From a virus: 43,254 nucleotides of DNA. The position numbers and the translations under genes were made by a program. Location: positions 1 through 43,254 of the IMG/VR virus record IMGVR_UViG_3300029915_000061. One strand, given 5' to 3'. The notes below the pieces were generated by a model. The model was not told the origin of the DNA. It searched no databases and was given only the letters and a program-made list of their open reading frames with translations. Shown one piece after another: positions 1 to 43,254 of the stretch (its first letter is position 1; every line of letters begins with the position of its first letter).

Positions 1-2
1 CG

Positions 3-575
3 GTTCTGATTCGCCTAGAGACAGGCCCGCATGCGCTGCTCCACTCAAATGGCTATGCGCTTACGCTTCCGGGGACGTATTTAATATCCAACAACTACAC
101 TCCAGCGAAGGGGAGTTTATACAGCGGCACATATACGTCCGGGGGGACAATCACCGGAACAACTGGCCAGACGTGCAATCTGGCATTTATCGGAGGCGGC
201 GGGACTGGAGCGACGGCTACGGTGGCTCTGACCGGAACGAACACAATCGCCAGCGCTACGGCAGTCACGATGACCCCGACAGGTCAGAGCGGCTACACCA
301 GCACAGCGACCACAGCTACGCTCAGCAGCGGCTCGGCGGCGTGCAGCGGCACCGCGACGGTCGTGACAGTGCTAGGTGGACTAGCCACGATGAGCGTGCA
401 TAGCGCGACTGGTGCGCTGCTCGATCAGGAGACACTGATGAATTACGCAGGTTCGACGGTGCAAAAATTTGGGATTGGCAACAACGAGAACCAGACCAAT
501 TCCAACACCACATACTTCGGTCCAATCTACTACCAATGGACCTCACCCAGCACCGATATGTTTGGAGGATGGTAA
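3..575 (+). CDS. Tail/spike-associated structural protein, 5' end at or before the window edge
   Basis: The frame is open from position 3 to the TAA at 573-575. The product is about 190 aa, rich in Gly, Thr, Ser and Ala, with the low-complexity beta-strand look of phage spike or fibre accessory proteins, and it ends in ...STDMFGGW. No catalytic motif is visible. The start is uncertain. A GTG at 222 is in frame but has no Shine-Dalgarno. If the window is circular, a CTG at 6-8 lies 7 nt after an AGGAG at 43248-43252 and overlaps the spike stop TGA at 7-9. It lies directly downstream of the spike gene (across the edge) and overlaps the next gene by one base, so it probably belongs to the tail module. 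Function unknown. Confidence 0.6.
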   Translation, partial: VLIRLETGPHALLHSNGYALTLPGTYLISNNYTPAKGSLYSGTYTSGGTITGTTGQTCNLAFIGGGGTGATATVALTGTNTIASATAVTMTPTGQSGYTSTATTATLSSGSAACSGTATVVTVLGGLATMSVHSATGALLDQETLMNYAGSTVQKFGIGNNENQTNSNTTYFGPIYYQWTSPSTDMFGGW

Positions 576-976
576 TGAAGCAGCTATTCGCAATCGCACT
601 TGCACTCTTCGCGGGGACTGTGTTCGCGCAGGCTCCCGCAGCCACGAGTTTCACGGCTAACCTCACATGGACGTTGCCAGCAACCTGTACGGCAGCAGCG
701 CCCTGCACTGTGAATCTCTATCGCTGGGACGGGGCTTGCCCAGCTACGGGACAGCCGACAACGACCAGCACCAATTTTGTCGGAACGGTTGCGCAAGCCA
801 CAGCCTACGCGGATACGACGGTGGTGAGCGGATCTACCTACTGTTACGCCGCCGAAACCGTTCAGGGCGCGGCGCACAGTGGGCCGAGCAATTTATTCAC
901 GCTGGCGATTCCGGGGGTAGGAGCGCCCACGCTGTCTGGAACGACCGTGACGGTGACGGTGACGGTCACGCCGTAA
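575..976 (+). CDS. Secreted fibronectin-III-like protein with signal peptide
   Basis: A 133-aa product. The start is ATG 575, overlapping the previous stop (TAATG), with GGAGG at 564-568; an upstream in-frame Met at 536 lacks a ribosome site. Residues 1-19 form a classic Sec signal peptide: Lys3, a hydrophobic core, and cleavage after TVFA. Residues about 22-112 look like one fibronectin type III domain, with LTWTLP, then NLYRW, then DTTVVSGSTYCYA near the G strand. Four Cys residues could form disulfides after export. Tail proteins act in the cytoplasm during assembly, so a signal peptide here is odd. It may instead be a secreted or periplasmic adhesion or exclusion factor. Function inferred only from the fold. 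Confidence 0.75.
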   Translation: MKQLFAIALALFAGTVFAQAPAATSFTANLTWTLPATCTAAAPCTVNLYRWDGACPATGQPTTTSTNFVGTVAQATAYADTTVVSGSTYCYAAETVQGAAHSGPSNLFTLAIPGVGAPTLSGTTVTVTVTVTP

Positions 977-1046
977 GGGGTGGACCCGGCGAAGGTGCAG
1001 TAATGGCGGGGCCGGGGTTGTAGATTACGGGTACCGGGGGAACGAT

Positions 1047-1439
1047 GTGTCAGAGGATACGATAGACAGGCTTGCAAGACTGGAGACGCGTATGAGCAGG
1101 GTGGAAGAAGGCGTATCTAACTTCCGGGCATTTCAGGTGGATGCGCGGGAGTTTTTCACCGAGCAAAGGACTCGCGCCAAGTCAGATGCGGAGTACCGCA
1201 CCTTGAGGGATGAGGAACTGAAGGCAGAGGTGAAGGCTGGGCATGTGATGTTCAATCACAAGTTGTCCATCGGGATGCTGATTGTAAGCATCATCGCGGT
1301 TTGCTTATCCGCACTCACCATTTTCATTGGCTACAGGGCTGCGCACGGAGCCTACACGGTCAACGAGAACCGGCCGCCCGTTTCATCGACTTTTCACTTC
1401 CCGCAGGACGCAATCACTCACTTCACTGGAGGTAACTGA
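1047..1439 (+). CDS. XhlA-like coiled-coil membrane protein, possible lysis accessory
   Basis: A 130-aa product starting with GTG 1047; the overlapping ATG at 1045 stops after six codons. A G-rich ribosome site (GGGGGA) precedes it. Residues 1-65 are strongly charged and heptad-like (RLARLETRMSRVEEGV), and residues about 74-95 form a single transmembrane helix. This order, an N-terminal coiled coil followed by one helix, is that of XhlA-type proteins, which accompany holins in some phages. The C-terminal 35 residues are polar. The next gene starts inside its stop (ACTGATG), and the four genes that follow are small and mostly membrane-associated. I infer a role in lysis or at the membrane; the similarity is architectural. 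Confidence 0.65.
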   Translation: MSEDTIDRLARLETRMSRVEEGVSNFRAFQVDAREFFTEQRTRAKSDAEYRTLRDEELKAEVKAGHVMFNHKLSIGMLIVSIIAVCLSALTIFIGYRAAHGAYTVNENRPPVSSTFHFPQDAITHFTGGN

Positions 1440-1543
1440 TGTCCACGCCAACCCAGCCGCTCCCCGGTACGCCGGGAACCTACGACCCGAACGACCCCAA
1501 CCCCAAACCCAAACCCCAACCCCAGCCGTGTGTGCGACCATGA
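1439..1543 (+). CDS. Tiny proline-rich protein (34 aa)
   Basis: The ATG at 1439 overlaps the preceding TGA and has a strong GGAGG at 1428-1432, six bases upstream. The product starts MSTPTQPLPGTPGTYD and then alternates Pro with Asn, Lys or Gln (NPKPKPQPQP) before ending CVRP. Its TGA at 1541-1543 overlaps the next ATG, so its translation probably feeds ribosomes to the putative holin, which has no good ribosome site of its own. It could be a leader for coupling, or a short Pro-rich peptide with its own role. It is well supported as a translated frame; function unknown. Confidence 0.55.
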   Translation: MSTPTQPLPGTPGTYDPNDPNPKPKPQPQPCVRP

Positions 1544-1809
1544 ACCACGGATTCCTTGAACGCTGGGTCGCAGCTATCAACGGGATAACGACGCAGGTTT
1601 GGGCGTTCTTTATCCTCATCACTGGAGTCATTGCGGTGATACTATTTCATCGTGAGGGCATTGCGATTGACATTGCAGCCGGAATCATCGGGGCAGGGGT
1701 CAATATGTTCACTGGACAGGCAAAGGGTACGATTACCACGCCTCCAGTGCAGCCAGCAGATTTCCCTACTCAACCGGGACAACCGTCGAACCCGGCGACG
1801 AAAAACTGA
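1540..1809 (+). CDS. Small two-helix membrane protein, holin candidate
   Basis: An 89-aa product from ATG 1540, coupled to the preceding 34-aa gene through ATGA. A longer reading in the same frame from 1327 overlaps two real genes and is not credible as a start. Residues 17-36 (VWAFFILITGVIAVILFH) form one transmembrane helix. Residues 41-58 (AIDIAAGIIGAGVNMF) form a second, shorter hydrophobic segment. The tail from 62 on is Pro/Gln/Thr-rich. Size and topology suit a class II-like holin. It sits between the XhlA-like protein and a small Ala-rich protein. No endolysin is next to it, so the lysis role is an inference. Confidence 0.6.
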   Translation: MNHGFLERWVAAINGITTQVWAFFILITGVIAVILFHREGIAIDIAAGIIGAGVNMFTGQAKGTITTPPVQPADFPTQPGQPSNPATKN

Positions 1810-1829
1810 GGATTTTGAAGGAGACAATC

Positions 1830-2237
1830 GTGAGCATCTTTTCAAGCATCGTAAACGCAGATCACACCTTCGCGGCATGGGCGGAAAAGGAACTGACTGC
1901 ACTTGTGTCCGCTGCGCCCACCATTGAAAAGGTGGCTGAACCCATCCTCAAGTATGTCGGCGGCGCGTTGCAGATTGCGGCTGGCATCGAACTGGGAGCA
2001 CCCGCTGCTGCTATCGTGGGGAGCGTGGTAAGTCAGGCTCAGGCTGACCTTGTGACCGTCTCAGGCTTGATTTACGACTTCGGTGCCAACCCTACCGTTG
2101 CCGGTCGCGTCACTGCTGTCCAGAACGACCTGAACGGCCTTCTCGCGGCTGGTCATGTGAGCAACCCGAAGTCTGTTGATGCCGTCACTAAAGCCGTCGC
2201 ATCCCTCGGCGCACTTGCAACCGCGCTGGCAGGATGA
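1830..2237 (+). CDS. Ala-rich small protein of the membrane/lysis cluster, unknown
   Basis: A 135-aa product. I place the start at GTG 1830 (MSIFSSIVNAD), six bases after AAGGAG at 1818-1823; an in-frame TTG at 1815 would put the ribosome site inside the gene. The protein is Ala-, Val- and Gly-rich and mostly helical. A mildly hydrophobic stretch at about residues 43-68 (YVGGALQIAAGIELGAPAAAI) could associate with membrane, but it is not a clear transmembrane helix. Its stop overlaps the next start (GATGAC). I do not recognise the family. Its position between a holin candidate and a membrane-anchored coiled-coil protein suggests a shared role in the cell envelope. Confidence 0.65.
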   Translation: MSIFSSIVNADHTFAAWAEKELTALVSAAPTIEKVAEPILKYVGGALQIAAGIELGAPAAAIVGSVVSQAQADLVTVSGLIYDFGANPTVAGRVTAVQNDLNGLLAAGHVSNPKSVDAVTKAVASLGALATALAG

Positions 2238-2911
2238 CTCGTTGGCTCCATCTCGCAATCACGGCCACTGCCATAATAGCGGTGGCCCTTTGCGGTTACG
2301 GGATGTGGGGACTGAATAGGCATCTCATCCAAGCGATTGACCACGCGAACGATGCGGCAGTCTGCCTGAACGCGACACTAGCGCGGGTGAATGGTAAGTA
2401 TGGAACGCTGACCGAAGTAGACAAGCTGGTCATGGCCTCCAAATCCGTCCTCGTCCACACAGACATGGTGGTGGCGCATGAGGACAGGGAACTGGTTCGA
2501 TACGATGGCTACGTTGGGCAGATGGCCTTGGACGTTCATGCGACGATGGAAACCACGCGAGACACGCTCAAAACAACGCAGGGAGCCATCACAGCGGTCA
2601 CGGTCGATGCACAGACAGCTAATGAGTCCATCGCCGCGCTGCAACCGCTCCTACAGGCTTCTACGCGCACATTGGACACCACCAACCAAACCATCGGCGA
2701 TTTGGACAAGCGAATTGCTGACCCGAACATTGCCGCTACCGTCGCCAACGTGCAGGGCATCACATTCCAAGCAAACCGGGTAGCGAAGGATGCGGCAGAT
2801 GTGACGGACCGATTGAGCAAACCGAGGCCGCTTTGGAAATCGCTTATACCTGGCGGAATCCTCGCGGCGAAACTTTATGCTTGCGCGGTTCAACACGTAT
2901 GCGTAGACTGA
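2234..2911 (+). CDS. N-anchored coiled-coil membrane protein, spanin-like architecture
   Basis: A 225-aa product from ATG 2234, coupled to the previous stop by ATGA. Residues 5-25 (LHLAITATAIIAVALCGYGMW) form one N-terminal transmembrane anchor. Residues about 90-190 are Thr/Gln/Ala-rich and predicted to be a long coiled coil (TMETTRDTLKTTQGAITAV and similar). The C terminus is short, basic and contains two Cys. An inner-membrane anchor with a periplasmic coiled coil is how an i-spanin is built, but this protein is longer than lambda Rz, and no o-spanin frame was recognised inside or beside it. It is the last gene before a strong terminator. Confidence 0.6.
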   Translation: MTRWLHLAITATAIIAVALCGYGMWGLNRHLIQAIDHANDAAVCLNATLARVNGKYGTLTEVDKLVMASKSVLVHTDMVVAHEDRELVRYDGYVGQMALDVHATMETTRDTLKTTQGAITAVTVDAQTANESIAALQPLLQASTRTLDTTNQTIGDLDKRIADPNIAATVANVQGITFQANRVAKDAADVTDRLSKPRPLWKSLIPGGILAAKLYACAVQHVCVD

Positions 2912-2938
2912 TGGCAGGAAAAGAGCAGATGTGCAATT

Positions 2939-2968
2939 GGGGAGGCTTCGGCTTCCCCTATTTTTTTC
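2939..2968 (+). terminator. Rho-independent terminator ending the late operon
   Basis: An eight-base-pair stem (GGGGAGGC with GCTTCCCC, one G-U pair) is closed by a C(TTCG)G tetraloop and followed by TATTTTTTT. It lies 28 bases after the plus-strand gene ending at 2911 and overlaps the 3' end of the convergent minus-strand gene. No T-run follows on the minus strand, so it should stop plus-strand transcription only. Confidence 0.9.
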
Positions 2969-3173
2969 TCTTCCGTCCGCCCTCGGTAGCCGCTTCTTCC
3001 CCCCACGGCACCGCCGGCACATAGTTCTCGGTGTAGCGATACTTTACGTTCGCGTCCCGCCTGCACTCGCGGCAGACAGGATGCGAACGCAGTAGCTCAG
3101 ACGGCGCGAACAGGCAGCAAGCCTTCGTCTGTGTGCATATGCGGCATGTTGCGGTGTACGGGTCGGCGGTCAT
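2958..3173 (-). CDS. Small zinc-ribbon protein (71 aa)
   Basis: The start ATG at 3173-3171 overlaps the upstream TGA (ATGA) and follows an AAAGGGAA ribosome site. Two CxxC knuckles are visible: C10-R-I-C13 and C34-R-E-C37. An extra Cys pair at about 19-20 and a basic tail (GGRKRKK) complete it. This is a classic small Zn-binding, possibly nucleic-acid-binding, phage protein. The second knuckle (PVCRECRRD) resembles the first part of recombination-endonuclease-VII-like zinc fingers, but no catalytic part is present. It is the last gene of the minus-strand early operon. Function unknown. Confidence 0.65.
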   Translation of the reverse strand: MTADPYTATCRICTQTKACCLFAPSELLRSHPVCRECRRDANVKYRYTENYVPAVPWGEEAATEGGRKRKK

Positions 3174-3811
3174 GGTTCCCTTTCTGCCAGCGTAGTAGAC
3201 TGCGCCATCGGCTTCATTTGCAGTACCGCTGCCTTGGCAAACTCAAATGCCGCTACGCGCTCCTCGCACCTCTCGCTTCCATCATCAGGAAACTGCGACA
3301 GGTTGCTCCTTCGGATGCCGATGGACTCCCATTCCTCCAGCGTCTTCCAAAGGCACCCCATACGTACCATGCGCGTTCCGTCCTCAAACAAAATCGCGTA
3401 AACGAGGTACGCATACAGCCCCGAGAACACGCGCAATTGTGCGATTTTCTTCCTGCGCAGGTTGGCCCCGCTCAGGTTGGTATCGCGCAGGTCGGCACAG
3501 CTCAGGTTGGCATCGCGCAGGTCGGCATCGCTCAGGTCGGCCCCGCTTAGGTTGGCACCGCGCAGGTCGGCACCGCGCAGGTAGGCACCGCTCAGGTTGG
3601 CATCGCTCAGGTAGGCACCGCGCAGGTCGGCACCGCTCAGGTTGGCCTCGTACAGGTTGGCACCGCTCAGGTAGGCACCGCTCAGGTCGGCACCGCTCAG
3701 GTAGGCACCGCTCAGGTCGGCCCGTTTCGAAACCGCCTCGACTAGCGATTCTTGGATGGTCGGTAAAGCCGACGTGTAAATACCAGCACCGCAGATGTTT
3801 TTGATGATCAT
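3170..3811 (-). CDS. Pentapeptide-repeat protein with phage C-terminal domain
   Basis: A 213-aa product, start ATG 3811 after GGGAG. From about residue 30 to 117 it is a run of A(D/N)Lxx pentapeptides (ADLSG, AYLSG, ANLSG, ADLRG), which fold as a right-handed quadrilateral beta-helix. Residues about 125-200 are a separate domain with FEDGTRMVRMGCLWKTLEEW, an arrangement I recall from other phage pentapeptide proteins. Some pentapeptide proteins (MfpA, Qnr) mimic B-DNA and bind gyrase; whether this one does is unknown. It overlaps the zinc-ribbon gene by four bases and follows a 97-aa gene. Confidence 0.85.
   Translation of the reverse strand: MIIKNICGAGIYTSALPTIQESLVEAVSKRADLSGAYLSGADLSGAYLSGANLYEANLSGADLRGAYLSDANLSGAYLRGADLRGANLSGADLSDADLRDANLSCADLRDTNLSGANLRRKKIAQLRVFSGLYAYLVYAILFEDGTRMVRMGCLWKTLEEWESIGIRRSNLSQFPDDGSERCEERVAAFEFAKAAVLQMKPMAQSTTLAEREP
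3463..3729 (-). repeat. 15-bp tandem repeat array coding pentapeptides
   Basis: About seventeen near-identical 15-bp units of the type GCTCAGGTCGGCACC (plus strand) sit head to tail, with variation mainly at the gc/gt and t/c positions. On the minus strand each unit encodes one pentapeptide. The units keep both reading frame and period, so the array is coding and not a CRISPR. Its high internal identity makes slippage and copy-number change likely. Confidence 0.85.
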
Positions 3812-3828
3812 TACTTCGCTCCCTTCTC

Positions 3829-4122
3829 TTAAACTTCCACCATTGTTACGGGGTAGCCGCGATAGCTTTCCCCTTCGCCAACCAGCATCACACCTGTGTC
3901 ATACCCGCGTGATTTAGCCTCACTCGGAGACATGGGGCGGAATCGAGTGTGCTTCACATCGGCGACAGTCAAAGCAGCCAAACATCCCTCATCGGTGTCC
4001 ATCCACGCGGCTTCACGAACTAATGCAAGGAACTTCTCGGGGTCAATATGTCCGTTGTCATAGATAACAGTTTGGCTGCGACTTAATCCGGCATTCCATT
4101 CCAGCTCCCGAAGATTGCTCAT
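3829..4122 (-). CDS. Hypothetical early protein (97 aa)
   Basis: The start is ATG 4122-4120 (MSNLRELEWN), overlapping the previous stop as ATGA, with a purine-rich GGAGGGAG upstream. A longer same-frame reading to 4359 is only a shadow of the preceding gene. The product is acidic, of mixed alpha/beta look, with no recognisable motif. It has MDTDEGCLAALTVADVKHTR in the middle and YRGYPVTMVEV at the end. It sits in the translation-coupled early operon between a 203-aa unknown and the pentapeptide protein. Function not recognised. Confidence 0.65.
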   Translation of the reverse strand: MSNLRELEWNAGLSRSQTVIYDNGHIDPEKFLALVREAAWMDTDEGCLAALTVADVKHTRFRPMSPSEAKSRGYDTGVMLVGEGESYRGYPVTMVEV

Positions 4123-4730
4123 TTCCCGGCTCCCTCCTCTAGCGCGTCCACGCGGAGCACTAGGTCGGCCACCATCAGCACCAGGTCGCTCACCATCTTG
4201 GCGAGTATGGCGTCGTGTTGCGGAACCTGCGCCTTCTGCACGCACGCTTCTCGTTCTGCTGGAGTCATCGCCATGTATGCTACGTAGCTCGGCTGTGTGG
4301 ATTCGCCGGGCACGGGAGTCGGCTGCTCTACAGCCCAACAACGGATGTAGTGACGGCAATTGGAGACTCCAGAACCTTCCTCATACTCAATACGCTCATG
4401 GCATATAGAGCAGTAAGCCGAGCTTTCCTCTGTGTCTGGCTTTTGAAGCGGCTGCTCTACCTTCACTGGCTCGGCGAGACGTGCGCGTACCCGGTCCCAA
4501 CGGAAGTAACTCTCGCTGAATCCGTACTGGCCACGCTGTAGTTCTTCCCGCACCGCATCCAGCACCTCGTCTATCAAGGCTGGCCGTTCGGCCTCGACTG
4601 CTGCGCGGGCTGCGTTGCGGTACTCATGCTTTGTGTTTTCTGACGGGTGCAAGCTGTCCCACGCAGGTGTGCGCCCAAATGACTCATACGCGGCCTTGCC
4701 GCCCTTCTCGTATCCCACTTGCTCAATCAT
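4119..4730 (-). CDS. Hypothetical early protein with central Cys cluster and C-terminal coiled coil
   Basis: A 203-aa product from ATG 4730 after GGAGAG, overlapping the upstream stop (ATGA). The N-terminal half is helical and charged (EYRNAARAAVEAERPALIDE). Residues about 107-130 carry CSICHERIEY followed by CRHY and CW, a possible Zn-binding knuckle. The last 40 residues (ILAKMVSDLVLMVADLVLRV) form a hydrophobic heptad region, probably for oligomerisation. Many phage early proteins share this helical, Cys-containing build. No enzymatic motif seen. Confidence 0.65.
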   Translation of the reverse strand: MIEQVGYEKGGKAAYESFGRTPAWDSLHPSENTKHEYRNAARAAVEAERPALIDEVLDAVREELQRGQYGFSESYFRWDRVRARLAEPVKVEQPLQKPDTEESSAYCSICHERIEYEEGSGVSNCRHYIRCWAVEQPTPVPGESTQPSYVAYMAMTPAEREACVQKAQVPQHDAILAKMVSDLVLMVADLVLRVDALEEGAGK

Positions 4731-4975
4731 TGCTCTCTCCTCTCAACAAGCCCGTCCACCAGCGTAATGCCGGTGATTTCCTTGAAAATCTGCTTGAACT
4801 TCGGCCCTGGGTGCAACGCTCCAGTCACCAGTTGGTGAATGTACTGCTTGCTTGCCGTCACTCCCCGCGCCTCAAGCCACCGACTGAACTGCGTCGGGCC
4901 CAGCCTGTTGGCGCGGAGCCAGTCCTTGAGCACCGTCTGCGCCTCCGTATGCGTGTAATGCTTGCGATTTCTCAT
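4727..4975 (-). CDS. Small helix-turn-helix DNA-binding protein
   Basis: An 82-aa product from ATG 4975. Residues about 13-55 read as a lambda-repressor-like HTH: LKDWLRANRLGPTQFSRWLE, then GVTASKQYIHQLVTGAL, where SKQYIHQL would be the recognition helix and TGAL the typical turn after it. It has no cleavage or oligomerisation domain, so it would be a Cro-like or modulatory regulator. It starts a sub-block of the minus operon. The 55 bases upstream hold a TTGACA-like hexamer and a perfect inverted repeat, which may be its own control region. Confidence 0.75.
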   Translation of the reverse strand: MRNRKHYTHTEAQTVLKDWLRANRLGPTQFSRWLEARGVTASKQYIHQLVTGALHPGPKFKQIFKEITGITLVDGLVERREQ

Positions 4976-5004
4976 ACTGCAATCGTCCCACTTTCCCCGT
5001 GTAG

Positions 5005-5041
5005 TGTCAAGAGAATACTTTACCGTCTGCTACTTTAGCAG
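5005..5041 (-). promoter_or_regulatory. Candidate internal promoter/operator upstream of the HTH gene
   Basis: On the minus strand TTGACA is present at 5010-5005, but the best -10 at 17-18 bp is poor (GACGAT). Just upstream, 5027-5041 is a perfect inverted repeat CTGCTA-CTT-TAGCAG spanning the stop of the previous gene. An inverted repeat beside a regulator gene is a plausible operator. The promoter call alone would be weak. Confidence 0.35.
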
Positions 5042-5347
5042 CGGTAGAACGTCGTCTAGGGACGTTGCGCGGATGTGGATGTGTCCTAGCGCCGTCACGC
5101 GCTCTGCAAAGGCTTGTTGGGCCTCTACGGTAGGATTCTTGACCTTGCCCAAGTCGGGCCGCTTGCACTCAATCCATAAAGGCGGCTGGTTGGCTGGGAA
5201 CACAACCACATCAGGGGTGCCAACTGGACATAATTGAACGTAGCCTCCGCGAACGCGCACCTTTCCTGAGTTGAGGCGCATTGCAAAGTATCCAGCTTTG
5301 GTCAGCGCGTTCACTATTGGCGTGGTGATTTTGCTAGTCTCGCTCAC
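5030..5347 (-). CDS. VRR-NUC / Holliday-junction-resolvase-like nuclease
   Basis: A 105-aa product. The start is GTG 5347, overlapping the previous stop as GTGA, with GAGGAG five bases upstream; the longer frame to 5407 lies inside the preceding gene. The PD-(D/E)XK core is visible: GTPDVVVF (Asp46), then WIECKRPD (Glu60 and Lys62), then EAQQAF. RGGYVQLCPVGTPD before it is the usual VRR-NUC context. Such standalone phage enzymes cut branched or flapped DNA during replication, recombination or packaging. It sits between a small unknown gene and the HTH regulator. Confidence 0.85.
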   Translation of the reverse strand: MSETSKITTPIVNALTKAGYFAMRLNSGKVRVRGGYVQLCPVGTPDVVVFPANQPPLWIECKRPDLGKVKNPTVEAQQAFAERVTALGHIHIRATSLDDVLPLLK

Positions 5348-5523
5348 TTGCTCTCCTCTTTCTCCGTGCAGCCCAATATCAGTCTGCGTTCCGCATCGCT
5401 GTAGCACCTGTCAAGCTGCGATAGGAAATCAGCTTGGCGCACTCCGTCGGGGCGAAGTACCCGCTCCGGTATCCCGAATCGCTCCGCGTACATTCGCACT
5501 CGCGGGTCGGTCGGTCTAGCCAT
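5344..5523 (-). CDS. Small hypothetical protein (59 aa)
   Basis: A complete frame ATG 5523 to TGA 5344. It starts MARPTDPRVRMYAERFGIPE and ends TEKEESK. It fills the gap between the methyltransferase stop (8-base overlap) and the nuclease start (GTGA overlap), in the tight spacing of the whole operon, which argues that it is real. The product is basic at the N terminus and helical. No family recognised. Confidence 0.6.
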   Translation of the reverse strand: MARPTDPRVRMYAERFGIPERVLRPDGVRQADFLSQLDRCYSDAERRLILGCTEKEESK

Positions 5524-6166
5524 GATGCACCAGGTTCATCGCACCTTGCGCTACAGCGTTGGCGACAGATGCGGGGATGGTCGCGGCGGCTGCGGAGTAG
5601 GCTCGTCTTGCCTTGGACTTGCTTCCAGTTTGAATCATGCCGAACTGCTTCCGGTATTCTCGCTTCTGGTCTGGTGTAATGCCGTGCGTGTCTGCACCTG
5701 ACCCCATTGCAACTCCCTTAACCGCCGAATACGACTCTTTCGGGAAGCAAGCCGGTACCGCGTTCCCCCAAATATGGAATGGGCCGCAGTGGTTGACAGA
5801 CCGACCGACGAACTTTTGCGCTGCTCGGACGTTTTCCATGACATAGGGAACGCCTGATTCTTCGCACAGCATCCGCGTATGGTTGAAGAGTCGCAAGCCC
5901 ATCTCAGGAAACTTGGGGTCAGGGTGAAAGTGCTTCATGCCGTGGACTGAGAACTGTTCGCAGGGGCTGGACGCGCAGATGAAGTCAACCTGCATGGCGC
6001 GTATGTCTGCTACCGTAAGCGCAAGAATATCCTGCAATCGGTAATCAACGCCGGCGGGGATTCCCATATCCGGCATCACGAGGTCAATCGCAATCACGTC
6101 CCATCCTATTGCCAAGAACGCTTGGGACCAGCCTAAACGTCCTGCGAACAAATCGAGGACTCTCAT
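5516..6166 (-). CDS. Compact DNA (cytosine-5-)-methyltransferase
   Basis: A 216-aa product from ATG 6166 (MRVLDLFAG), AGGAG upstream, overlapping the previous stop (ATGA). Motif I is DLFAGRLGWSQAF (residues 5-17), for S-adenosylmethionine. Motif IV is SSPCEQFS with catalytic Cys69. Motif VI is MENV (110-113). A C-terminal TIPASVANAVAQ matches motif X. It should methylate cytosine C5 in DNA. It is much shorter than typical C5 enzymes (about 320 aa or more), with little room for a target-recognition domain, so specificity may be short or relaxed. It probably protects phage DNA from restriction. Confidence 0.85.
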   Translation of the reverse strand: MRVLDLFAGRLGWSQAFLAIGWDVIAIDLVMPDMGIPAGVDYRLQDILALTVADIRAMQVDFICASSPCEQFSVHGMKHFHPDPKFPEMGLRLFNHTRMLCEESGVPYVMENVRAAQKFVGRSVNHCGPFHIWGNAVPACFPKESYSAVKGVAMGSGADTHGITPDQKREYRKQFGMIQTGSKSKARRAYSAAAATIPASVANAVAQGAMNLVHHG

Positions 6167-6246
6167 GGTTTCTCCTGTCCAGCAGCCCCGCACCGTTCGC
6201 AGATGCGCGGGGAGTCGCTCTCGTGGAGGCAGTAGCGGCAGCTCAT
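6163..6246 (-). CDS. 27-aa zinc-ribbon microprotein
   Basis: The frame ATG 6246 to TGA 6163 overlaps both neighbours by ATGA. The peptide reads MSCRYCLHESDSPRICERCG plus a seven-residue tail, with two perfect CxxC pairs (C3/C6 and C16/C19). Overlap on both sides and intact zinc knuckles in only 27 residues make translation likely despite its size. The knuckles would form a minimal treble-clef or ribbon. Partner unknown; the next gene is the methyltransferase. Confidence 0.55.
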   Translation of the reverse strand: MSCRYCLHESDSPRICERCGAAGQEKP

Positions 6247-6602
6247 AGATTCACCGACCAATCACGGGTGGATTTCAACCATTCGCCAAAGGTCATGTTG
6301 CAGTCGTTTTCCAAATACGCTTGGTATCGCCTCTTTGACCGACTGAGAACCGGAGGCTTAGGACTCGCCGCCTTCATCGCTGCGATTCCCGCCTCAGTCA
6401 CCGAGCAGTTGAAGTAGGGGAGCCAGGTTGTCGTCTCGTGCTGCTGCATGAGGCCTATAGCGATAAGTTCGCGGCAGTCCGGTTCGTCTCCTGCCCCTGC
6501 GCAGAAATGGTTGCGGGTGAACGGTCTGAATCCCTTTGGGGTTCTACTGTACTGGTCTACGCCGAGAGAGTGCTGGAGAATTTCTAGATGTCTTGGGGTC
6601 AT
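6243..6602 (-). CDS. Hypothetical early protein (119 aa)
   Basis: Start ATG 6602 (MTPRHLEILQHSLGVDQYSR), overlapping the previous TGA. The product looks like a small winged-helix or regulator-type protein: helix LEILQHSLGV, a loop with NHFCAGAGDEPDCRELIAIGL, then FNCSVTEAGIAAM, which is how many phage proteins describe a reading unit ending in a wing and helix. The tail (RSKRRYQAYLENDCNMTFGEW) is basic and aromatic. I have seen this layout in phage hypothetical proteins beginning TPKQLDLLRHALG, but no function is established to my knowledge. Confidence 0.7.
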   Translation of the reverse strand: MTPRHLEILQHSLGVDQYSRTPKGFRPFTRNHFCAGAGDEPDCRELIAIGLMQQHETTTWLPYFNCSVTEAGIAAMKAASPKPPVLSRSKRRYQAYLENDCNMTFGEWLKSTRDWSVNL

Positions 6603-6778
6603 GCGCTCACCCCCTCATCCATGCACTCTTGGCACTTGCGCGTGTGGACAGGTAGCTGGTCCTTCGCTGTCTGCGCCCACATCCCGTACAGGAATTTCAG
6701 CGCGTCACAGTCGGCAGCGCGACACCATCTCGTTGCGTCCGCGATGCACCGCTCGATTTCCTTGCGTGTCTTGCACAT
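6599..6778 (-). CDS. Small Cys-rich protein (59 aa)
   Basis: The start ATG 6778 overlaps the upstream TGA (TGATG) and follows GGAGG. A longer frame reaching 6862 only shadows the preceding gene. The product has scattered Cys (C2, C11, C19, C24) and a terminal CQEC pair, so it may bind zinc. The middle (ALKFLYGMWAQTAKDQL) is helical. Function unknown. Confidence 0.65.
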   Translation of the reverse strand: MCKTRKEIERCIADATRWCRAADCDALKFLYGMWAQTAKDQLPVHTRKCQECMDEGVSA

Positions 6779-6987
6779 CAGTTGGCCTCCTTCGGCGGGT
6801 CGGGCAGCGGCATCCAGTGGGTGAACATAGGTTCGTCGTAGATTCCGAAATCTGTAACCCAAGGGCCTCCGCGTTGATTCTTGTTAGGTTTTCGTCTGGC
6901 GACCATCCAAACTCGACCTTGGCACGTGCAAGCAAGTACGCGCACCTCGATTTCCGGCATCCTGTCCTTGCAGCTAATCCACTCCAT
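6778..6987 (-). CDS. DUF551 family protein
   Basis: About 69 aa. Start ATG 6987 overlaps the helicase stop (TGATG); a GTG one codon upstream at 6990 is also possible. The hallmark pattern of DUF551 is clear: MEWISCKDRMPE at the start, RVLACT, then TDFGIYDEP and the closing THWMPLPDPPKE. These proteins are common in phage early regions. Their function is not established. Here it is directly downstream of the replicative helicase. Confidence 0.85.
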   Translation of the reverse strand: MEWISCKDRMPEIEVRVLACTCQGRVWMVARRKPNKNQRGGPWVTDFGIYDEPMFTHWMPLPDPPKEAN

Positions 6988-8327
6988 CACTCTCTCCCCT
7001 CAAATGTCAGGTAGTCGCCCCTGAATCGCACGTTGACCGCTCCCACTGGCCCGAACCTCTGCTTGCCGATGATTATCTGGCCCTCGCCTGTAAACGCGTT
7101 CGTATCCGTGTCTACTGGCAGATAGGGCAGAATCACCCCATGCGCTGATTCCTCAAGTGTCCCCGACTCTTTCAGCCCGAACATATTGGGCCTCGCGTTG
7201 ATGTTGCGCCCCTCCGGTCGTGCCATCTGAGACAGTAGAACCGTCGTGACGTTGTACGCCTTGGCAAACTCCCTCAGTTGACCGGCAACCTCGGAAACTC
7301 TATCGCGTGGCTCCCGCTTGCCGCGCACCTTGATAATCTGCGCGTAGTCCACCACGAGCAGCTTGATTCCCAAATCCCTGTGCGCTCTGGTCGCATTGAA
7401 TATCAGGCGGTCAAGCTCAATTCCGCCAGTGTCGGAGATGTGCATAGGCAGCGTCTCAAGTATCCGCAGACCCTCCAGCAAATTCTGCTTATCCGCCAAG
7501 TTCATCAGGTACGGGTCGCGCACCTTCCACGCTGGCATTTCCTGAATCAAACACGCGGTAATGTCGTGCCATGATTCCTTCGTCATTTCTCCGGAATGGA
7601 CATAGGCGGGTGTTCCGCCCAATACCGTGTGCTTGACTACTTGCCGAGCTAGGGTCGTCTTGCCGCGTGAGGGAGGTGCGCCGATTATCCACAACTCACC
7701 CAAACGCATCCCGCCATTCGTCCAGGAATCCAGCTTGTCAATGCCGAACGGTATCAGGTCCGTGACCGTCTCAGGGTGCATCAGGCGGCGTTCCGCATCC
7801 TCGGCCATATCTGCGGCTGAGAAAACGTCCGGTTTGCCTGTGCCTGATTCATCCATGATGGCTGAGACTTCGCCGGCAAGCCATGTGCCTATCTGCAAGC
7901 CCGTCTCCGTCTGCTCGTAGGCTTTCGACTGTAGCAGCGTCCCTAGGTTCACCATGCGCCTGAGTGTCGCCTTGTCCCGCAAGATGCGGATGTAGTCGGC
8001 AATGACCACAGACCGGAACAGCCCTTCCGTGAGCGAGAACAGGAAACTCATTCCGCCGATGGTCTGCAATTCGTGGCGGTTGCTCAACTCGTTCGCCAGC
8101 GTCACCGTGTCCACCACTCCCTCGATAGACCGCATGGCGGCGAAGATGCGGCGGTGTGAATCAAGGCAGAAGTCGTCAGGCTGCAAAGAGTCCAGTTCGC
8201 ACAACCGCTCACAATCGAGCAGTACAGCCCCTAGAATCGTCTTCTCCGCGTCTAGGTTGGCAGGGAGGCATATTTCGCGCACCGATGGCTCTGGCGCGGC
8301 TTCCTGCATCATGTAGTCGTCAATCAC
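6987..8327 (-). CDS. DnaB-like replicative helicase
   Basis: A 446-aa product, GTG start at 8327 overlapping the previous stop (GTGA). Residues about 20-130 match the DnaB N-terminal helical domain (NLDAEKTILGAVLLD). The RecA-like C-terminal domain has Walker A GAPPSRGKTT (216-225), Walker B LLVVDYAQI (323-331), SQMARPEG (366-373) and the DnaB-typical GKQRFGPVG (421-429) near the arginine finger. It should be a hexameric 5'-3' helicase that opens the phage fork. Its loader candidate is directly upstream. No phage DNA polymerase was found, so the host replisome is probably recruited. Confidence 0.93.
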   Translation of the reverse strand: MIDDYMMQEAAPEPSVREICLPANLDAEKTILGAVLLDCERLCELDSLQPDDFCLDSHRRIFAAMRSIEGVVDTVTLANELSNRHELQTIGGMSFLFSLTEGLFRSVVIADYIRILRDKATLRRMVNLGTLLQSKAYEQTETGLQIGTWLAGEVSAIMDESGTGKPDVFSAADMAEDAERRLMHPETVTDLIPFGIDKLDSWTNGGMRLGELWIIGAPPSRGKTTLARQVVKHTVLGGTPAYVHSGEMTKESWHDITACLIQEMPAWKVRDPYLMNLADKQNLLEGLRILETLPMHISDTGGIELDRLIFNATRAHRDLGIKLLVVDYAQIIKVRGKREPRDRVSEVAGQLREFAKAYNVTTVLLSQMARPEGRNINARPNMFGLKESGTLEESAHGVILPYLPVDTDTNAFTGEGQIIIGKQRFGPVGAVNVRFRGDYLTFEGRE

Positions 8328-9166
8328 CGTCCCGCCTCTTTCCGCAGCCGCGCTTGCTCTGCCAGTTGCGCCTGCACGTCTAGCTGGTATTGCGATGGGG
8401 CAGTTGGTTGCGCGGGGAATAGGCTAGTTACATTCAGCGGCTTTCCGAATCTGTCCAGTGGACCAGCGGCATACCCGGTAACGCTCCCAATCCACCGGCT
8501 AGGGCGCTCAGTGTGGTTTACCTCAGACTTGAACCGATTCCGCAGAAACGCTGTGAACTGCTCAATCGTCGTATTCGGTGCCTGCCCAAGCCACATTCCC
8601 AACTGCTTGCCCTCCTGCGGTCCCCAAGGCATCTCGAGTCCCTGATTCTTAGAATCCCAATATCGTTGGATTGCTTCTTTGAATACCTGGTGCCTTGTGT
8701 CGCTCGAAGCCTTTGGCTTTCGAGAAGGCTTTTTAATAGAAAGTGAAACTGAAGATGAAGGGGTTGGTTTTTGCTTAACTAGGGTGGTTGGAATTTGGTT
8801 AAGCAAAACAGGATTTCCGCCCTTAGAACCTGCATCCGCACGTATTTTCCTCAGATATTCGTCCCTGACCATGCGCCGATTGATCACTGCCCCTGTCTCC
8901 TGCTCGCGGTCTGCTACGCCGTTGGTTAGGAGGGTGGTTAGGGTTTGGTTGAACATTTGGTTATCCAAACCGATAGCCCTCGCAATCATTTCATCGCTCA
9001 TAGCCTTACCATTCAGGACGAGAACGCCTCTTCGCTCAGAGTCGTGCATGAGCATGAGCATCTCAAACCACACCCCTCGGTCATGAAAGGAAAGGGACTG
9101 CACTCCCATATCCTTGCGCCAATCGCCGGGATAGAACTGCAATGCAGGTAACTTTTTGTCCTTCAT
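8324..9166 (-). CDS. Replication initiation protein / probable helicase loader
   Basis: A 280-aa product from ATG 9166, AAAGGTGAA upstream. The N terminus (LPALQFYPGDWRKD, then SFHDRGVWFEMLMLMH) is the conserved start of a phage/prophage replication family with a winged-helix fold (DUF1376-like). Residues about 80-120 would form the wing and recognition part (VINRRMVRDEYLRKIRADAG). A low-complexity linker around 130-155 leads to a C-terminal helical domain (WIGSVTGYAAGPLDRFG). Its overlap with the DnaB-like gene supports origin recognition or helicase loading; that specific role is inferred. Confidence 0.8.
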   Translation of the reverse strand: MKDKKLPALQFYPGDWRKDMGVQSLSFHDRGVWFEMLMLMHDSERRGVLVLNGKAMSDEMIARAIGLDNQMFNQTLTTLLTNGVADREQETGAVINRRMVRDEYLRKIRADAGSKGGNPVLLNQIPTTLVKQKPTPSSSVSLSIKKPSRKPKASSDTRHQVFKEAIQRYWDSKNQGLEMPWGPQEGKQLGMWLGQAPNTTIEQFTAFLRNRFKSEVNHTERPSRWIGSVTGYAAGPLDRFGKPLNVTSLFPAQPTAPSQYQLDVQAQLAEQARLRKEAGR

Positions 9167-9170
9167 GGAT

Positions 9171-9263
9171 TCACCTTTTACCCCTTACCTGCGCTCTAGT
9201 TTGGGGGACGGGGGGCGGTGAAACCCCCCATCTGACCTCGCTTGAGCAGCGGGTGCGGCTCAT
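9171..9263 (-). CDS. Possible 30-aa basic peptide upstream of the replication gene
   Basis: The frame ATG 9263 to TGA 9171 has a strong AGGAGG nine bases upstream and ends four bases before the replication gene ATG. The peptide is basic with a Pro run (MSRTRCSSEV... SPPPVP ...RGKR). The G/C-rich runs inside (GGGGGG and CCCCCC) can pair, so the segment might also act as structured leader RNA. The ribosome site favours translation; the sequence has no family. Confidence 0.4.
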   Translation of the reverse strand: MSRTRCSSEVRWGVSPPPVPQTRAQVRGKR

Positions 9264-9299
9264 GACTTCCGCCCTCCTAGTGTACCGCGCAGTTCCCGC

Positions 9300-9539
9300 C
9301 TACGCAAGCGGCAGTTTGCCCTGTTGCGGTTGCGGTTCGCGGTGGTTCCACTGAGATATTGCCTCGGCTTCGTCAGACCAGCCTTCATTCTTGCATCCAC
9401 AGTTCATGCACTCGGCGGCCCAACGATTGCGGAAGGATGATGACTGTCTTCGCTCTTTCCACACTTTAACGCCATACTTCTCTGGCTCTCTTCCCCCAGC
9501 ATTCCCGCAGAACGGGCAAGGTTTCAAATCTTCTCTCAT
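9300..9539 (-). CDS. Lar-like restriction alleviation protein
   Basis: A 79-aa product from ATG 9539, overlapping the upstream stop (ATGA) with GGAGG. It has the Lar-family signature: LKPCPFCGNAGG (C8, C11), a spacer with VKVWK, then CMNCGCKNEGW (C44, C47), then EAEAISQWN (residues 58-65). Lar of prophage Rac relieves EcoK restriction by modulating the type I enzyme. Family members are widespread zinc-ribbon proteins and most are untested. With the methyltransferase and dpdA-like gene it fits an anti-restriction set. Confidence 0.8.
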   Translation of the reverse strand: MREDLKPCPFCGNAGGREPEKYGVKVWKERRQSSSFRNRWAAECMNCGCKNEGWSDEAEAISQWNHREPQPQQGKLPLA

Positions 9540-10024
9540 CTCTTCCTCCCAATAGCGCATCCCATGCGCTCTTTGTGCTCCTGCCAGTTCGAGACAGGAG
9601 CGTGACAGGTCGGGCACCAGGTTAGCCGCCCGACGATTTCGCAAACACGCTCTGGTGGATCCGATTTCACGCGCCACACTTCGGGCTTGACCTGCACAGG
9701 CTTCGGTTTCTTCGTTCGCGCAAAGCTCAGTCGCTCACGTTCCCCGTGGTGCTTGACGACGTGGTAGGTGGTGCCGAGCGTCTCCGCAATCTGTTGGCAG
9801 GTCTGTTTGCCCAGCAGTGACCGGAGCTTCGCTTCTCGTGCGGGAGTCCAAACGAACTCAAACGACCCGTATTTGATTTTTGCGCGTGTCATCTTGCACT
9901 GGACTTGAAAGAATGTCCGGCCGAGGTGCTCGGCCATCTGGTGAAGGGTGAGCGTCCTCGCGTTGGTGCGGAGGTAGGCTACATCGGACGCGGGCCACTT
10001 GCGCCGCTGGGGTGCGCTACTCAT
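9536..10024 (-). CDS. Tandem-HTH DNA-binding protein with C-terminal zinc finger
   Basis: A 162-aa product from ATG 10024 (MSSAPQRRKWPASD), with GGAGG seven bases upstream. Two homeodomain/SANT-like units follow one another: DVAYLRTNARTLTLHQMAEHL and, after VWTPAREAKLRSLLG, QQIAETLGTTYHVVKHHG. The C terminus has CPTCHAPVSNWQEHKERMGC, a CxxC...H...C knuckle. A double HTH plus a zinc finger suggests a sequence-specific regulator, for example of middle or late genes. The target is unknown. Confidence 0.75.
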   Translation of the reverse strand: MSSAPQRRKWPASDVAYLRTNARTLTLHQMAEHLGRTFFQVQCKMTRAKIKYGSFEFVWTPAREAKLRSLLGKQTCQQIAETLGTTYHVVKHHGERERLSFARTKKPKPVQVKPEVWRVKSDPPERVCEIVGRLTWCPTCHAPVSNWQEHKERMGCAIGRKR

Positions 10025-10124
10025 CGCCGTCCCTCCGCAAGTCCCAAACCGCGTAGAGAATCGCCATTGCAACTGCGAACCCCATAAAAATCCATTCGCT
10101 CGCCGTCGGCATCATTTCGCTCAT
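10017..10124 (-). CDS. 35-aa single-pass membrane protein
   Basis: The frame ATG 10124 to TAG 10017 overlaps the upstream gene by ATGA and the downstream gene by eight bases; AGGAGACGCT precedes it. Residues 9-27 (SEWIFMGFAVAMAILYAVW) form one transmembrane helix, followed by DLRRDGDE. Tight coupling on both sides supports a real gene. Such small early membrane peptides often target host envelope or defence functions; none is shown here. Confidence 0.6.
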   Translation of the reverse strand: MSEMMPTASEWIFMGFAVAMAILYAVWDLRRDGDE

Positions 10125-10705
10125 AGCGTCTCCTGTTCATCGCGCTCGGTAATCATGCGGTTCAGCGCGTCCAGAATCTCGCCTTGCGGTTTGCCCTTGC
10201 GCTCCTCAAGAAACGCCCCACGCTCAACAATCGTCATGCCAAGAATCTCGAACGCAGTAGTGATCCGCGGGTCTACAGAGGCCACTGGCGCGGTCGGTTG
10301 ACGTACCGAGTGCAAGACCATCTCCAGAGCCTTATTGCGGCCTTGTGGCACCGTTATCGGCATATCCTCCACAAGTTCAGGACTTCCCCAAATGCGGAGG
10401 CAGTCCACATCAGCGCGCCCAAACTTGCAAGTGGTCCCATACCATGTGACCTTCTTGCCAATCCAGTCGTGCGGGTTGTTGCCGAACATCCGACGAAGAC
10501 AGAATCCGTTTGTCTTTGGGCAGACGTACTCCAGTGGCCGCTCCGCAAAGCTGATAACGACCTTGGATGCCGTCTTGTTGTTCTCGCCCACCAAATCCTC
10601 AATTTTGATGTCCTTGATGGTCAGCGTGACTTTCTTCCCCTTGAGCATATCCGCCTTGAGGAAGCGGCCTGGGTACAGTTCCGAGTATGTATCAGGTAGT
10701 GGCAT
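10121..10705 (-). CDS. Recombination-associated protein next to exonuclease (possible ssDNA-binding)
   Basis: A 194-aa product from ATG 10705, overlapping the exonuclease stop (TAATG), GGAG upstream. Residues about 10-120 look like a beta-rich domain: KGKKVTLTIKDIKIEDLVGE, then KVVISFAERP, then WIGKKVTWYGT, then DVDCLRIW. I recognise this build from phage genes that pair with RecE- or YqaJ-type nucleases. It is compatible with an OB-fold ssDNA-binding protein, but I cannot show that. The last 60 residues (ITTAFEILGMTIVERGAF) are helical and charged. Confidence 0.7.
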   Translation of the reverse strand: MPLPDTYSELYPGRFLKADMLKGKKVTLTIKDIKIEDLVGENNKTASKVVISFAERPLEYVCPKTNGFCLRRMFGNNPHDWIGKKVTWYGTTCKFGRADVDCLRIWGSPELVEDMPITVPQGRNKALEMVLHSVRQPTAPVASVDPRITTAFEILGMTIVERGAFLEERKGKPQGEILDALNRMITERDEQETL

Positions 10706-11550
10706 TATTCGTCTCCTTCGTCGTAGGTGAGGTCGGCCAAGTCTTCCGCGCTCGTGTAGGCATAAGCGGGGAGAACGAGGTCCGATTCTTCGGGTTGCGT
10801 GGGGGGCCAGGTGTTCGTCTTCTCGCACTCAGCCAACAACTTTACCAGCGCGTCCAAATCCTCAAGCCCTTGTAGGAGCACATCAGGAGTCAGACGGTAG
10901 ACCGCGCACTCGTGCGGTGGCTTCGGTTCAACAGCTACGAACTTGAACTTGGGGCGAATCCCCGTCAATGCTTCGTAGCCGCTCGAATAGATGGCTGCTT
11001 TGATGTGGTAGTTCAGCGCGTAGGCCTGACCGCCGAACTTGAAGGAGATGCAGGACCGCGCTGATTTCAGGTCCACAATCGTGTGAGCGGATGGTATCAG
11101 CTTGTCTAGCCGTCCCTTGAACCTGCGCCCGCTTACCTTGTCAGTCCAGACCATCGTGTACTCGGTCGTTCCCTTCGCGCTCAGGTACTTCCACGCATCG
11201 GGACTCCTACGCACAGACACAACTTGACCCACCATGAAATCCCGTTCTGCTTTGGTGAGAATCATCTTGCCGACGTTCGCTGCTTGGAACTCGTCCCACA
11301 CCTTGCCGCGTCTTACGTTCTGCCCCTCAACCTCGCCGTACACAGCGAAGTCGCCTACGCGATCAGGTTCCAGAATCATGCGGTGAGTAGCGGTGCCGAG
11401 AATCATCGCGTCTGTGGGCGGTTGCGGGTTCTCCTTTGCCCACTTGTAATACATCGGTGAGCGGCGAAGATGCACCAGCGACGATCCGTTCAGCGCGTCA
11501 ATCGCTTGGTATTCCTCGAAACTCATATCAGCGTAAAATCCGTCCTTCAT
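10705..11550 (-). CDS. RecE-like PD-(D/E)XK exonuclease
   Basis: A 281-aa product from ATG 11550 (MKDGFYADMSFEEY), AAAGGAGAG upstream. Core motifs match the RecE C-terminal / PDDEXK_1-type phage exonucleases: GTATHRMILEP (His56, Glu61), FKGRLDKLIP (Asp149), IVDLKSAR (Asp160, Lys162), then YHIKAAIYSSG, where the usual Gln before AA is Lys. It should resect double-stranded ends 5'-3' for single-strand annealing with its neighbour. The start is chosen by the ATGA overlap with the gene upstream. Confidence 0.87.
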   Translation of the reverse strand: MKDGFYADMSFEEYQAIDALNGSSLVHLRRSPMYYKWAKENPQPPTDAMILGTATHRMILEPDRVGDFAVYGEVEGQNVRRGKVWDEFQAANVGKMILTKAERDFMVGQVVSVRRSPDAWKYLSAKGTTEYTMVWTDKVSGRRFKGRLDKLIPSAHTIVDLKSARSCISFKFGGQAYALNYHIKAAIYSSGYEALTGIRPKFKFVAVEPKPPHECAVYRLTPDVLLQGLEDLDALVKLLAECEKTNTWPPTQPEESDLVLPAYAYTSAEDLADLTYDEGDE

Positions 11551-11726
11551 GCTCTCTCCTTTGTCTTCTTGCTCAGCCATGCCCACTCACGCGGGTCCAG
11601 CATGGCGGCAAGGTTAAGCTGGTCTTGAGTTGAGGCACACGCGGGGCAGACCTTTTGGCTGTCGCTCACGGTGTCGCAGTTGACGCAGACCCACGCCTTA
11701 TCCAGCGGGATGTGAGTGGATTGCAT
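11547..11726 (-). CDS. Small zinc-ribbon protein (59 aa)
   Basis: Start ATG 11726, overlapping the upstream TAA (TAATG), with a G-run ribosome site very close; an in-frame Met four codons upstream is less likely. CVNCDTVSDSQKVCPACAS gives two CxxC pairs (residues about 14/17 and 27/30), a rubredoxin-like zinc ribbon. The C-terminal half (AAMLDPREWAWLSKK) is helical. It sits directly before the exonuclease and could be its regulator or a general nucleic-acid binder; unknown. Confidence 0.7.
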   Translation of the reverse strand: MQSTHIPLDKAWVCVNCDTVSDSQKVCPACASTQDQLNLAAMLDPREWAWLSKKTKERA

Positions 11727-12073
11727 TACTCCCCCCATAGCATCTCCGCAACCGTAGGCGTGGGCAGAACGTAGTCCACGGTTTCAGTCAGCGTGGTGAA
11801 CTTGATGAGGGTGGATGTGTCCAGGAAGCCGAGCATCTCCACCTTTGCGCCAAACTCGATGAGGAACGTCTCCTTGTCCTTCTTGCGGATGGTCACCTCA
11901 GCCTCAGCAGCAGCGTTCACCAAAAGCTGCGCTGGTGCGTAGTGGCTGTAGTCGAAGTGGTAAACCGTGGCTCCGGTTGGAATCGAAAGCTCGGTGTGCT
12001 TCTCGATGAACGTCGCTACCCTGCGAAGCTCTGCCGCGAACTCTGCGTGACTCTGTGCTCTCTCAGTTGCCAT
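11726..12073 (-). CDS. Hypothetical early protein (115 aa)
   Basis: Start ATG 12073 with AAAGGGG upstream; it overlaps the repressor-like gene by 11 bases. The sequence has an N-terminal helix (SHAEFAAELRRVATFIEKH), a beta-rich middle (ATVYHFDYSHYAPAQLLVN) and ends PTVAEMLWGE. No catalytic or metal motif is seen. As the first gene after the putative repressor it may be made early. Function unknown. Confidence 0.7.
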   Translation of the reverse strand: MATERAQSHAEFAAELRRVATFIEKHTELSIPTGATVYHFDYSHYAPAQLLVNAAAEAEVTIRKKDKETFLIEFGAKVEMLGFLDTSTLIKFTTLTETVDYVLPTPTVAEMLWGE

Positions 12074-12305
12074 TTGAATCCCCTTTCTTCGGTGCTGCTG
12101 GTTGCGGGATGCGTACCCAGCGGTCAGGAACCTTGCGGAATCCCAATCGCGTAGCCAGTCCCTCGGTGACAGGTCGCCGTCCGTTCATGACATCATTGAC
12201 GAATTGCGGAGAGAATCCCACATCGCCTGCGACCTTGCGCTGAGACTTTGATTTAACTTTCGTCTCCAGAATCCCCACTAGATGCGCGGTTGAATATGTC
12301 TTCAT
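12063..12305 (-). CDS. XRE-type HTH regulator, repressor candidate
   Basis: An 80-aa product if started at ATG 12305 (MKTYSTAHLVGIL); longer frames to 12323 or 12392 lack ribosome sites too. Residues about 20-58 form an XRE HTH: KSQRKVAGDVGFSPQFVNDVMNGRRPVTEGLATRLGF. Its C-terminal tail (RIPQPAAPKKGDSNGN) is short, so it lacks a LexA-like cleavage domain. There is no Shine-Dalgarno, and a TTGACC/TATCTT promoter puts the predicted transcript start at or next to the ATG, as with leaderless cI of lambda. It probably controls this divergent region. Known CI or Cro equivalence is not shown. Confidence 0.75.
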   Translation of the reverse strand: MKTYSTAHLVGILETKVKSKSQRKVAGDVGFSPQFVNDVMNGRRPVTEGLATRLGFRKVPDRWVRIPQPAAPKKGDSNGN

Positions 12306-12341
12306 GTGAAGAAGATAGCGCATCCGCTGATTAGCGGTCAA
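12306..12341 (-). promoter_or_regulatory. Promoter for the repressor-like gene, probably giving a leaderless mRNA
   Basis: Minus strand: -35 TTGACC (12341-12336), an 18-bp spacer, then -10 TATCTT (12317-12312). Six bases separate the -10 from ATG 12305, so initiation would fall on the start codon. The spacer holds the inverted repeat CCGCT-N4-AGCGG, in a place where a bound protein would block polymerase. Confidence 0.5.
12324..12337. promoter_or_regulatory. Candidate operator (inverted repeat)
   Basis: CCGCT-GATT-AGCGG is a 5-bp-arm inverted repeat lying between the -35 and -10 of the minus promoter. On the minus strand it contains GCTAATCAGCG, an 11-base word that recurs on the plus strand at 16776-16786, just upstream of the terS promoter. 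Confidence 0.45.
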
Positions 12342-12356
12342 GAGTAAATCGCAATA

Positions 12357-12375
12357 ATTCTGTGAATATTCTGTG
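12357..12375 (+). promoter_or_regulatory. Direct-repeat element CTGTG-N6-CTGTG
   Basis: ATTCTGTG occurs at 12357-12364 and again at 12368-12375, an 11-bp period, so both copies would face the same side of the helix. The same CTGTG-N6-CTGTG spacing appears in the other control region at 16539-16554. Likely a protein-binding site; which regulator uses it is unknown. Confidence 0.4.
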
Positions 12376-12411
12376 GAAAACTTTTCAGGCAATGTTTACG
12401 CTTTCGTGCGC

Positions 12412-12666
12412 ATGGTCTTAATTGCACTACATGGCGGAATCGTATGCGTTACGGTCACTCAGGAGGTACGACTCATATACGAATCACACATCCTGGCCTA
12501 CCTCGAACGCATCGCAACCGATGTAGCCAATCTCAGGCGCGACCTGGACACCGATCGACGCGACGCGAACGCTGCAAACCAGTTAGCCATTTCCCAGCTT
12601 GCGAAACTCCCCCCAGCGCAAGCGGGAGCCGGGTTCGCCAGCCGCCGCGCGCCGATGCCTTCTTGA
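12412..12666 (+). CDS. Short plus-strand helical protein in the control region; start uncertain
   Basis: The frame runs from GTG 12373 or ATG 12412 to TGA 12666 (84 aa from 12412). The coding-like part starts at about codon 22 (IYESHILAYLERIATDVANL), a charged coiled coil followed by an Ala/Pro-rich tail. Neither the ATG nor the GTG has a ribosome site. The only strong Shine-Dalgarno (AGGAGG, 12461-12466) is eight bases before an ATA codon at 12475. The gene is isolated on the plus strand between minus-strand blocks, where a cro-like or early regulator would be expected, but no HTH is seen. Confidence 0.5.
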   Translation: MVLIALHGGIVCVTVTQEVRLIYESHILAYLERIATDVANLRRDLDTDRRDANAANQLAISQLAKLPPAQAGAGFASRRAPMPS

Positions 12667-12712
12667 TTGGTTGATTAGTTGGGGAATTATATACTTGACT
12701 CCCTTTCATCGT

Positions 12713-13060
12713 CTAGCGCCTCCATCCAGACCCGGCGCGGTCAGTTTCACGCACTTCTATGGCTGTGAGAAAAAGTTCGCTTAGGTTTTCGCGGAGGTAC
12801 TCGACGATATGCTCACATGTGGGATTTTCAAGGCCGGGAAGTTCATTGAGGGGCTGATGGTCCAAGCCAAGGATTATAGGATCAGCAATCGCCTTCACTT
12901 CGGCATAGTCGATAATCCAGCCAACCTCGTTCACTTCGCCAGACACCTCAAGGCGAATCTGGTAGCGATGGCCGTGAAGCCTATGGCACTTGTGATCTGT
13001 TGGCACTTTGGGGAGCCAATGGGCACAGTCGATTGAATACTCAAGGAAGATGTACTGCAT
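12713..13060 (-). CDS. queD: QueD-like 6-carboxytetrahydropterin synthase
   Basis: A 115-aa product from ATG 13060 (MQYIFLEYSIDCAHW) with GGAGG upstream; the longer frame to 13327 runs inside the neighbour. Zinc ligands are His14, His29 and His31, and CHRLHGHRY carries catalytic Cys25. DYAEVK (51-56), LDHQPLN (67-72) with Asp68/His69, NPTCEHI and the late Glu of IEVRET complete the family pattern. It makes 6-carboxy-tetrahydropterin from dihydroneopterin triphosphate, the first dedicated step to preQ0. It overlaps the dpdA-like gene by 20 bases. FolE, QueE and QueC are not in the window, so the host must supply those steps. Confidence 0.92.
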   Translation of the reverse strand: MQYIFLEYSIDCAHWLPKVPTDHKCHRLHGHRYQIRLEVSGEVNEVGWIIDYAEVKAIADPIILGLDHQPLNELPGLENPTCEHIVEYLRENLSELFLTAIEVRETDRAGSGWRR

Positions 13061-13694
13061 GAATGCCTCCAAACATCTCGCTTTGTACGACCCGCTTACG
13101 CTGGCCGGTAGATTCCTCCAAATAAGCACAGAGGCCGCGATATTGCACCTGATCGCCGCGCATCCATCCGGTCCCGTCCACGCTTTCTGCCCCGGCGTCA
13201 TGACAATCCCAGAGACGCCGATAAGTGTTGACTCTGCCGATATGCACGCGCCTAAACTCCCTGCACCACATCGCCATCGTTTGCCACTTCCACTTTGTAG
13301 AGCCACCAACAAACACCACGCTAGCATTATCGGGAACGTCTTTCGGTGTCATCCCATCTTGAACTGCGAATGCGAGCGGCCATCCATATTTCAGAGCTAT
13401 CGGCGAGTAGGATTCCCAACGTCTAAGAGTTTCAGCGCGGTTGCCAACCATATCAGGAACCAAGCACCAAAGCGGCCTTTGTCCACCCAGGAGCGCCCAG
13501 TCGAGAAGCTCAATCCACCCATCTTCGTCCCAGTCATCATCGTGCCCAAAAGCCCCGTTATCAAGACCGAATGCCAGGAACTCGTATGGCCCAGTCTGTG
13601 CTCCGGGAGAATAGAGGTGACCAATCTTCCCCTTGAATTTACCGGCGAGGTAACCGACTTTAACCCCGGTGTTGTTGGCCACCATCACGAGCAT
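13041..13694 (-). CDS. dpdA: DpdA-like transglycosylase for 7-deazaguanine DNA modification
   Basis: A 217-aa product from ATG 13694 (a second Met lies three codons in). It resembles tRNA-guanine transglycosylases reduced to the phage DpdA type: GHLYSPG, FGLDNGAF (Asp45), LVPDMVGNRAETL (Asp81), AFAVQDGMTP, VVFVGGSTKWKW, VHIGRVNT and ESVDGTGWMRG (Asp173). In TGT enzymes two Asp residues act as nucleophile and general base. Known phage DpdA proteins replace guanine in DNA with preQ0 or derivatives and block restriction. The overlap with queD strongly supports that pathway here. The exact base product cannot be read from sequence. Very similar proteins are often left as hypothetical. Confidence 0.8.
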   Translation of the reverse strand: MLVMVANNTGVKVGYLAGKFKGKIGHLYSPGAQTGPYEFLAFGLDNGAFGHDDDWDEDGWIELLDWALLGGQRPLWCLVPDMVGNRAETLRRWESYSPIALKYGWPLAFAVQDGMTPKDVPDNASVVFVGGSTKWKWQTMAMWCREFRRVHIGRVNTYRRLWDCHDAGAESVDGTGWMRGDQVQYRGLCAYLEESTGQRKRVVQSEMFGGIHAVHLP

Positions 13695-13779
13695 TCTTAT
13701 CTGCTTTCCGTTTTCGCTTTTTGCCAGCTTTACTTTTTGGTTTTGGCCTGTCGGCCAGCCGCAAGGTGGCCTGACGCAG

Positions 13780-13805
13780 AAAAGCCCTAGCGCGTGGCTA
13801 GGGCT
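13780..13805 (-). terminator. Rho-independent terminator between hexapeptide-repeat gene and dpdA
   Basis: A perfect 9-bp stem (AGCCCTAGC with GCTAGGGCT) and a 5-base loop are followed on the minus strand by TTTT. It lies 5 bases beyond the stop of the gene ending at 13811 and 86 bases before the dpdA start. The short T-run suggests partial termination, which would reduce readthrough into the modification genes. Confidence 0.75.
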
Positions 13806-13810
13806 GTCTG

Positions 13811-14434
13811 CTAGGCTTCCCGCTTCGGTGCGAGCGGAAGAAACTTAGCCATTCGTGCCGCAAAGTAGATGATGCGAAGGTACTCCTTGATTTCAGCAGG
13901 TGTGTATCCTTGCGACTTCCCGAGGTGTACCGCATTTTCCTTCCACCATGCGAAATCGTGGCGCTCGCAACCGATTTGCAATTCAGTGCGGCTGCACATG
14001 GTGACGGAGTGTTTCGAGCCTTGGACATAGAGCGGGGATGTTTCCCAAGCGTCGCCGAACACCTGCGCGTTGCCGAACACCCGAGCGTCGCCGTACACCC
14101 AAGCGTCGCCGGACACCCGAGCGTCGCCGTACACCCGAGCGTTGCCGAACACCCGAGCGTTGCCGGACACCCGAGCGTCGCCGTACACCCCAGCGTTGCC
14201 GAACACCCGAGCGTCGCCGTACACCCAAGCGTTGCCGAACACCCGAGCGTTGCCGAACACCCGAGCGTCGCCGAACACCCGAGCGTCGCCGTACACCCAA
14301 GCGTCGCTGCCCAAATAAGCGGACGGTTCGACGGTCGCAGTTTTGTATACCCATCCACCGCCGTTTGAGTGTTGATGCCAGTCGTTCGGCTCTGAGCCGT
14401 GGACGCAATCTAACGCTTTCTGCGGAACTTCCAT
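13811..14434 (-). CDS. Hexapeptide-repeat (left-handed beta-helix) protein
   Basis: A 207-aa product from ATG 14434, AAGGAG upstream. Residues about 37-128 repeat the hexad G(D/N)A(R/W)V(F/Y) some fifteen times, which predicts a left-handed parallel beta-helix. The C-terminal 75 residues form a separate helical domain (CERHDFAWWKENAVHLGKSQ). The acyltransferase catalytic His of typical hexapeptide enzymes is not evident, so it is probably a scaffold or binding protein. A similar-length frame on the minus strand (13798-14358) and frames on the plus strand are shadows produced by the repeat. Confidence 0.8.
   Translation of the reverse strand: MEVPQKALDCVHGSEPNDWHQHSNGGGWVYKTATVEPSAYLGSDAWVYGDARVFGDARVFGNARVFGNAWVYGDARVFGNAGVYGDARVSGNARVFGNARVYGDARVSGDAWVYGDARVFGNAQVFGDAWETSPLYVQGSKHSVTMCSRTELQIGCERHDFAWWKENAVHLGKSQGYTPAEIKEYLRIIYFAARMAKFLPLAPKREA
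14046..14310 (-). repeat. 18-bp tandem repeat array coding hexapeptides
   Basis: About fifteen 18-bp units of the type CACCCGAGCGTCGCCGAA (plus strand) lie head to tail, varying at cgtt/cgtc and gaa/gta/gga. Each unit encodes one GNARVF-type hexad on the minus strand. Because the period is a multiple of three, all six frames stay open, which explains overlapping spurious frames here. Not a CRISPR: the units abut without spacers. Confidence 0.85.
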
Positions 14435-14499
14435 TGTCTCTCTCTCCTTCGGTTGCTGTTGCGGTATCGGTTATCTGATTTGCTGCCGTCTTGTGTGCG

Positions 14500-14733
14500 C
14501 TATTCTTTGTACAAATGGCACTCGCACGTACAGGCGAGTGAGAAACACGAGCGGTGATGTGCTGATTTGCAGTTGCCAGACTTCCAATCTTGCGCGTGGA
14601 TTCCTTTCGACCTTCCCGGCCCCGGCTTACAGGATGCGCGTGGTGCGACGGCCTCTGCCAGCGACGCGTGGTGAACTTCCACGGTCACAGACCCCGGCCC
14701 GTGCCAGATTAGCCGAATGTCTCTGATCTTCAT
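14500..14733 (-). CDS. Small Cys/His-rich protein (77 aa)
   Basis: Start ATG 14733 (MKIRDIRLIW) with GGAGG nine bases upstream; a longer frame to 14796 overlaps the preceding gene only. The N-terminal part is beta-like (SVTVEVHHASLAEAVA). The C terminus is Cys/His-dense (NCKSAHHRSCFSLACTCECH), very likely Zn-binding. Its neighbours are also small early proteins. Function unknown. Confidence 0.65.
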   Translation of the reverse strand: MKIRDIRLIWHGPGSVTVEVHHASLAEAVAPRASCKPGPGRSKGIHAQDWKSGNCKSAHHRSCFSLACTCECHLYKE

Positions 14734-14737
14734 TGCA

Positions 14738-14983
14738 TTACCTCCACAAAAACCACGCCACGATGCCCCACACGGTCGCGCATACCGCAAATGCACACAT
14801 CCACCCCATCAGTGCCTCAGCAGGACCGCCACGGTCCTCCTGTGCGGTTTGCTGCTCACATGGGGCATACCATGGCTGCTCGTCGCACATCTTCCGCCAG
14901 TCAGTGTATGTCAACTCGACAAAAACGTCCGCGTCAACCTCCGCGCTGATTCGCTCACCTTCGATCTCTGCGATTATTTGCAT
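14738..14983 (-). CDS. Small protein with C-terminal membrane anchor (81 aa)
   Basis: Start ATG 14983 with GGAGG. The N-terminal half is beta-rich and acidic (MQIIAEIEGERISAEVDADV). Residues about 57-80 (ALMGWMCAFAVCATVWGIVAW) form one C-terminal transmembrane helix, so the soluble part would face the cytoplasm. It overlaps the upstream gene by ten bases. No family recognised. Confidence 0.65.
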   Translation of the reverse strand: MQIIAEIEGERISAEVDADVFVELTYTDWRKMCDEQPWYAPCEQQTAQEDRGGPAEALMGWMCAFAVCATVWGIVAWFLWR

Positions 14984-15186
14984 GGTGCCTCCTCTCTTTC
15001 TTCATGCAGCGGACAGGCCAGCTTCCGCTGCCTCGCTCCCAGGTTGCGCCCACATTTGGGGCATGGTTTGAGTGTGAGCGGCCTGCCTGCCGTCTTGCGC
15101 TTGATTCCGGCGGTGCGGCTGTCCAGTTCCCGATAGAGCAGCTCTAACGGGATCGTTGCGAGGTTCCATGCGGCGCGGTAGTTCAT
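14974..15186 (-). CDS. Small zinc-ribbon protein (70 aa)
   Basis: Start ATG 15186 with GGATGGAGGC upstream. The first 25 residues are helical (RAAWNLATIPLELLYREL). After a basic linker comes CPKCGRNLGARQRKLACPLH, a ribbon with CxxC and CxxH ligands, ending EEAPCK. The basic linker suggests nucleic-acid contact. Unknown function. Confidence 0.65.
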   Translation of the reverse strand: MNYRAAWNLATIPLELLYRELDSRTAGIKRKTAGRPLTLKPCPKCGRNLGARQRKLACPLHEEREEAPCK

Positions 15187-15205
15187 GCCTCCATCCTCTC
15201 GGCTT

Positions 15206-15361
15206 TTACAGCATCTCCGCTGTCGGTTGTTTAAGAGGGTAGGGGATGAGCGTCCTGATGGTGTCAGCCTTCACGCGCTGCCACTTGAGAGATTCACGGC
15301 AAGCGCCTTCATTGTTGAGCCACTTGGCAAAGGCTTGTGCTTCCATCGGTGGGTTTTTCAT
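15206..15361 (-). CDS. Small hypothetical protein (51 aa)
   Basis: The frame ATG 15361 to TAA 15206 has AAAGGAAA upstream. The product begins MKNPPMEAQAFAKWLNNEGA and continues with helical, basic sequence (RESLKWQRVKADTIRTLIPY). It fills an otherwise empty gap in the minus-strand gene block. Coding character is moderate. Function unknown. Confidence 0.55.
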   Translation of the reverse strand: MKNPPMEAQAFAKWLNNEGACRESLKWQRVKADTIRTLIPYPLKQPTAEML

Positions 15362-15488
15362 GATTTCCTTTCGGTGTTGATGGCGCGTGGCAGGACTCTA
15401 AGCGTCCTGCGAATGGGTGCCGTCTTTCGCCTGGCTTGCCGGTGATCGACCGGACGCACAGCTTACGGCAAGGACCGCGCGGTGGAGG
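15362..15488. other. Intergenic region with two inverted repeats
   Basis: No gene seen in 127 bases. CAGGAC-N7-GTCCTG at 15391-15409 is a perfect 6-bp-arm repeat, and CCGGT-N5-ACCGG lies near 15440. Neither is followed by a T-run on either strand, so they are more likely RNA structures or binding sites than terminators. A 60-aa minus-strand frame (15398-15580) overlaps the next gene and looks like a shadow. Confidence 0.4.
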
Positions 15489-15728
15489 TTAAAACAGTGG
15501 ATACCCGCTGGATTCTTGTGCGGCTGCATCGGCGGTCTTAGGGATGTCGCGGCCCTGTTCGGCGAGGAAATCCGCATCAAAGGTTTGCTCGCACGCCAAG
15601 TAAACTTCGCGTGCTGCGAGGAACTCTACTGTGGTTATTTCCCCAGATCGGTAAGCGGCTTGGATGCGGCGAAACTCTTTGCTGGCAGCGCGTATGGTAG
15701 CGAGTGCAGATGCATAGGTTTGCGCCAT
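15489..15728 (-). CDS. Hypothetical helical protein (79 aa)
   Basis: Start ATG 15728 (MAQTYASALATIRAASKEFR), overlapping the upstream stop (TGATG); an alternative ATG at 15755 is inside the neighbour. The protein is almost entirely helical: ASKEFRRIQAAYRSGEITTV, then EFLAAREVYLACEQTFDADF. That pattern resembles small phage DNA-packaging-accessory or regulatory helical proteins without a defined role. Function unknown. Confidence 0.6.
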   Translation of the reverse strand: MAQTYASALATIRAASKEFRRIQAAYRSGEITTVEFLAAREVYLACEQTFDADFLAEQGRDIPKTADAAAQESSGYPLF

Positions 15729-15913
15729 CACAGCACGAATCCCTTCAGATCGCATTCCACGAGTGCCTGAACCTGTTCGCCGCGTGTGCAGCGATACGTG
15801 ACCATCCCGCCCAACTTGCGGAGGAATTCAACGGATACCACTGTCCCGATGTCGAAGATCGAATCATGTGTATCCACAATGGCCGTCTTGAAAAGCTGTG
15901 CTTTGGTCTTCAT
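15728..15913 (-). CDS. Small beta-rich hypothetical protein (61 aa)
   Basis: Start ATG 15913 with AAGGAGC eight bases upstream. The sequence (AIVDTHDSIFDIGTVVSVEF, then GGMVTYRCTRGEQVQALVEC) alternates hydrophobic and polar residues and predicts a small SH3-like barrel. No catalytic motif. Well-formed ribosome site and overlap with the next gene support it. Confidence 0.65.
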   Translation of the reverse strand: MKTKAQLFKTAIVDTHDSIFDIGTVVSVEFLRKLGGMVTYRCTRGEQVQALVECDLKGFVL

Positions 15914-15963
15914 TTTTGCTGCTCCTTATGCGGTTGAGTACCGTTGATGGTGCGGGTGATACG

Positions 15964-16215
15964 TTACTGCAACGACTGCAATCTGGTTTGATTGCAATCG
16001 AACCAGGTCTGCACCCTGGCAGTGTGTAGCTCGCTCAGCTGACGACGCTCAGCATTATGCCAAGCGCGCAACTCTACCCAGGCAGCATTGCTGCCCAGAT
16101 GGTTTTCATCAAGAGCACTAAGCGCCAACTGCCGATATCTGTATTCATCGGCTAGTTGCGAGCAAGAAACTGAGTGTTCGTAATTGATAAGATCCATGAG
16201 ATTCTCCATAGCCAT
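15964..16215 (-). CDS. Hypothetical helical protein (83 aa)
   Basis: I choose ATG 16215 (MAMENLMDLINYEHSVSCSQ), eight bases after GGAG; ATG 16245 has no ribosome site. The product is helical with many aromatic and Gln residues (YRYRQLALSALDENHLGSNA, then WVELRAWHNAERRQL). It is near the promoter-proximal end of the minus block. No family recognised. Confidence 0.6.
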   Translation of the reverse strand: MAMENLMDLINYEHSVSCSQLADEYRYRQLALSALDENHLGSNAAWVELRAWHNAERRQLSELHTARVQTWFDCNQTRLQSLQ

Positions 16216-16252
16216 TTGCAACGCTCCGTTGCCGGTTGTGTGCATTCCGCCG

Positions 16253-16468
16253 TTATGCTGGTATAGTCACGATATTTGCAACATCGTCATCGCAGTCACT
16301 CACCGTAAGAGTGTCGCCACACCCGTCGGGGTGGCCGCTGCCTGCACTATCACTCACAAAGCACTCTTCCCCAAAGTGTCGGCTGACCGCTTCTATTGCT
16401 CCCGTTTCGGTTGCGTAGATGGTGCCATTAATTCCGTCGCCCGCTTCTGACTGGATTTCATATCTCAT
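16253..16468 (-). CDS. Small acidic hypothetical protein, first gene of the minus block (71 aa)
   Basis: Start ATG 16468 with AGGAG upstream. The product is acidic (MRYEIQSEAGDGINGTIYAT, later SDCDDDVANIVTIPA) and looks like a small alpha/beta domain. As the gene next to the control region it would be transcribed first from the left-going promoter. Early acidic phage proteins are sometimes DNA mimics; nothing here proves that. Confidence 0.65.
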   Translation of the reverse strand: MRYEIQSEAGDGINGTIYATETGAIEAVSRHFGEECFVSDSAGSGHPDGCGDTLTVSDCDDDVANIVTIPA

Positions 16469-16775
16469 TTGAGGCTCCTCTCACTGCAAATACAGAATAG
16501 CACAATTGCGAACTTATGCAAGCGAAATGTGCGATTATCTGTGCAAATCCTGTGAATATCTTTGGCTGCTGAATTGCTAGTCGTGTATATTGGAGTTGAG
16601 CAGCGGTGCTCACGTTTGAATTCCTTCGCCGACCTTGGGAGCTTTTCCCGATGCGACAAACGAGCATCGACCCTGCGAAAACGCGGTGGGCGGAAGCCCG
16701 GAACAGAGCGACGAGCTAAGTCTATTAGAATTAACGACCTGATAGAACGCTACGCATAGAACACAGCGCCGCAAA

Positions 16776-16786
16776 GCTAATCAGCG
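16776..16786 (+). promoter_or_regulatory. Second copy of the GCTAATCAGCG operator word
   Basis: GCTAATCAGCG matches, in opposite orientation, the core of the inverted repeat in the repressor promoter at 12324-12337. It lies about 47 bases upstream of the terS -10, where a bound regulator could act. The flanks differ, so it keeps only one good half. Confidence 0.35.
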
Positions 16787-16829
16787 CCCGCCATGCTTAA
16801 GGTCGCAGTGTCCCTAAAAACACCCCTAA

Positions 16830-16838
16830 TGCTAAAAT
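16830..16838 (+). promoter_or_regulatory. Extended -10 promoter for the terminase operon
   Basis: TGCTAAAAT is a near-perfect extended -10 (TGn plus TAAAAT). No -35 resembling TTGACA lies 16-18 bases upstream, as is usual for extended -10 or activator-dependent late promoters. Transcription would start near 16845, about 15 bases before ATG 16860, leaving a short leader with GAGG. Confidence 0.5.
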
Positions 16839-16859
16839 CGCTTTGAGGTTCTTGCACTT

Positions 16860-17339
16860 ATGGCGAAAATCGGTAGACCGTCCGATTACAGCGAAATCAT
16901 CGCAAACGCGATCTGTGACGAAATTGCAATTGGACGATCTGTCCTGCAAATTGCGAACGATCCCAATTATCCAGCAGAGGGGACGATTTACAAGTGGCTG
17001 CAGAAACACGAAGGCTTTCGCGAGAAATACGCGCGCGCGCGTGAATACCAGGCTGAACATTATGCAAGCGAAATCATCCACTTGGCAGATACGCCAGTTG
17101 AGGCGCGAAAGATTACGATCAAGCCAGATGGCAGCGAAGAGATCGTCATCGGCGATGCTGTAGAGCGATCCAGACTCCAGATTGATGCCCGCAAATGGTA
17201 TGCGAGCAAGGTCGCACCAAAGGTATACGGCGACAAGCTAGAGCACACCGGCTCAATCGGCATCCAAACGGTGATGCTGCCAACGCCGACGAAGGATGCC
17301 CCAGCACTGACAGCGGGCGAGCCAGAGTGGGAAGATTAG
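16860..17339 (+). CDS. terS: Terminase small subunit
   Basis: A 159-aa product from ATG 16860. The N terminus is the recognisable TerS HTH region: GRPSDYSEIIANAICDEIAI, then IYKWLQKHEGFREKYARARE, resembling the Sf6/Terminase_5-like group. A helical middle (AEHYASEIIHLADTPVEARK) and a basic segment (RKWYASKVAPKVYGDKLEH) follow. TerS binds the packaging site and presents DNA to TerL, encoded next. Short words in this coding sequence are repeated in the upstream spacer, so the packaging site may lie here. Confidence 0.88.
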   Translation: MAKIGRPSDYSEIIANAICDEIAIGRSVLQIANDPNYPAEGTIYKWLQKHEGFREKYARAREYQAEHYASEIIHLADTPVEARKITIKPDGSEEIVIGDAVERSRLQIDARKWYASKVAPKVYGDKLEHTGSIGIQTVMLPTPTKDAPALTAGEPEWED

Positions 17340-17430
17340 CGGTGGATACGCTCTACGCGGTGGAGATCGCCGATAATCGTGTTTAGGTGATACTGGGGGC
17401 GGCAATGTGCATATATAAGGATGGGGACTA

Positions 17431-19068
17431 ATGGCACACCCGGCGGTTGTGGGCGGAGTGCTGGATGTGTCGAAGCTTTGGGAGCCGACTGCCAAGAACC
17501 GCATTATCAGGCAGTCACCTGCTCACAATCGGCTTAGGGTGGGCGGAACGGGCTCAAGCAAGTCCAGCGACGCGATGATGGAGATCGTGACGGATTATCT
17601 CCTGCGCTTCCCCGGCTGCTTTGCGCTGATCCTGCGTACCACGATGCCGGAGCTGGAGCGCTCGAACATCCCCAACTTCAAGGCGTACGTTCCGAGCGAC
17701 CTGTATAGCTATAACGAAACAAAGCACATAGCGACCTTTTACAACGGTTCGAAGCTGTTTTTCTCTCATATGCGGTACTTCACTTGGAGGGAGATGGAGG
17801 CGTATCAGTCCTCATCCTTCCCTGTCATATTCTTGGACGAGTGCGGCGGCATCCCCTTATCAGTGTGGGATTTCTTCCAGGCCCGCAACAGAGTCAACCC
17901 AGAGTGTGCGCCTGATGCTGATGGCAACTGGCCGATCCCGTGCATGATGGGAGCCACGAACCCGATCGGCGCATATTGGGGCGAGTACAACGACCGATTC
18001 GTGCTCAAAAAGCCTGATGGCCAGCCGGAGGGTAGCAAGACTGATAAGCACGGGCGCATCTGGTCGCCCGTACGCGGTCCTGCATCAGACCCGAGACAGC
18101 CCGCAGACTGGCGGCTGGAGTATGACCCGTTCGACTGGGATTACGTCCACAGCACAATCATGGACAACCCGCACATGTTGGCGAAAGATCCCGGCATCGT
18201 GGCGCGTCTCAACGCCATGCCGAAGGAATTGCGCGAGAAGCTACTGGACGGCAAGCTGGATACGACGGTTGGGCAGTACTTCGATTGTTTTGACCCGGCG
18301 AATGATGTGATTAACCTGCGCGATGACCCCGACGCGATCATCTGGCAGTACTGGCAGCCGAGGTGGTTGGGCTGGGACTGGGGCCGAGCGCATTGGAACT
18401 CGGTTGTCTGGTTTACTAAGGCGCTGGTCCGGCGTGCTGGCGGCGAGTACAGCCTCAAGACGGTGCAATATCGCGAGTATGTGGATAGAGGGCGCGATTA
18501 TATAGAGATGGCGGATATTGTTGAGCGTATGACGCGGATGGGACTGCCTGGCGCGAGTGAGCGTGACAGGGGTGAGCGCAAGGGCTGCGACTACCGGGCT
18601 GCTTATTTCAGTCATGAGAAGTTTGCAAAGCAGATGGAGGCAGAGAGTCCGGCTGCGAAACTGTCCAAGTATCTGATGGACAGAGGGCTGACGGCACTGA
18701 CGCGGGCAACGACGGACAGGGTAGGACGGGCTACGCTGCTCTACCACCTGATTAAGACTCGGCAGTTCGTGATTCTGGACACCTGCCCCGAGACGATCAA
18801 GGCGCTACCGCAGTGTACGCGGGATGAGGACAACCTTGAGGATGTGCTCAAGGTGGATACCAAGGGAGATGACGTTTACGACTCTGTAGCGCTTGGCTTG
18901 TTCGGGGAGTTGGGCACGCGTCCGAAGCCGCAGGAGGAGAAGGATAGGGAGCGGGTAGAGGCACAGACGGATGAACAGGCGAAGTATTTGTTACGTTACA
19001 GGTTGACACAGGAGCGTGATAAGCTAAGCGCAAGGGCGGAAGAGCGGCCGCCGGAGAACTGGGAGTGA
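17431..19068 (+). CDS. terL: Terminase large subunit (ATPase and nuclease)
   Basis: A 545-aa product from ATG 17431 with AAGGATGGGG upstream. ATPase: Walker A GGTGSSKSS (38-46), of the SSKS type in place of the usual GKS; Walker B VIFLDE (132-137); coupling motif MGATNP (173-178). DNPHML (245-250) is typical of the linker. RNase-H-like nuclease: GWDWG (Asp316), with a late acidic GDDVYDSVA near residue 490. It translocates DNA into the prohead and cuts it. It follows terS after a 91-base spacer in which no gene was seen. Confidence 0.95.
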   Translation: MAHPAVVGGVLDVSKLWEPTAKNRIIRQSPAHNRLRVGGTGSSKSSDAMMEIVTDYLLRFPGCFALILRTTMPELERSNIPNFKAYVPSDLYSYNETKHIATFYNGSKLFFSHMRYFTWREMEAYQSSSFPVIFLDECGGIPLSVWDFFQARNRVNPECAPDADGNWPIPCMMGATNPIGAYWGEYNDRFVLKKPDGQPEGSKTDKHGRIWSPVRGPASDPRQPADWRLEYDPFDWDYVHSTIMDNPHMLAKDPGIVARLNAMPKELREKLLDGKLDTTVGQYFDCFDPANDVINLRDDPDAIIWQYWQPRWLGWDWGRAHWNSVVWFTKALVRRAGGEYSLKTVQYREYVDRGRDYIEMADIVERMTRMGLPGASERDRGERKGCDYRAAYFSHEKFAKQMEAESPAAKLSKYLMDRGLTALTRATTDRVGRATLLYHLIKTRQFVILDTCPETIKALPQCTRDEDNLEDVLKVDTKGDDVYDSVALGLFGELGTRPKPQEEKDRERVEAQTDEQAKYLLRYRLTQERDKLSARAEERPPENWE

Positions 19069-19074
19069 GGATGC

Positions 19075-19260
19075 GTGACTGAATCACAGCGCATAGTGGC
19101 GAACTGGCGTGAGCGGCTGATGCAGCAGGGCTGGCCGGAGGATGCAATCAAGCGTTGCATCTCGGACTTGTGCGAGGCTGGGTATCGGCAGTGCGTAGAG
19201 GATATTCGGGCAAAGGCGCAACAGAACGAGGCGCTGATAGAGAAGGCGGTTCGGAATTGA
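19075..19260 (+). CDS. Small hypothetical protein after terL (61 aa)
   Basis: GTG start at 19075 following GAGG, six bases after the terL stop. The product is helical and charged (TESQRIVANWRERLMQQGWP, then CISDLCEAGYRQCVEDIRAK). It is coupled to the next gene by a TTGA overlap. No family recognised; its position suggests a virion-assembly accessory. Confidence 0.65.
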   Translation: MTESQRIVANWRERLMQQGWPEDAIKRCISDLCEAGYRQCVEDIRAKAQQNEALIEKAVRN

Positions 19261-19646
19261 CCATACGCGAACTGTTTATCGATTGGCTCACCTCGTCTCG
19301 CTACATTGGCTGGCTTGAGGCGCGTCACATTGAGCAGCGACAGGACTATACGGCACTTTTGGACGATAAACAGGCGCAAATCAAGCAGTTGCGTGTTGAG
19401 TTGGCGAGCGTGAAACTGGAGTGCGATAGAATGCGTGCAGTGCTGATGCCGTTCGGTTCGCCTTCGGGTGCGGCGTTCGCGCAACAGTTCCAGCCGAGTC
19501 AAGCCCCGCCTGTTGTCCCTGCGTTCGAGGGGCCGGACGACTGGCAGGCAGAGTTAATCAAGATGTACATGAAGGAGCAGACAGATGGCACACATGAGCA
19601 CGGACGGCAAGAAGTTCACGAATCGTCCGCCGATGATGGCGCATAA
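19257..19646 (+). CDS. Coiled-coil hypothetical protein (129 aa)
   Basis: TTG start at 19257 overlapping the previous TGA (TTGA); the same frame is open to 19155, but that part lies inside the previous gene. Residues 10-70 hold a clear coiled coil (LDDKQAQIKQLRVELASVKL). A Pro/Gln-rich linker (QPSQAPPVVPAF) follows, and the C terminus overlaps the next gene by 62 bases. Such proteins between terminase and portal are common and uncharacterised. Confidence 0.65.
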   Translation: MTIRELFIDWLTSSRYIGWLEARHIEQRQDYTALLDDKQAQIKQLRVELASVKLECDRMRAVLMPFGSPSGAAFAQQFQPSQAPPVVPAFEGPDDWQAELIKMYMKEQTDGTHEHGRQEVHESSADDGA

Positions 19647-19911
19647 CAGGTCGCTTTCGATGAAGGCGGGAACTGCGCCGAAGGTTGACCCTCTTGGACA
19701 GCCTGGCGGACCGGAAGACATGGAAACGCCTGAGCAGGACGATAAGCCTGTGCATACGGTGCATCACCCCGAAGGGCATCACACGACGACTCACGAGAGC
19801 GGCCAAGAGCATGATAGCCAGAACCTAGAAGAGTTGAAGGGGCATCTGGACAAGTTCCTTGGCGAAGAGCAGGGCGAGCCGTCCGAGGACCATGAGCCTG
19901 AGTACGAATAG
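19585..19911 (+). CDS. Hydrophilic His/Glu-rich protein (108 aa)
   Basis: Start ATG 19585, eight bases after AAGGAG, inside the 3' end of the previous gene. The product is disordered-looking and very polar: Met/Ser-rich N terminus, then HTVHHPEGHHTTTHESGQEH (a His-rich run) and an acidic tail ending EPEYE. The His run could bind metal. Function unknown. Confidence 0.65.
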   Translation: MAHMSTDGKKFTNRPPMMAHNRSLSMKAGTAPKVDPLGQPGGPEDMETPEQDDKPVHTVHHPEGHHTTTHESGQEHDSQNLEELKGHLDKFLGEEQGEPSEDHEPEYE

Positions 19912-19920
19912 GAGGAAGAA

Positions 19921-20166
19921 ATGCACTATCGCAACGGACGTGAAGCAAAGAACGGCGACAAAATTGTCAAGCTGCAAGGCGGGGAAGTGGTAGCCTTCGG
20001 CGTGCTACACAGCGCGACGCCGGGCAACGACTACTGTAACGGGAACATCGCCGCCATTCAGCCTCCCAATGACTATGCGTGCATGGTTGACTGCCTGCAC
20101 GTTGATGACGTGGCCGAAGTTCTTGGCATATACAAAGGCTGGGACAAGCGACCAGAGGGGAAATAA
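19921..20166 (+). CDS. Small phage protein with SH3-like beta fold (81 aa)
   Basis: Start ATG 19921 after GGAGG. The opening MHYRNGREAKNGDKIVKLQG is a pattern I recall from many small phage proteins (MKYRNGKEAKVGD). Strands alternate (GGEVVAFGVLH) through the Asn/Pro-rich loop, ending with YACMVDCLHVDDVAEVLGI. Probably a small barrel. No function is known to me. Confidence 0.7.
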   Translation: MHYRNGREAKNGDKIVKLQGGEVVAFGVLHSATPGNDYCNGNIAAIQPPNDYACMVDCLHVDDVAEVLGIYKGWDKRPEGK

Positions 20167-20177
20167 GGAGTCCAGCG

Positions 20178-20366
20178 ATGTACGGGACAAAGGCCGTGAA
20201 TCTTGGCAAGAAAGGCTCTTTCCATATCAAGGAGGGGGCCATGACTGCTGCTGCGAAGCGCGAAGGCGTGAGCAACGCTGCGTATGAGCAGGAGCACAAG
20301 GGCGACAGCGGCACTGCGGGGAAGCGGGCGCGGCTGGCGTTGGCTATGGGAAAATGGAAGCACTGA
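20178..20366 (+). CDS. Small basic phage protein (62 aa)
   Basis: Start ATG 20178 after AAGGAG. The product (MYGTKAVNLGKKGSFHIKEG, later HKGDSGTAGKRARLALAMGK) belongs to a recurring type of small basic phage protein whose start LGKKGSFxIKxGAM, followed by basic helices, suggests interaction with DNA or nucleoprotein. I have seen similar proteins near portal genes. Role not established. Confidence 0.65.
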   Translation: MYGTKAVNLGKKGSFHIKEGAMTAAAKREGVSNAAYEQEHKGDSGTAGKRARLALAMGKWKH

Positions 20367-20367
20367 T

Positions 20368-20547
20368 ATGGAAATCCTTCCTGATGAGCGCGTTCAACTC
20401 GATGAGGTATACGCATTGTTGCGTAAAGCGTTGAAAGCGGGAATCCCCATTGAGGCGCTAAAGGATGAATTGGATTCCGCATATAGAACGCACCTGTTCA
20501 CAGCGCGGAAGACCATTGCGGATTGGGTACACGTTGATGGAATTTGA
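20368..20547 (+). CDS. Small helical protein (59 aa)
   Basis: ATG 20368 directly follows the previous stop (TGATATGG), with GGAAG upstream. The product MEILPDERVQLDEVYALLRK and then ALKAGIPIEALKDELD is acidic and helical. Its last codons overlap the next start by 11 bases. Unknown function. Confidence 0.6.
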   Translation: MEILPDERVQLDEVYALLRKALKAGIPIEALKDELDSAYRTHLFTARKTIADWVHVDGI

Positions 20548-20701
20548 GAGACAGAAGCCGATAACGGACGAGTACCGCAAGGGTTGGGAGCGCATCTGGA
20601 ACTTTCCGGCGATGCGGGAAACCGTCTACCCTAACGGCTGTCCGATATTGAGCGAAAGCGAGCCGGAACCCCGCACAGGCCCGCAGAGGGACGACCTATA
20701 A
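20537..20701 (+). CDS. Small hypothetical protein before portal (54 aa)
   Basis: ATG 20537 (MEFERQKPITDEYRKGWERI) to TAA 20701, which overlaps the portal ATG by one base. The product is polar with a Pro/Glu-rich tail. The ribosome site is weak and upstream coupling is likely. Small genes of this kind right before a portal sometimes encode accessory head proteins; no evidence for one here. Confidence 0.6.
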   Translation: MEFERQKPITDEYRKGWERIWNFPAMRETVYPNGCPILSESEPEPRTGPQRDDL

Positions 20702-23256
20702 TGCCTGACCAGAACGAACTCCAGAATCCGCCTGAGTTGGACGACGATATTGAGCAAATGGACGAGTTTGACCCTGAATCGCTTCCATTGGGGACATTTG
20801 CTGCGTTTGATGTGAGCGACCAGCCGTTGTGGACGGACAAAGACGGCGAGTATCAGTTGACGGTCGAGCAGAAAAACACTATCAAGGCGATGGTTGGCGT
20901 GGCGGCACAGGCGGATTCGGTTCCGCACCGGATAGAGATTCAGGGCGCATGGATGCTGGAGTTGCTTGACCGTGGCCTACAGCGGATGAAGACGACAAGC
21001 GGAGGCGGCTGGGAGCCGTTCTACGGTCGGAGTACGTCGTCACTGGGCGTGTACGGGGCGCAACAGTCAGGCAACTATCACGATACGAACGTCATTGGCG
21101 AAAAGAACGACACTATTACGAGTCTGTTGTCCTGCGATATTGCGTCCAGCACGTTCTACCCTGAAAAGCCAGGTGATCCTGACGATGAGGTCTACGCGCA
21201 ACAGGCCAACAGCTTGAAGCATTTCATGGCAGAGGTGAACAACTACGGCGAGTTGCAGGCCGAGGTTGGGCGGTACTTCTGCACCGATGAGACGGTGGTT
21301 GGGTACACGCGCCCTGTAGCCGATGCTCAGCATTGGGGCTATGAGGACAATGCGCCAGACGTGGTGCCTGAGACGGAAGACGGACTGGACCCAGATGCGA
21401 AGAATGCAGCGGAGTCGAAGCGGCCTAAGATTCGTACCCTCACCAATATCTATGGCAAATTGTCGCGCAAAGTCCCCATCCTGGCGAAATCCAAGACTGA
21501 ATGGGCCTACGCGATTCTGGCGCACGAGATCGACATTTCGATTGCCAAAGCAAAATGCCCTTGGATAGCTAAACAGATTACAGCGGGCGACATGGGTATT
21601 GCCGAGTTGAAGCTCGACAGGCTGGCAAGACAATCAGTTCAGATGGCGATGCAGAGCCAGTTCGCTACGGGCGACAGTCTGATGCGCGACGTGACTGAAA
21701 CCTATGTATGGTTCCGGCCATCGTTCTATATGGACGATTCGTGCGCGAAGGACCAGCGTTCGTGGTTCTGGACTAACTTCCCGAAGGGGATGCTGTGCGC
21801 GTATGAGTCTGGTGCCTTGGCGTGGGTACGAAATGAGTCGATGGATGAGGTTCTGACCGAGTTTCACGCAAGAAGCGGCAACGGGCAGAATCGGCGGGCA
21901 TTGACCGAGAGTTTTGCGGGACCGCAGATGCGGCTGAACGTGCTGGTTGATTTGCGGGATGAGTTCTGCCGCAAGTCAATTACCCGCGTTGGTCTGGACT
22001 CCGGCGTTTGGAACGTAGACAAGATGCGGTCATCCAGCGTCAGGGCTGGGGTGTATGAGCCGTTCCTGATGCCACCGGGTCAGCGTCCTGCGACGGATAC
22101 GGTGGTGCAGATTCCGGGAACGAGTGGGACGCCAGACATTACCGCGTTCATCGACTGGATATCGGGACCGCTGGCAGAGCAGTTGACGCACGCGCAACAG
22201 TCGATGAGCGGGAGCGGCGACCCGAACGATCCGCAGCAGACCGCGACCGAGTACAACCGCAAGGACAAGAACGCGAAGTCTAGCTTTGGCGAGGCGTGGC
22301 GGAACATCTTGAAGGGATTTGCGAATATTAACACGCAGTCCGCATCATGGAACGCAAGAGTGCAGCCAGAATCGGCGAAGTTCGACTCGAACTATCCGGG
22401 GATGGGTAGGATTACCGCAGAGATAGGGAAGATGAAGATGGGCGCGGGAGTTGCACGGGCAGATGGTATGTCCGACTCGCCTCAATCGTGGGCAGACCGT
22501 CAGGCAGCGTGGGAGAAGGCAATGAGCGACCCTGACCCTGCAATGGCGACTATCAAGAGCGACCCTCAGAACATGGCGGCGGCAAAGAAGTTTATGCCTC
22601 CGGGGATGGTGCTTCCGGGCGTGGATGCGGTTGAGAAGCAACAGGCTGAGTTTGATGTGCTGTTGAAGACCGCGCCTACCGACAACCCGCAATTTGTGAA
22701 GCTGCAACAGTTGGTGATGCAGGGGACGCAAGCGTTACAACAGGCCGTGCAGATGGGTCAGCAGCCGGACCCGCAACAAGTCCAGGCGTTGCAGCAGGGC
22801 CAGCAGATGATGCAGCAGACACCGCCGATGATTTCGAGTGTGCCTGTACGCGGTGACGGAAGCGAGAACGATGCGGTTGAGGCGCTGATATGCCTCCGTA
22901 TGATGAATTCGGCGGAAGGGCGGCGGCTGGCATCGAGCAAAGATCCTGATGACCAACAGCATTTTGCGAACCTGCATTTGCATTGGCAGCAGCATCAGGC
23001 AAGCGCGGCGAAGTTGGCAGTTCAGCAGCAGCAGCCGATTCAGCCAAAGACGAGCATGACGGTAGCGGTAGATAAGCTGGACCCGCAGGCGCAGACTTCG
23101 GCGCTCCAGAAGATGGGCATTGCGACCACGCCGGAAGCGATTCAGCAGCAGGACGCTCTTGCCCCTCACGAGGTCAGTACGACCGAAAAGGGAATCGGGC
23201 CGATGGGCAGCGAGATAGAGCGCACAACCAAGGTAGTAGGCAAGCCAATCAGTTAG
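20701..23256 (+). CDS. Portal protein
   Basis: An 851-aa product from ATG 20701 (TAATG overlap). Length and organisation match large P22-type portals. An acidic N terminus precedes a wing/stem core (residues about 100-560) with WEPFYGRS, FPKGMLCAYESGALAWVRNE and the loop PGQRPATDTVVQIPGTSGTP. The C-terminal third is very Gln-rich and helical (MQGTQALQQAVQMGQQPDPQ), as in barrel extensions of podovirus portals. It forms the dodecameric DNA port to which terminase docks. The position between terminase and scaffold supports the call. No enzymatic motif is expected. Confidence 0.85.
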   Translation: MPDQNELQNPPELDDDIEQMDEFDPESLPLGTFAAFDVSDQPLWTDKDGEYQLTVEQKNTIKAMVGVAAQADSVPHRIEIQGAWMLELLDRGLQRMKTTSGGGWEPFYGRSTSSLGVYGAQQSGNYHDTNVIGEKNDTITSLLSCDIASSTFYPEKPGDPDDEVYAQQANSLKHFMAEVNNYGELQAEVGRYFCTDETVVGYTRPVADAQHWGYEDNAPDVVPETEDGLDPDAKNAAESKRPKIRTLTNIYGKLSRKVPILAKSKTEWAYAILAHEIDISIAKAKCPWIAKQITAGDMGIAELKLDRLARQSVQMAMQSQFATGDSLMRDVTETYVWFRPSFYMDDSCAKDQRSWFWTNFPKGMLCAYESGALAWVRNESMDEVLTEFHARSGNGQNRRALTESFAGPQMRLNVLVDLRDEFCRKSITRVGLDSGVWNVDKMRSSSVRAGVYEPFLMPPGQRPATDTVVQIPGTSGTPDITAFIDWISGPLAEQLTHAQQSMSGSGDPNDPQQTATEYNRKDKNAKSSFGEAWRNILKGFANINTQSASWNARVQPESAKFDSNYPGMGRITAEIGKMKMGAGVARADGMSDSPQSWADRQAAWEKAMSDPDPAMATIKSDPQNMAAAKKFMPPGMVLPGVDAVEKQQAEFDVLLKTAPTDNPQFVKLQQLVMQGTQALQQAVQMGQQPDPQQVQALQQGQQMMQQTPPMISSVPVRGDGSENDAVEALICLRMMNSAEGRRLASSKDPDDQQHFANLHLHWQQHQASAAKLAVQQQQPIQPKTSMTVAVDKLDPQAQTSALQKMGIATTPEAIQQQDALAPHEVSTTEKGIGPMGSEIERTTKVVGKPIS

Positions 23257-23268
23257 GACGGAGGAACA

Positions 23269-24543
23269 ATGGCAGAGGACGGAATTGGAGCAGTTGCGGA
23301 AGTCGTAGAGCCAGTCAATAGCGATATTGATGGGGGGGAATCAACAGAGTCAACAGGCGCGGACGATGGCCAGCCAAATATCAAAGAGGGCGAAGGCGAC
23401 CGCCAAGACAACCGCCACCAGCCGGACGCGTTGAAGAAGCACATCTCGGACATGCGCCGCCGCGCTGAGGCAATTACGGACCCGGTTGAGAAGAAGGCGG
23501 AACTGGACCGCATCAAGTTCCTGTATGACACCAGCGGCAAGGCTCGCGGCTATGAGCAGGTCTATCCGACCGTGCGCGAAGCTCGCGAAGTCAAGGCCAT
23601 GCTGGATGCTGTCGGCGGACGCGAGGGTGTTACGCAGATGCAGGCAACCATCTCGGAGATTGAGCAGATTGACCAGGCTCTCTCTGCTGGCGACACGTCT
23701 GTAGTGGCGAGGATGTGGGAAGAGGCTCCTGACGGTATGCCGAAGCTCATGCCCGCTATGCTGGACAAGTTCGCAGCTTCCAAGCCGCAAGAGTACGAGA
23801 GATTCATTGCGCCGCGTTCGATTGGGTTTCTTGACCAGCAGGGCTTCCCGCAGGCGTTCGATTCCATGGTGAATCTGTACGAGGCTGGCGACACGGTCCG
23901 GGCGCAGCAGTTGCGCGACCAGTTGATTCAGTGGGTGGCGGGGAATCGACAGGCGGCGCAGCAACAGGCGAAGGCGGACCCGGAAGTTGAGCGGCTCAAA
24001 GCAGAACTTGCCAAGCGCGACGAAGGGCAGCAATCGCAGAAGGTTGAGGCTGCTTACAACGATGTGGTGTCACACGCTGGACCTGCAATTGATAAGGTAG
24101 CGCAGCCTATCATCGGCAAGCTCGGCCTGAGCAAAGACGAGATGGGCGCGTTTCGGCAAGCTGTGTGGAACGACCTGCAACAGCGGCGCAACGCGCACGC
24201 CGATTACAAGACCATCGCCCCGGCCAAGCAGCGGCAGGGATACGACAAGTGGACCGAGTACGCCAACCGCTGGACTGACGACAACGCCGAAGCTTCCGTC
24301 CGTGCCGTGCTCAAAACCCCGCCGTGGAGCCGCATCGCCAGCAGCAAAACACCTGTGACAGCCGTCACAAAATCACCCGCTGCCGTTTCCGTTCAGGCGG
24401 GAAAAGAGCCGTCTCCGAACGAAATCGACTACAGCGGACGCGGACTGGCAGCGGCGCGTAAGGCAGGGTTCAAGGACTTGGGCGATATGATTCTGAATGG
24501 ACAGGCTCCGTTGAAGAGCGGCGGAATTCGCAAGTGGCGGTAG
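23269..24543 (+). CDS. Scaffolding protein (capsid assembly)
   Basis: A 424-aa product from ATG 23269 after GGAGG. It is highly charged, Gln/Glu/Ala-rich and predominantly helical, with an acidic disordered N terminus (DIDGGESTESTGADDGQPNI) and long coiled segments (QAKADPEVERLKAELAKRD). The C terminus is basic (LKSGGIRKWR), as needed for a scaffold to bind coat. Position between portal and coat is the classic place for scaffold. No protease motif was seen. Family assignment is by position and composition. Confidence 0.72.
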   Translation: MAEDGIGAVAEVVEPVNSDIDGGESTESTGADDGQPNIKEGEGDRQDNRHQPDALKKHISDMRRRAEAITDPVEKKAELDRIKFLYDTSGKARGYEQVYPTVREAREVKAMLDAVGGREGVTQMQATISEIEQIDQALSAGDTSVVARMWEEAPDGMPKLMPAMLDKFAASKPQEYERFIAPRSIGFLDQQGFPQAFDSMVNLYEAGDTVRAQQLRDQLIQWVAGNRQAAQQQAKADPEVERLKAELAKRDEGQQSQKVEAAYNDVVSHAGPAIDKVAQPIIGKLGLSKDEMGAFRQAVWNDLQQRRNAHADYKTIAPAKQRQGYDKWTEYANRWTDDNAEASVRAVLKTPPWSRIASSKTPVTAVTKSPAAVSVQAGKEPSPNEIDYSGRGLAAARKAGFKDLGDMILNGQAPLKSGGIRKWR

Positions 24544-24544
24544 A

Positions 24545-24661
24545 ATGGAATTCTGGTACGACCGGGATACCGGGGCGTTGGGCCAGCGGGATGGAGACGA
24601 TATAATCCTGACAGCCGGGAAAGACCGGCACTTTACTTGTGGTAACATCTTTCCAGCGTGA
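24545..24661 (+). CDS. Possible 38-aa peptide between scaffold and coat
   Basis: The frame ATG 24545 to TGA 24661 (MEFWYDRDTGALGQRDGDDI, then LTAGKDRHFTC) sits one base after the scaffold stop, with GGCGG upstream. It is intact and composition is plausible, but it overlaps a good promoter match, so it may be only leader sequence. Listed as possible. Confidence 0.3.
   Translation: MEFWYDRDTGALGQRDGDDIILTAGKDRHFTCGNIFPA
24578..24606 (+). promoter_or_regulatory. Candidate promoter for the coat gene
   Basis: A consensus -10 TATAAT (24601-24606) lies 17 bp after TTGGGC (24578-24583). Initiation near 24613 would give a leader of about 185 bases before the coat ATG at 24799. A separate promoter would raise coat protein over the other head proteins. 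Confidence 0.5.
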
Positions 24662-24798
24662 CTGCTCTAAAAGTCCCGTCTCCCTGACGCTAAAAGGATA
24701 CAGTTTTACCCCGGAAGAGGAGTGCAACGCTCCTTAAAGCTAATGGCTTCCAGGAATGCAGGACGGCGAAAGCCGAATCTCATTTCTAGGAGCATCAA
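24662..24798 (+). promoter_or_regulatory. Structured leader upstream of the coat gene
   Basis: No further gene seen here. AGGAG-N7-CTCCT (about 24717-24733) and CGGC-GAAA-GCCG near 24768 are potential hairpins, and AGGAGCATCAA is the coat ribosome site. The first hairpin has no T-run. It could stabilise the mRNA or set translation level. Confidence 0.35.
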
Positions 24799-26148
24799 AT
24801 GCCAACTCTCAATGAAGCTGCAACCGAAAGCATTGAGCTTGAGAATGTAGGACGCGAAATCGCGCTCCTGTGGCCCACCTTCAAGGGCCTTTACGCCGAA
24901 CTCAACAAGTCAGCGAAGAAAGTCAACATCGCCAACGTGACTCAGGCAGCGGGCACGACCCGCTCAGCTTGGCGCGAACCGATGATCGTTCAGGGCGCTG
25001 CCGGCATCTCAGTCGGCACCGGCGACGGTTCCGCGCTCGGTTCCGGCACTGGCTCGCAGACTGCCGCGTTCGCAATGGCCCCGATCTGGGCTTTCAACGT
25101 CACCCAGTACACCCGCCTCGCTGAGATGGCGACCAATGGATCAGAACGCGCTGTCGAGTCGTTCACCAAGACGGAAATCAAGCGCAGTATTAAACAGTTC
25201 TACAACGGTATCGAAGGTCTGTTCAATGGCGACGGTTCCGGCGCTTTCGACCAGATTCCGGCCAATGCGACTGTTTCGAGCAACTCTGGAACTGGCAACT
25301 CGACCAGCTACATCACTGGAATCCAGTGCGCGGCTTGTTTTGTTGACCAGCAGGTTGTCCAGATTTTCCCGGCCGAAGGCGGAGCGACTCGCGGCAACGC
25401 GACCATCTCTTTCGTTGACGTAGTTGGGCAGACACTCTGGTTCTCGACCGTTCTCCCCTCCACTGGTGGCGCTACTGCGGTGGGCGACTACATCATGGTT
25501 GCCGGATCATCCGGCGCTGTGGGTTCATCCGTGCTCGGCATCCCATACTGGAATACCAACGGCAACGCTGGCACCAAAGGTGGGCTGTCGATGGCAACCT
25601 ATCCTGGCCGTCTGTCCACGCCTGTCATCAACCTCGGCGGTTCGCAGATTACCCCATCCGTTGCTCAGAGGGCGTTCGTCCTCCTGACCCGCGCACTGGG
25701 CGACGATGCGGAAGAACTGGACAAGGGCATCTGGTATGGCAAGCCTGAACAGGTTGCGACCATTGCAAGCCAGTGGTATTCAACCCTCATCACGCAGAAC
25801 AGCGAACCCAGGACGGCCGAAGGTTTTGACCGCGCTCGGCCTGGAGTTGCGAAAGAGTTCGGCGACAAGCCATTCATCTACTCGAACACTGCCAAGCCTG
25901 GTCGCGCCGACCTGCTGTTCCCTGAGAACTGGTCGCTCGGCGAGCTTTGCCCCGTTGGTCTCTACGACTTCGGCGGCGGCAATACTGTGATGCCTGTTCC
26001 CGATACCGGAACCAACGTCGGCGGCACCTCTGGCGGCGGTACTTACCTCACTTCTAAGATGTTCGTTTATGAGTGGGGGGGTCAAATCTGCAATCGAGCA
26101 CCTCGGCATGGATTATTTGTCACAAACGCAGGTACCATTCAAATCTAG
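24799..26148 (+). CDS. Major capsid (coat) protein
   Basis: A 449-aa product from ATG 24799 after AGGAG. N-terminal helix TESIELENVGREIALLWPTF, an E-loop-like basic region (KKVNIANVTQAAGTTRSAWR), a glycine-rich insertion, the helix ERAVESFTKTEIKRSIKQFY, and a C-terminal domain with ARPGVAKEFGDKPFIYSNTA fit an HK97-fold coat protein. Position directly after scaffold, a private promoter and a trailing hairpin all support high expression. Sequence alone would not decide this without context. The middle, residues about 150-260, is Ser/Thr/Gly-rich and may be a surface insertion domain. Confidence 0.75.
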   Translation: MPTLNEAATESIELENVGREIALLWPTFKGLYAELNKSAKKVNIANVTQAAGTTRSAWREPMIVQGAAGISVGTGDGSALGSGTGSQTAAFAMAPIWAFNVTQYTRLAEMATNGSERAVESFTKTEIKRSIKQFYNGIEGLFNGDGSGAFDQIPANATVSSNSGTGNSTSYITGIQCAACFVDQQVVQIFPAEGGATRGNATISFVDVVGQTLWFSTVLPSTGGATAVGDYIMVAGSSGAVGSSVLGIPYWNTNGNAGTKGGLSMATYPGRLSTPVINLGGSQITPSVAQRAFVLLTRALGDDAEELDKGIWYGKPEQVATIASQWYSTLITQNSEPRTAEGFDRARPGVAKEFGDKPFIYSNTAKPGRADLLFPENWSLGELCPVGLYDFGGGNTVMPVPDTGTNVGGTSGGGTYLTSKMFVYEWGGQICNRAPRHGLFVTNAGTIQI

Positions 26149-26174
26149 CACTTAGCTGGATTTGCAACTAAATC

Positions 26175-26207
26175 GCGGGGTGGTTGTTTGTATGAACGCC
26201 ATCCCGC
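26175..26207 (+). terminator. Hairpin after the coat gene, no T-run
   Basis: GCGGGGTGG pairs with CCATCCCGC (9 bp, one G-U), loop of 15 bases, 27 bases after the coat stop. No T-run follows, so it would stabilise the coat transcript 3' end or cause weak attenuation before the co-chaperonin gene rather than full termination. Confidence 0.4.
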
Positions 26208-26232
26208 ACAAACCCTGAGAGGACGGACTCAA

Positions 26233-26586
26233 ATGGAAGCAATCAGCAAGCGCAAGGTAGACGCGGAGGGGGAGATTCAGATTCCCGACCCAGCACCAGT
26301 GGAAGTTAACGGCACCGTGGCGGGGTTCGTTCCCGCATTTGACCGTGTGCTCGTGAAGAGACTGCCGAAGCCGCCAGAGGGCCTTATCGTTCGCCCTGAG
26401 ATAGCGCAGGAGCAAGCATCGCGTGGTGTGGTGACTGCGGTTGGTTCGAGCAAGAATGAGATGCCTCCGCTTGGCGCGATGGCGAGTTTTTCGCGGTTCG
26501 CCGAAGAGAAGCATTTCGATGATGAGGGCGCGGACGAATACGCGCTGGTGTGGAGTGTGGACATTCGGGGGTGGCATTGTGCCTGA
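26233..26586 (+). CDS. GroES-like co-chaperonin
   Basis: A 117-aa product; I take ATG 26233 (MEAISKRKVDAEGE) with GAGGACGGA upstream. The Cpn10 pattern is clear: FVPAFDRVLVKRLPKPPEGL, with the mobile-loop position between the first strands, then VRPEIAQEQASRGVVTAVGS, FSRFAEEKHF and YALVWSVDIRGWH. It lacks a GroEL partner in the window, so it would cap the host GroEL, as T4 gp31 does for the T4 coat. Location straight after the coat gene fits help in coat folding. A 30-aa N-terminal extension is unusual. Confidence 0.82.
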   Translation: MEAISKRKVDAEGEIQIPDPAPVEVNGTVAGFVPAFDRVLVKRLPKPPEGLIVRPEIAQEQASRGVVTAVGSSKNEMPPLGAMASFSRFAEEKHFDDEGADEYALVWSVDIRGWHCA

Positions 26587-27268
26587 GGTTGAGCGGCGGC
26601 AATGCCCACAAGCGTTTCAAGACCTGCTGACGCGGCACGTTGGAGTCAACAGGTTCGGGGAGCCGAATTTCATCATTGCCTGGGGTCAGACTGCCATGTA
26701 CACGGCTGGCGGGATATGGCCGAAGCCGCAGGGAGATGGATATTTCGGCTACCGCAAGCTGCCGCTGTCGAATTCCAGTTTCAGCGGTCGCGGGATGCCT
26801 TGCTGGATGATTCTCGAATGGCACCCGCCGGAGGATTATGGCACACCCGCAGCGTACTACTACGACAACCGCGATGAGCAGACCGGGCTACAGACGCTGG
26901 GCGAGTACCCGTTTAAGGGCAGATACGAAATTGCCTATCGACTCAACTCGCAAGCGTTCCGCGACGGCAAGCTCCGAGTGGACAATTACCACCTGGACGG
27001 CTGGATTTTCGATTTGCTGATTCCCTGCATCCTTGAGGGGCAGAAGATGGACATGAAGGCACGGCTCAAGATGCTGCGAACCTTGAACGAGAAGGAAGAG
27101 AAGCATCAGGACGACAAGATAGCGGACGTACTCCACGCGGCAAAGCGGAAGGTTATGCCTTCGCAGATTGACGACAGGATACGGCTGATTCAGCGGCAAA
27201 TGAGCGAAATGCTCAAGACGTTCGGGCGCGTTCAGCCCGGACTGAAGGTTGGCAGCATCGCTGCCTGA
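26579..27268 (+). CDS. Hypothetical protein (229 aa), head-region
   Basis: GTG start at 26579 (MPEVERRQCPQAFQDLLTRH), overlapping the co-chaperonin end by eight bases, with a G-run ribosome site. Aromatic-rich N-terminal domain (FGEPNFIIAWGQTAMYTAGG, then GMPCWMILEWHPPEDYGTPA) and helical charged C-terminal half (MKARLKMLRTLNEKEEKHQD). No known motif. Its place between co-chaperonin and anti-defence gene suggests a structural or regulatory late role. Confidence 0.65.
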   Translation: MPEVERRQCPQAFQDLLTRHVGVNRFGEPNFIIAWGQTAMYTAGGIWPKPQGDGYFGYRKLPLSNSSFSGRGMPCWMILEWHPPEDYGTPAAYYYDNRDEQTGLQTLGEYPFKGRYEIAYRLNSQAFRDGKLRVDNYHLDGWIFDLLIPCILEGQKMDMKARLKMLRTLNEKEEKHQDDKIADVLHAAKRKVMPSQIDDRIRLIQRQMSEMLKTFGRVQPGLKVGSIAA

Positions 27269-27283
27269 GGCTAAGGAGAAATT

Positions 27284-27472
27284 ATGAGTAGCCCAATTTT
27301 GAAGTATTTCACGTATGCGCATCTTCCTGAGAAGTTGCAAGAAATCAGCAAACCTATTGGCGAGATGGCCATCGCCATTGATGCCACATTGCCTGACGGG
27401 CCAGAGAAATCGGCAGGTCTTCGCAAATTGCTCGAAGCAAAAGACTGCTTCGTTCGCGCCAAACTTGGGTAA
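27284..27472 (+). CDS. acb2: Acb2-like cyclic-nucleotide sponge (anti-CBASS)
   Basis: A 62-aa product from ATG 27284 after AAGGAGA. The hallmark pattern of the Acb2/Tad1 helical hairpin is visible: ILKYFTYAHLPEKLQEISKP, then LPDGPEKSAGLRKLLEAKDC and VRAKLG. Known Acb2 proteins (T4 Vs.4, PaMx33 Acb2) are hexamers that sequester CBASS cyclic di- and trinucleotides and, in some, Thoeris signals. An early Tyr (Tyr8 or Tyr11) would correspond to the ligand-stacking residue. It sits alone in the late region rather than in the early block. Assignment is from pattern memory, so it needs a profile test. Confidence 0.75.
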   Translation: MSSPILKYFTYAHLPEKLQEISKPIGEMAIAIDATLPDGPEKSAGLRKLLEAKDCFVRAKLG

Positions 27473-27496
27473 TTCAGTTAAGGAAAGGACGGACAA

Positions 27497-28357
27497 ATGG
27501 CAACGCAGACGATCATTTCGCAAAACAGTGGGCGCATCACAAAGGGTCCGATTATGAACGGGCCACACGCCTCAGAGGTGTCGAACTACCTTGACCCTGA
27601 CCAGTTGAGGCGCACCGAATACACGGTTTACATTCATTCCGTGTCAAAACGCTCGTTCGAGCAGCCTCACCCCATCTTCCGCAACGTGATTATCCCGGCT
27701 TGCCCAAAAGACAGGCGGTATATCACCTTCATGCGCGTTGGGCATCCGGTACAGATTCCGACCGTTAACCCTGACAACGTGAGCGGCCCTCCGGTTCTTC
27801 GCATTGAGTCCGCGATCCGCTCGGCGCTTTGTGTCTGCAATCCAAGCTATGTCGGCAATAACCTCGCGGTACAGGATACGACCATCGACCCGCAGTATCA
27901 GATTTCCTCCGGCGAGTGCGATCTGACACGGCAGGGTGTGTTCGCTTCACTGAACGAGTTCCCGACAGAGGAAGAACTGAAGAAGGCGGAAGCTCGCCGC
28001 GTGACCTACTACAAGCAGATTTTCGAGGAGATGAACGGCCTTATGCGTTCTGACCCGAAGATGGCTCAGAACAGGCTCGGGCAGGACCATCATCTCGCGG
28101 CTGAGATGTTCGGGCAGGATGTGGACTGGCATCGTGTGGTCAGCCCCAAGATTGAATGCCCGAACTGCGGGGAGAAAATCAAAGAGGGGATTGCGTTCCA
28201 CTATGTCAATGGGAGCAAGTGCATTCTTGATTGGGAGCGGTCGTACTTGGCCGGCGCGGTCAAGAAAGAGGATGTTCCCGAACAGTTTCGCTGGTTTTCC
28301 GATGAGGAGCCAGCAAAGCGCGGTCCAGGTCGCCCTTCGCGAAATTTGACGGAGTAA
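27497..28357 (+). CDS. Structural protein with C-terminal zinc ribbon and basic tail
   Basis: A 286-aa product from ATG 27497 after AAGGA. The N-terminal half is beta-rich (EYTVYIHSVSKRSFEQPHPI, then YITFMRVGHPVQIP) and the middle helical. Residues about 217-245 give CPNCGEKIKEGIAFHYVNGS and a further C, a zinc ribbon. The end (RGPGRPSRN) looks like an AT-hook-type DNA-binding tip. It may bind DNA or mRNA or be a minor head protein. Late position only; function unknown. Confidence 0.65.
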   Translation: MATQTIISQNSGRITKGPIMNGPHASEVSNYLDPDQLRRTEYTVYIHSVSKRSFEQPHPIFRNVIIPACPKDRRYITFMRVGHPVQIPTVNPDNVSGPPVLRIESAIRSALCVCNPSYVGNNLAVQDTTIDPQYQISSGECDLTRQGVFASLNEFPTEEELKKAEARRVTYYKQIFEEMNGLMRSDPKMAQNRLGQDHHLAAEMFGQDVDWHRVVSPKIECPNCGEKIKEGIAFHYVNGSKCILDWERSYLAGAVKKEDVPEQFRWFSDEEPAKRGPGRPSRNLTE

Positions 28358-28362
28358 CAAGT

Positions 28363-28419
28363 TCCGGGGCGAGAGGGTTCTGCCGCGCCCGTCCCGCAAA
28401 GGTTCACTCGGACCCCGGA
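28363..28419 (+). other. Structured intergenic RNA element
   Basis: TCCGGGG (28363-28369) pairs perfectly with CCCCGGA (28413-28419), and inside CGAG can pair with CTCG. The ribosome site of the next gene (TAGGAG) lies just beyond. No T-run, so more likely an mRNA stability or translation element than a terminator. Confidence 0.4.
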
Positions 28420-28437
28420 TTCATTTAGGAGTAGCGC

Positions 28438-29268
28438 ATGGCCAATGTCGTAGTGAACGTTACGAGCTTCCCCACTGTGGCGACCGTCACCAACCTTGTC
28501 CGCTCGGACAATCGCGATGATATGGCTGGCGCGACGAACACCATCGGGGAAGGGCAAATCCTCGTAGACAACCTCAGCACGTCGGTCACGATGGCGAATT
28601 TCTTCAACTCAGCGCTACGGGAAGTCTGCCGACGGCTCAGAATTGTCGGCGCACCGATGCTCATTGCGGACAACTATATTATTTCTGGTATATCGCCGAT
28701 GAATGGACCGCTGGGGCTGGGCGTGGCTGACCCATCGGTACAGGTCTATGTAGGGTCGAACGGTTATTTTGACGGGACGCAGTGGGACTCGACTCGCGGG
28801 CTACCGCAAGGCTGCTATCAGGTTATGCGGTGCTGGGAGCGCGAAACCGCCTCAAACAACGCATTTCAGGATATGGGCGAACCTGCAAACGGCATGGCGG
28901 GAACCTACCAGACAAGCGGATTCGGTCGCTGGGACTGGCGGCAGAATATGGTGTGCCTTCCCGGTTCGCTTGATACGCGGGACTTGCGACTCCGCTACAA
29001 GATGATTCTGAACGCCATTTTCGTCTCAAATGCGAATCCGAACACGACCTATATCCCGATTATGGGATGTGAGGAGGCGGTTGCGCGGACGATTGATAGA
29101 CTGTATGCCGCGCGACAGGGCGGCGCACTCTACGAGATGCGGAAGGCTGAGGCCGACAGCGCTGTATGGGATTTGCTGAATGAAGAGGTTCAGCATAAGC
29201 AGGGGCAGGAATATCAGCCCATGATTTACGGTTCGGAAGCTGGGCCAGTTCTGAGCTATGGTATCTGA
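28438..29268 (+). CDS. Head-to-tail connector candidate (276 aa)
   Basis: A 276-aa product from ATG 28438 after AGGAG. N-terminal VNVTSFPTVATVTNLV, a helix (SVTMANFFNSALREVCRRLR), a loop-rich middle (SPMNGPLGLGVADPSVQVYV) and a C-terminal helical bundle (CEEAVARTIDRLYAARQGGA, then LYEMRKAEADSAVWDLLNEE). A helical bundle with a long loop and the gene position after coat and before the tail genes suit an adaptor or tail-tube-A-like protein. Family not recognised. Confidence 0.55.
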   Translation: MANVVVNVTSFPTVATVTNLVRSDNRDDMAGATNTIGEGQILVDNLSTSVTMANFFNSALREVCRRLRIVGAPMLIADNYIISGISPMNGPLGLGVADPSVQVYVGSNGYFDGTQWDSTRGLPQGCYQVMRCWERETASNNAFQDMGEPANGMAGTYQTSGFGRWDWRQNMVCLPGSLDTRDLRLRYKMILNAIFVSNANPNTTYIPIMGCEEAVARTIDRLYAARQGGALYEMRKAEADSAVWDLLNEEVQHKQGQEYQPMIYGSEAGPVLSYGI

Positions 29269-29299
29269 CCACGGCGTGAGGAGCGCCACAACAGCAACA

Positions 29300-29318
29300 A
29301 ACGGCTGAGGAGGCCGTT
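29300..29318 (+). promoter_or_regulatory. Hairpin covering the ribosome site of the next gene
   Basis: AACGGC-TGAGGAG-GCCGTT: a perfect 6-bp stem with the Shine-Dalgarno bases GAGGAG in the 7-base loop, ending six bases before ATG 29324. Pairing would present or mask the site, giving a simple control of translation. Confidence 0.5.
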
Positions 29319-29323
29319 CCCAA

Positions 29324-30256
29324 ATGGCAAATCAAATTCTTGTTAACCCTTGGCCGCTGATGGGCGTTGATTTCACCGAACGGGCGGAAATCATCACCGG
29401 GTCCATCGCGCTCGCTGGCGCTGCAACCGCAACAGGCGAACCCCTGAATTGGGCGAGCCTTGTTTCGGGTATTGGCTATAACGACTCGAACCTAGTCGGA
29501 TACGGAAACTGGGCGGCAGTGCCTGGAATCGTCCAGAACAATGCGACCTCGCTTGTGACGACCTTTGCGGCCTCGGCTGGAACTATCACCGCGACTGCGG
29601 CGAACAACTTCTTCCCCGGCCAGCGCGTTTCGTTCCTTGGCAACACGAGCGTACTCGGCTTGCTGCTGAATGGAACCTCGGCGACAGTCGTCACCGCGTC
29701 TTCCAGCCAATTCACATTCCTCAGCGCCGCAACCGGCACCGGAACATCAGAAGTCGGCCTTGCGGTTGCAACGGGCGCACAGCCTGTTGAGCTTCTCGCG
29801 CCGAATGGTCCCAGCCTCACCGCTCCGGTCACTGCGGTATCTGCATCTGGCGGCATCATCACTGTGACGGCGGCAAACTTCTTCCTTCCCGGCGCTGCGG
29901 TGGTCTTCCAGAATCCTTCGGCTGGCACCCTCATCACGGCACTGGCGAACAGCGGAATTACCTACACCGTGATTCAGTCTACTGGCACGGCGTTTACCAT
30001 CGCCTCGGCCCTGACTGGCACAACCGGAACGGCAAACGCGGTAGGCTTCAACGTGGCTCAACCGTACTGCGTGGACTTCTGGTCTACGAAGGCAAGCGGC
30101 TACATCTACTCCTACTCACAGGCGACGGGCGTTCTGTTCGTGCAGGTTGGCGGCGCATCTGCCAGCTTGCCGGCAGCGAATCTTTCAGCAGGTGCATATC
30201 CTGCTGGCGTTCTCAGCGATGTTGTTCGCTTCCAGGCTTGGTTCCGCAAGGGGTGA
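29324..30256 (+). CDS. Structural protein with duplicated beta domain (310 aa)
   Basis: A 310-aa product from ATG 29324. Two internal copies are obvious: TITATAANNFFPGQRVSFLG (about residue 90) and IITVTAANFFLPGAAVVFQN (about residue 175), each followed by Ser/Thr-rich strands and a TGTGT-type turn. The protein ends VVRFQAWFRKG. It is Gly/Ala/Ser/Thr-rich with few charges, as in decoration or tail adhesin proteins. Similar VG/PG-type strand modules occur in the 1606-aa and 241-aa proteins. Role unknown. Confidence 0.65.
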   Translation: MANQILVNPWPLMGVDFTERAEIITGSIALAGAATATGEPLNWASLVSGIGYNDSNLVGYGNWAAVPGIVQNNATSLVTTFAASAGTITATAANNFFPGQRVSFLGNTSVLGLLLNGTSATVVTASSSQFTFLSAATGTGTSEVGLAVATGAQPVELLAPNGPSLTAPVTAVSASGGIITVTAANFFLPGAAVVFQNPSAGTLITALANSGITYTVIQSTGTAFTIASALTGTTGTANAVGFNVAQPYCVDFWSTKASGYIYSYSQATGVLFVQVGGASASLPAANLSAGAYPAGVLSDVVRFQAWFRKG

Positions 30257-30259
30257 TTT

Positions 30260-33200
30260 TTGCCGGGTCAACCAGTAATTCTCGACACTTTCGGGGGGAT
30301 TGTCTCAACTACTCGTCCAGAAGACTTGCCAGATGGGGCATCCCCTCGGAACAACGATGTGGACTTTGTGGTGGGGCGCTTCGTTCAGCGTCCCGGCACA
30401 CAGAACGTCTATTCCTATGTAGGCAGCGAATACGGGCCTCATGGCGGCGGAACTGCGACGGACCTGAATACTGCGGGGAATCCGTGGTCGAATCCCGGAA
30501 ATACGCTGCTGAATACGGGAGTTTACGCGACGTGCTCGATCGGCGGGAACGCGAACACATTTACAACAGCGGCGACTGGCACATCTATCGGCGGCGGCGT
30601 TGCATGGTCAAACCCTGCCAATATTGATTCCGCAAGCCTATACGCTTCGGTTGCGCTCTCTTCGGGCGGTGGAACGGAGACCCCATCGACAACCAGCGGG
30701 ACAGCGCACGCTCTCGCAACCAGTTCCAACCCCAGCCAAAGTAATTCGCTGGCAATCGGCTCTTTTGCTTCCTTCGCTGCTACGGCGGCAACTCTTTACG
30801 TCACGGTCAGTGGCTCAAATGTCAATGGCGGATCCGGTAATGGGTCTATGGCGCTCGCCTACTCAATCAACGGCGGAACCTCGTGGACAACAGCGCAAAT
30901 ATGGAACGCGAGTTTTTCGAGCACGACGGTAACGATTCCGATTACAGGAATCACCGACCTGAGTACAGTAAAGATTCAGATTACGGCTGACGCGGCGTAT
31001 GACGGCGCGGGCCTGAACAACGACAATGTGACCATCACCGTCACCAACTGGTACGCGACGGTTGCAGGCGGTTCCGGCCTGACCTCTCAGACGCTCAATG
31101 CGGCCTTTTCAGGAATTACCGTTCCGTCCAATGCGACGATTACAGGTGTGGCCGTTTCGTTTCGCGGATACTATACGGGCGCTGTACCGACCGTGGCGCT
31201 CTCGCTGAACGTTGGGACAGAGATAGATACCTTTTCGATGCTGGCAATGCCGGGAACCTACCTTGGCGGCTCAAGCATTGACCTTTGGGGCTACTCCAGT
31301 TGGACTGCATCGACCATCAATTCCCTCGTTGCCAGCTTCAACGCATCCAGCACTGGAACGACCTCCGTATTCCTGAACAGCGTGAACCTGATTGTCTATT
31401 TCACGCTTCCGAACGCAAGCGACAAAATCCAGATTCAGGAGTTTACCTTCGGGCTACCCTCCACGATTTCTGTCACCGGAATCGCGCTGGCAGCGAAGGC
31501 TTTCGGCACAGGCGCAACCCTCCACGCGCAACTGCTCAAGAATGGCGTAGCGTTTGGGAGCGCCTACTCGATAGGGATGGGAACGGTTGTCTCAACGCTC
31601 ACCCTCGGTGGCGCGAACGATGCATGGGGCGCGAATTGGACCTATGCAGATGTGGATTCGCCTACCTTTGGCGTTGCGGTATGGGTGCAGACCTCAAGCT
31701 CAGCAAGCGCGTCTATCGGCTACTGCACACTTGCCATTTTCGGGACTTCGCCGGGTGCCAATTTCAATGGGATTGTGGACGCGAACATCAATCAGACAGA
31801 CCAGACGACGCTGCTGCTCGATGCGAATGGCTCAACGTGGAAGGAGGATGTAAGCAACGCGCCGAATCAACTTGCGCTGGCCTCGGTCATTCCGCTTGCA
31901 ACTCCCGGTTCCTATTTGAACGGTCTGGACGCGAACGGGTCTGCATACATGGTCTACTCGGACTTGACACAAGGCATCTCTCAGCCGATGCAGTATAACG
32001 GGCAGTGGTGCGACAGGATTACGCAGGTCGGTCCCGCTCAGGCTCCAATATTCACGCCTCAGCAGACGACCTCGGACAGGTTTGCGATTACCTCGATTTC
32101 GCAGCCAGCAGCGGCTTCGTATGGGTACAGCTACTTCCTGCAATCGAGCGGACCCGGTTCAGTTGCGCCGGGGAACGTCATTACATTCTACTACCAGGAT
32201 TCAACGCTTGGCTCGGCAAATGCTGACCTTGTGGCGGCGTGGGCAACTGGCAACGCTGTCATTATGTATGTGTCGTTTGCCGGAACGCCCGGACCATTCG
32301 GGCCGCAGGTGGTTCAGGTCACGTCGATTGGCGAAGCAAGCCCTCCAAGCCAGCCGCGCAATTTCTACTACTTCACTTTCGTTGTGACGGGGAGCGCGTT
32401 CACCTATTATCAGGGAAGCGGTCACGCTGGCTACACAGCCAACTTCCAGCGGTCGCTTGCTACACTCCTCGCAGCGGCCGTCCCGGGACTGACCGTTGGG
32501 AGCCAGATTACGGTTGCGGGAAACATCGTGGCTGGATATGACAGTGTTTGGACGATTACACAGGCGCTTGATTCCGGCGCGATGCAGATTACCAGCACAT
32601 CGGTAACGGGCGGAGTGGCAACCTACAATTATGCGATGCAGTCAGGCACCGCACCTGCCGTTGGCGAACTGGTCACGATTACCAACACTACTAACGCCCT
32701 CGGACAGTTGAACCTGACCAATGCTGCAATCGATACCTCGACAGGCGGCTCAACGGGCTACTTTACTATACTCGTGTCCATCACCGCGACCTTTCTCTCT
32801 TCGTCCGAGCCTACGAACGCGGTAGCGACTACGGCGGGAACCATCTTTGCCTTTGACCCGGGCGCGGCACTACTAACGACCTCCACGAATCCGATATTCG
32901 GCCTTGGCACAGGCGGAACGCTCACCTTCGCAAGCGCGTTGAACAACACCATCACGCCGGGAGTAAAGCAGGGAAGCGTCTTCTTCATCACAAGGAACGG
33001 CGCAGTGACGCGGCCAGCCCCTCCGTCAAGCGTGACGATTCCAACCAACTGCGGAGCCATTCTAGCCAGCAGCATACCGACTGGGCCTCCGAATGTGGTG
33101 GCAAGGGGAATCACGTTTACCGAGAGCGGGCAGAACGAGGTTGTCGGCGCGAACTTCTACTATTACGACACCGCGCAGACATACACGGTCAACGGCATCG

Positions 33201-35080
33201 AACTGACCTCGGATGCGCTGATTATCCCCGACAACACGAGCACGACCGCGACATTCTCGTTCTCAGATGCGGTACTGCTTGCCAGCGATGAGATTGATGT
33301 TCCCGGCAACGACTATTTCAATCTGATTGAGCTTGGGAACCCCGCATGGGTCTTCCAGTATGCGAGCCGGATGCTCTATGGGCTTTGCCAGGCGAAGGTG
33401 CAGAACTTTCTGAATCTGACCTTTGACGGCGGATTCCTGCCTGTTTCCTACCCGCAACTCGCGTTACCTTTGGGATGGAACTATCAGGCGACGGGAACGA
33501 TGGGCCTTGTGCCTTCGCTCGATTTCGGCAACGCGTTCAGCATAACGAATACGACCGTCGCGCCTATCACCAACGCGGCTGTTCTCTTCCAATCGGCATA
33601 TCAGGACTACCTGAACGTCAACATCCTCCAGCCGAATACGGTGTATTCCGTGCGCGTTAAAGCGCGGTCTACCGGAGCAGATGGGCAGATAGTGACGATT
33701 CAACTCCCCACCTACGCGAACAACGCCTTTGCGCCTGCACTCTTTGGTTCGGCGACGTTCTCCTTCAACCAGGGCAGCTACCAGATACAGGCCTCAACTC
33801 TGATTACAGGGACGGGCCTTGCGACGGTTCCATCCGCGCTGCAAATTGCTATTGGCGTGAGTGCGCTGGCGGTTGGTGCTGGAGTAGAAATTGACAGGAT
33901 TGAGGTTTTCCCGACAAATAGCCCCGTGGACACGACAACCATCTGGACAAGCTACGCGAACAAATTTGAGTCAGTTGACATCAACTCTGGCAGTCTTGGA
34001 ATTGGCGCGGAGAACTCGCAACCTGCAAATGGGGCGTTTGAGATTCTTGAGCAACTGTATATCGAGAAAGCAAGGTCGCTCTCGGTAACGCAGGACTCGC
34101 CAAACTACGAGCCGAATAACTGGACCGTCCGGCAAGCAAGTGACAGGGCGGGAGCAGTCGGGCCAAACGCTTTTGATGAGGGCGAAGAGTTTACACTCAC
34201 AGCGAGCCGCAATGGAGTCTATTACTTCGATGGCGGCAAGCCACAGCCCATCCTGCGGGAATTGCAGAACACCGCTGTAGGCCTGAATCTATGGGAATAC
34301 GTAAATTGGGATGCAGGGAAGACGCTGTGGATCCGCAACGACCTCAACAATCGTAGGCTGCTGATTGGGATTCCGCTCATCACGCCGAACCCATGGCTTC
34401 CGAACGCAGCAGCGGCTACCCCTACAAGCCCGAATGTCATTCTGATGTGCAACTACTCAGGATGCCCGACCGGGCCGGACCTTGCCGAAAGCGCAGAAGT
34501 CCACATGACGATGTTCGGCGACCTGAAAGCACTGGATATGAAGCGCAAATGGTCCATCTGGCAGATTCCGTGTCCAGTTGGCGAGTTTGTGCCGCGAAAC
34601 GACGGCTACAGCGCACCGATATTCCTGTGCAACGGCATCAACTCCAGTAAGATTTACCAGTTGGTGAATGGCGCGGCGGATGGAACAGGCCAGAACACGG
34701 ACGATGGCGTTGCAATCAACTGGACATATTGCAGCTATGGACTTGTGAAGGCAAAGCAGGGGCAACAGGTGCAGGGACTTGGCGCATTGCGTAAGGTCTG
34801 GTACTACCTTGCTGCAACGATGTCAGGGACTGGACAGGTTTCCGGCAAACTCTACTCGAACACGCTTGGAGCGGCTCCGCAGAACACCTATACGATTCCG
34901 CTACCGTTCACGCTGTCGTATCCGGCGCAGAATGACCAGGAGCGCGTCCTAGAGATTGGCGGTCAGCGCGTCTTCATCGAATTTAGCTCGGTTGGCAGTG
35001 GCGGATATAGTGAGATTGGGCCTGTAATGATTGATGGCGAGATGGACAAGGTCAGTCCGCATCGAGGTGTATCCTCTTGA
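30260..35080 (+). CDS. Giant virion protein (1606 aa), tail hub/stabilisation-like
   Basis: TTG start at 30260, with AAGGGG seven bases upstream. The opening (ILDTFGGIVSTTRPEDLPDG, then VVGRFVQRPGTQNV) follows the start found in phage tail-hub or stabilisation proteins (G...LPDGAS..NNDV....RPG). Most of the length is Ser/Thr/Gly-rich beta sequence with repeated Ig-like modules (PAVGELVTITNTTNALGQLN). The C-terminal 400 residues are more globular (NNRRLLIGIPLITPNPWLPN) and include CNYSGCPTG and FVPRNDGYSAPIFLCNGINS. This is the largest gene and likely the main short-tail or baseplate component. A hidden lytic domain cannot be excluded. Confidence 0.7.
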   Translation: MPGQPVILDTFGGIVSTTRPEDLPDGASPRNNDVDFVVGRFVQRPGTQNVYSYVGSEYGPHGGGTATDLNTAGNPWSNPGNTLLNTGVYATCSIGGNANTFTTAATGTSIGGGVAWSNPANIDSASLYASVALSSGGGTETPSTTSGTAHALATSSNPSQSNSLAIGSFASFAATAATLYVTVSGSNVNGGSGNGSMALAYSINGGTSWTTAQIWNASFSSTTVTIPITGITDLSTVKIQITADAAYDGAGLNNDNVTITVTNWYATVAGGSGLTSQTLNAAFSGITVPSNATITGVAVSFRGYYTGAVPTVALSLNVGTEIDTFSMLAMPGTYLGGSSIDLWGYSSWTASTINSLVASFNASSTGTTSVFLNSVNLIVYFTLPNASDKIQIQEFTFGLPSTISVTGIALAAKAFGTGATLHAQLLKNGVAFGSAYSIGMGTVVSTLTLGGANDAWGANWTYADVDSPTFGVAVWVQTSSSASASIGYCTLAIFGTSPGANFNGIVDANINQTDQTTLLLDANGSTWKEDVSNAPNQLALASVIPLATPGSYLNGLDANGSAYMVYSDLTQGISQPMQYNGQWCDRITQVGPAQAPIFTPQQTTSDRFAITSISQPAAASYGYSYFLQSSGPGSVAPGNVITFYYQDSTLGSANADLVAAWATGNAVIMYVSFAGTPGPFGPQVVQVTSIGEASPPSQPRNFYYFTFVVTGSAFTYYQGSGHAGYTANFQRSLATLLAAAVPGLTVGSQITVAGNIVAGYDSVWTITQALDSGAMQITSTSVTGGVATYNYAMQSGTAPAVGELVTITNTTNALGQLNLTNAAIDTSTGGSTGYFTILVSITATFLSSSEPTNAVATTAGTIFAFDPGAALLTTSTNPIFGLGTGGTLTFASALNNTITPGVKQGSVFFITRNGAVTRPAPPSSVTIPTNCGAILASSIPTGPPNVVARGITFTESGQNEVVGANFYYYDTAQTYTVNGIELTSDALIIPDNTSTTATFSFSDAVLLASDEIDVPGNDYFNLIELGNPAWVFQYASRMLYGLCQAKVQNFLNLTFDGGFLPVSYPQLALPLGWNYQATGTMGLVPSLDFGNAFSITNTTVAPITNAAVLFQSAYQDYLNVNILQPNTVYSVRVKARSTGADGQIVTIQLPTYANNAFAPALFGSATFSFNQGSYQIQASTLITGTGLATVPSALQIAIGVSALAVGAGVEIDRIEVFPTNSPVDTTTIWTSYANKFESVDINSGSLGIGAENSQPANGAFEILEQLYIEKARSLSVTQDSPNYEPNNWTVRQASDRAGAVGPNAFDEGEEFTLTASRNGVYYFDGGKPQPILRELQNTAVGLNLWEYVNWDAGKTLWIRNDLNNRRLLIGIPLITPNPWLPNAAAATPTSPNVILMCNYSGCPTGPDLAESAEVHMTMFGDLKALDMKRKWSIWQIPCPVGEFVPRNDGYSAPIFLCNGINSSKIYQLVNGAADGTGQNTDDGVAINWTYCSYGLVKAKQGQQVQGLGALRKVWYYLAATMSGTGQVSGKLYSNTLGAAPQNTYTIPLPFTLSYPAQNDQERVLEIGGQRVFIEFSSVGSGGYSEIGPVMIDGEMDKVSPHRGVSS

Positions 35081-35655
35081 GCAATGCGGCCAAAGGCGGG
35101 TTGTCTGGCGGACGGGCGTTGACGAAGTTGATGCAGGAGAACCCGACGCATGGCTCACTTATCCAGAAAATCATAACCGCAGTGAACACGCTGGCAGACA
35201 ACACCGCTTCGAGTGCGGTTGGGCGCATAACGCCTCCTCCGCCTATCAACGCGCTAAACGTCAAGGTATCAGGCGAATACGCTCATGTGACCATCACGCA
35301 TACAGGGAATATTCAGCAGGGAATATCTTATTTCGTAGAAGCCGCGAACAACTCTGATTTCATCGGGGCGCATCCGATTCACTTCGGGACCAGCCGAACC
35401 CGCGACCCGATACACCTTGCGCCATTGGATGATGCGGGAGTTGCTCAGACGTGGTACTTGCGGGGTTACGCGCAGTATCCAGGTTCCGACCCTTCGACTC
35501 CTGTCCCATTCGGCGGAACGGTGCCAACTCCGGTGACGACTACCGGAACGACTCGGTTGACGTGGCAACCGTCCACAGGCAGCGGAACGGCTTCCAATTC
35601 AGGGCAGCAAGCGGCGTGGGGTTTTGGGAAAATACCCCGGAGGCAGAATCAGTGA
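35077..35655 (+). CDS. Tail protein with fibronectin-like domain (192 aa)
   Basis: TTG start at 35077 overlapping the previous TGA (TTGA). A short helical N terminus (LTKLMQENPTHGSLIQKIIT) is followed by Pro-rich PPPPINALNV and a beta sandwich (residues about 55-150) with YAHVTITHTGNIQQGISYFV and QTWYLRGYAQYPGS, fibronectin-III-like. The tail is Thr/Gly/Ser-rich. Probably a tail-fibre or decoration component. Confidence 0.65.
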   Translation: MSNAAKGGLSGGRALTKLMQENPTHGSLIQKIITAVNTLADNTASSAVGRITPPPPINALNVKVSGEYAHVTITHTGNIQQGISYFVEAANNSDFIGAHPIHFGTSRTRDPIHLAPLDDAGVAQTWYLRGYAQYPGSDPSTPVPFGGTVPTPVTTTGTTRLTWQPSTGSGTASNSGQQAAWGFGKIPRRQNQ

Positions 35656-35722
35656 GCAATAGGATACTCAATTTGTTATCATCAAAGCGACACTGGACGG
35701 GTGTCGGGGAAGGTACTCGCCC

Positions 35723-36310
35723 ATGTTTGGATTAGGTGGACCCGGTTACGATCAAGCTCTCGACGCAGCGAAGAATGCGAGCAACGTAGGCGCGGGATAC
35801 GGCGCAGATGCTTCCAACGTCAACTCTCAGTTGATGCCATTCCTAACCCGCGAATTGAACAACCCCCAAGGCTATACGCAGCAACAGACTGGCTCCATGC
35901 TCAATGCAGCGGAGGCCGGTGCAGGCGGCGCGACGGCGGGGCTGAATACCGAAGCGAACCTTGCATCGGCGCGGGACCGGAACAGTGGCGGGTTCTCTGG
36001 CGCATTGGATGAGGCTGCAAGGGACAAGGGCAAGACGCTTTCCGGCATATCGAGCGGGATTGCTTCTCAGGACGCGAATTTGCAGCAACAGCACCAGCAG
36101 GACGCGGCTTCCGGCCTCAGCAATATGTACGGGCAGGACACGTCTGCGCAGTTGAAGGCGATGGGGCTGATTCCTGAAGATGTGAACGCAGCCAGCAACG
36201 CCTACGGCAAGGGTGATTGGGCTTCTGGGCTGAATACGATGCTTGGAACTGCTGGAAATGTCGCAAGCATGGCATCCGGGTTTAAGATACCGGGATTCGG
36301 AGGGTTTTAA
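35723..36310 (+). CDS. Internal virion/ejection protein candidate (195 aa)
   Basis: A 195-aa product from ATG 35723 after GGGGAAGG. Ala/Gly/Ser/Gln-rich, low in charge and highly repetitive, with a Gln-rich helix (QDANLQQQHQQDAASGLSNM) and a hydrophobic Gly-rich end (NVASMASGFKIPGFGGF). This composition suits the internal proteins of podoviruses that leave the head before the DNA. It is first of three such genes in a row. Confidence 0.6.
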   Translation: MFGLGGPGYDQALDAAKNASNVGAGYGADASNVNSQLMPFLTRELNNPQGYTQQQTGSMLNAAEAGAGGATAGLNTEANLASARDRNSGGFSGALDEAARDKGKTLSGISSGIASQDANLQQQHQQDAASGLSNMYGQDTSAQLKAMGLIPEDVNAASNAYGKGDWASGLNTMLGTAGNVASMASGFKIPGFGGF

Positions 36311-37779
36311 TGGCTCTCTTGATGCAAAAGCCGGATGCGACGGATTCCCCAATTCAGGGCATGGCAGCGCCTCTGGTGCAGCACCCCATGCACGCGATGG
36401 TTACGCCGATAGTTGGCAGACCCAGCCTTGCGTCAATGGTTCCCCCTCCTGATACGGATACACCTCCTCCGCAGATGAGTCAGAGTGACATTGACGGCAT
36501 GAGCGGTGGAGGCGGAATGGCAGCGATGCCGCAGTCAAAGCAGCCGATAGTCCGAACTATGACCCCATCTGAACGAATAGAGGACCATCTCAATCAGAAG
36601 TTGATGGCCGATTATGAGAAGGATGCCAACCCATACGGCTCAGCAAATAATCACCCCGGATTCTTTGGGAAGGTTCTGCATGGTCTGAGTGTGGCGACTG
36701 GCGGACCCGGAAGGCGCGAATTTGAGGAACAGGGCGGAACTACCCGCAGTGGTCATCAAGTCGTAGGTCTGGAGAACAAGATTCAAGGTATTGAATCGCA
36801 GCAGAGCCAGCAAGCATTTCAGGGGGCAAATACTGCGCACTTGAACGCGGAGACCCCAGAGATTGCGCCGAACGCAGAGAGCGAACGAGAGTTGCAGACC
36901 GCGCAAGCCGGGAATCTGGATTCTGAGACTACGGAAAGGGCACAGACGGCGGCGCAAGGGCCATCTCTGGCGAACGCCTACGCTCATGCGGTGAATCAGG
37001 CAATTACGGCTGGACGCGACCCCGCGCAAAACCCGATTGTGCAACATTTGAGCGATGCCATCACCGCATTGCAGCCGCAGCAGAACAAAACTCAGGAAGC
37101 ACCGAAGACGATTCAGGTTCAGGTTGGCGGCAAACCTCATCAGATGGCGTGGAATCCGAAATCTGGTAAATATGACCTTGACCAGGGTGAAAGCGGCGAG
37201 AAGCCTCCAACTATCAAGGTGGGCAGTGGCGATGCTGAGTTGGACCGTACCGGGAGCAGATTCGGTAAGCCGTATGAGTCTGCGGTATCGAGTGCGAATA
37301 CGCAACTTGAGAAGATCGCCGATGCGAGAGCGATGATTAACGGAAACGCAGAGGCCCAGGCGTTAGGAGTGCCTAAAGTCCTGACGGCACTTGTTTCCGG
37401 TCAAGGTTCTGGTGTCCGCATAACACAGGCTGAACTGAACATGATTGCTCATGCTCGCGGAATCCAAGGTGATTTTGAAGGATGGATGAACAAGGTTAGC
37501 GGCAAGGGTGCGTTAACGGACGAGCAGAAGCGTCAACTTTCCGGGGTTCTGGATGATGCCAAGCAGCGCATCATCGTCAAACAGCAGATTGCTAACGATA
37601 CGCTTGACCGAATGAATGGAGCGCCTACGAGACAAGAAATCATTCAGGCGGATAAGGACGCACGGCAAAAGCTGTCGGAATATGAACAGCATGGATTTTA
37701 CACAGGGCAGCATATTCCACAGGGAACAGTTGTCGGGTTTAGCGCAGACGGTAAAGTGAGGATAGACGATGCCCGTTAA
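36310..37779 (+). CDS. Internal virion/ejection protein candidate (489 aa)
   Basis: ATG 36310 overlaps the previous stop (TTTTAATGG), GGAGGG upstream. N-terminal Pro/Met-rich disorder, then Gln/Ala/Asn helical region (residues about 140-260), a globular piece (VQVGGKPHQMAWNPKSGKYD) and a helical C-terminal domain with AELNMIAHARGIQGDFEGWM and RQLSGVLDDAKQRIIVKQQI. No lysozyme motif. Fits an ejection or DNA-injection protein by context. Confidence 0.6.
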   Translation: MALLMQKPDATDSPIQGMAAPLVQHPMHAMVTPIVGRPSLASMVPPPDTDTPPPQMSQSDIDGMSGGGGMAAMPQSKQPIVRTMTPSERIEDHLNQKLMADYEKDANPYGSANNHPGFFGKVLHGLSVATGGPGRREFEEQGGTTRSGHQVVGLENKIQGIESQQSQQAFQGANTAHLNAETPEIAPNAESERELQTAQAGNLDSETTERAQTAAQGPSLANAYAHAVNQAITAGRDPAQNPIVQHLSDAITALQPQQNKTQEAPKTIQVQVGGKPHQMAWNPKSGKYDLDQGESGEKPPTIKVGSGDAELDRTGSRFGKPYESAVSSANTQLEKIADARAMINGNAEAQALGVPKVLTALVSGQGSGVRITQAELNMIAHARGIQGDFEGWMNKVSGKGALTDEQKRQLSGVLDDAKQRIIVKQQIANDTLDRMNGAPTRQEIIQADKDARQKLSEYEQHGFYTGQHIPQGTVVGFSADGKVRIDDAR

Positions 37780-39481
37780 GGAGTATAGCCCGGACCAATT
37801 GCAAGCGGCCAATATGGACCAGAGCAGCGCATCCGACTCTACGCCTCCCCCTTCGATGCTCCAGCAGGGCATGAGCGCGCTAGGGAACTTCGGCAAAGGG
37901 TTGTTGAAAGGGGCAGGCAGCACATTACGCAACATCGGGAACCTTGAGGCCAAAATTCCCGGGCTGAAATCCATGATGCCTGCCGATGTGCAGGATTTGC
38001 TGGGTTCCGAAGGCGACCAGATGGTGAAGCCTCAAGGAATGGCGCAAACTCTTGGTAAGGGAACCGAGCAGGCCGCAGAGTTCCTCATTCCTGGTGCTGG
38101 TGAGGAAGCAGGCGCTGCCAAACTCGCGTCAATGGCTCCGAAGCTGGGAAAAGCCGCTCTCCCGCTGGCAAAGGTCGCAACTTCCGCGATTGGTTCCGGC
38201 TTAGTCAATAAGGCGCAAGGCGGGAACTTCTCTACTGGCGCGATGATGGGCGCTGGTGGGCAGGTAGTTGGGCAAGGCTTGAAGGCGGCGGCCCCTGCGC
38301 TCGCGGAGAGTGGATTAAACATCACGAAGGCTATGAGGGGAAGAGGACGCGATATTGGGCAGGCTGTTCTCGATGAAACTTCCGGCATTCGTCCATCCAC
38401 GGTCGCGGAGAGCGCGAAAAACAAAATCTCCTCGCTTTATGGGGAGAGGCAGTCTATTTTAGACAAATCCAGCCTAAAGCCTAATCCAGTGCGCGGATTG
38501 CTTTCTGCCCCAGCGCAGGAAATACCGCTTCACGAGCAGCCCTTCGTTCCCGGAGAACTATCGCGCCCGGTTACGATTGAGAATCCCGCTCGTCCGATGC
38601 CAAAGCAGCTTCCCGTTTCCACTAGGTCAACGCCGCTTTCTTCGCATAACGACATTTTCCCTGACCAGTTGCCAGGTGCCACCACCACTATTCCAGTTGA
38701 TACTCCAGCGGATGCACCTGGGATGGCGCAAAGGCAGTCTATCGGTCAGATTCCTGGATACTCCGGCGGTCGACAGCCATTGCAGGGTGTTTTGATACGT
38801 CCTGCTGCCGTAGGACGCGGAGCAATCCCTTCAACGCTTCCGAATAACGTCGCATCTCTCGGTCCAGCGCGGAGAGTGCTCGCCGATGCTATGAGCAGTG
38901 CTCGCGGTATGGAGGCACCGACACTTCACGGACAAGTCAGCAATATGAGCGACTTCCTACATACAGGGGCGGTCAGTGGTGAAGCAATCCCGATGAACGT
39001 CACTCCCTCGCGGCTAGGACGATTACAGCAAGGCTTTAGCGACGAACATTTGACGTGGAATCCAAACATCCATGAAAGGGCTAACGCTGCTGGCCAAAGA
39101 GCATACGGCGCGATGACAGGGGAATTGGAACGCACTGCACCTGAAACAGTCCCGCTCAATTCTCGGATTTCTAACCTGATTCCTGCACAGAGAGCGGCAG
39201 ATTCGTTGACGCGGGAATCGTCAGTAGGGCAGAAGGTTCTAGGACGATTCGGAGCGCATACCGGAGCACTCGCAGGGGCAGGAATCGGGGGAGGGATAGG
39301 ATACAAAGAAGGCGGAGTCCCTGGGGCGCTTGCTGGAATCGTTTCTGGTGCAGTCGCGCCAGAGTTGATAGCCTCGCCAGAGGGAAAACTAGCAATGGCG
39401 CGTCTCCTGAATAAAACGGCGGCATTGAGGCCGCTAGTCGGCACCGCTGCACAGTTTACGAGAAAGAAGGACGATGAATGA
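37769..39481 (+). CDS. Large internal virion/ejection protein with hydrophobic Gly-rich segments (570 aa)
   Basis: ATG 37769 overlaps the previous gene by 11 bases. Gly/Ala-rich amphipathic runs occur at residues about 85-180 (AAEFLIPGAGEEAGAAKLAS, later MMGAGGQVVGQGL) and near the end (HTGALAGAGIGGGIGYKEGG), suggesting membrane insertion during DNA ejection, like T7 gp16/P22 gp20-type proteins. The centre is Pro/Ser-rich linker. The next gene, a 50-aa membrane protein, overlaps its stop. Confidence 0.6.
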   Translation: MPVKEYSPDQLQAANMDQSSASDSTPPPSMLQQGMSALGNFGKGLLKGAGSTLRNIGNLEAKIPGLKSMMPADVQDLLGSEGDQMVKPQGMAQTLGKGTEQAAEFLIPGAGEEAGAAKLASMAPKLGKAALPLAKVATSAIGSGLVNKAQGGNFSTGAMMGAGGQVVGQGLKAAAPALAESGLNITKAMRGRGRDIGQAVLDETSGIRPSTVAESAKNKISSLYGERQSILDKSSLKPNPVRGLLSAPAQEIPLHEQPFVPGELSRPVTIENPARPMPKQLPVSTRSTPLSSHNDIFPDQLPGATTTIPVDTPADAPGMAQRQSIGQIPGYSGGRQPLQGVLIRPAAVGRGAIPSTLPNNVASLGPARRVLADAMSSARGMEAPTLHGQVSNMSDFLHTGAVSGEAIPMNVTPSRLGRLQQGFSDEHLTWNPNIHERANAAGQRAYGAMTGELERTAPETVPLNSRISNLIPAQRAADSLTRESSVGQKVLGRFGAHTGALAGAGIGGGIGYKEGGVPGALAGIVSGAVAPELIASPEGKLAMARLLNKTAALRPLVGTAAQFTRKKDDE

Positions 39482-39630
39482 TAGTGCTTTTCTGCATGGC
39501 GCTGGTAGTAGTTCGGATTCTGTATTCAGTCGCGGAAATCTACTTTGAGCGCGATTGGCCGCGACACACTTGGAGGGGGTTGTTGGCATCTATAGCCCTC
39601 TTTGCATTTTCTGTTTCGATATTTGCTTAA
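39478..39630 (+). CDS. 50-aa two-helix membrane protein, holin/pinholin candidate
   Basis: The frame ATG 39478 to TAA 39630 overlaps the preceding stop by ATGA, with AAGGACGATGA just before. Residues 2-21 (IVLFCMALVVVRILYSVAEI) form one transmembrane helix and about 33-50 (GLLASIALFAFSVSIFA) a second, joined by a charged loop (FERDWPRHTWR). Size and topology match small holins; it lies within the late tail genes rather than with the membrane cluster at the left end. A minor virion or membrane role is equally possible. Confidence 0.65.
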   Translation: MIVLFCMALVVVRILYSVAEIYFERDWPRHTWRGLLASIALFAFSVSIFA

Positions 39631-39641
39631 GGAGTAACACA

Positions 39642-40367
39642 ATGCCCACGATGAACACGTCCGCTTTCGCACCGCTGCCCGAGGTTGCGCTTCCGGGAAA
39701 GCCCGCGTATGTATACGGGTCACTCGCCACCGATACACAGGATATGCTGCTACAGGTAACCAACGTCGCGGCAACGGGCGGCACGGCTACCGTGTCGGTA
39801 TATGTCCTCGCGGGAAACATTCCCGTCGTCGGCAATCTGATCTCGATTGCTGGCACTCAAACCTCCAGTGGTCTGTTCAATGTTTCCTCTGTGCCGCTGA
39901 CCAACGTCACCATCAACGCGACGACCGGCATCGGGTCTGTCCAATTCGCGCTGGTTGGCACTGTCAGCAGCGTTGCGGACGCTGGACAAGCCATCGTGCC
40001 TATCCAAGAGGTTCCCGAGACGCTGGCGGCCAATACGAGCGTTCCGGTCTATATTCCCTCGCAGGAACCGAACGACATGGGCGAGAAGAGCATCACGACC
40101 GCGATCACCTTCCCGACGATGCCCACGGCGGCAACCGTGAAGCTCTATTCGGCTATCAACCTGCCCAAGAATCTGCCGGGGTCTGCTGGGTCCGAGTGGA
40201 CGCTGGTTGGAACGGTGGCTACGGTGGCGGCATCCGCGCAGACTATCGGCCCACTGTTCACCGAAGATACGAGCGCAAACACGGCGGCTCTCGCTGGTCG
40301 GTTCTTCTGCCTGCAAGTCACGGGCGTTACCGGGTCCGGGCTCATCACAGCCAAAATGATTTCGTAG
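39642..40367 (+). CDS. Beta-rich structural protein (241 aa)
   Basis: ATG 39642 (MPTMNTSAFAPLPEVALPGK) after AAGGAG; the longer frame back to 39555 overlaps the small membrane gene only. The protein is Thr/Ala/Val-rich with modules of the type PVVGNLISIAGTQTSSGLFN, then VTINATTGIGSVQFALV, similar to modules in the 1606-aa protein. It ends LQVTGVTGSGLITAKMIS. It is probably a tail or decoration protein. Confidence 0.65.
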   Translation: MPTMNTSAFAPLPEVALPGKPAYVYGSLATDTQDMLLQVTNVAATGGTATVSVYVLAGNIPVVGNLISIAGTQTSSGLFNVSSVPLTNVTINATTGIGSVQFALVGTVSSVADAGQAIVPIQEVPETLAANTSVPVYIPSQEPNDMGEKSITTAITFPTMPTAATVKLYSAINLPKNLPGSAGSEWTLVGTVATVAASAQTIGPLFTEDTSANTAALAGRFFCLQVTGVTGSGLITAKMIS

Positions 40368-40391
40368 TGGTAGAAAGATGAGGCGCAGCAA

Positions 40392-40889
40392 ATGACGACC
40401 TACTATCGGCGCGACGACGATGTACAGAATGGCCTGGGGCAAGCCATGCCGAATATCGCCGTCACCTATCTGACGCAACCGGGCAACACCTTGGCGACTG
40501 TCTACGGCGCAACGACGGGCGGAACGCCTATTGCCAACCCGCAGTACACAAACGGGCTAGGTCAGGCGGTCGCTTACCTTGCTGCGGGGCAGTATACGGT
40601 GACATATTCGGGGTCGCAGATTCAAACGCTCACTTACACAGACCAGAGCATCGGTGGCGCATTTCCGGGTGGATCCGGTCCGCTGGTTATCACGCCGAAT
40701 CCGAATGGTGTGGTGCGCGTCTTCACGCTGTCACAAGCTCCGCCGAATCCAAGCGCGGATTTGGTATTCGTGGCTGGTTCGTATGTTCCATATGGGGGAA
40801 CGACATACACGGTGAGCGGAACAACGCTCACATGGCTCGGCGCGGTTCCTCCACAGACAGGAGATTCCTTTGACTACTTCATCCTTTAG
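40392..40889 (+). CDS. Tail-associated beta protein (165 aa)
   Basis: ATG 40392 with GAGGCG upstream. N terminus MTTYYRRDDDVQNGLGQAMP, then NIAVTYLTQPGNTLATVYGA and a repeated NGLGQAV motif at 14 and 55, hinting at an internal duplication. The second half resembles a collar or baseplate beta sandwich (NGVVRVFTLSQAPPNPSADL). It overlaps the spike gene by 20 bases, so it may be the spike attachment protein. Confidence 0.65.
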   Translation: MTTYYRRDDDVQNGLGQAMPNIAVTYLTQPGNTLATVYGATTGGTPIANPQYTNGLGQAVAYLAAGQYTVTYSGSQIQTLTYTDQSIGGAFPGGSGPLVITPNPNGVVRVFTLSQAPPNPSADLVFVAGSYVPYGGTTYTVSGTTLTWLGAVPPQTGDSFDYFIL

Positions 40890-43254
40890 ATTAGGTATTT
40901 TGTGGCTTGCCTCTTGCGTAATCGCGCTGGGGCAGGGTTCGCAACTGCCGAAGTACACAGTGGCAACGCTCCCATCTGCATCGACGCAGCCTACATACAC
41001 GGTGCAAGTGATTGACGGAATCTCCGCGTCCGATTGCACGGTTGGGGGTGGTTACTTCAATGTCATTTGCGTAGTCAATGGAGGAATATGGCAGTCTGCG
41101 GGCGTCGGCGGCATCCCTGGATGGACGATCACCGGATCTGGCTCATCGCAGGTGGCAGCGGCTCCCGGCACGATATCGGCGGGCGCTTCGGTGCAAGCCC
41201 CACTAGTAGGTCCACGCTACGTTGTAAGCAACTTTTCCGGAGCAGATACACTCACTCGAATCAACGCTTGCAATGCCACGGTGATCGCAGCGGGCGGCGG
41301 CATTTGTGACGCAACTACGGACAGTACCACGGCCACGTACACGTCTACTATCTATGTTGGATGCAGTATGGATGGAACGCATGGTCCGACGTGCCCCCTC
41401 AATTCCAGCAGCGTTCAATACTACCCTCATGTAGAGCTTATCTTGCCGGTAGCAGGGCGGTGGGCATTCAATATCACAGATGGAGTGAGCTGCGGACTGT
41501 ACCAGAACAACAACACAGACATTCTTAGTGACTCCACTAACTCAGCGTCAAATCCGACAATTTTGACAGATGTTAATTCTTCTACCTATATGAGAGCCCT
41601 GTACTGTACAGATAACTCAGTCAGCGGCTCATACGGGTACTACCACGCAAAAGGGTTTTCTACGCAGGTATATTACGGCACAATGACTGGTGCAGTTGTG
41701 GATGTACGAGGCCGAGTCTACGACCAAAGCCAGTTTGAAGGAATTGGCGTGTACCTCAGTTCAGGAAACACCAATCTGAATCGCGCTATTTGGATAGAGC
41801 AGCCTTGCTGCCAAGCGACGTTCGATAGGCTGAATGTGGTATCGAGTGGGATGGGTATCCCTCTGACTATCGGGCAGGGGTCATTTGCAACCGGCATAAG
41901 CACCACGTCAGGTTCTCCCACAATATCCTACACTGCGGTGTCACTCAACCCGACTGCGCTTGTTGGCCAGTATGTATACACGGAACGCGGCGATCCGCTA
42001 ACGAATGTCGGTATTTTCGGATACACGATCTTGGCGGTAAACACATCTGCTAAAACTATGACGCTTAGTGGAAACGCCACAGCATCGTCTGCTTCTCCCG
42101 GCGTGATTGAAATTCAACCGTCGGGAGTAGCGGGGCCACGCTCGATTGAAGTGAAAAACAGCACATTCAATTTTCCTGAGAATGGAATGCCAAATGTCTT
42201 TGTGACAGGCAACTATAGTACATCAGGCGTGTACCTTCACGACCTGTATATGGAGCGAGACGGAAATTCTGACACGACGACCGCTGATATTATTCTCGGC
42301 CAAAATGTGCAGAATGTGACAATTGACAATCCGTACCAAGCATCCAAAGGGTACGGGAATGACCCCCCGATATTGACAAACTACACAACCATGCAAACGT
42401 GGAACATAACTGGAGCCGCGACGATAACAGGAATAGTAGACGCGGCGAACGGTGTCACGATTAGCCCGTACGTGCGCGGTGCTTCTTCTGGTAGTTCTTG
42501 GGGTGGCGTAGTCTCCTATAATCCTAGCCAATCGGGAGTAACTACGACGTCGCTCTCTATTAAGCAAGTGGCTACGCCACCGGCACCGTATGGCCTAGCG
42601 TCTACGTCCGGCGGTAGCCTAGCCGCAGGAACTTATACTGTTTCCGTGTCGGCATTGGACGCTGTAGGCGAGATATCTGCATGTGCAGCGGGAAGTGGGC
42701 AGACAGCAGCAGGAGCTACCGCAGCATTTACGACAACTGGTTCTTCAGGTAGCGTAGCATTGTGGTGGACTTCTCCTAGCGGAGCTGCGGGATACAATGT
42801 ATGGCTTAGCTCTGGGCAGTGCTTCAACACTGTAGCTCCATACTTTGTCCTCACAACTGGGACGGGTACAACGGGCACTATTCCAGTGACGAATACCAGC
42901 GGCAGCTTTCAACTAGCAGGCCCTTTCGCCATCGCAACGCTGGCAGGCGGAAGTTCGCCAACGTCTTCCATAACGATTGAACCGTCTAGCAACGGAGCAA
43001 CCAGCGGGAACACCGGAAAAACAACACTGCTCGATCCCAACGGCAATTCCATACTGCAAATCATAGCGGGAGGCATGAATATTGGGAGTTCTACTGCCGG
43101 AAACTCTGTGAATACAAATGAGTACCAAGGGCCGCACGGAACGCTCGGGGCCTACTCGGTAACTTACGATGACTACCACAATCATTACATTACAAACAAC
43201 GACACAGGGTCGATCATTTTGCAGTCTCCGCAGACCTATATCAAACTAGGAGAC
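40870..43254 (+). CDS. Tail spike / receptor-binding protein with signal-like N terminus, cut by the window edge
   Basis: TTG start at 40870, six bases after AGGAG, inside the previous gene; it was easy to miss because it starts with TTG and has no stop in the window. 795 codons are visible. Residues 7-22 (RLGILWLASCVIALGQ) read as a signal peptide, with LASC matching a lipobox at Cys16. Residues about 100-560 are beta-helix-like, Ser/Thr/Asn-rich with several Cys pairs. Residues about 572-678 form a fibronectin-III-like domain (GTYTVSVSALDAVGEISACA). Joined to position 1, the frame would end after two further residues (RF) at a TGA. Likely receptor-binding protein; a signal peptide here is unusual. 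Confidence 0.72.
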   Translation, partial: MTTSSFRLGILWLASCVIALGQGSQLPKYTVATLPSASTQPTYTVQVIDGISASDCTVGGGYFNVICVVNGGIWQSAGVGGIPGWTITGSGSSQVAAAPGTISAGASVQAPLVGPRYVVSNFSGADTLTRINACNATVIAAGGGICDATTDSTTATYTSTIYVGCSMDGTHGPTCPLNSSSVQYYPHVELILPVAGRWAFNITDGVSCGLYQNNNTDILSDSTNSASNPTILTDVNSSTYMRALYCTDNSVSGSYGYYHAKGFSTQVYYGTMTGAVVDVRGRVYDQSQFEGIGVYLSSGNTNLNRAIWIEQPCCQATFDRLNVVSSGMGIPLTIGQGSFATGISTTSGSPTISYTAVSLNPTALVGQYVYTERGDPLTNVGIFGYTILAVNTSAKTMTLSGNATASSASPGVIEIQPSGVAGPRSIEVKNSTFNFPENGMPNVFVTGNYSTSGVYLHDLYMERDGNSDTTTADIILGQNVQNVTIDNPYQASKGYGNDPPILTNYTTMQTWNITGAATITGIVDAANGVTISPYVRGASSGSSWGGVVSYNPSQSGVTTTSLSIKQVATPPAPYGLASTSGGSLAAGTYTVSVSALDAVGEISACAAGSGQTAAGATAAFTTTGSSGSVALWWTSPSGAAGYNVWLSSGQCFNTVAPYFVLTTGTGTTGTIPVTNTSGSFQLAGPFAIATLAGGSSPTSSITIEPSSNGATSGNTGKTTLLDPNGNSILQIIAGGMNIGSSTAGNSVNTNEYQGPHGTLGAYSVTYDDYHNHYITNNDTGSIILQSPQTYIKLGD

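Follow-up and report, generated by a model that had tools for sequence, protein, structure and literature searches.

An overlapping gene pair in a phage genome, contained in a single IMG/VR virus record of 43,254 bp (the window, analysed here over its whole length), raises the questions of what the two proteins do and how their genes came to lie there. Phage DNA hypermodification is a main counter to restriction, and the route by which unrelated phages acquire it is unclear. A sequence-only reading of the window had paired QueD with a compact transglycosylase and proposed that they form a minimal, host-reliant cassette for 7-deazaguanine modification of phage DNA. Our analysis supports this proposal and adds what that reading missed, the status of the pair as transposon-type cargo. 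The pair is likely a minimal 7-deazaguanine DNA-modification module carried by a non-autonomous IS1595/ISXO2-type element (Table 1), with the enzymatic activity, the inserted base, and the transposition of this particular copy being inferred.

Table 1. Location of the gene pair and of the element remnants surrounding it in the window.
Feature	Coordinates	Strand	Remark
Compact DpdA/TGT-superfamily protein, 217 aa	13041..13694	(-)	predicted 7-deazaguanine DNA transglycosylase
queD, 115 aa, 6-carboxytetrahydropterin synthase	12713..13060 (ATG 13060, stop 12713)	(-)	PF01242
Right terminal inverted repeat (TIR), IS1595-type element, 19 bp, AGTCAAGTATATAATTCCC	12682..12700	(-)	homology to L003/L005/L002 ends here
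Truncated element leader mini-ORF (...RPKPKSKAGKKRKRKADKNARDGGQQHRG)	13660..13764	(-)	overlaps dpdA start; N-terminus lost

The overlapping arrangement of a QueD and a TGT-like gene held at the positions first proposed, with the start of queD lying over the stop of dpdA and 20 bp shared by the two ORFs. Strong purifying selection on both genes (dN/dS 0.03-0.08 for dpdA and, where computable, 0.04 for queD), together with the recurrence of the pair in many contigs, shows that this is not a chance arrangement. The QueD protein matches PF01242 (E 7.4e-24), and the NCBIfam QueD equivalog TIGR03367 is still its best-scoring model (E 2.8e-24), although the 85.3 bits fall below the cut-off of 89.25. 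Both the CxxxHGH motif and the DH dyad of the PTPS fold family are present. Of the active site described previously, His14, Cys25, His29, and His31 were confirmed, but the dyad is D67/H68 and not 68/69. A QueD-like gene adjoining compact dpdA in contig L006 (7564-8001) has kept HGH but neither the catalytic Cys nor the Asp/His dyad; its product possibly has a different pterin role or a structural role.

No match to the 217-aa protein was found in Pfam, including the tRNA-TGT model PF01702, or in NCBIfam. Single-sequence searches of PADLOC and of PDB sequences returned nothing useful, and a 10-member profile of the compact family was negative against PDB sequences. In PHROGs, the protein falls into phrog_15826 (E 3e-31), annotated as ‘unknown function’, and depositors have labelled several of its relatives in isolate phages ‘DpdA-like tRNA-guanine transglycosylase’. 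At least 352 relatives were confirmed in viral contigs. Profile-profile alignment (hhalign) of 105 compact relatives with 92 canonical phage DpdA ORFs gave a match over 135 columns (Prob 97%, E 1.2e-10), which pairs the motifs LDNGAF/LDSGAF, PDVVAD/LDVIGD, VGG/LGG, the VHxGRVN segment/VHGFG segment, and ESxDGTGW/YSVDSTSW. Before both families were widened, the comparison with just four canonical DpdA sequences had been weak (E 3e-4 and 2.5e-3), and aligning the compact family directly to the single E. coli TGT sequence failed to produce a match.

The AF2 model of the 217-aa protein is a TIM barrel (pLDDT 89.4, pTM 0.87). TGT chains and the TGT-family Cap10 (9ntn) make up much of the top 50 in a PDB fold search, and a viral fold search returned phage queuine transferases among its best matches. 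Generic TIM barrels in the PDB score about as well as the TGTs, and the fold alone is thus not specific for TGT. D45, D81, Q112, G131, K136, H151, R154, and D173 are invariant in all members of the 105-relative alignment that have a residue at the respective position, in agreement with the previous designation of Asp45, Asp81, and Asp173 as conserved acidic sites. D45, D81, Q112, G131, and D173 are found at the ends of successive strands, in the same order as TDSGGF, FDEC, IIQG, VGGLAVGE, and FDCVMP in E. coli TGT, with the residue equivalence being inferred. By homology, the protein is a member of the phage DpdA/TGT superfamily. The HMM and structural comparisons with TGT that the sequence-only reading had suggested both revealed similarity, leaving its TGT interpretation unrefuted. 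The small size of 217 aa, in which it saw a possible reduced or divergent type, is a family trait and not a truncation. A truncated canonical DpdA was rejected because the short length is conserved across the compact family.

Two further arrangements of the compact gene were observed in isolate phages. In Escherichia phage SHIN8 (L014, 5720-6312), it is split into two overlapping ORFs beside canonical DpdA and que genes, as if, possibly, it were decaying where the full pathway exists; phiG7 matches the same part of the compact protein as SHIN8. In the unrelated Erythrobacter phage R6L (L007) and ReqiPine5 (L008), compact dpdA is located near a phosphoadenosine-phosphosulfate-reductase-like gene.

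The neighbourhood of compact dpdA points to preQ0 synthesis. In viral contigs, the gene lies on one strand with queD or queC, which it either overlaps or directly adjoins, in either gene order. QueD (40/93 loci) and QueC (23/93 loci) are its commonest neighbour families, and one of the two genes is directly adjacent in 26 of the 51 relatives that are non-redundant at 90% identity. On the compact-family tree, at least 14 changes of the que-neighbour state are needed, and the association has therefore recurred instead of being inherited a single time. Whole-record scans of 40 records detected PTPS (QueD family) proteins above the cut-off in 22, QueC in 10, and radical-SAM proteins in 5, whereas FolE occurred only in three, all with canonical DpdA nearby. 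Partial que sets without folE are usual (queD, queC, queD+queC, or queC+queE-like), and QueD is the sole que gene in the records of the window, L004, and L005. Scanning the window record for QueC, radical-SAM (QueE), and FolE proteins identified none, and the remaining pathway steps must therefore come from the host. Two more of the original claims thus held, namely that only QueD and the transglycosylase are visible, and that the cassette is minimal and host-reliant, partial sets without folE being the rule among relatives. In nine genomes of bacteria or archaea that harbour compact dpdA, QueC was found in 7/9 and TGT in 8/9. This distribution of que genes fits phages that supplement one step and borrow the others, and singleton DpdA phages with modified DNA despite having no preQ0 genes are already known (PMC8306585, PMC6884629). 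Still, about half of the compact relatives lack a que gene in their neighbourhood, and compact dpdA occurs next to canonical DpdA in three phages, so the exact substrate of the compact protein may differ.

In the pathway that we propose, QueD would convert the product of host FolE into 6-carboxytetrahydropterin; its family assignment is shown, and its activity is inferred. Host QueE and QueC would then yield preQ0 or a nearby intermediate. The compact DpdA, whose substrate and activity are likewise inferred, may use a TGT-type mechanism to replace guanine in phage DNA with this base. D173 is the candidate nucleophile and D45 the candidate acid/base; fold and invariance are shown for these residues, and their roles are predicted. 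The swapped base would shield the phage DNA from host restriction.

DNA identity between the window phage and unrelated phages is confined to a cassette of ~1.08 kb. By blastn, the sole match of the window to the 47.9-kb contig L005 spans 12682-13751 (77%) and the sole match to L003 spans 12679-13759 (99.6%), and L002 is collinear with the window and diverges at 12678. In these three comparisons, homology stops on the right where the 19-bp TIR ends, a sequence that the window contains only once (chance expectation 0.01 at <=3 mismatches). In L005, perfect inverted 19-bp TIRs lie on both sides of the cassette (7856-9014, 1,159 bp), which contains, from left TIR to right TIR, an element-specific basic mini-ORF followed by dpdA-queD, and no PF12762. 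The window copy has lost the left TIR, and what is left of the element is the right TIR and a portion of the mini-ORF. We thus interpret the module as the cargo of a mobile insertion cassette without a transposase, which is intact in the L005 phage contig and present in the window as a derivative.

An IS1595 transposase was sought in the window, L003, and L005 records and is absent, in line with a mobile insertion cassette. An expected hallmark that is missing is the 8-bp target duplication, which does not flank the L005 element. Because of this and of the missing left TIR in the window, transposition of this copy is inferred from sister elements. Membership in an IS1595-type cassette is accordingly claimed, as the likely interpretation, for the element family, and for the window copy only as a derivative. 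A relaxed search for TIRs near other compact dpdA genes gave convincing copies only in the clade of the window, L002, L003, and L005. Most family members are therefore outside this element, which explains the mobility of this pair but not how the compact family as a whole has spread. Neither the L005 element nor an autonomous element had a blastn match in isolate phages, and the L005 element had none in plasmids. In L003, a 31-bp direct repeat, CCTAAAATTGGATGCGCAGTCGAAAGACGAG, is found on both sides of the left-truncated cassette (flanking 3895-4999) and is too long for an IS1595 target duplication.

The sister elements show the features of transposition more fully. At least 119 viral-contig stretches contain the exact 19-mer TIR, exact TIR pairs are always in GGG...CCC orientation (22/22), and 49 of the 67 sister element copies with flanks have perfect 8-bp target duplications (TSDs). 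A homologue of the DDE_Tnp_IS1595-type transposase is encoded in 32 of 58 non-redundant elements and lacking in 26; the one scanned in L213 matches PF12762 (E 6.8e-47) as well as PF12760. At ~30 sister-element loci, we found the short and basic leader ORF (LDxITDVVLAYRPKPKSKxxKKRKRK), which is intact in L005 (47 aa) and, in both L003 and L005, extends over the start of dpdA. In L216 (6951-8225) and L269 (10495-11733), the leader forms an in-frame N-terminal fusion with a C5-methyltransferase, a hint that the mini-ORF possibly helps to express or target the cargo. The L005 and L199 elements share their TIRs (96-100%) and 135 bp of the leader (81%) but have different passengers, which indicates that the chassis is constant and the cargo exchanged.

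The passengers of this element family are rich in DNA-modification genes. A Pfam scan of 41 passengers, each the longest non-transposase ORF of its element (one replaced by hand), identified nine N6/N4, eight C5, and one D12 DNA methyltransferase and one Mom. DNA methyltransferases or Mom thus account for 19/41 passengers, compared to 5/108 genes flanking the same loci (p=9e-9), among which are phage portals, capsid, terminase, and integrases besides the DNA methyltransferases. The value of 19/41 is approximate, as it presupposes that each protein was counted only once and the census relied on exact 19-mer matches in an incomplete scan. This enrichment supports a DNA-modification role of dpdA-queD independently of homology, although activity is inferred and not shown. 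Mom represents the adenine-modification family of phage Mu. In L225, an IS1595-type element flanked by a perfect 8-bp TSD carries a Mom-family gene (11987-12547, minus strand; PF25680 2e-18) as its only cargo.

Three other explanations were considered. The one that survives best, though we regard it as unlikely, is that ordinary homologous or illegitimate phage recombination moved the pair and that the TIR edge is a coincidental breakpoint. In its favour, the left ends of the cassette differ among the window, L003, and L005, the direct repeat of L003 stands in place of an 8-bp TSD, and L004 has the dpdA and queD genes without TIRs. Against it are the perfect inverted TIRs around the L005 cassette with its element-specific leader, and the shared right boundary of homology at the TIR end in three comparisons. 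A second alternative, for which we see very little room, is that the compact protein is a phage tRNA-guanine transglycosylase acting on tRNA, with QueD boosting the queuosine precursor. Matches to tRNA TGTs among the TIM barrels and the Asp/Asp/Gln/Gly/Asp site order of E. coli TGT would fit. However, the closest profile is that of phage DpdA and not of tRNA TGT, PF01702 was unmatched in the Pfam scan, neither the CxCxxC zinc motif nor the C-terminal region known from TGT is present, and the element family carries DNA-modification genes. Still less probable is nucleobase-protein conjugation or counter-defence resembling the established deazaguanylation (PMC11996544) by Cap9/Cap10 of type IV CBASS: Cap10 is among the best PDB fold matches and queC adjoins the compact gene in many relatives, but the linked QueC of L032 passes the TIGR00364 cut-off as a genuine QueC, far better than as QatC, the partner in the window is queD, and the cargo of the elements is DNA modification. 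PADLOC (2023 library, in which the presence of a Cap10 model is unconfirmed) assigned no family to queD or compact dpdA.

The preferred reading, a DNA-modification module on an IS1595-type element, has several known counterparts. Phage DpdA/DpdA2 (Hutinet 2019, PMC6884629), of which singleton groups have already been noted in that study, share profile-profile homology, active-site motif order, and preQ0-gene linkage with the compact protein. The latter differs in its size (~200 aa), the absence of the C-terminal region, its escape from the Pfam TGT model, a retained Gln-Asp-Gly motif, and partial que sets, and its modification is inferred only. Sonali gp81, GreaseLightnin gp55, and Aoka gp40 of actinobacteriophages belong to the same compact family (~30% identical) but have no adjacent queD or queC, and Sonali additionally encodes canonical DpdA and the full pathway. 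Similar to IS1595-family transporter IS and mobile insertion cassettes (tIS, MIC), the elements have TIRs, passengers, 8-bp TSDs in sister copies, and an IS1595 transposase in autonomous copies, whereas here they carry a phage gene pair for DNA-base modification, preceded by an element-specific mini-ORF. In the literature that we read, IS1595-type cargo is found on integrative mobilizable elements, among them a lincomycin-resistance element (PMC5704250). Cap9/Cap10 also combine QueC-like and TGT-like enzymes, with Cap10 being a fold match, but the window has queD for queC and a DNA-modification context.

DpdA, QueD, and IS1595 transporter elements are thus each known separately, and compact DpdA-like proteins have been named in phage annotations. 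The literature that we searched, which was partial and did not include the founding IS1595 paper (Siguier 2009), contained no IS1595-type cassette tied to phage DNA modification or DpdA; methyltransferase cargo of IS1595 elements may have been noticed by others earlier. A bolder reading, towards which we lean only slightly, is that IS1595-type elements in phages are a mobile anti-restriction platform, often without a transposase. Its constant chassis would be the ~22-bp TIRs plus, in many copies, the basic leader mini-protein, and its plug-in cargo would comprise C5, N6/N4, and D12 methyltransferases, Mom, and a two-gene 7-deazaguanine module, represented by the compact DpdA clade. If true, unrelated phages could swap DNA chemistries as plug-in cassettes. 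The two-gene module on a discrete 1.1-kb mobile cassette with defined ends offers a vehicle by which the spread of anti-restriction chemistry can be tested. Moreover, a likely function can be inferred for a large family of ‘unknown function’ (phrog_15826, at least 350 viral loci), and the compact DpdA, as a candidate DNA transglycosylase of very small size, could be of use in base-swapping tools.

Finally, three other minus-strand genes of the window were recorded. A second candidate DNA-modification gene (5516-6193), with no TIR nearby, encodes a C5-cytosine methyltransferase-like protein (PF00145 8e-7). A YdcK-type beta-solenoid protein with YGDARVFGNA repeat units is encoded at 13811-14434; its DNA repeats match many unrelated phages, and the matches of a 5-kb region to phages by blastn were restricted to these tandem repeats. 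The third gene (3170-3811) encodes a pentapeptide-repeat-like protein with ADLSGAYLSG repeats, as judged by sequence only.
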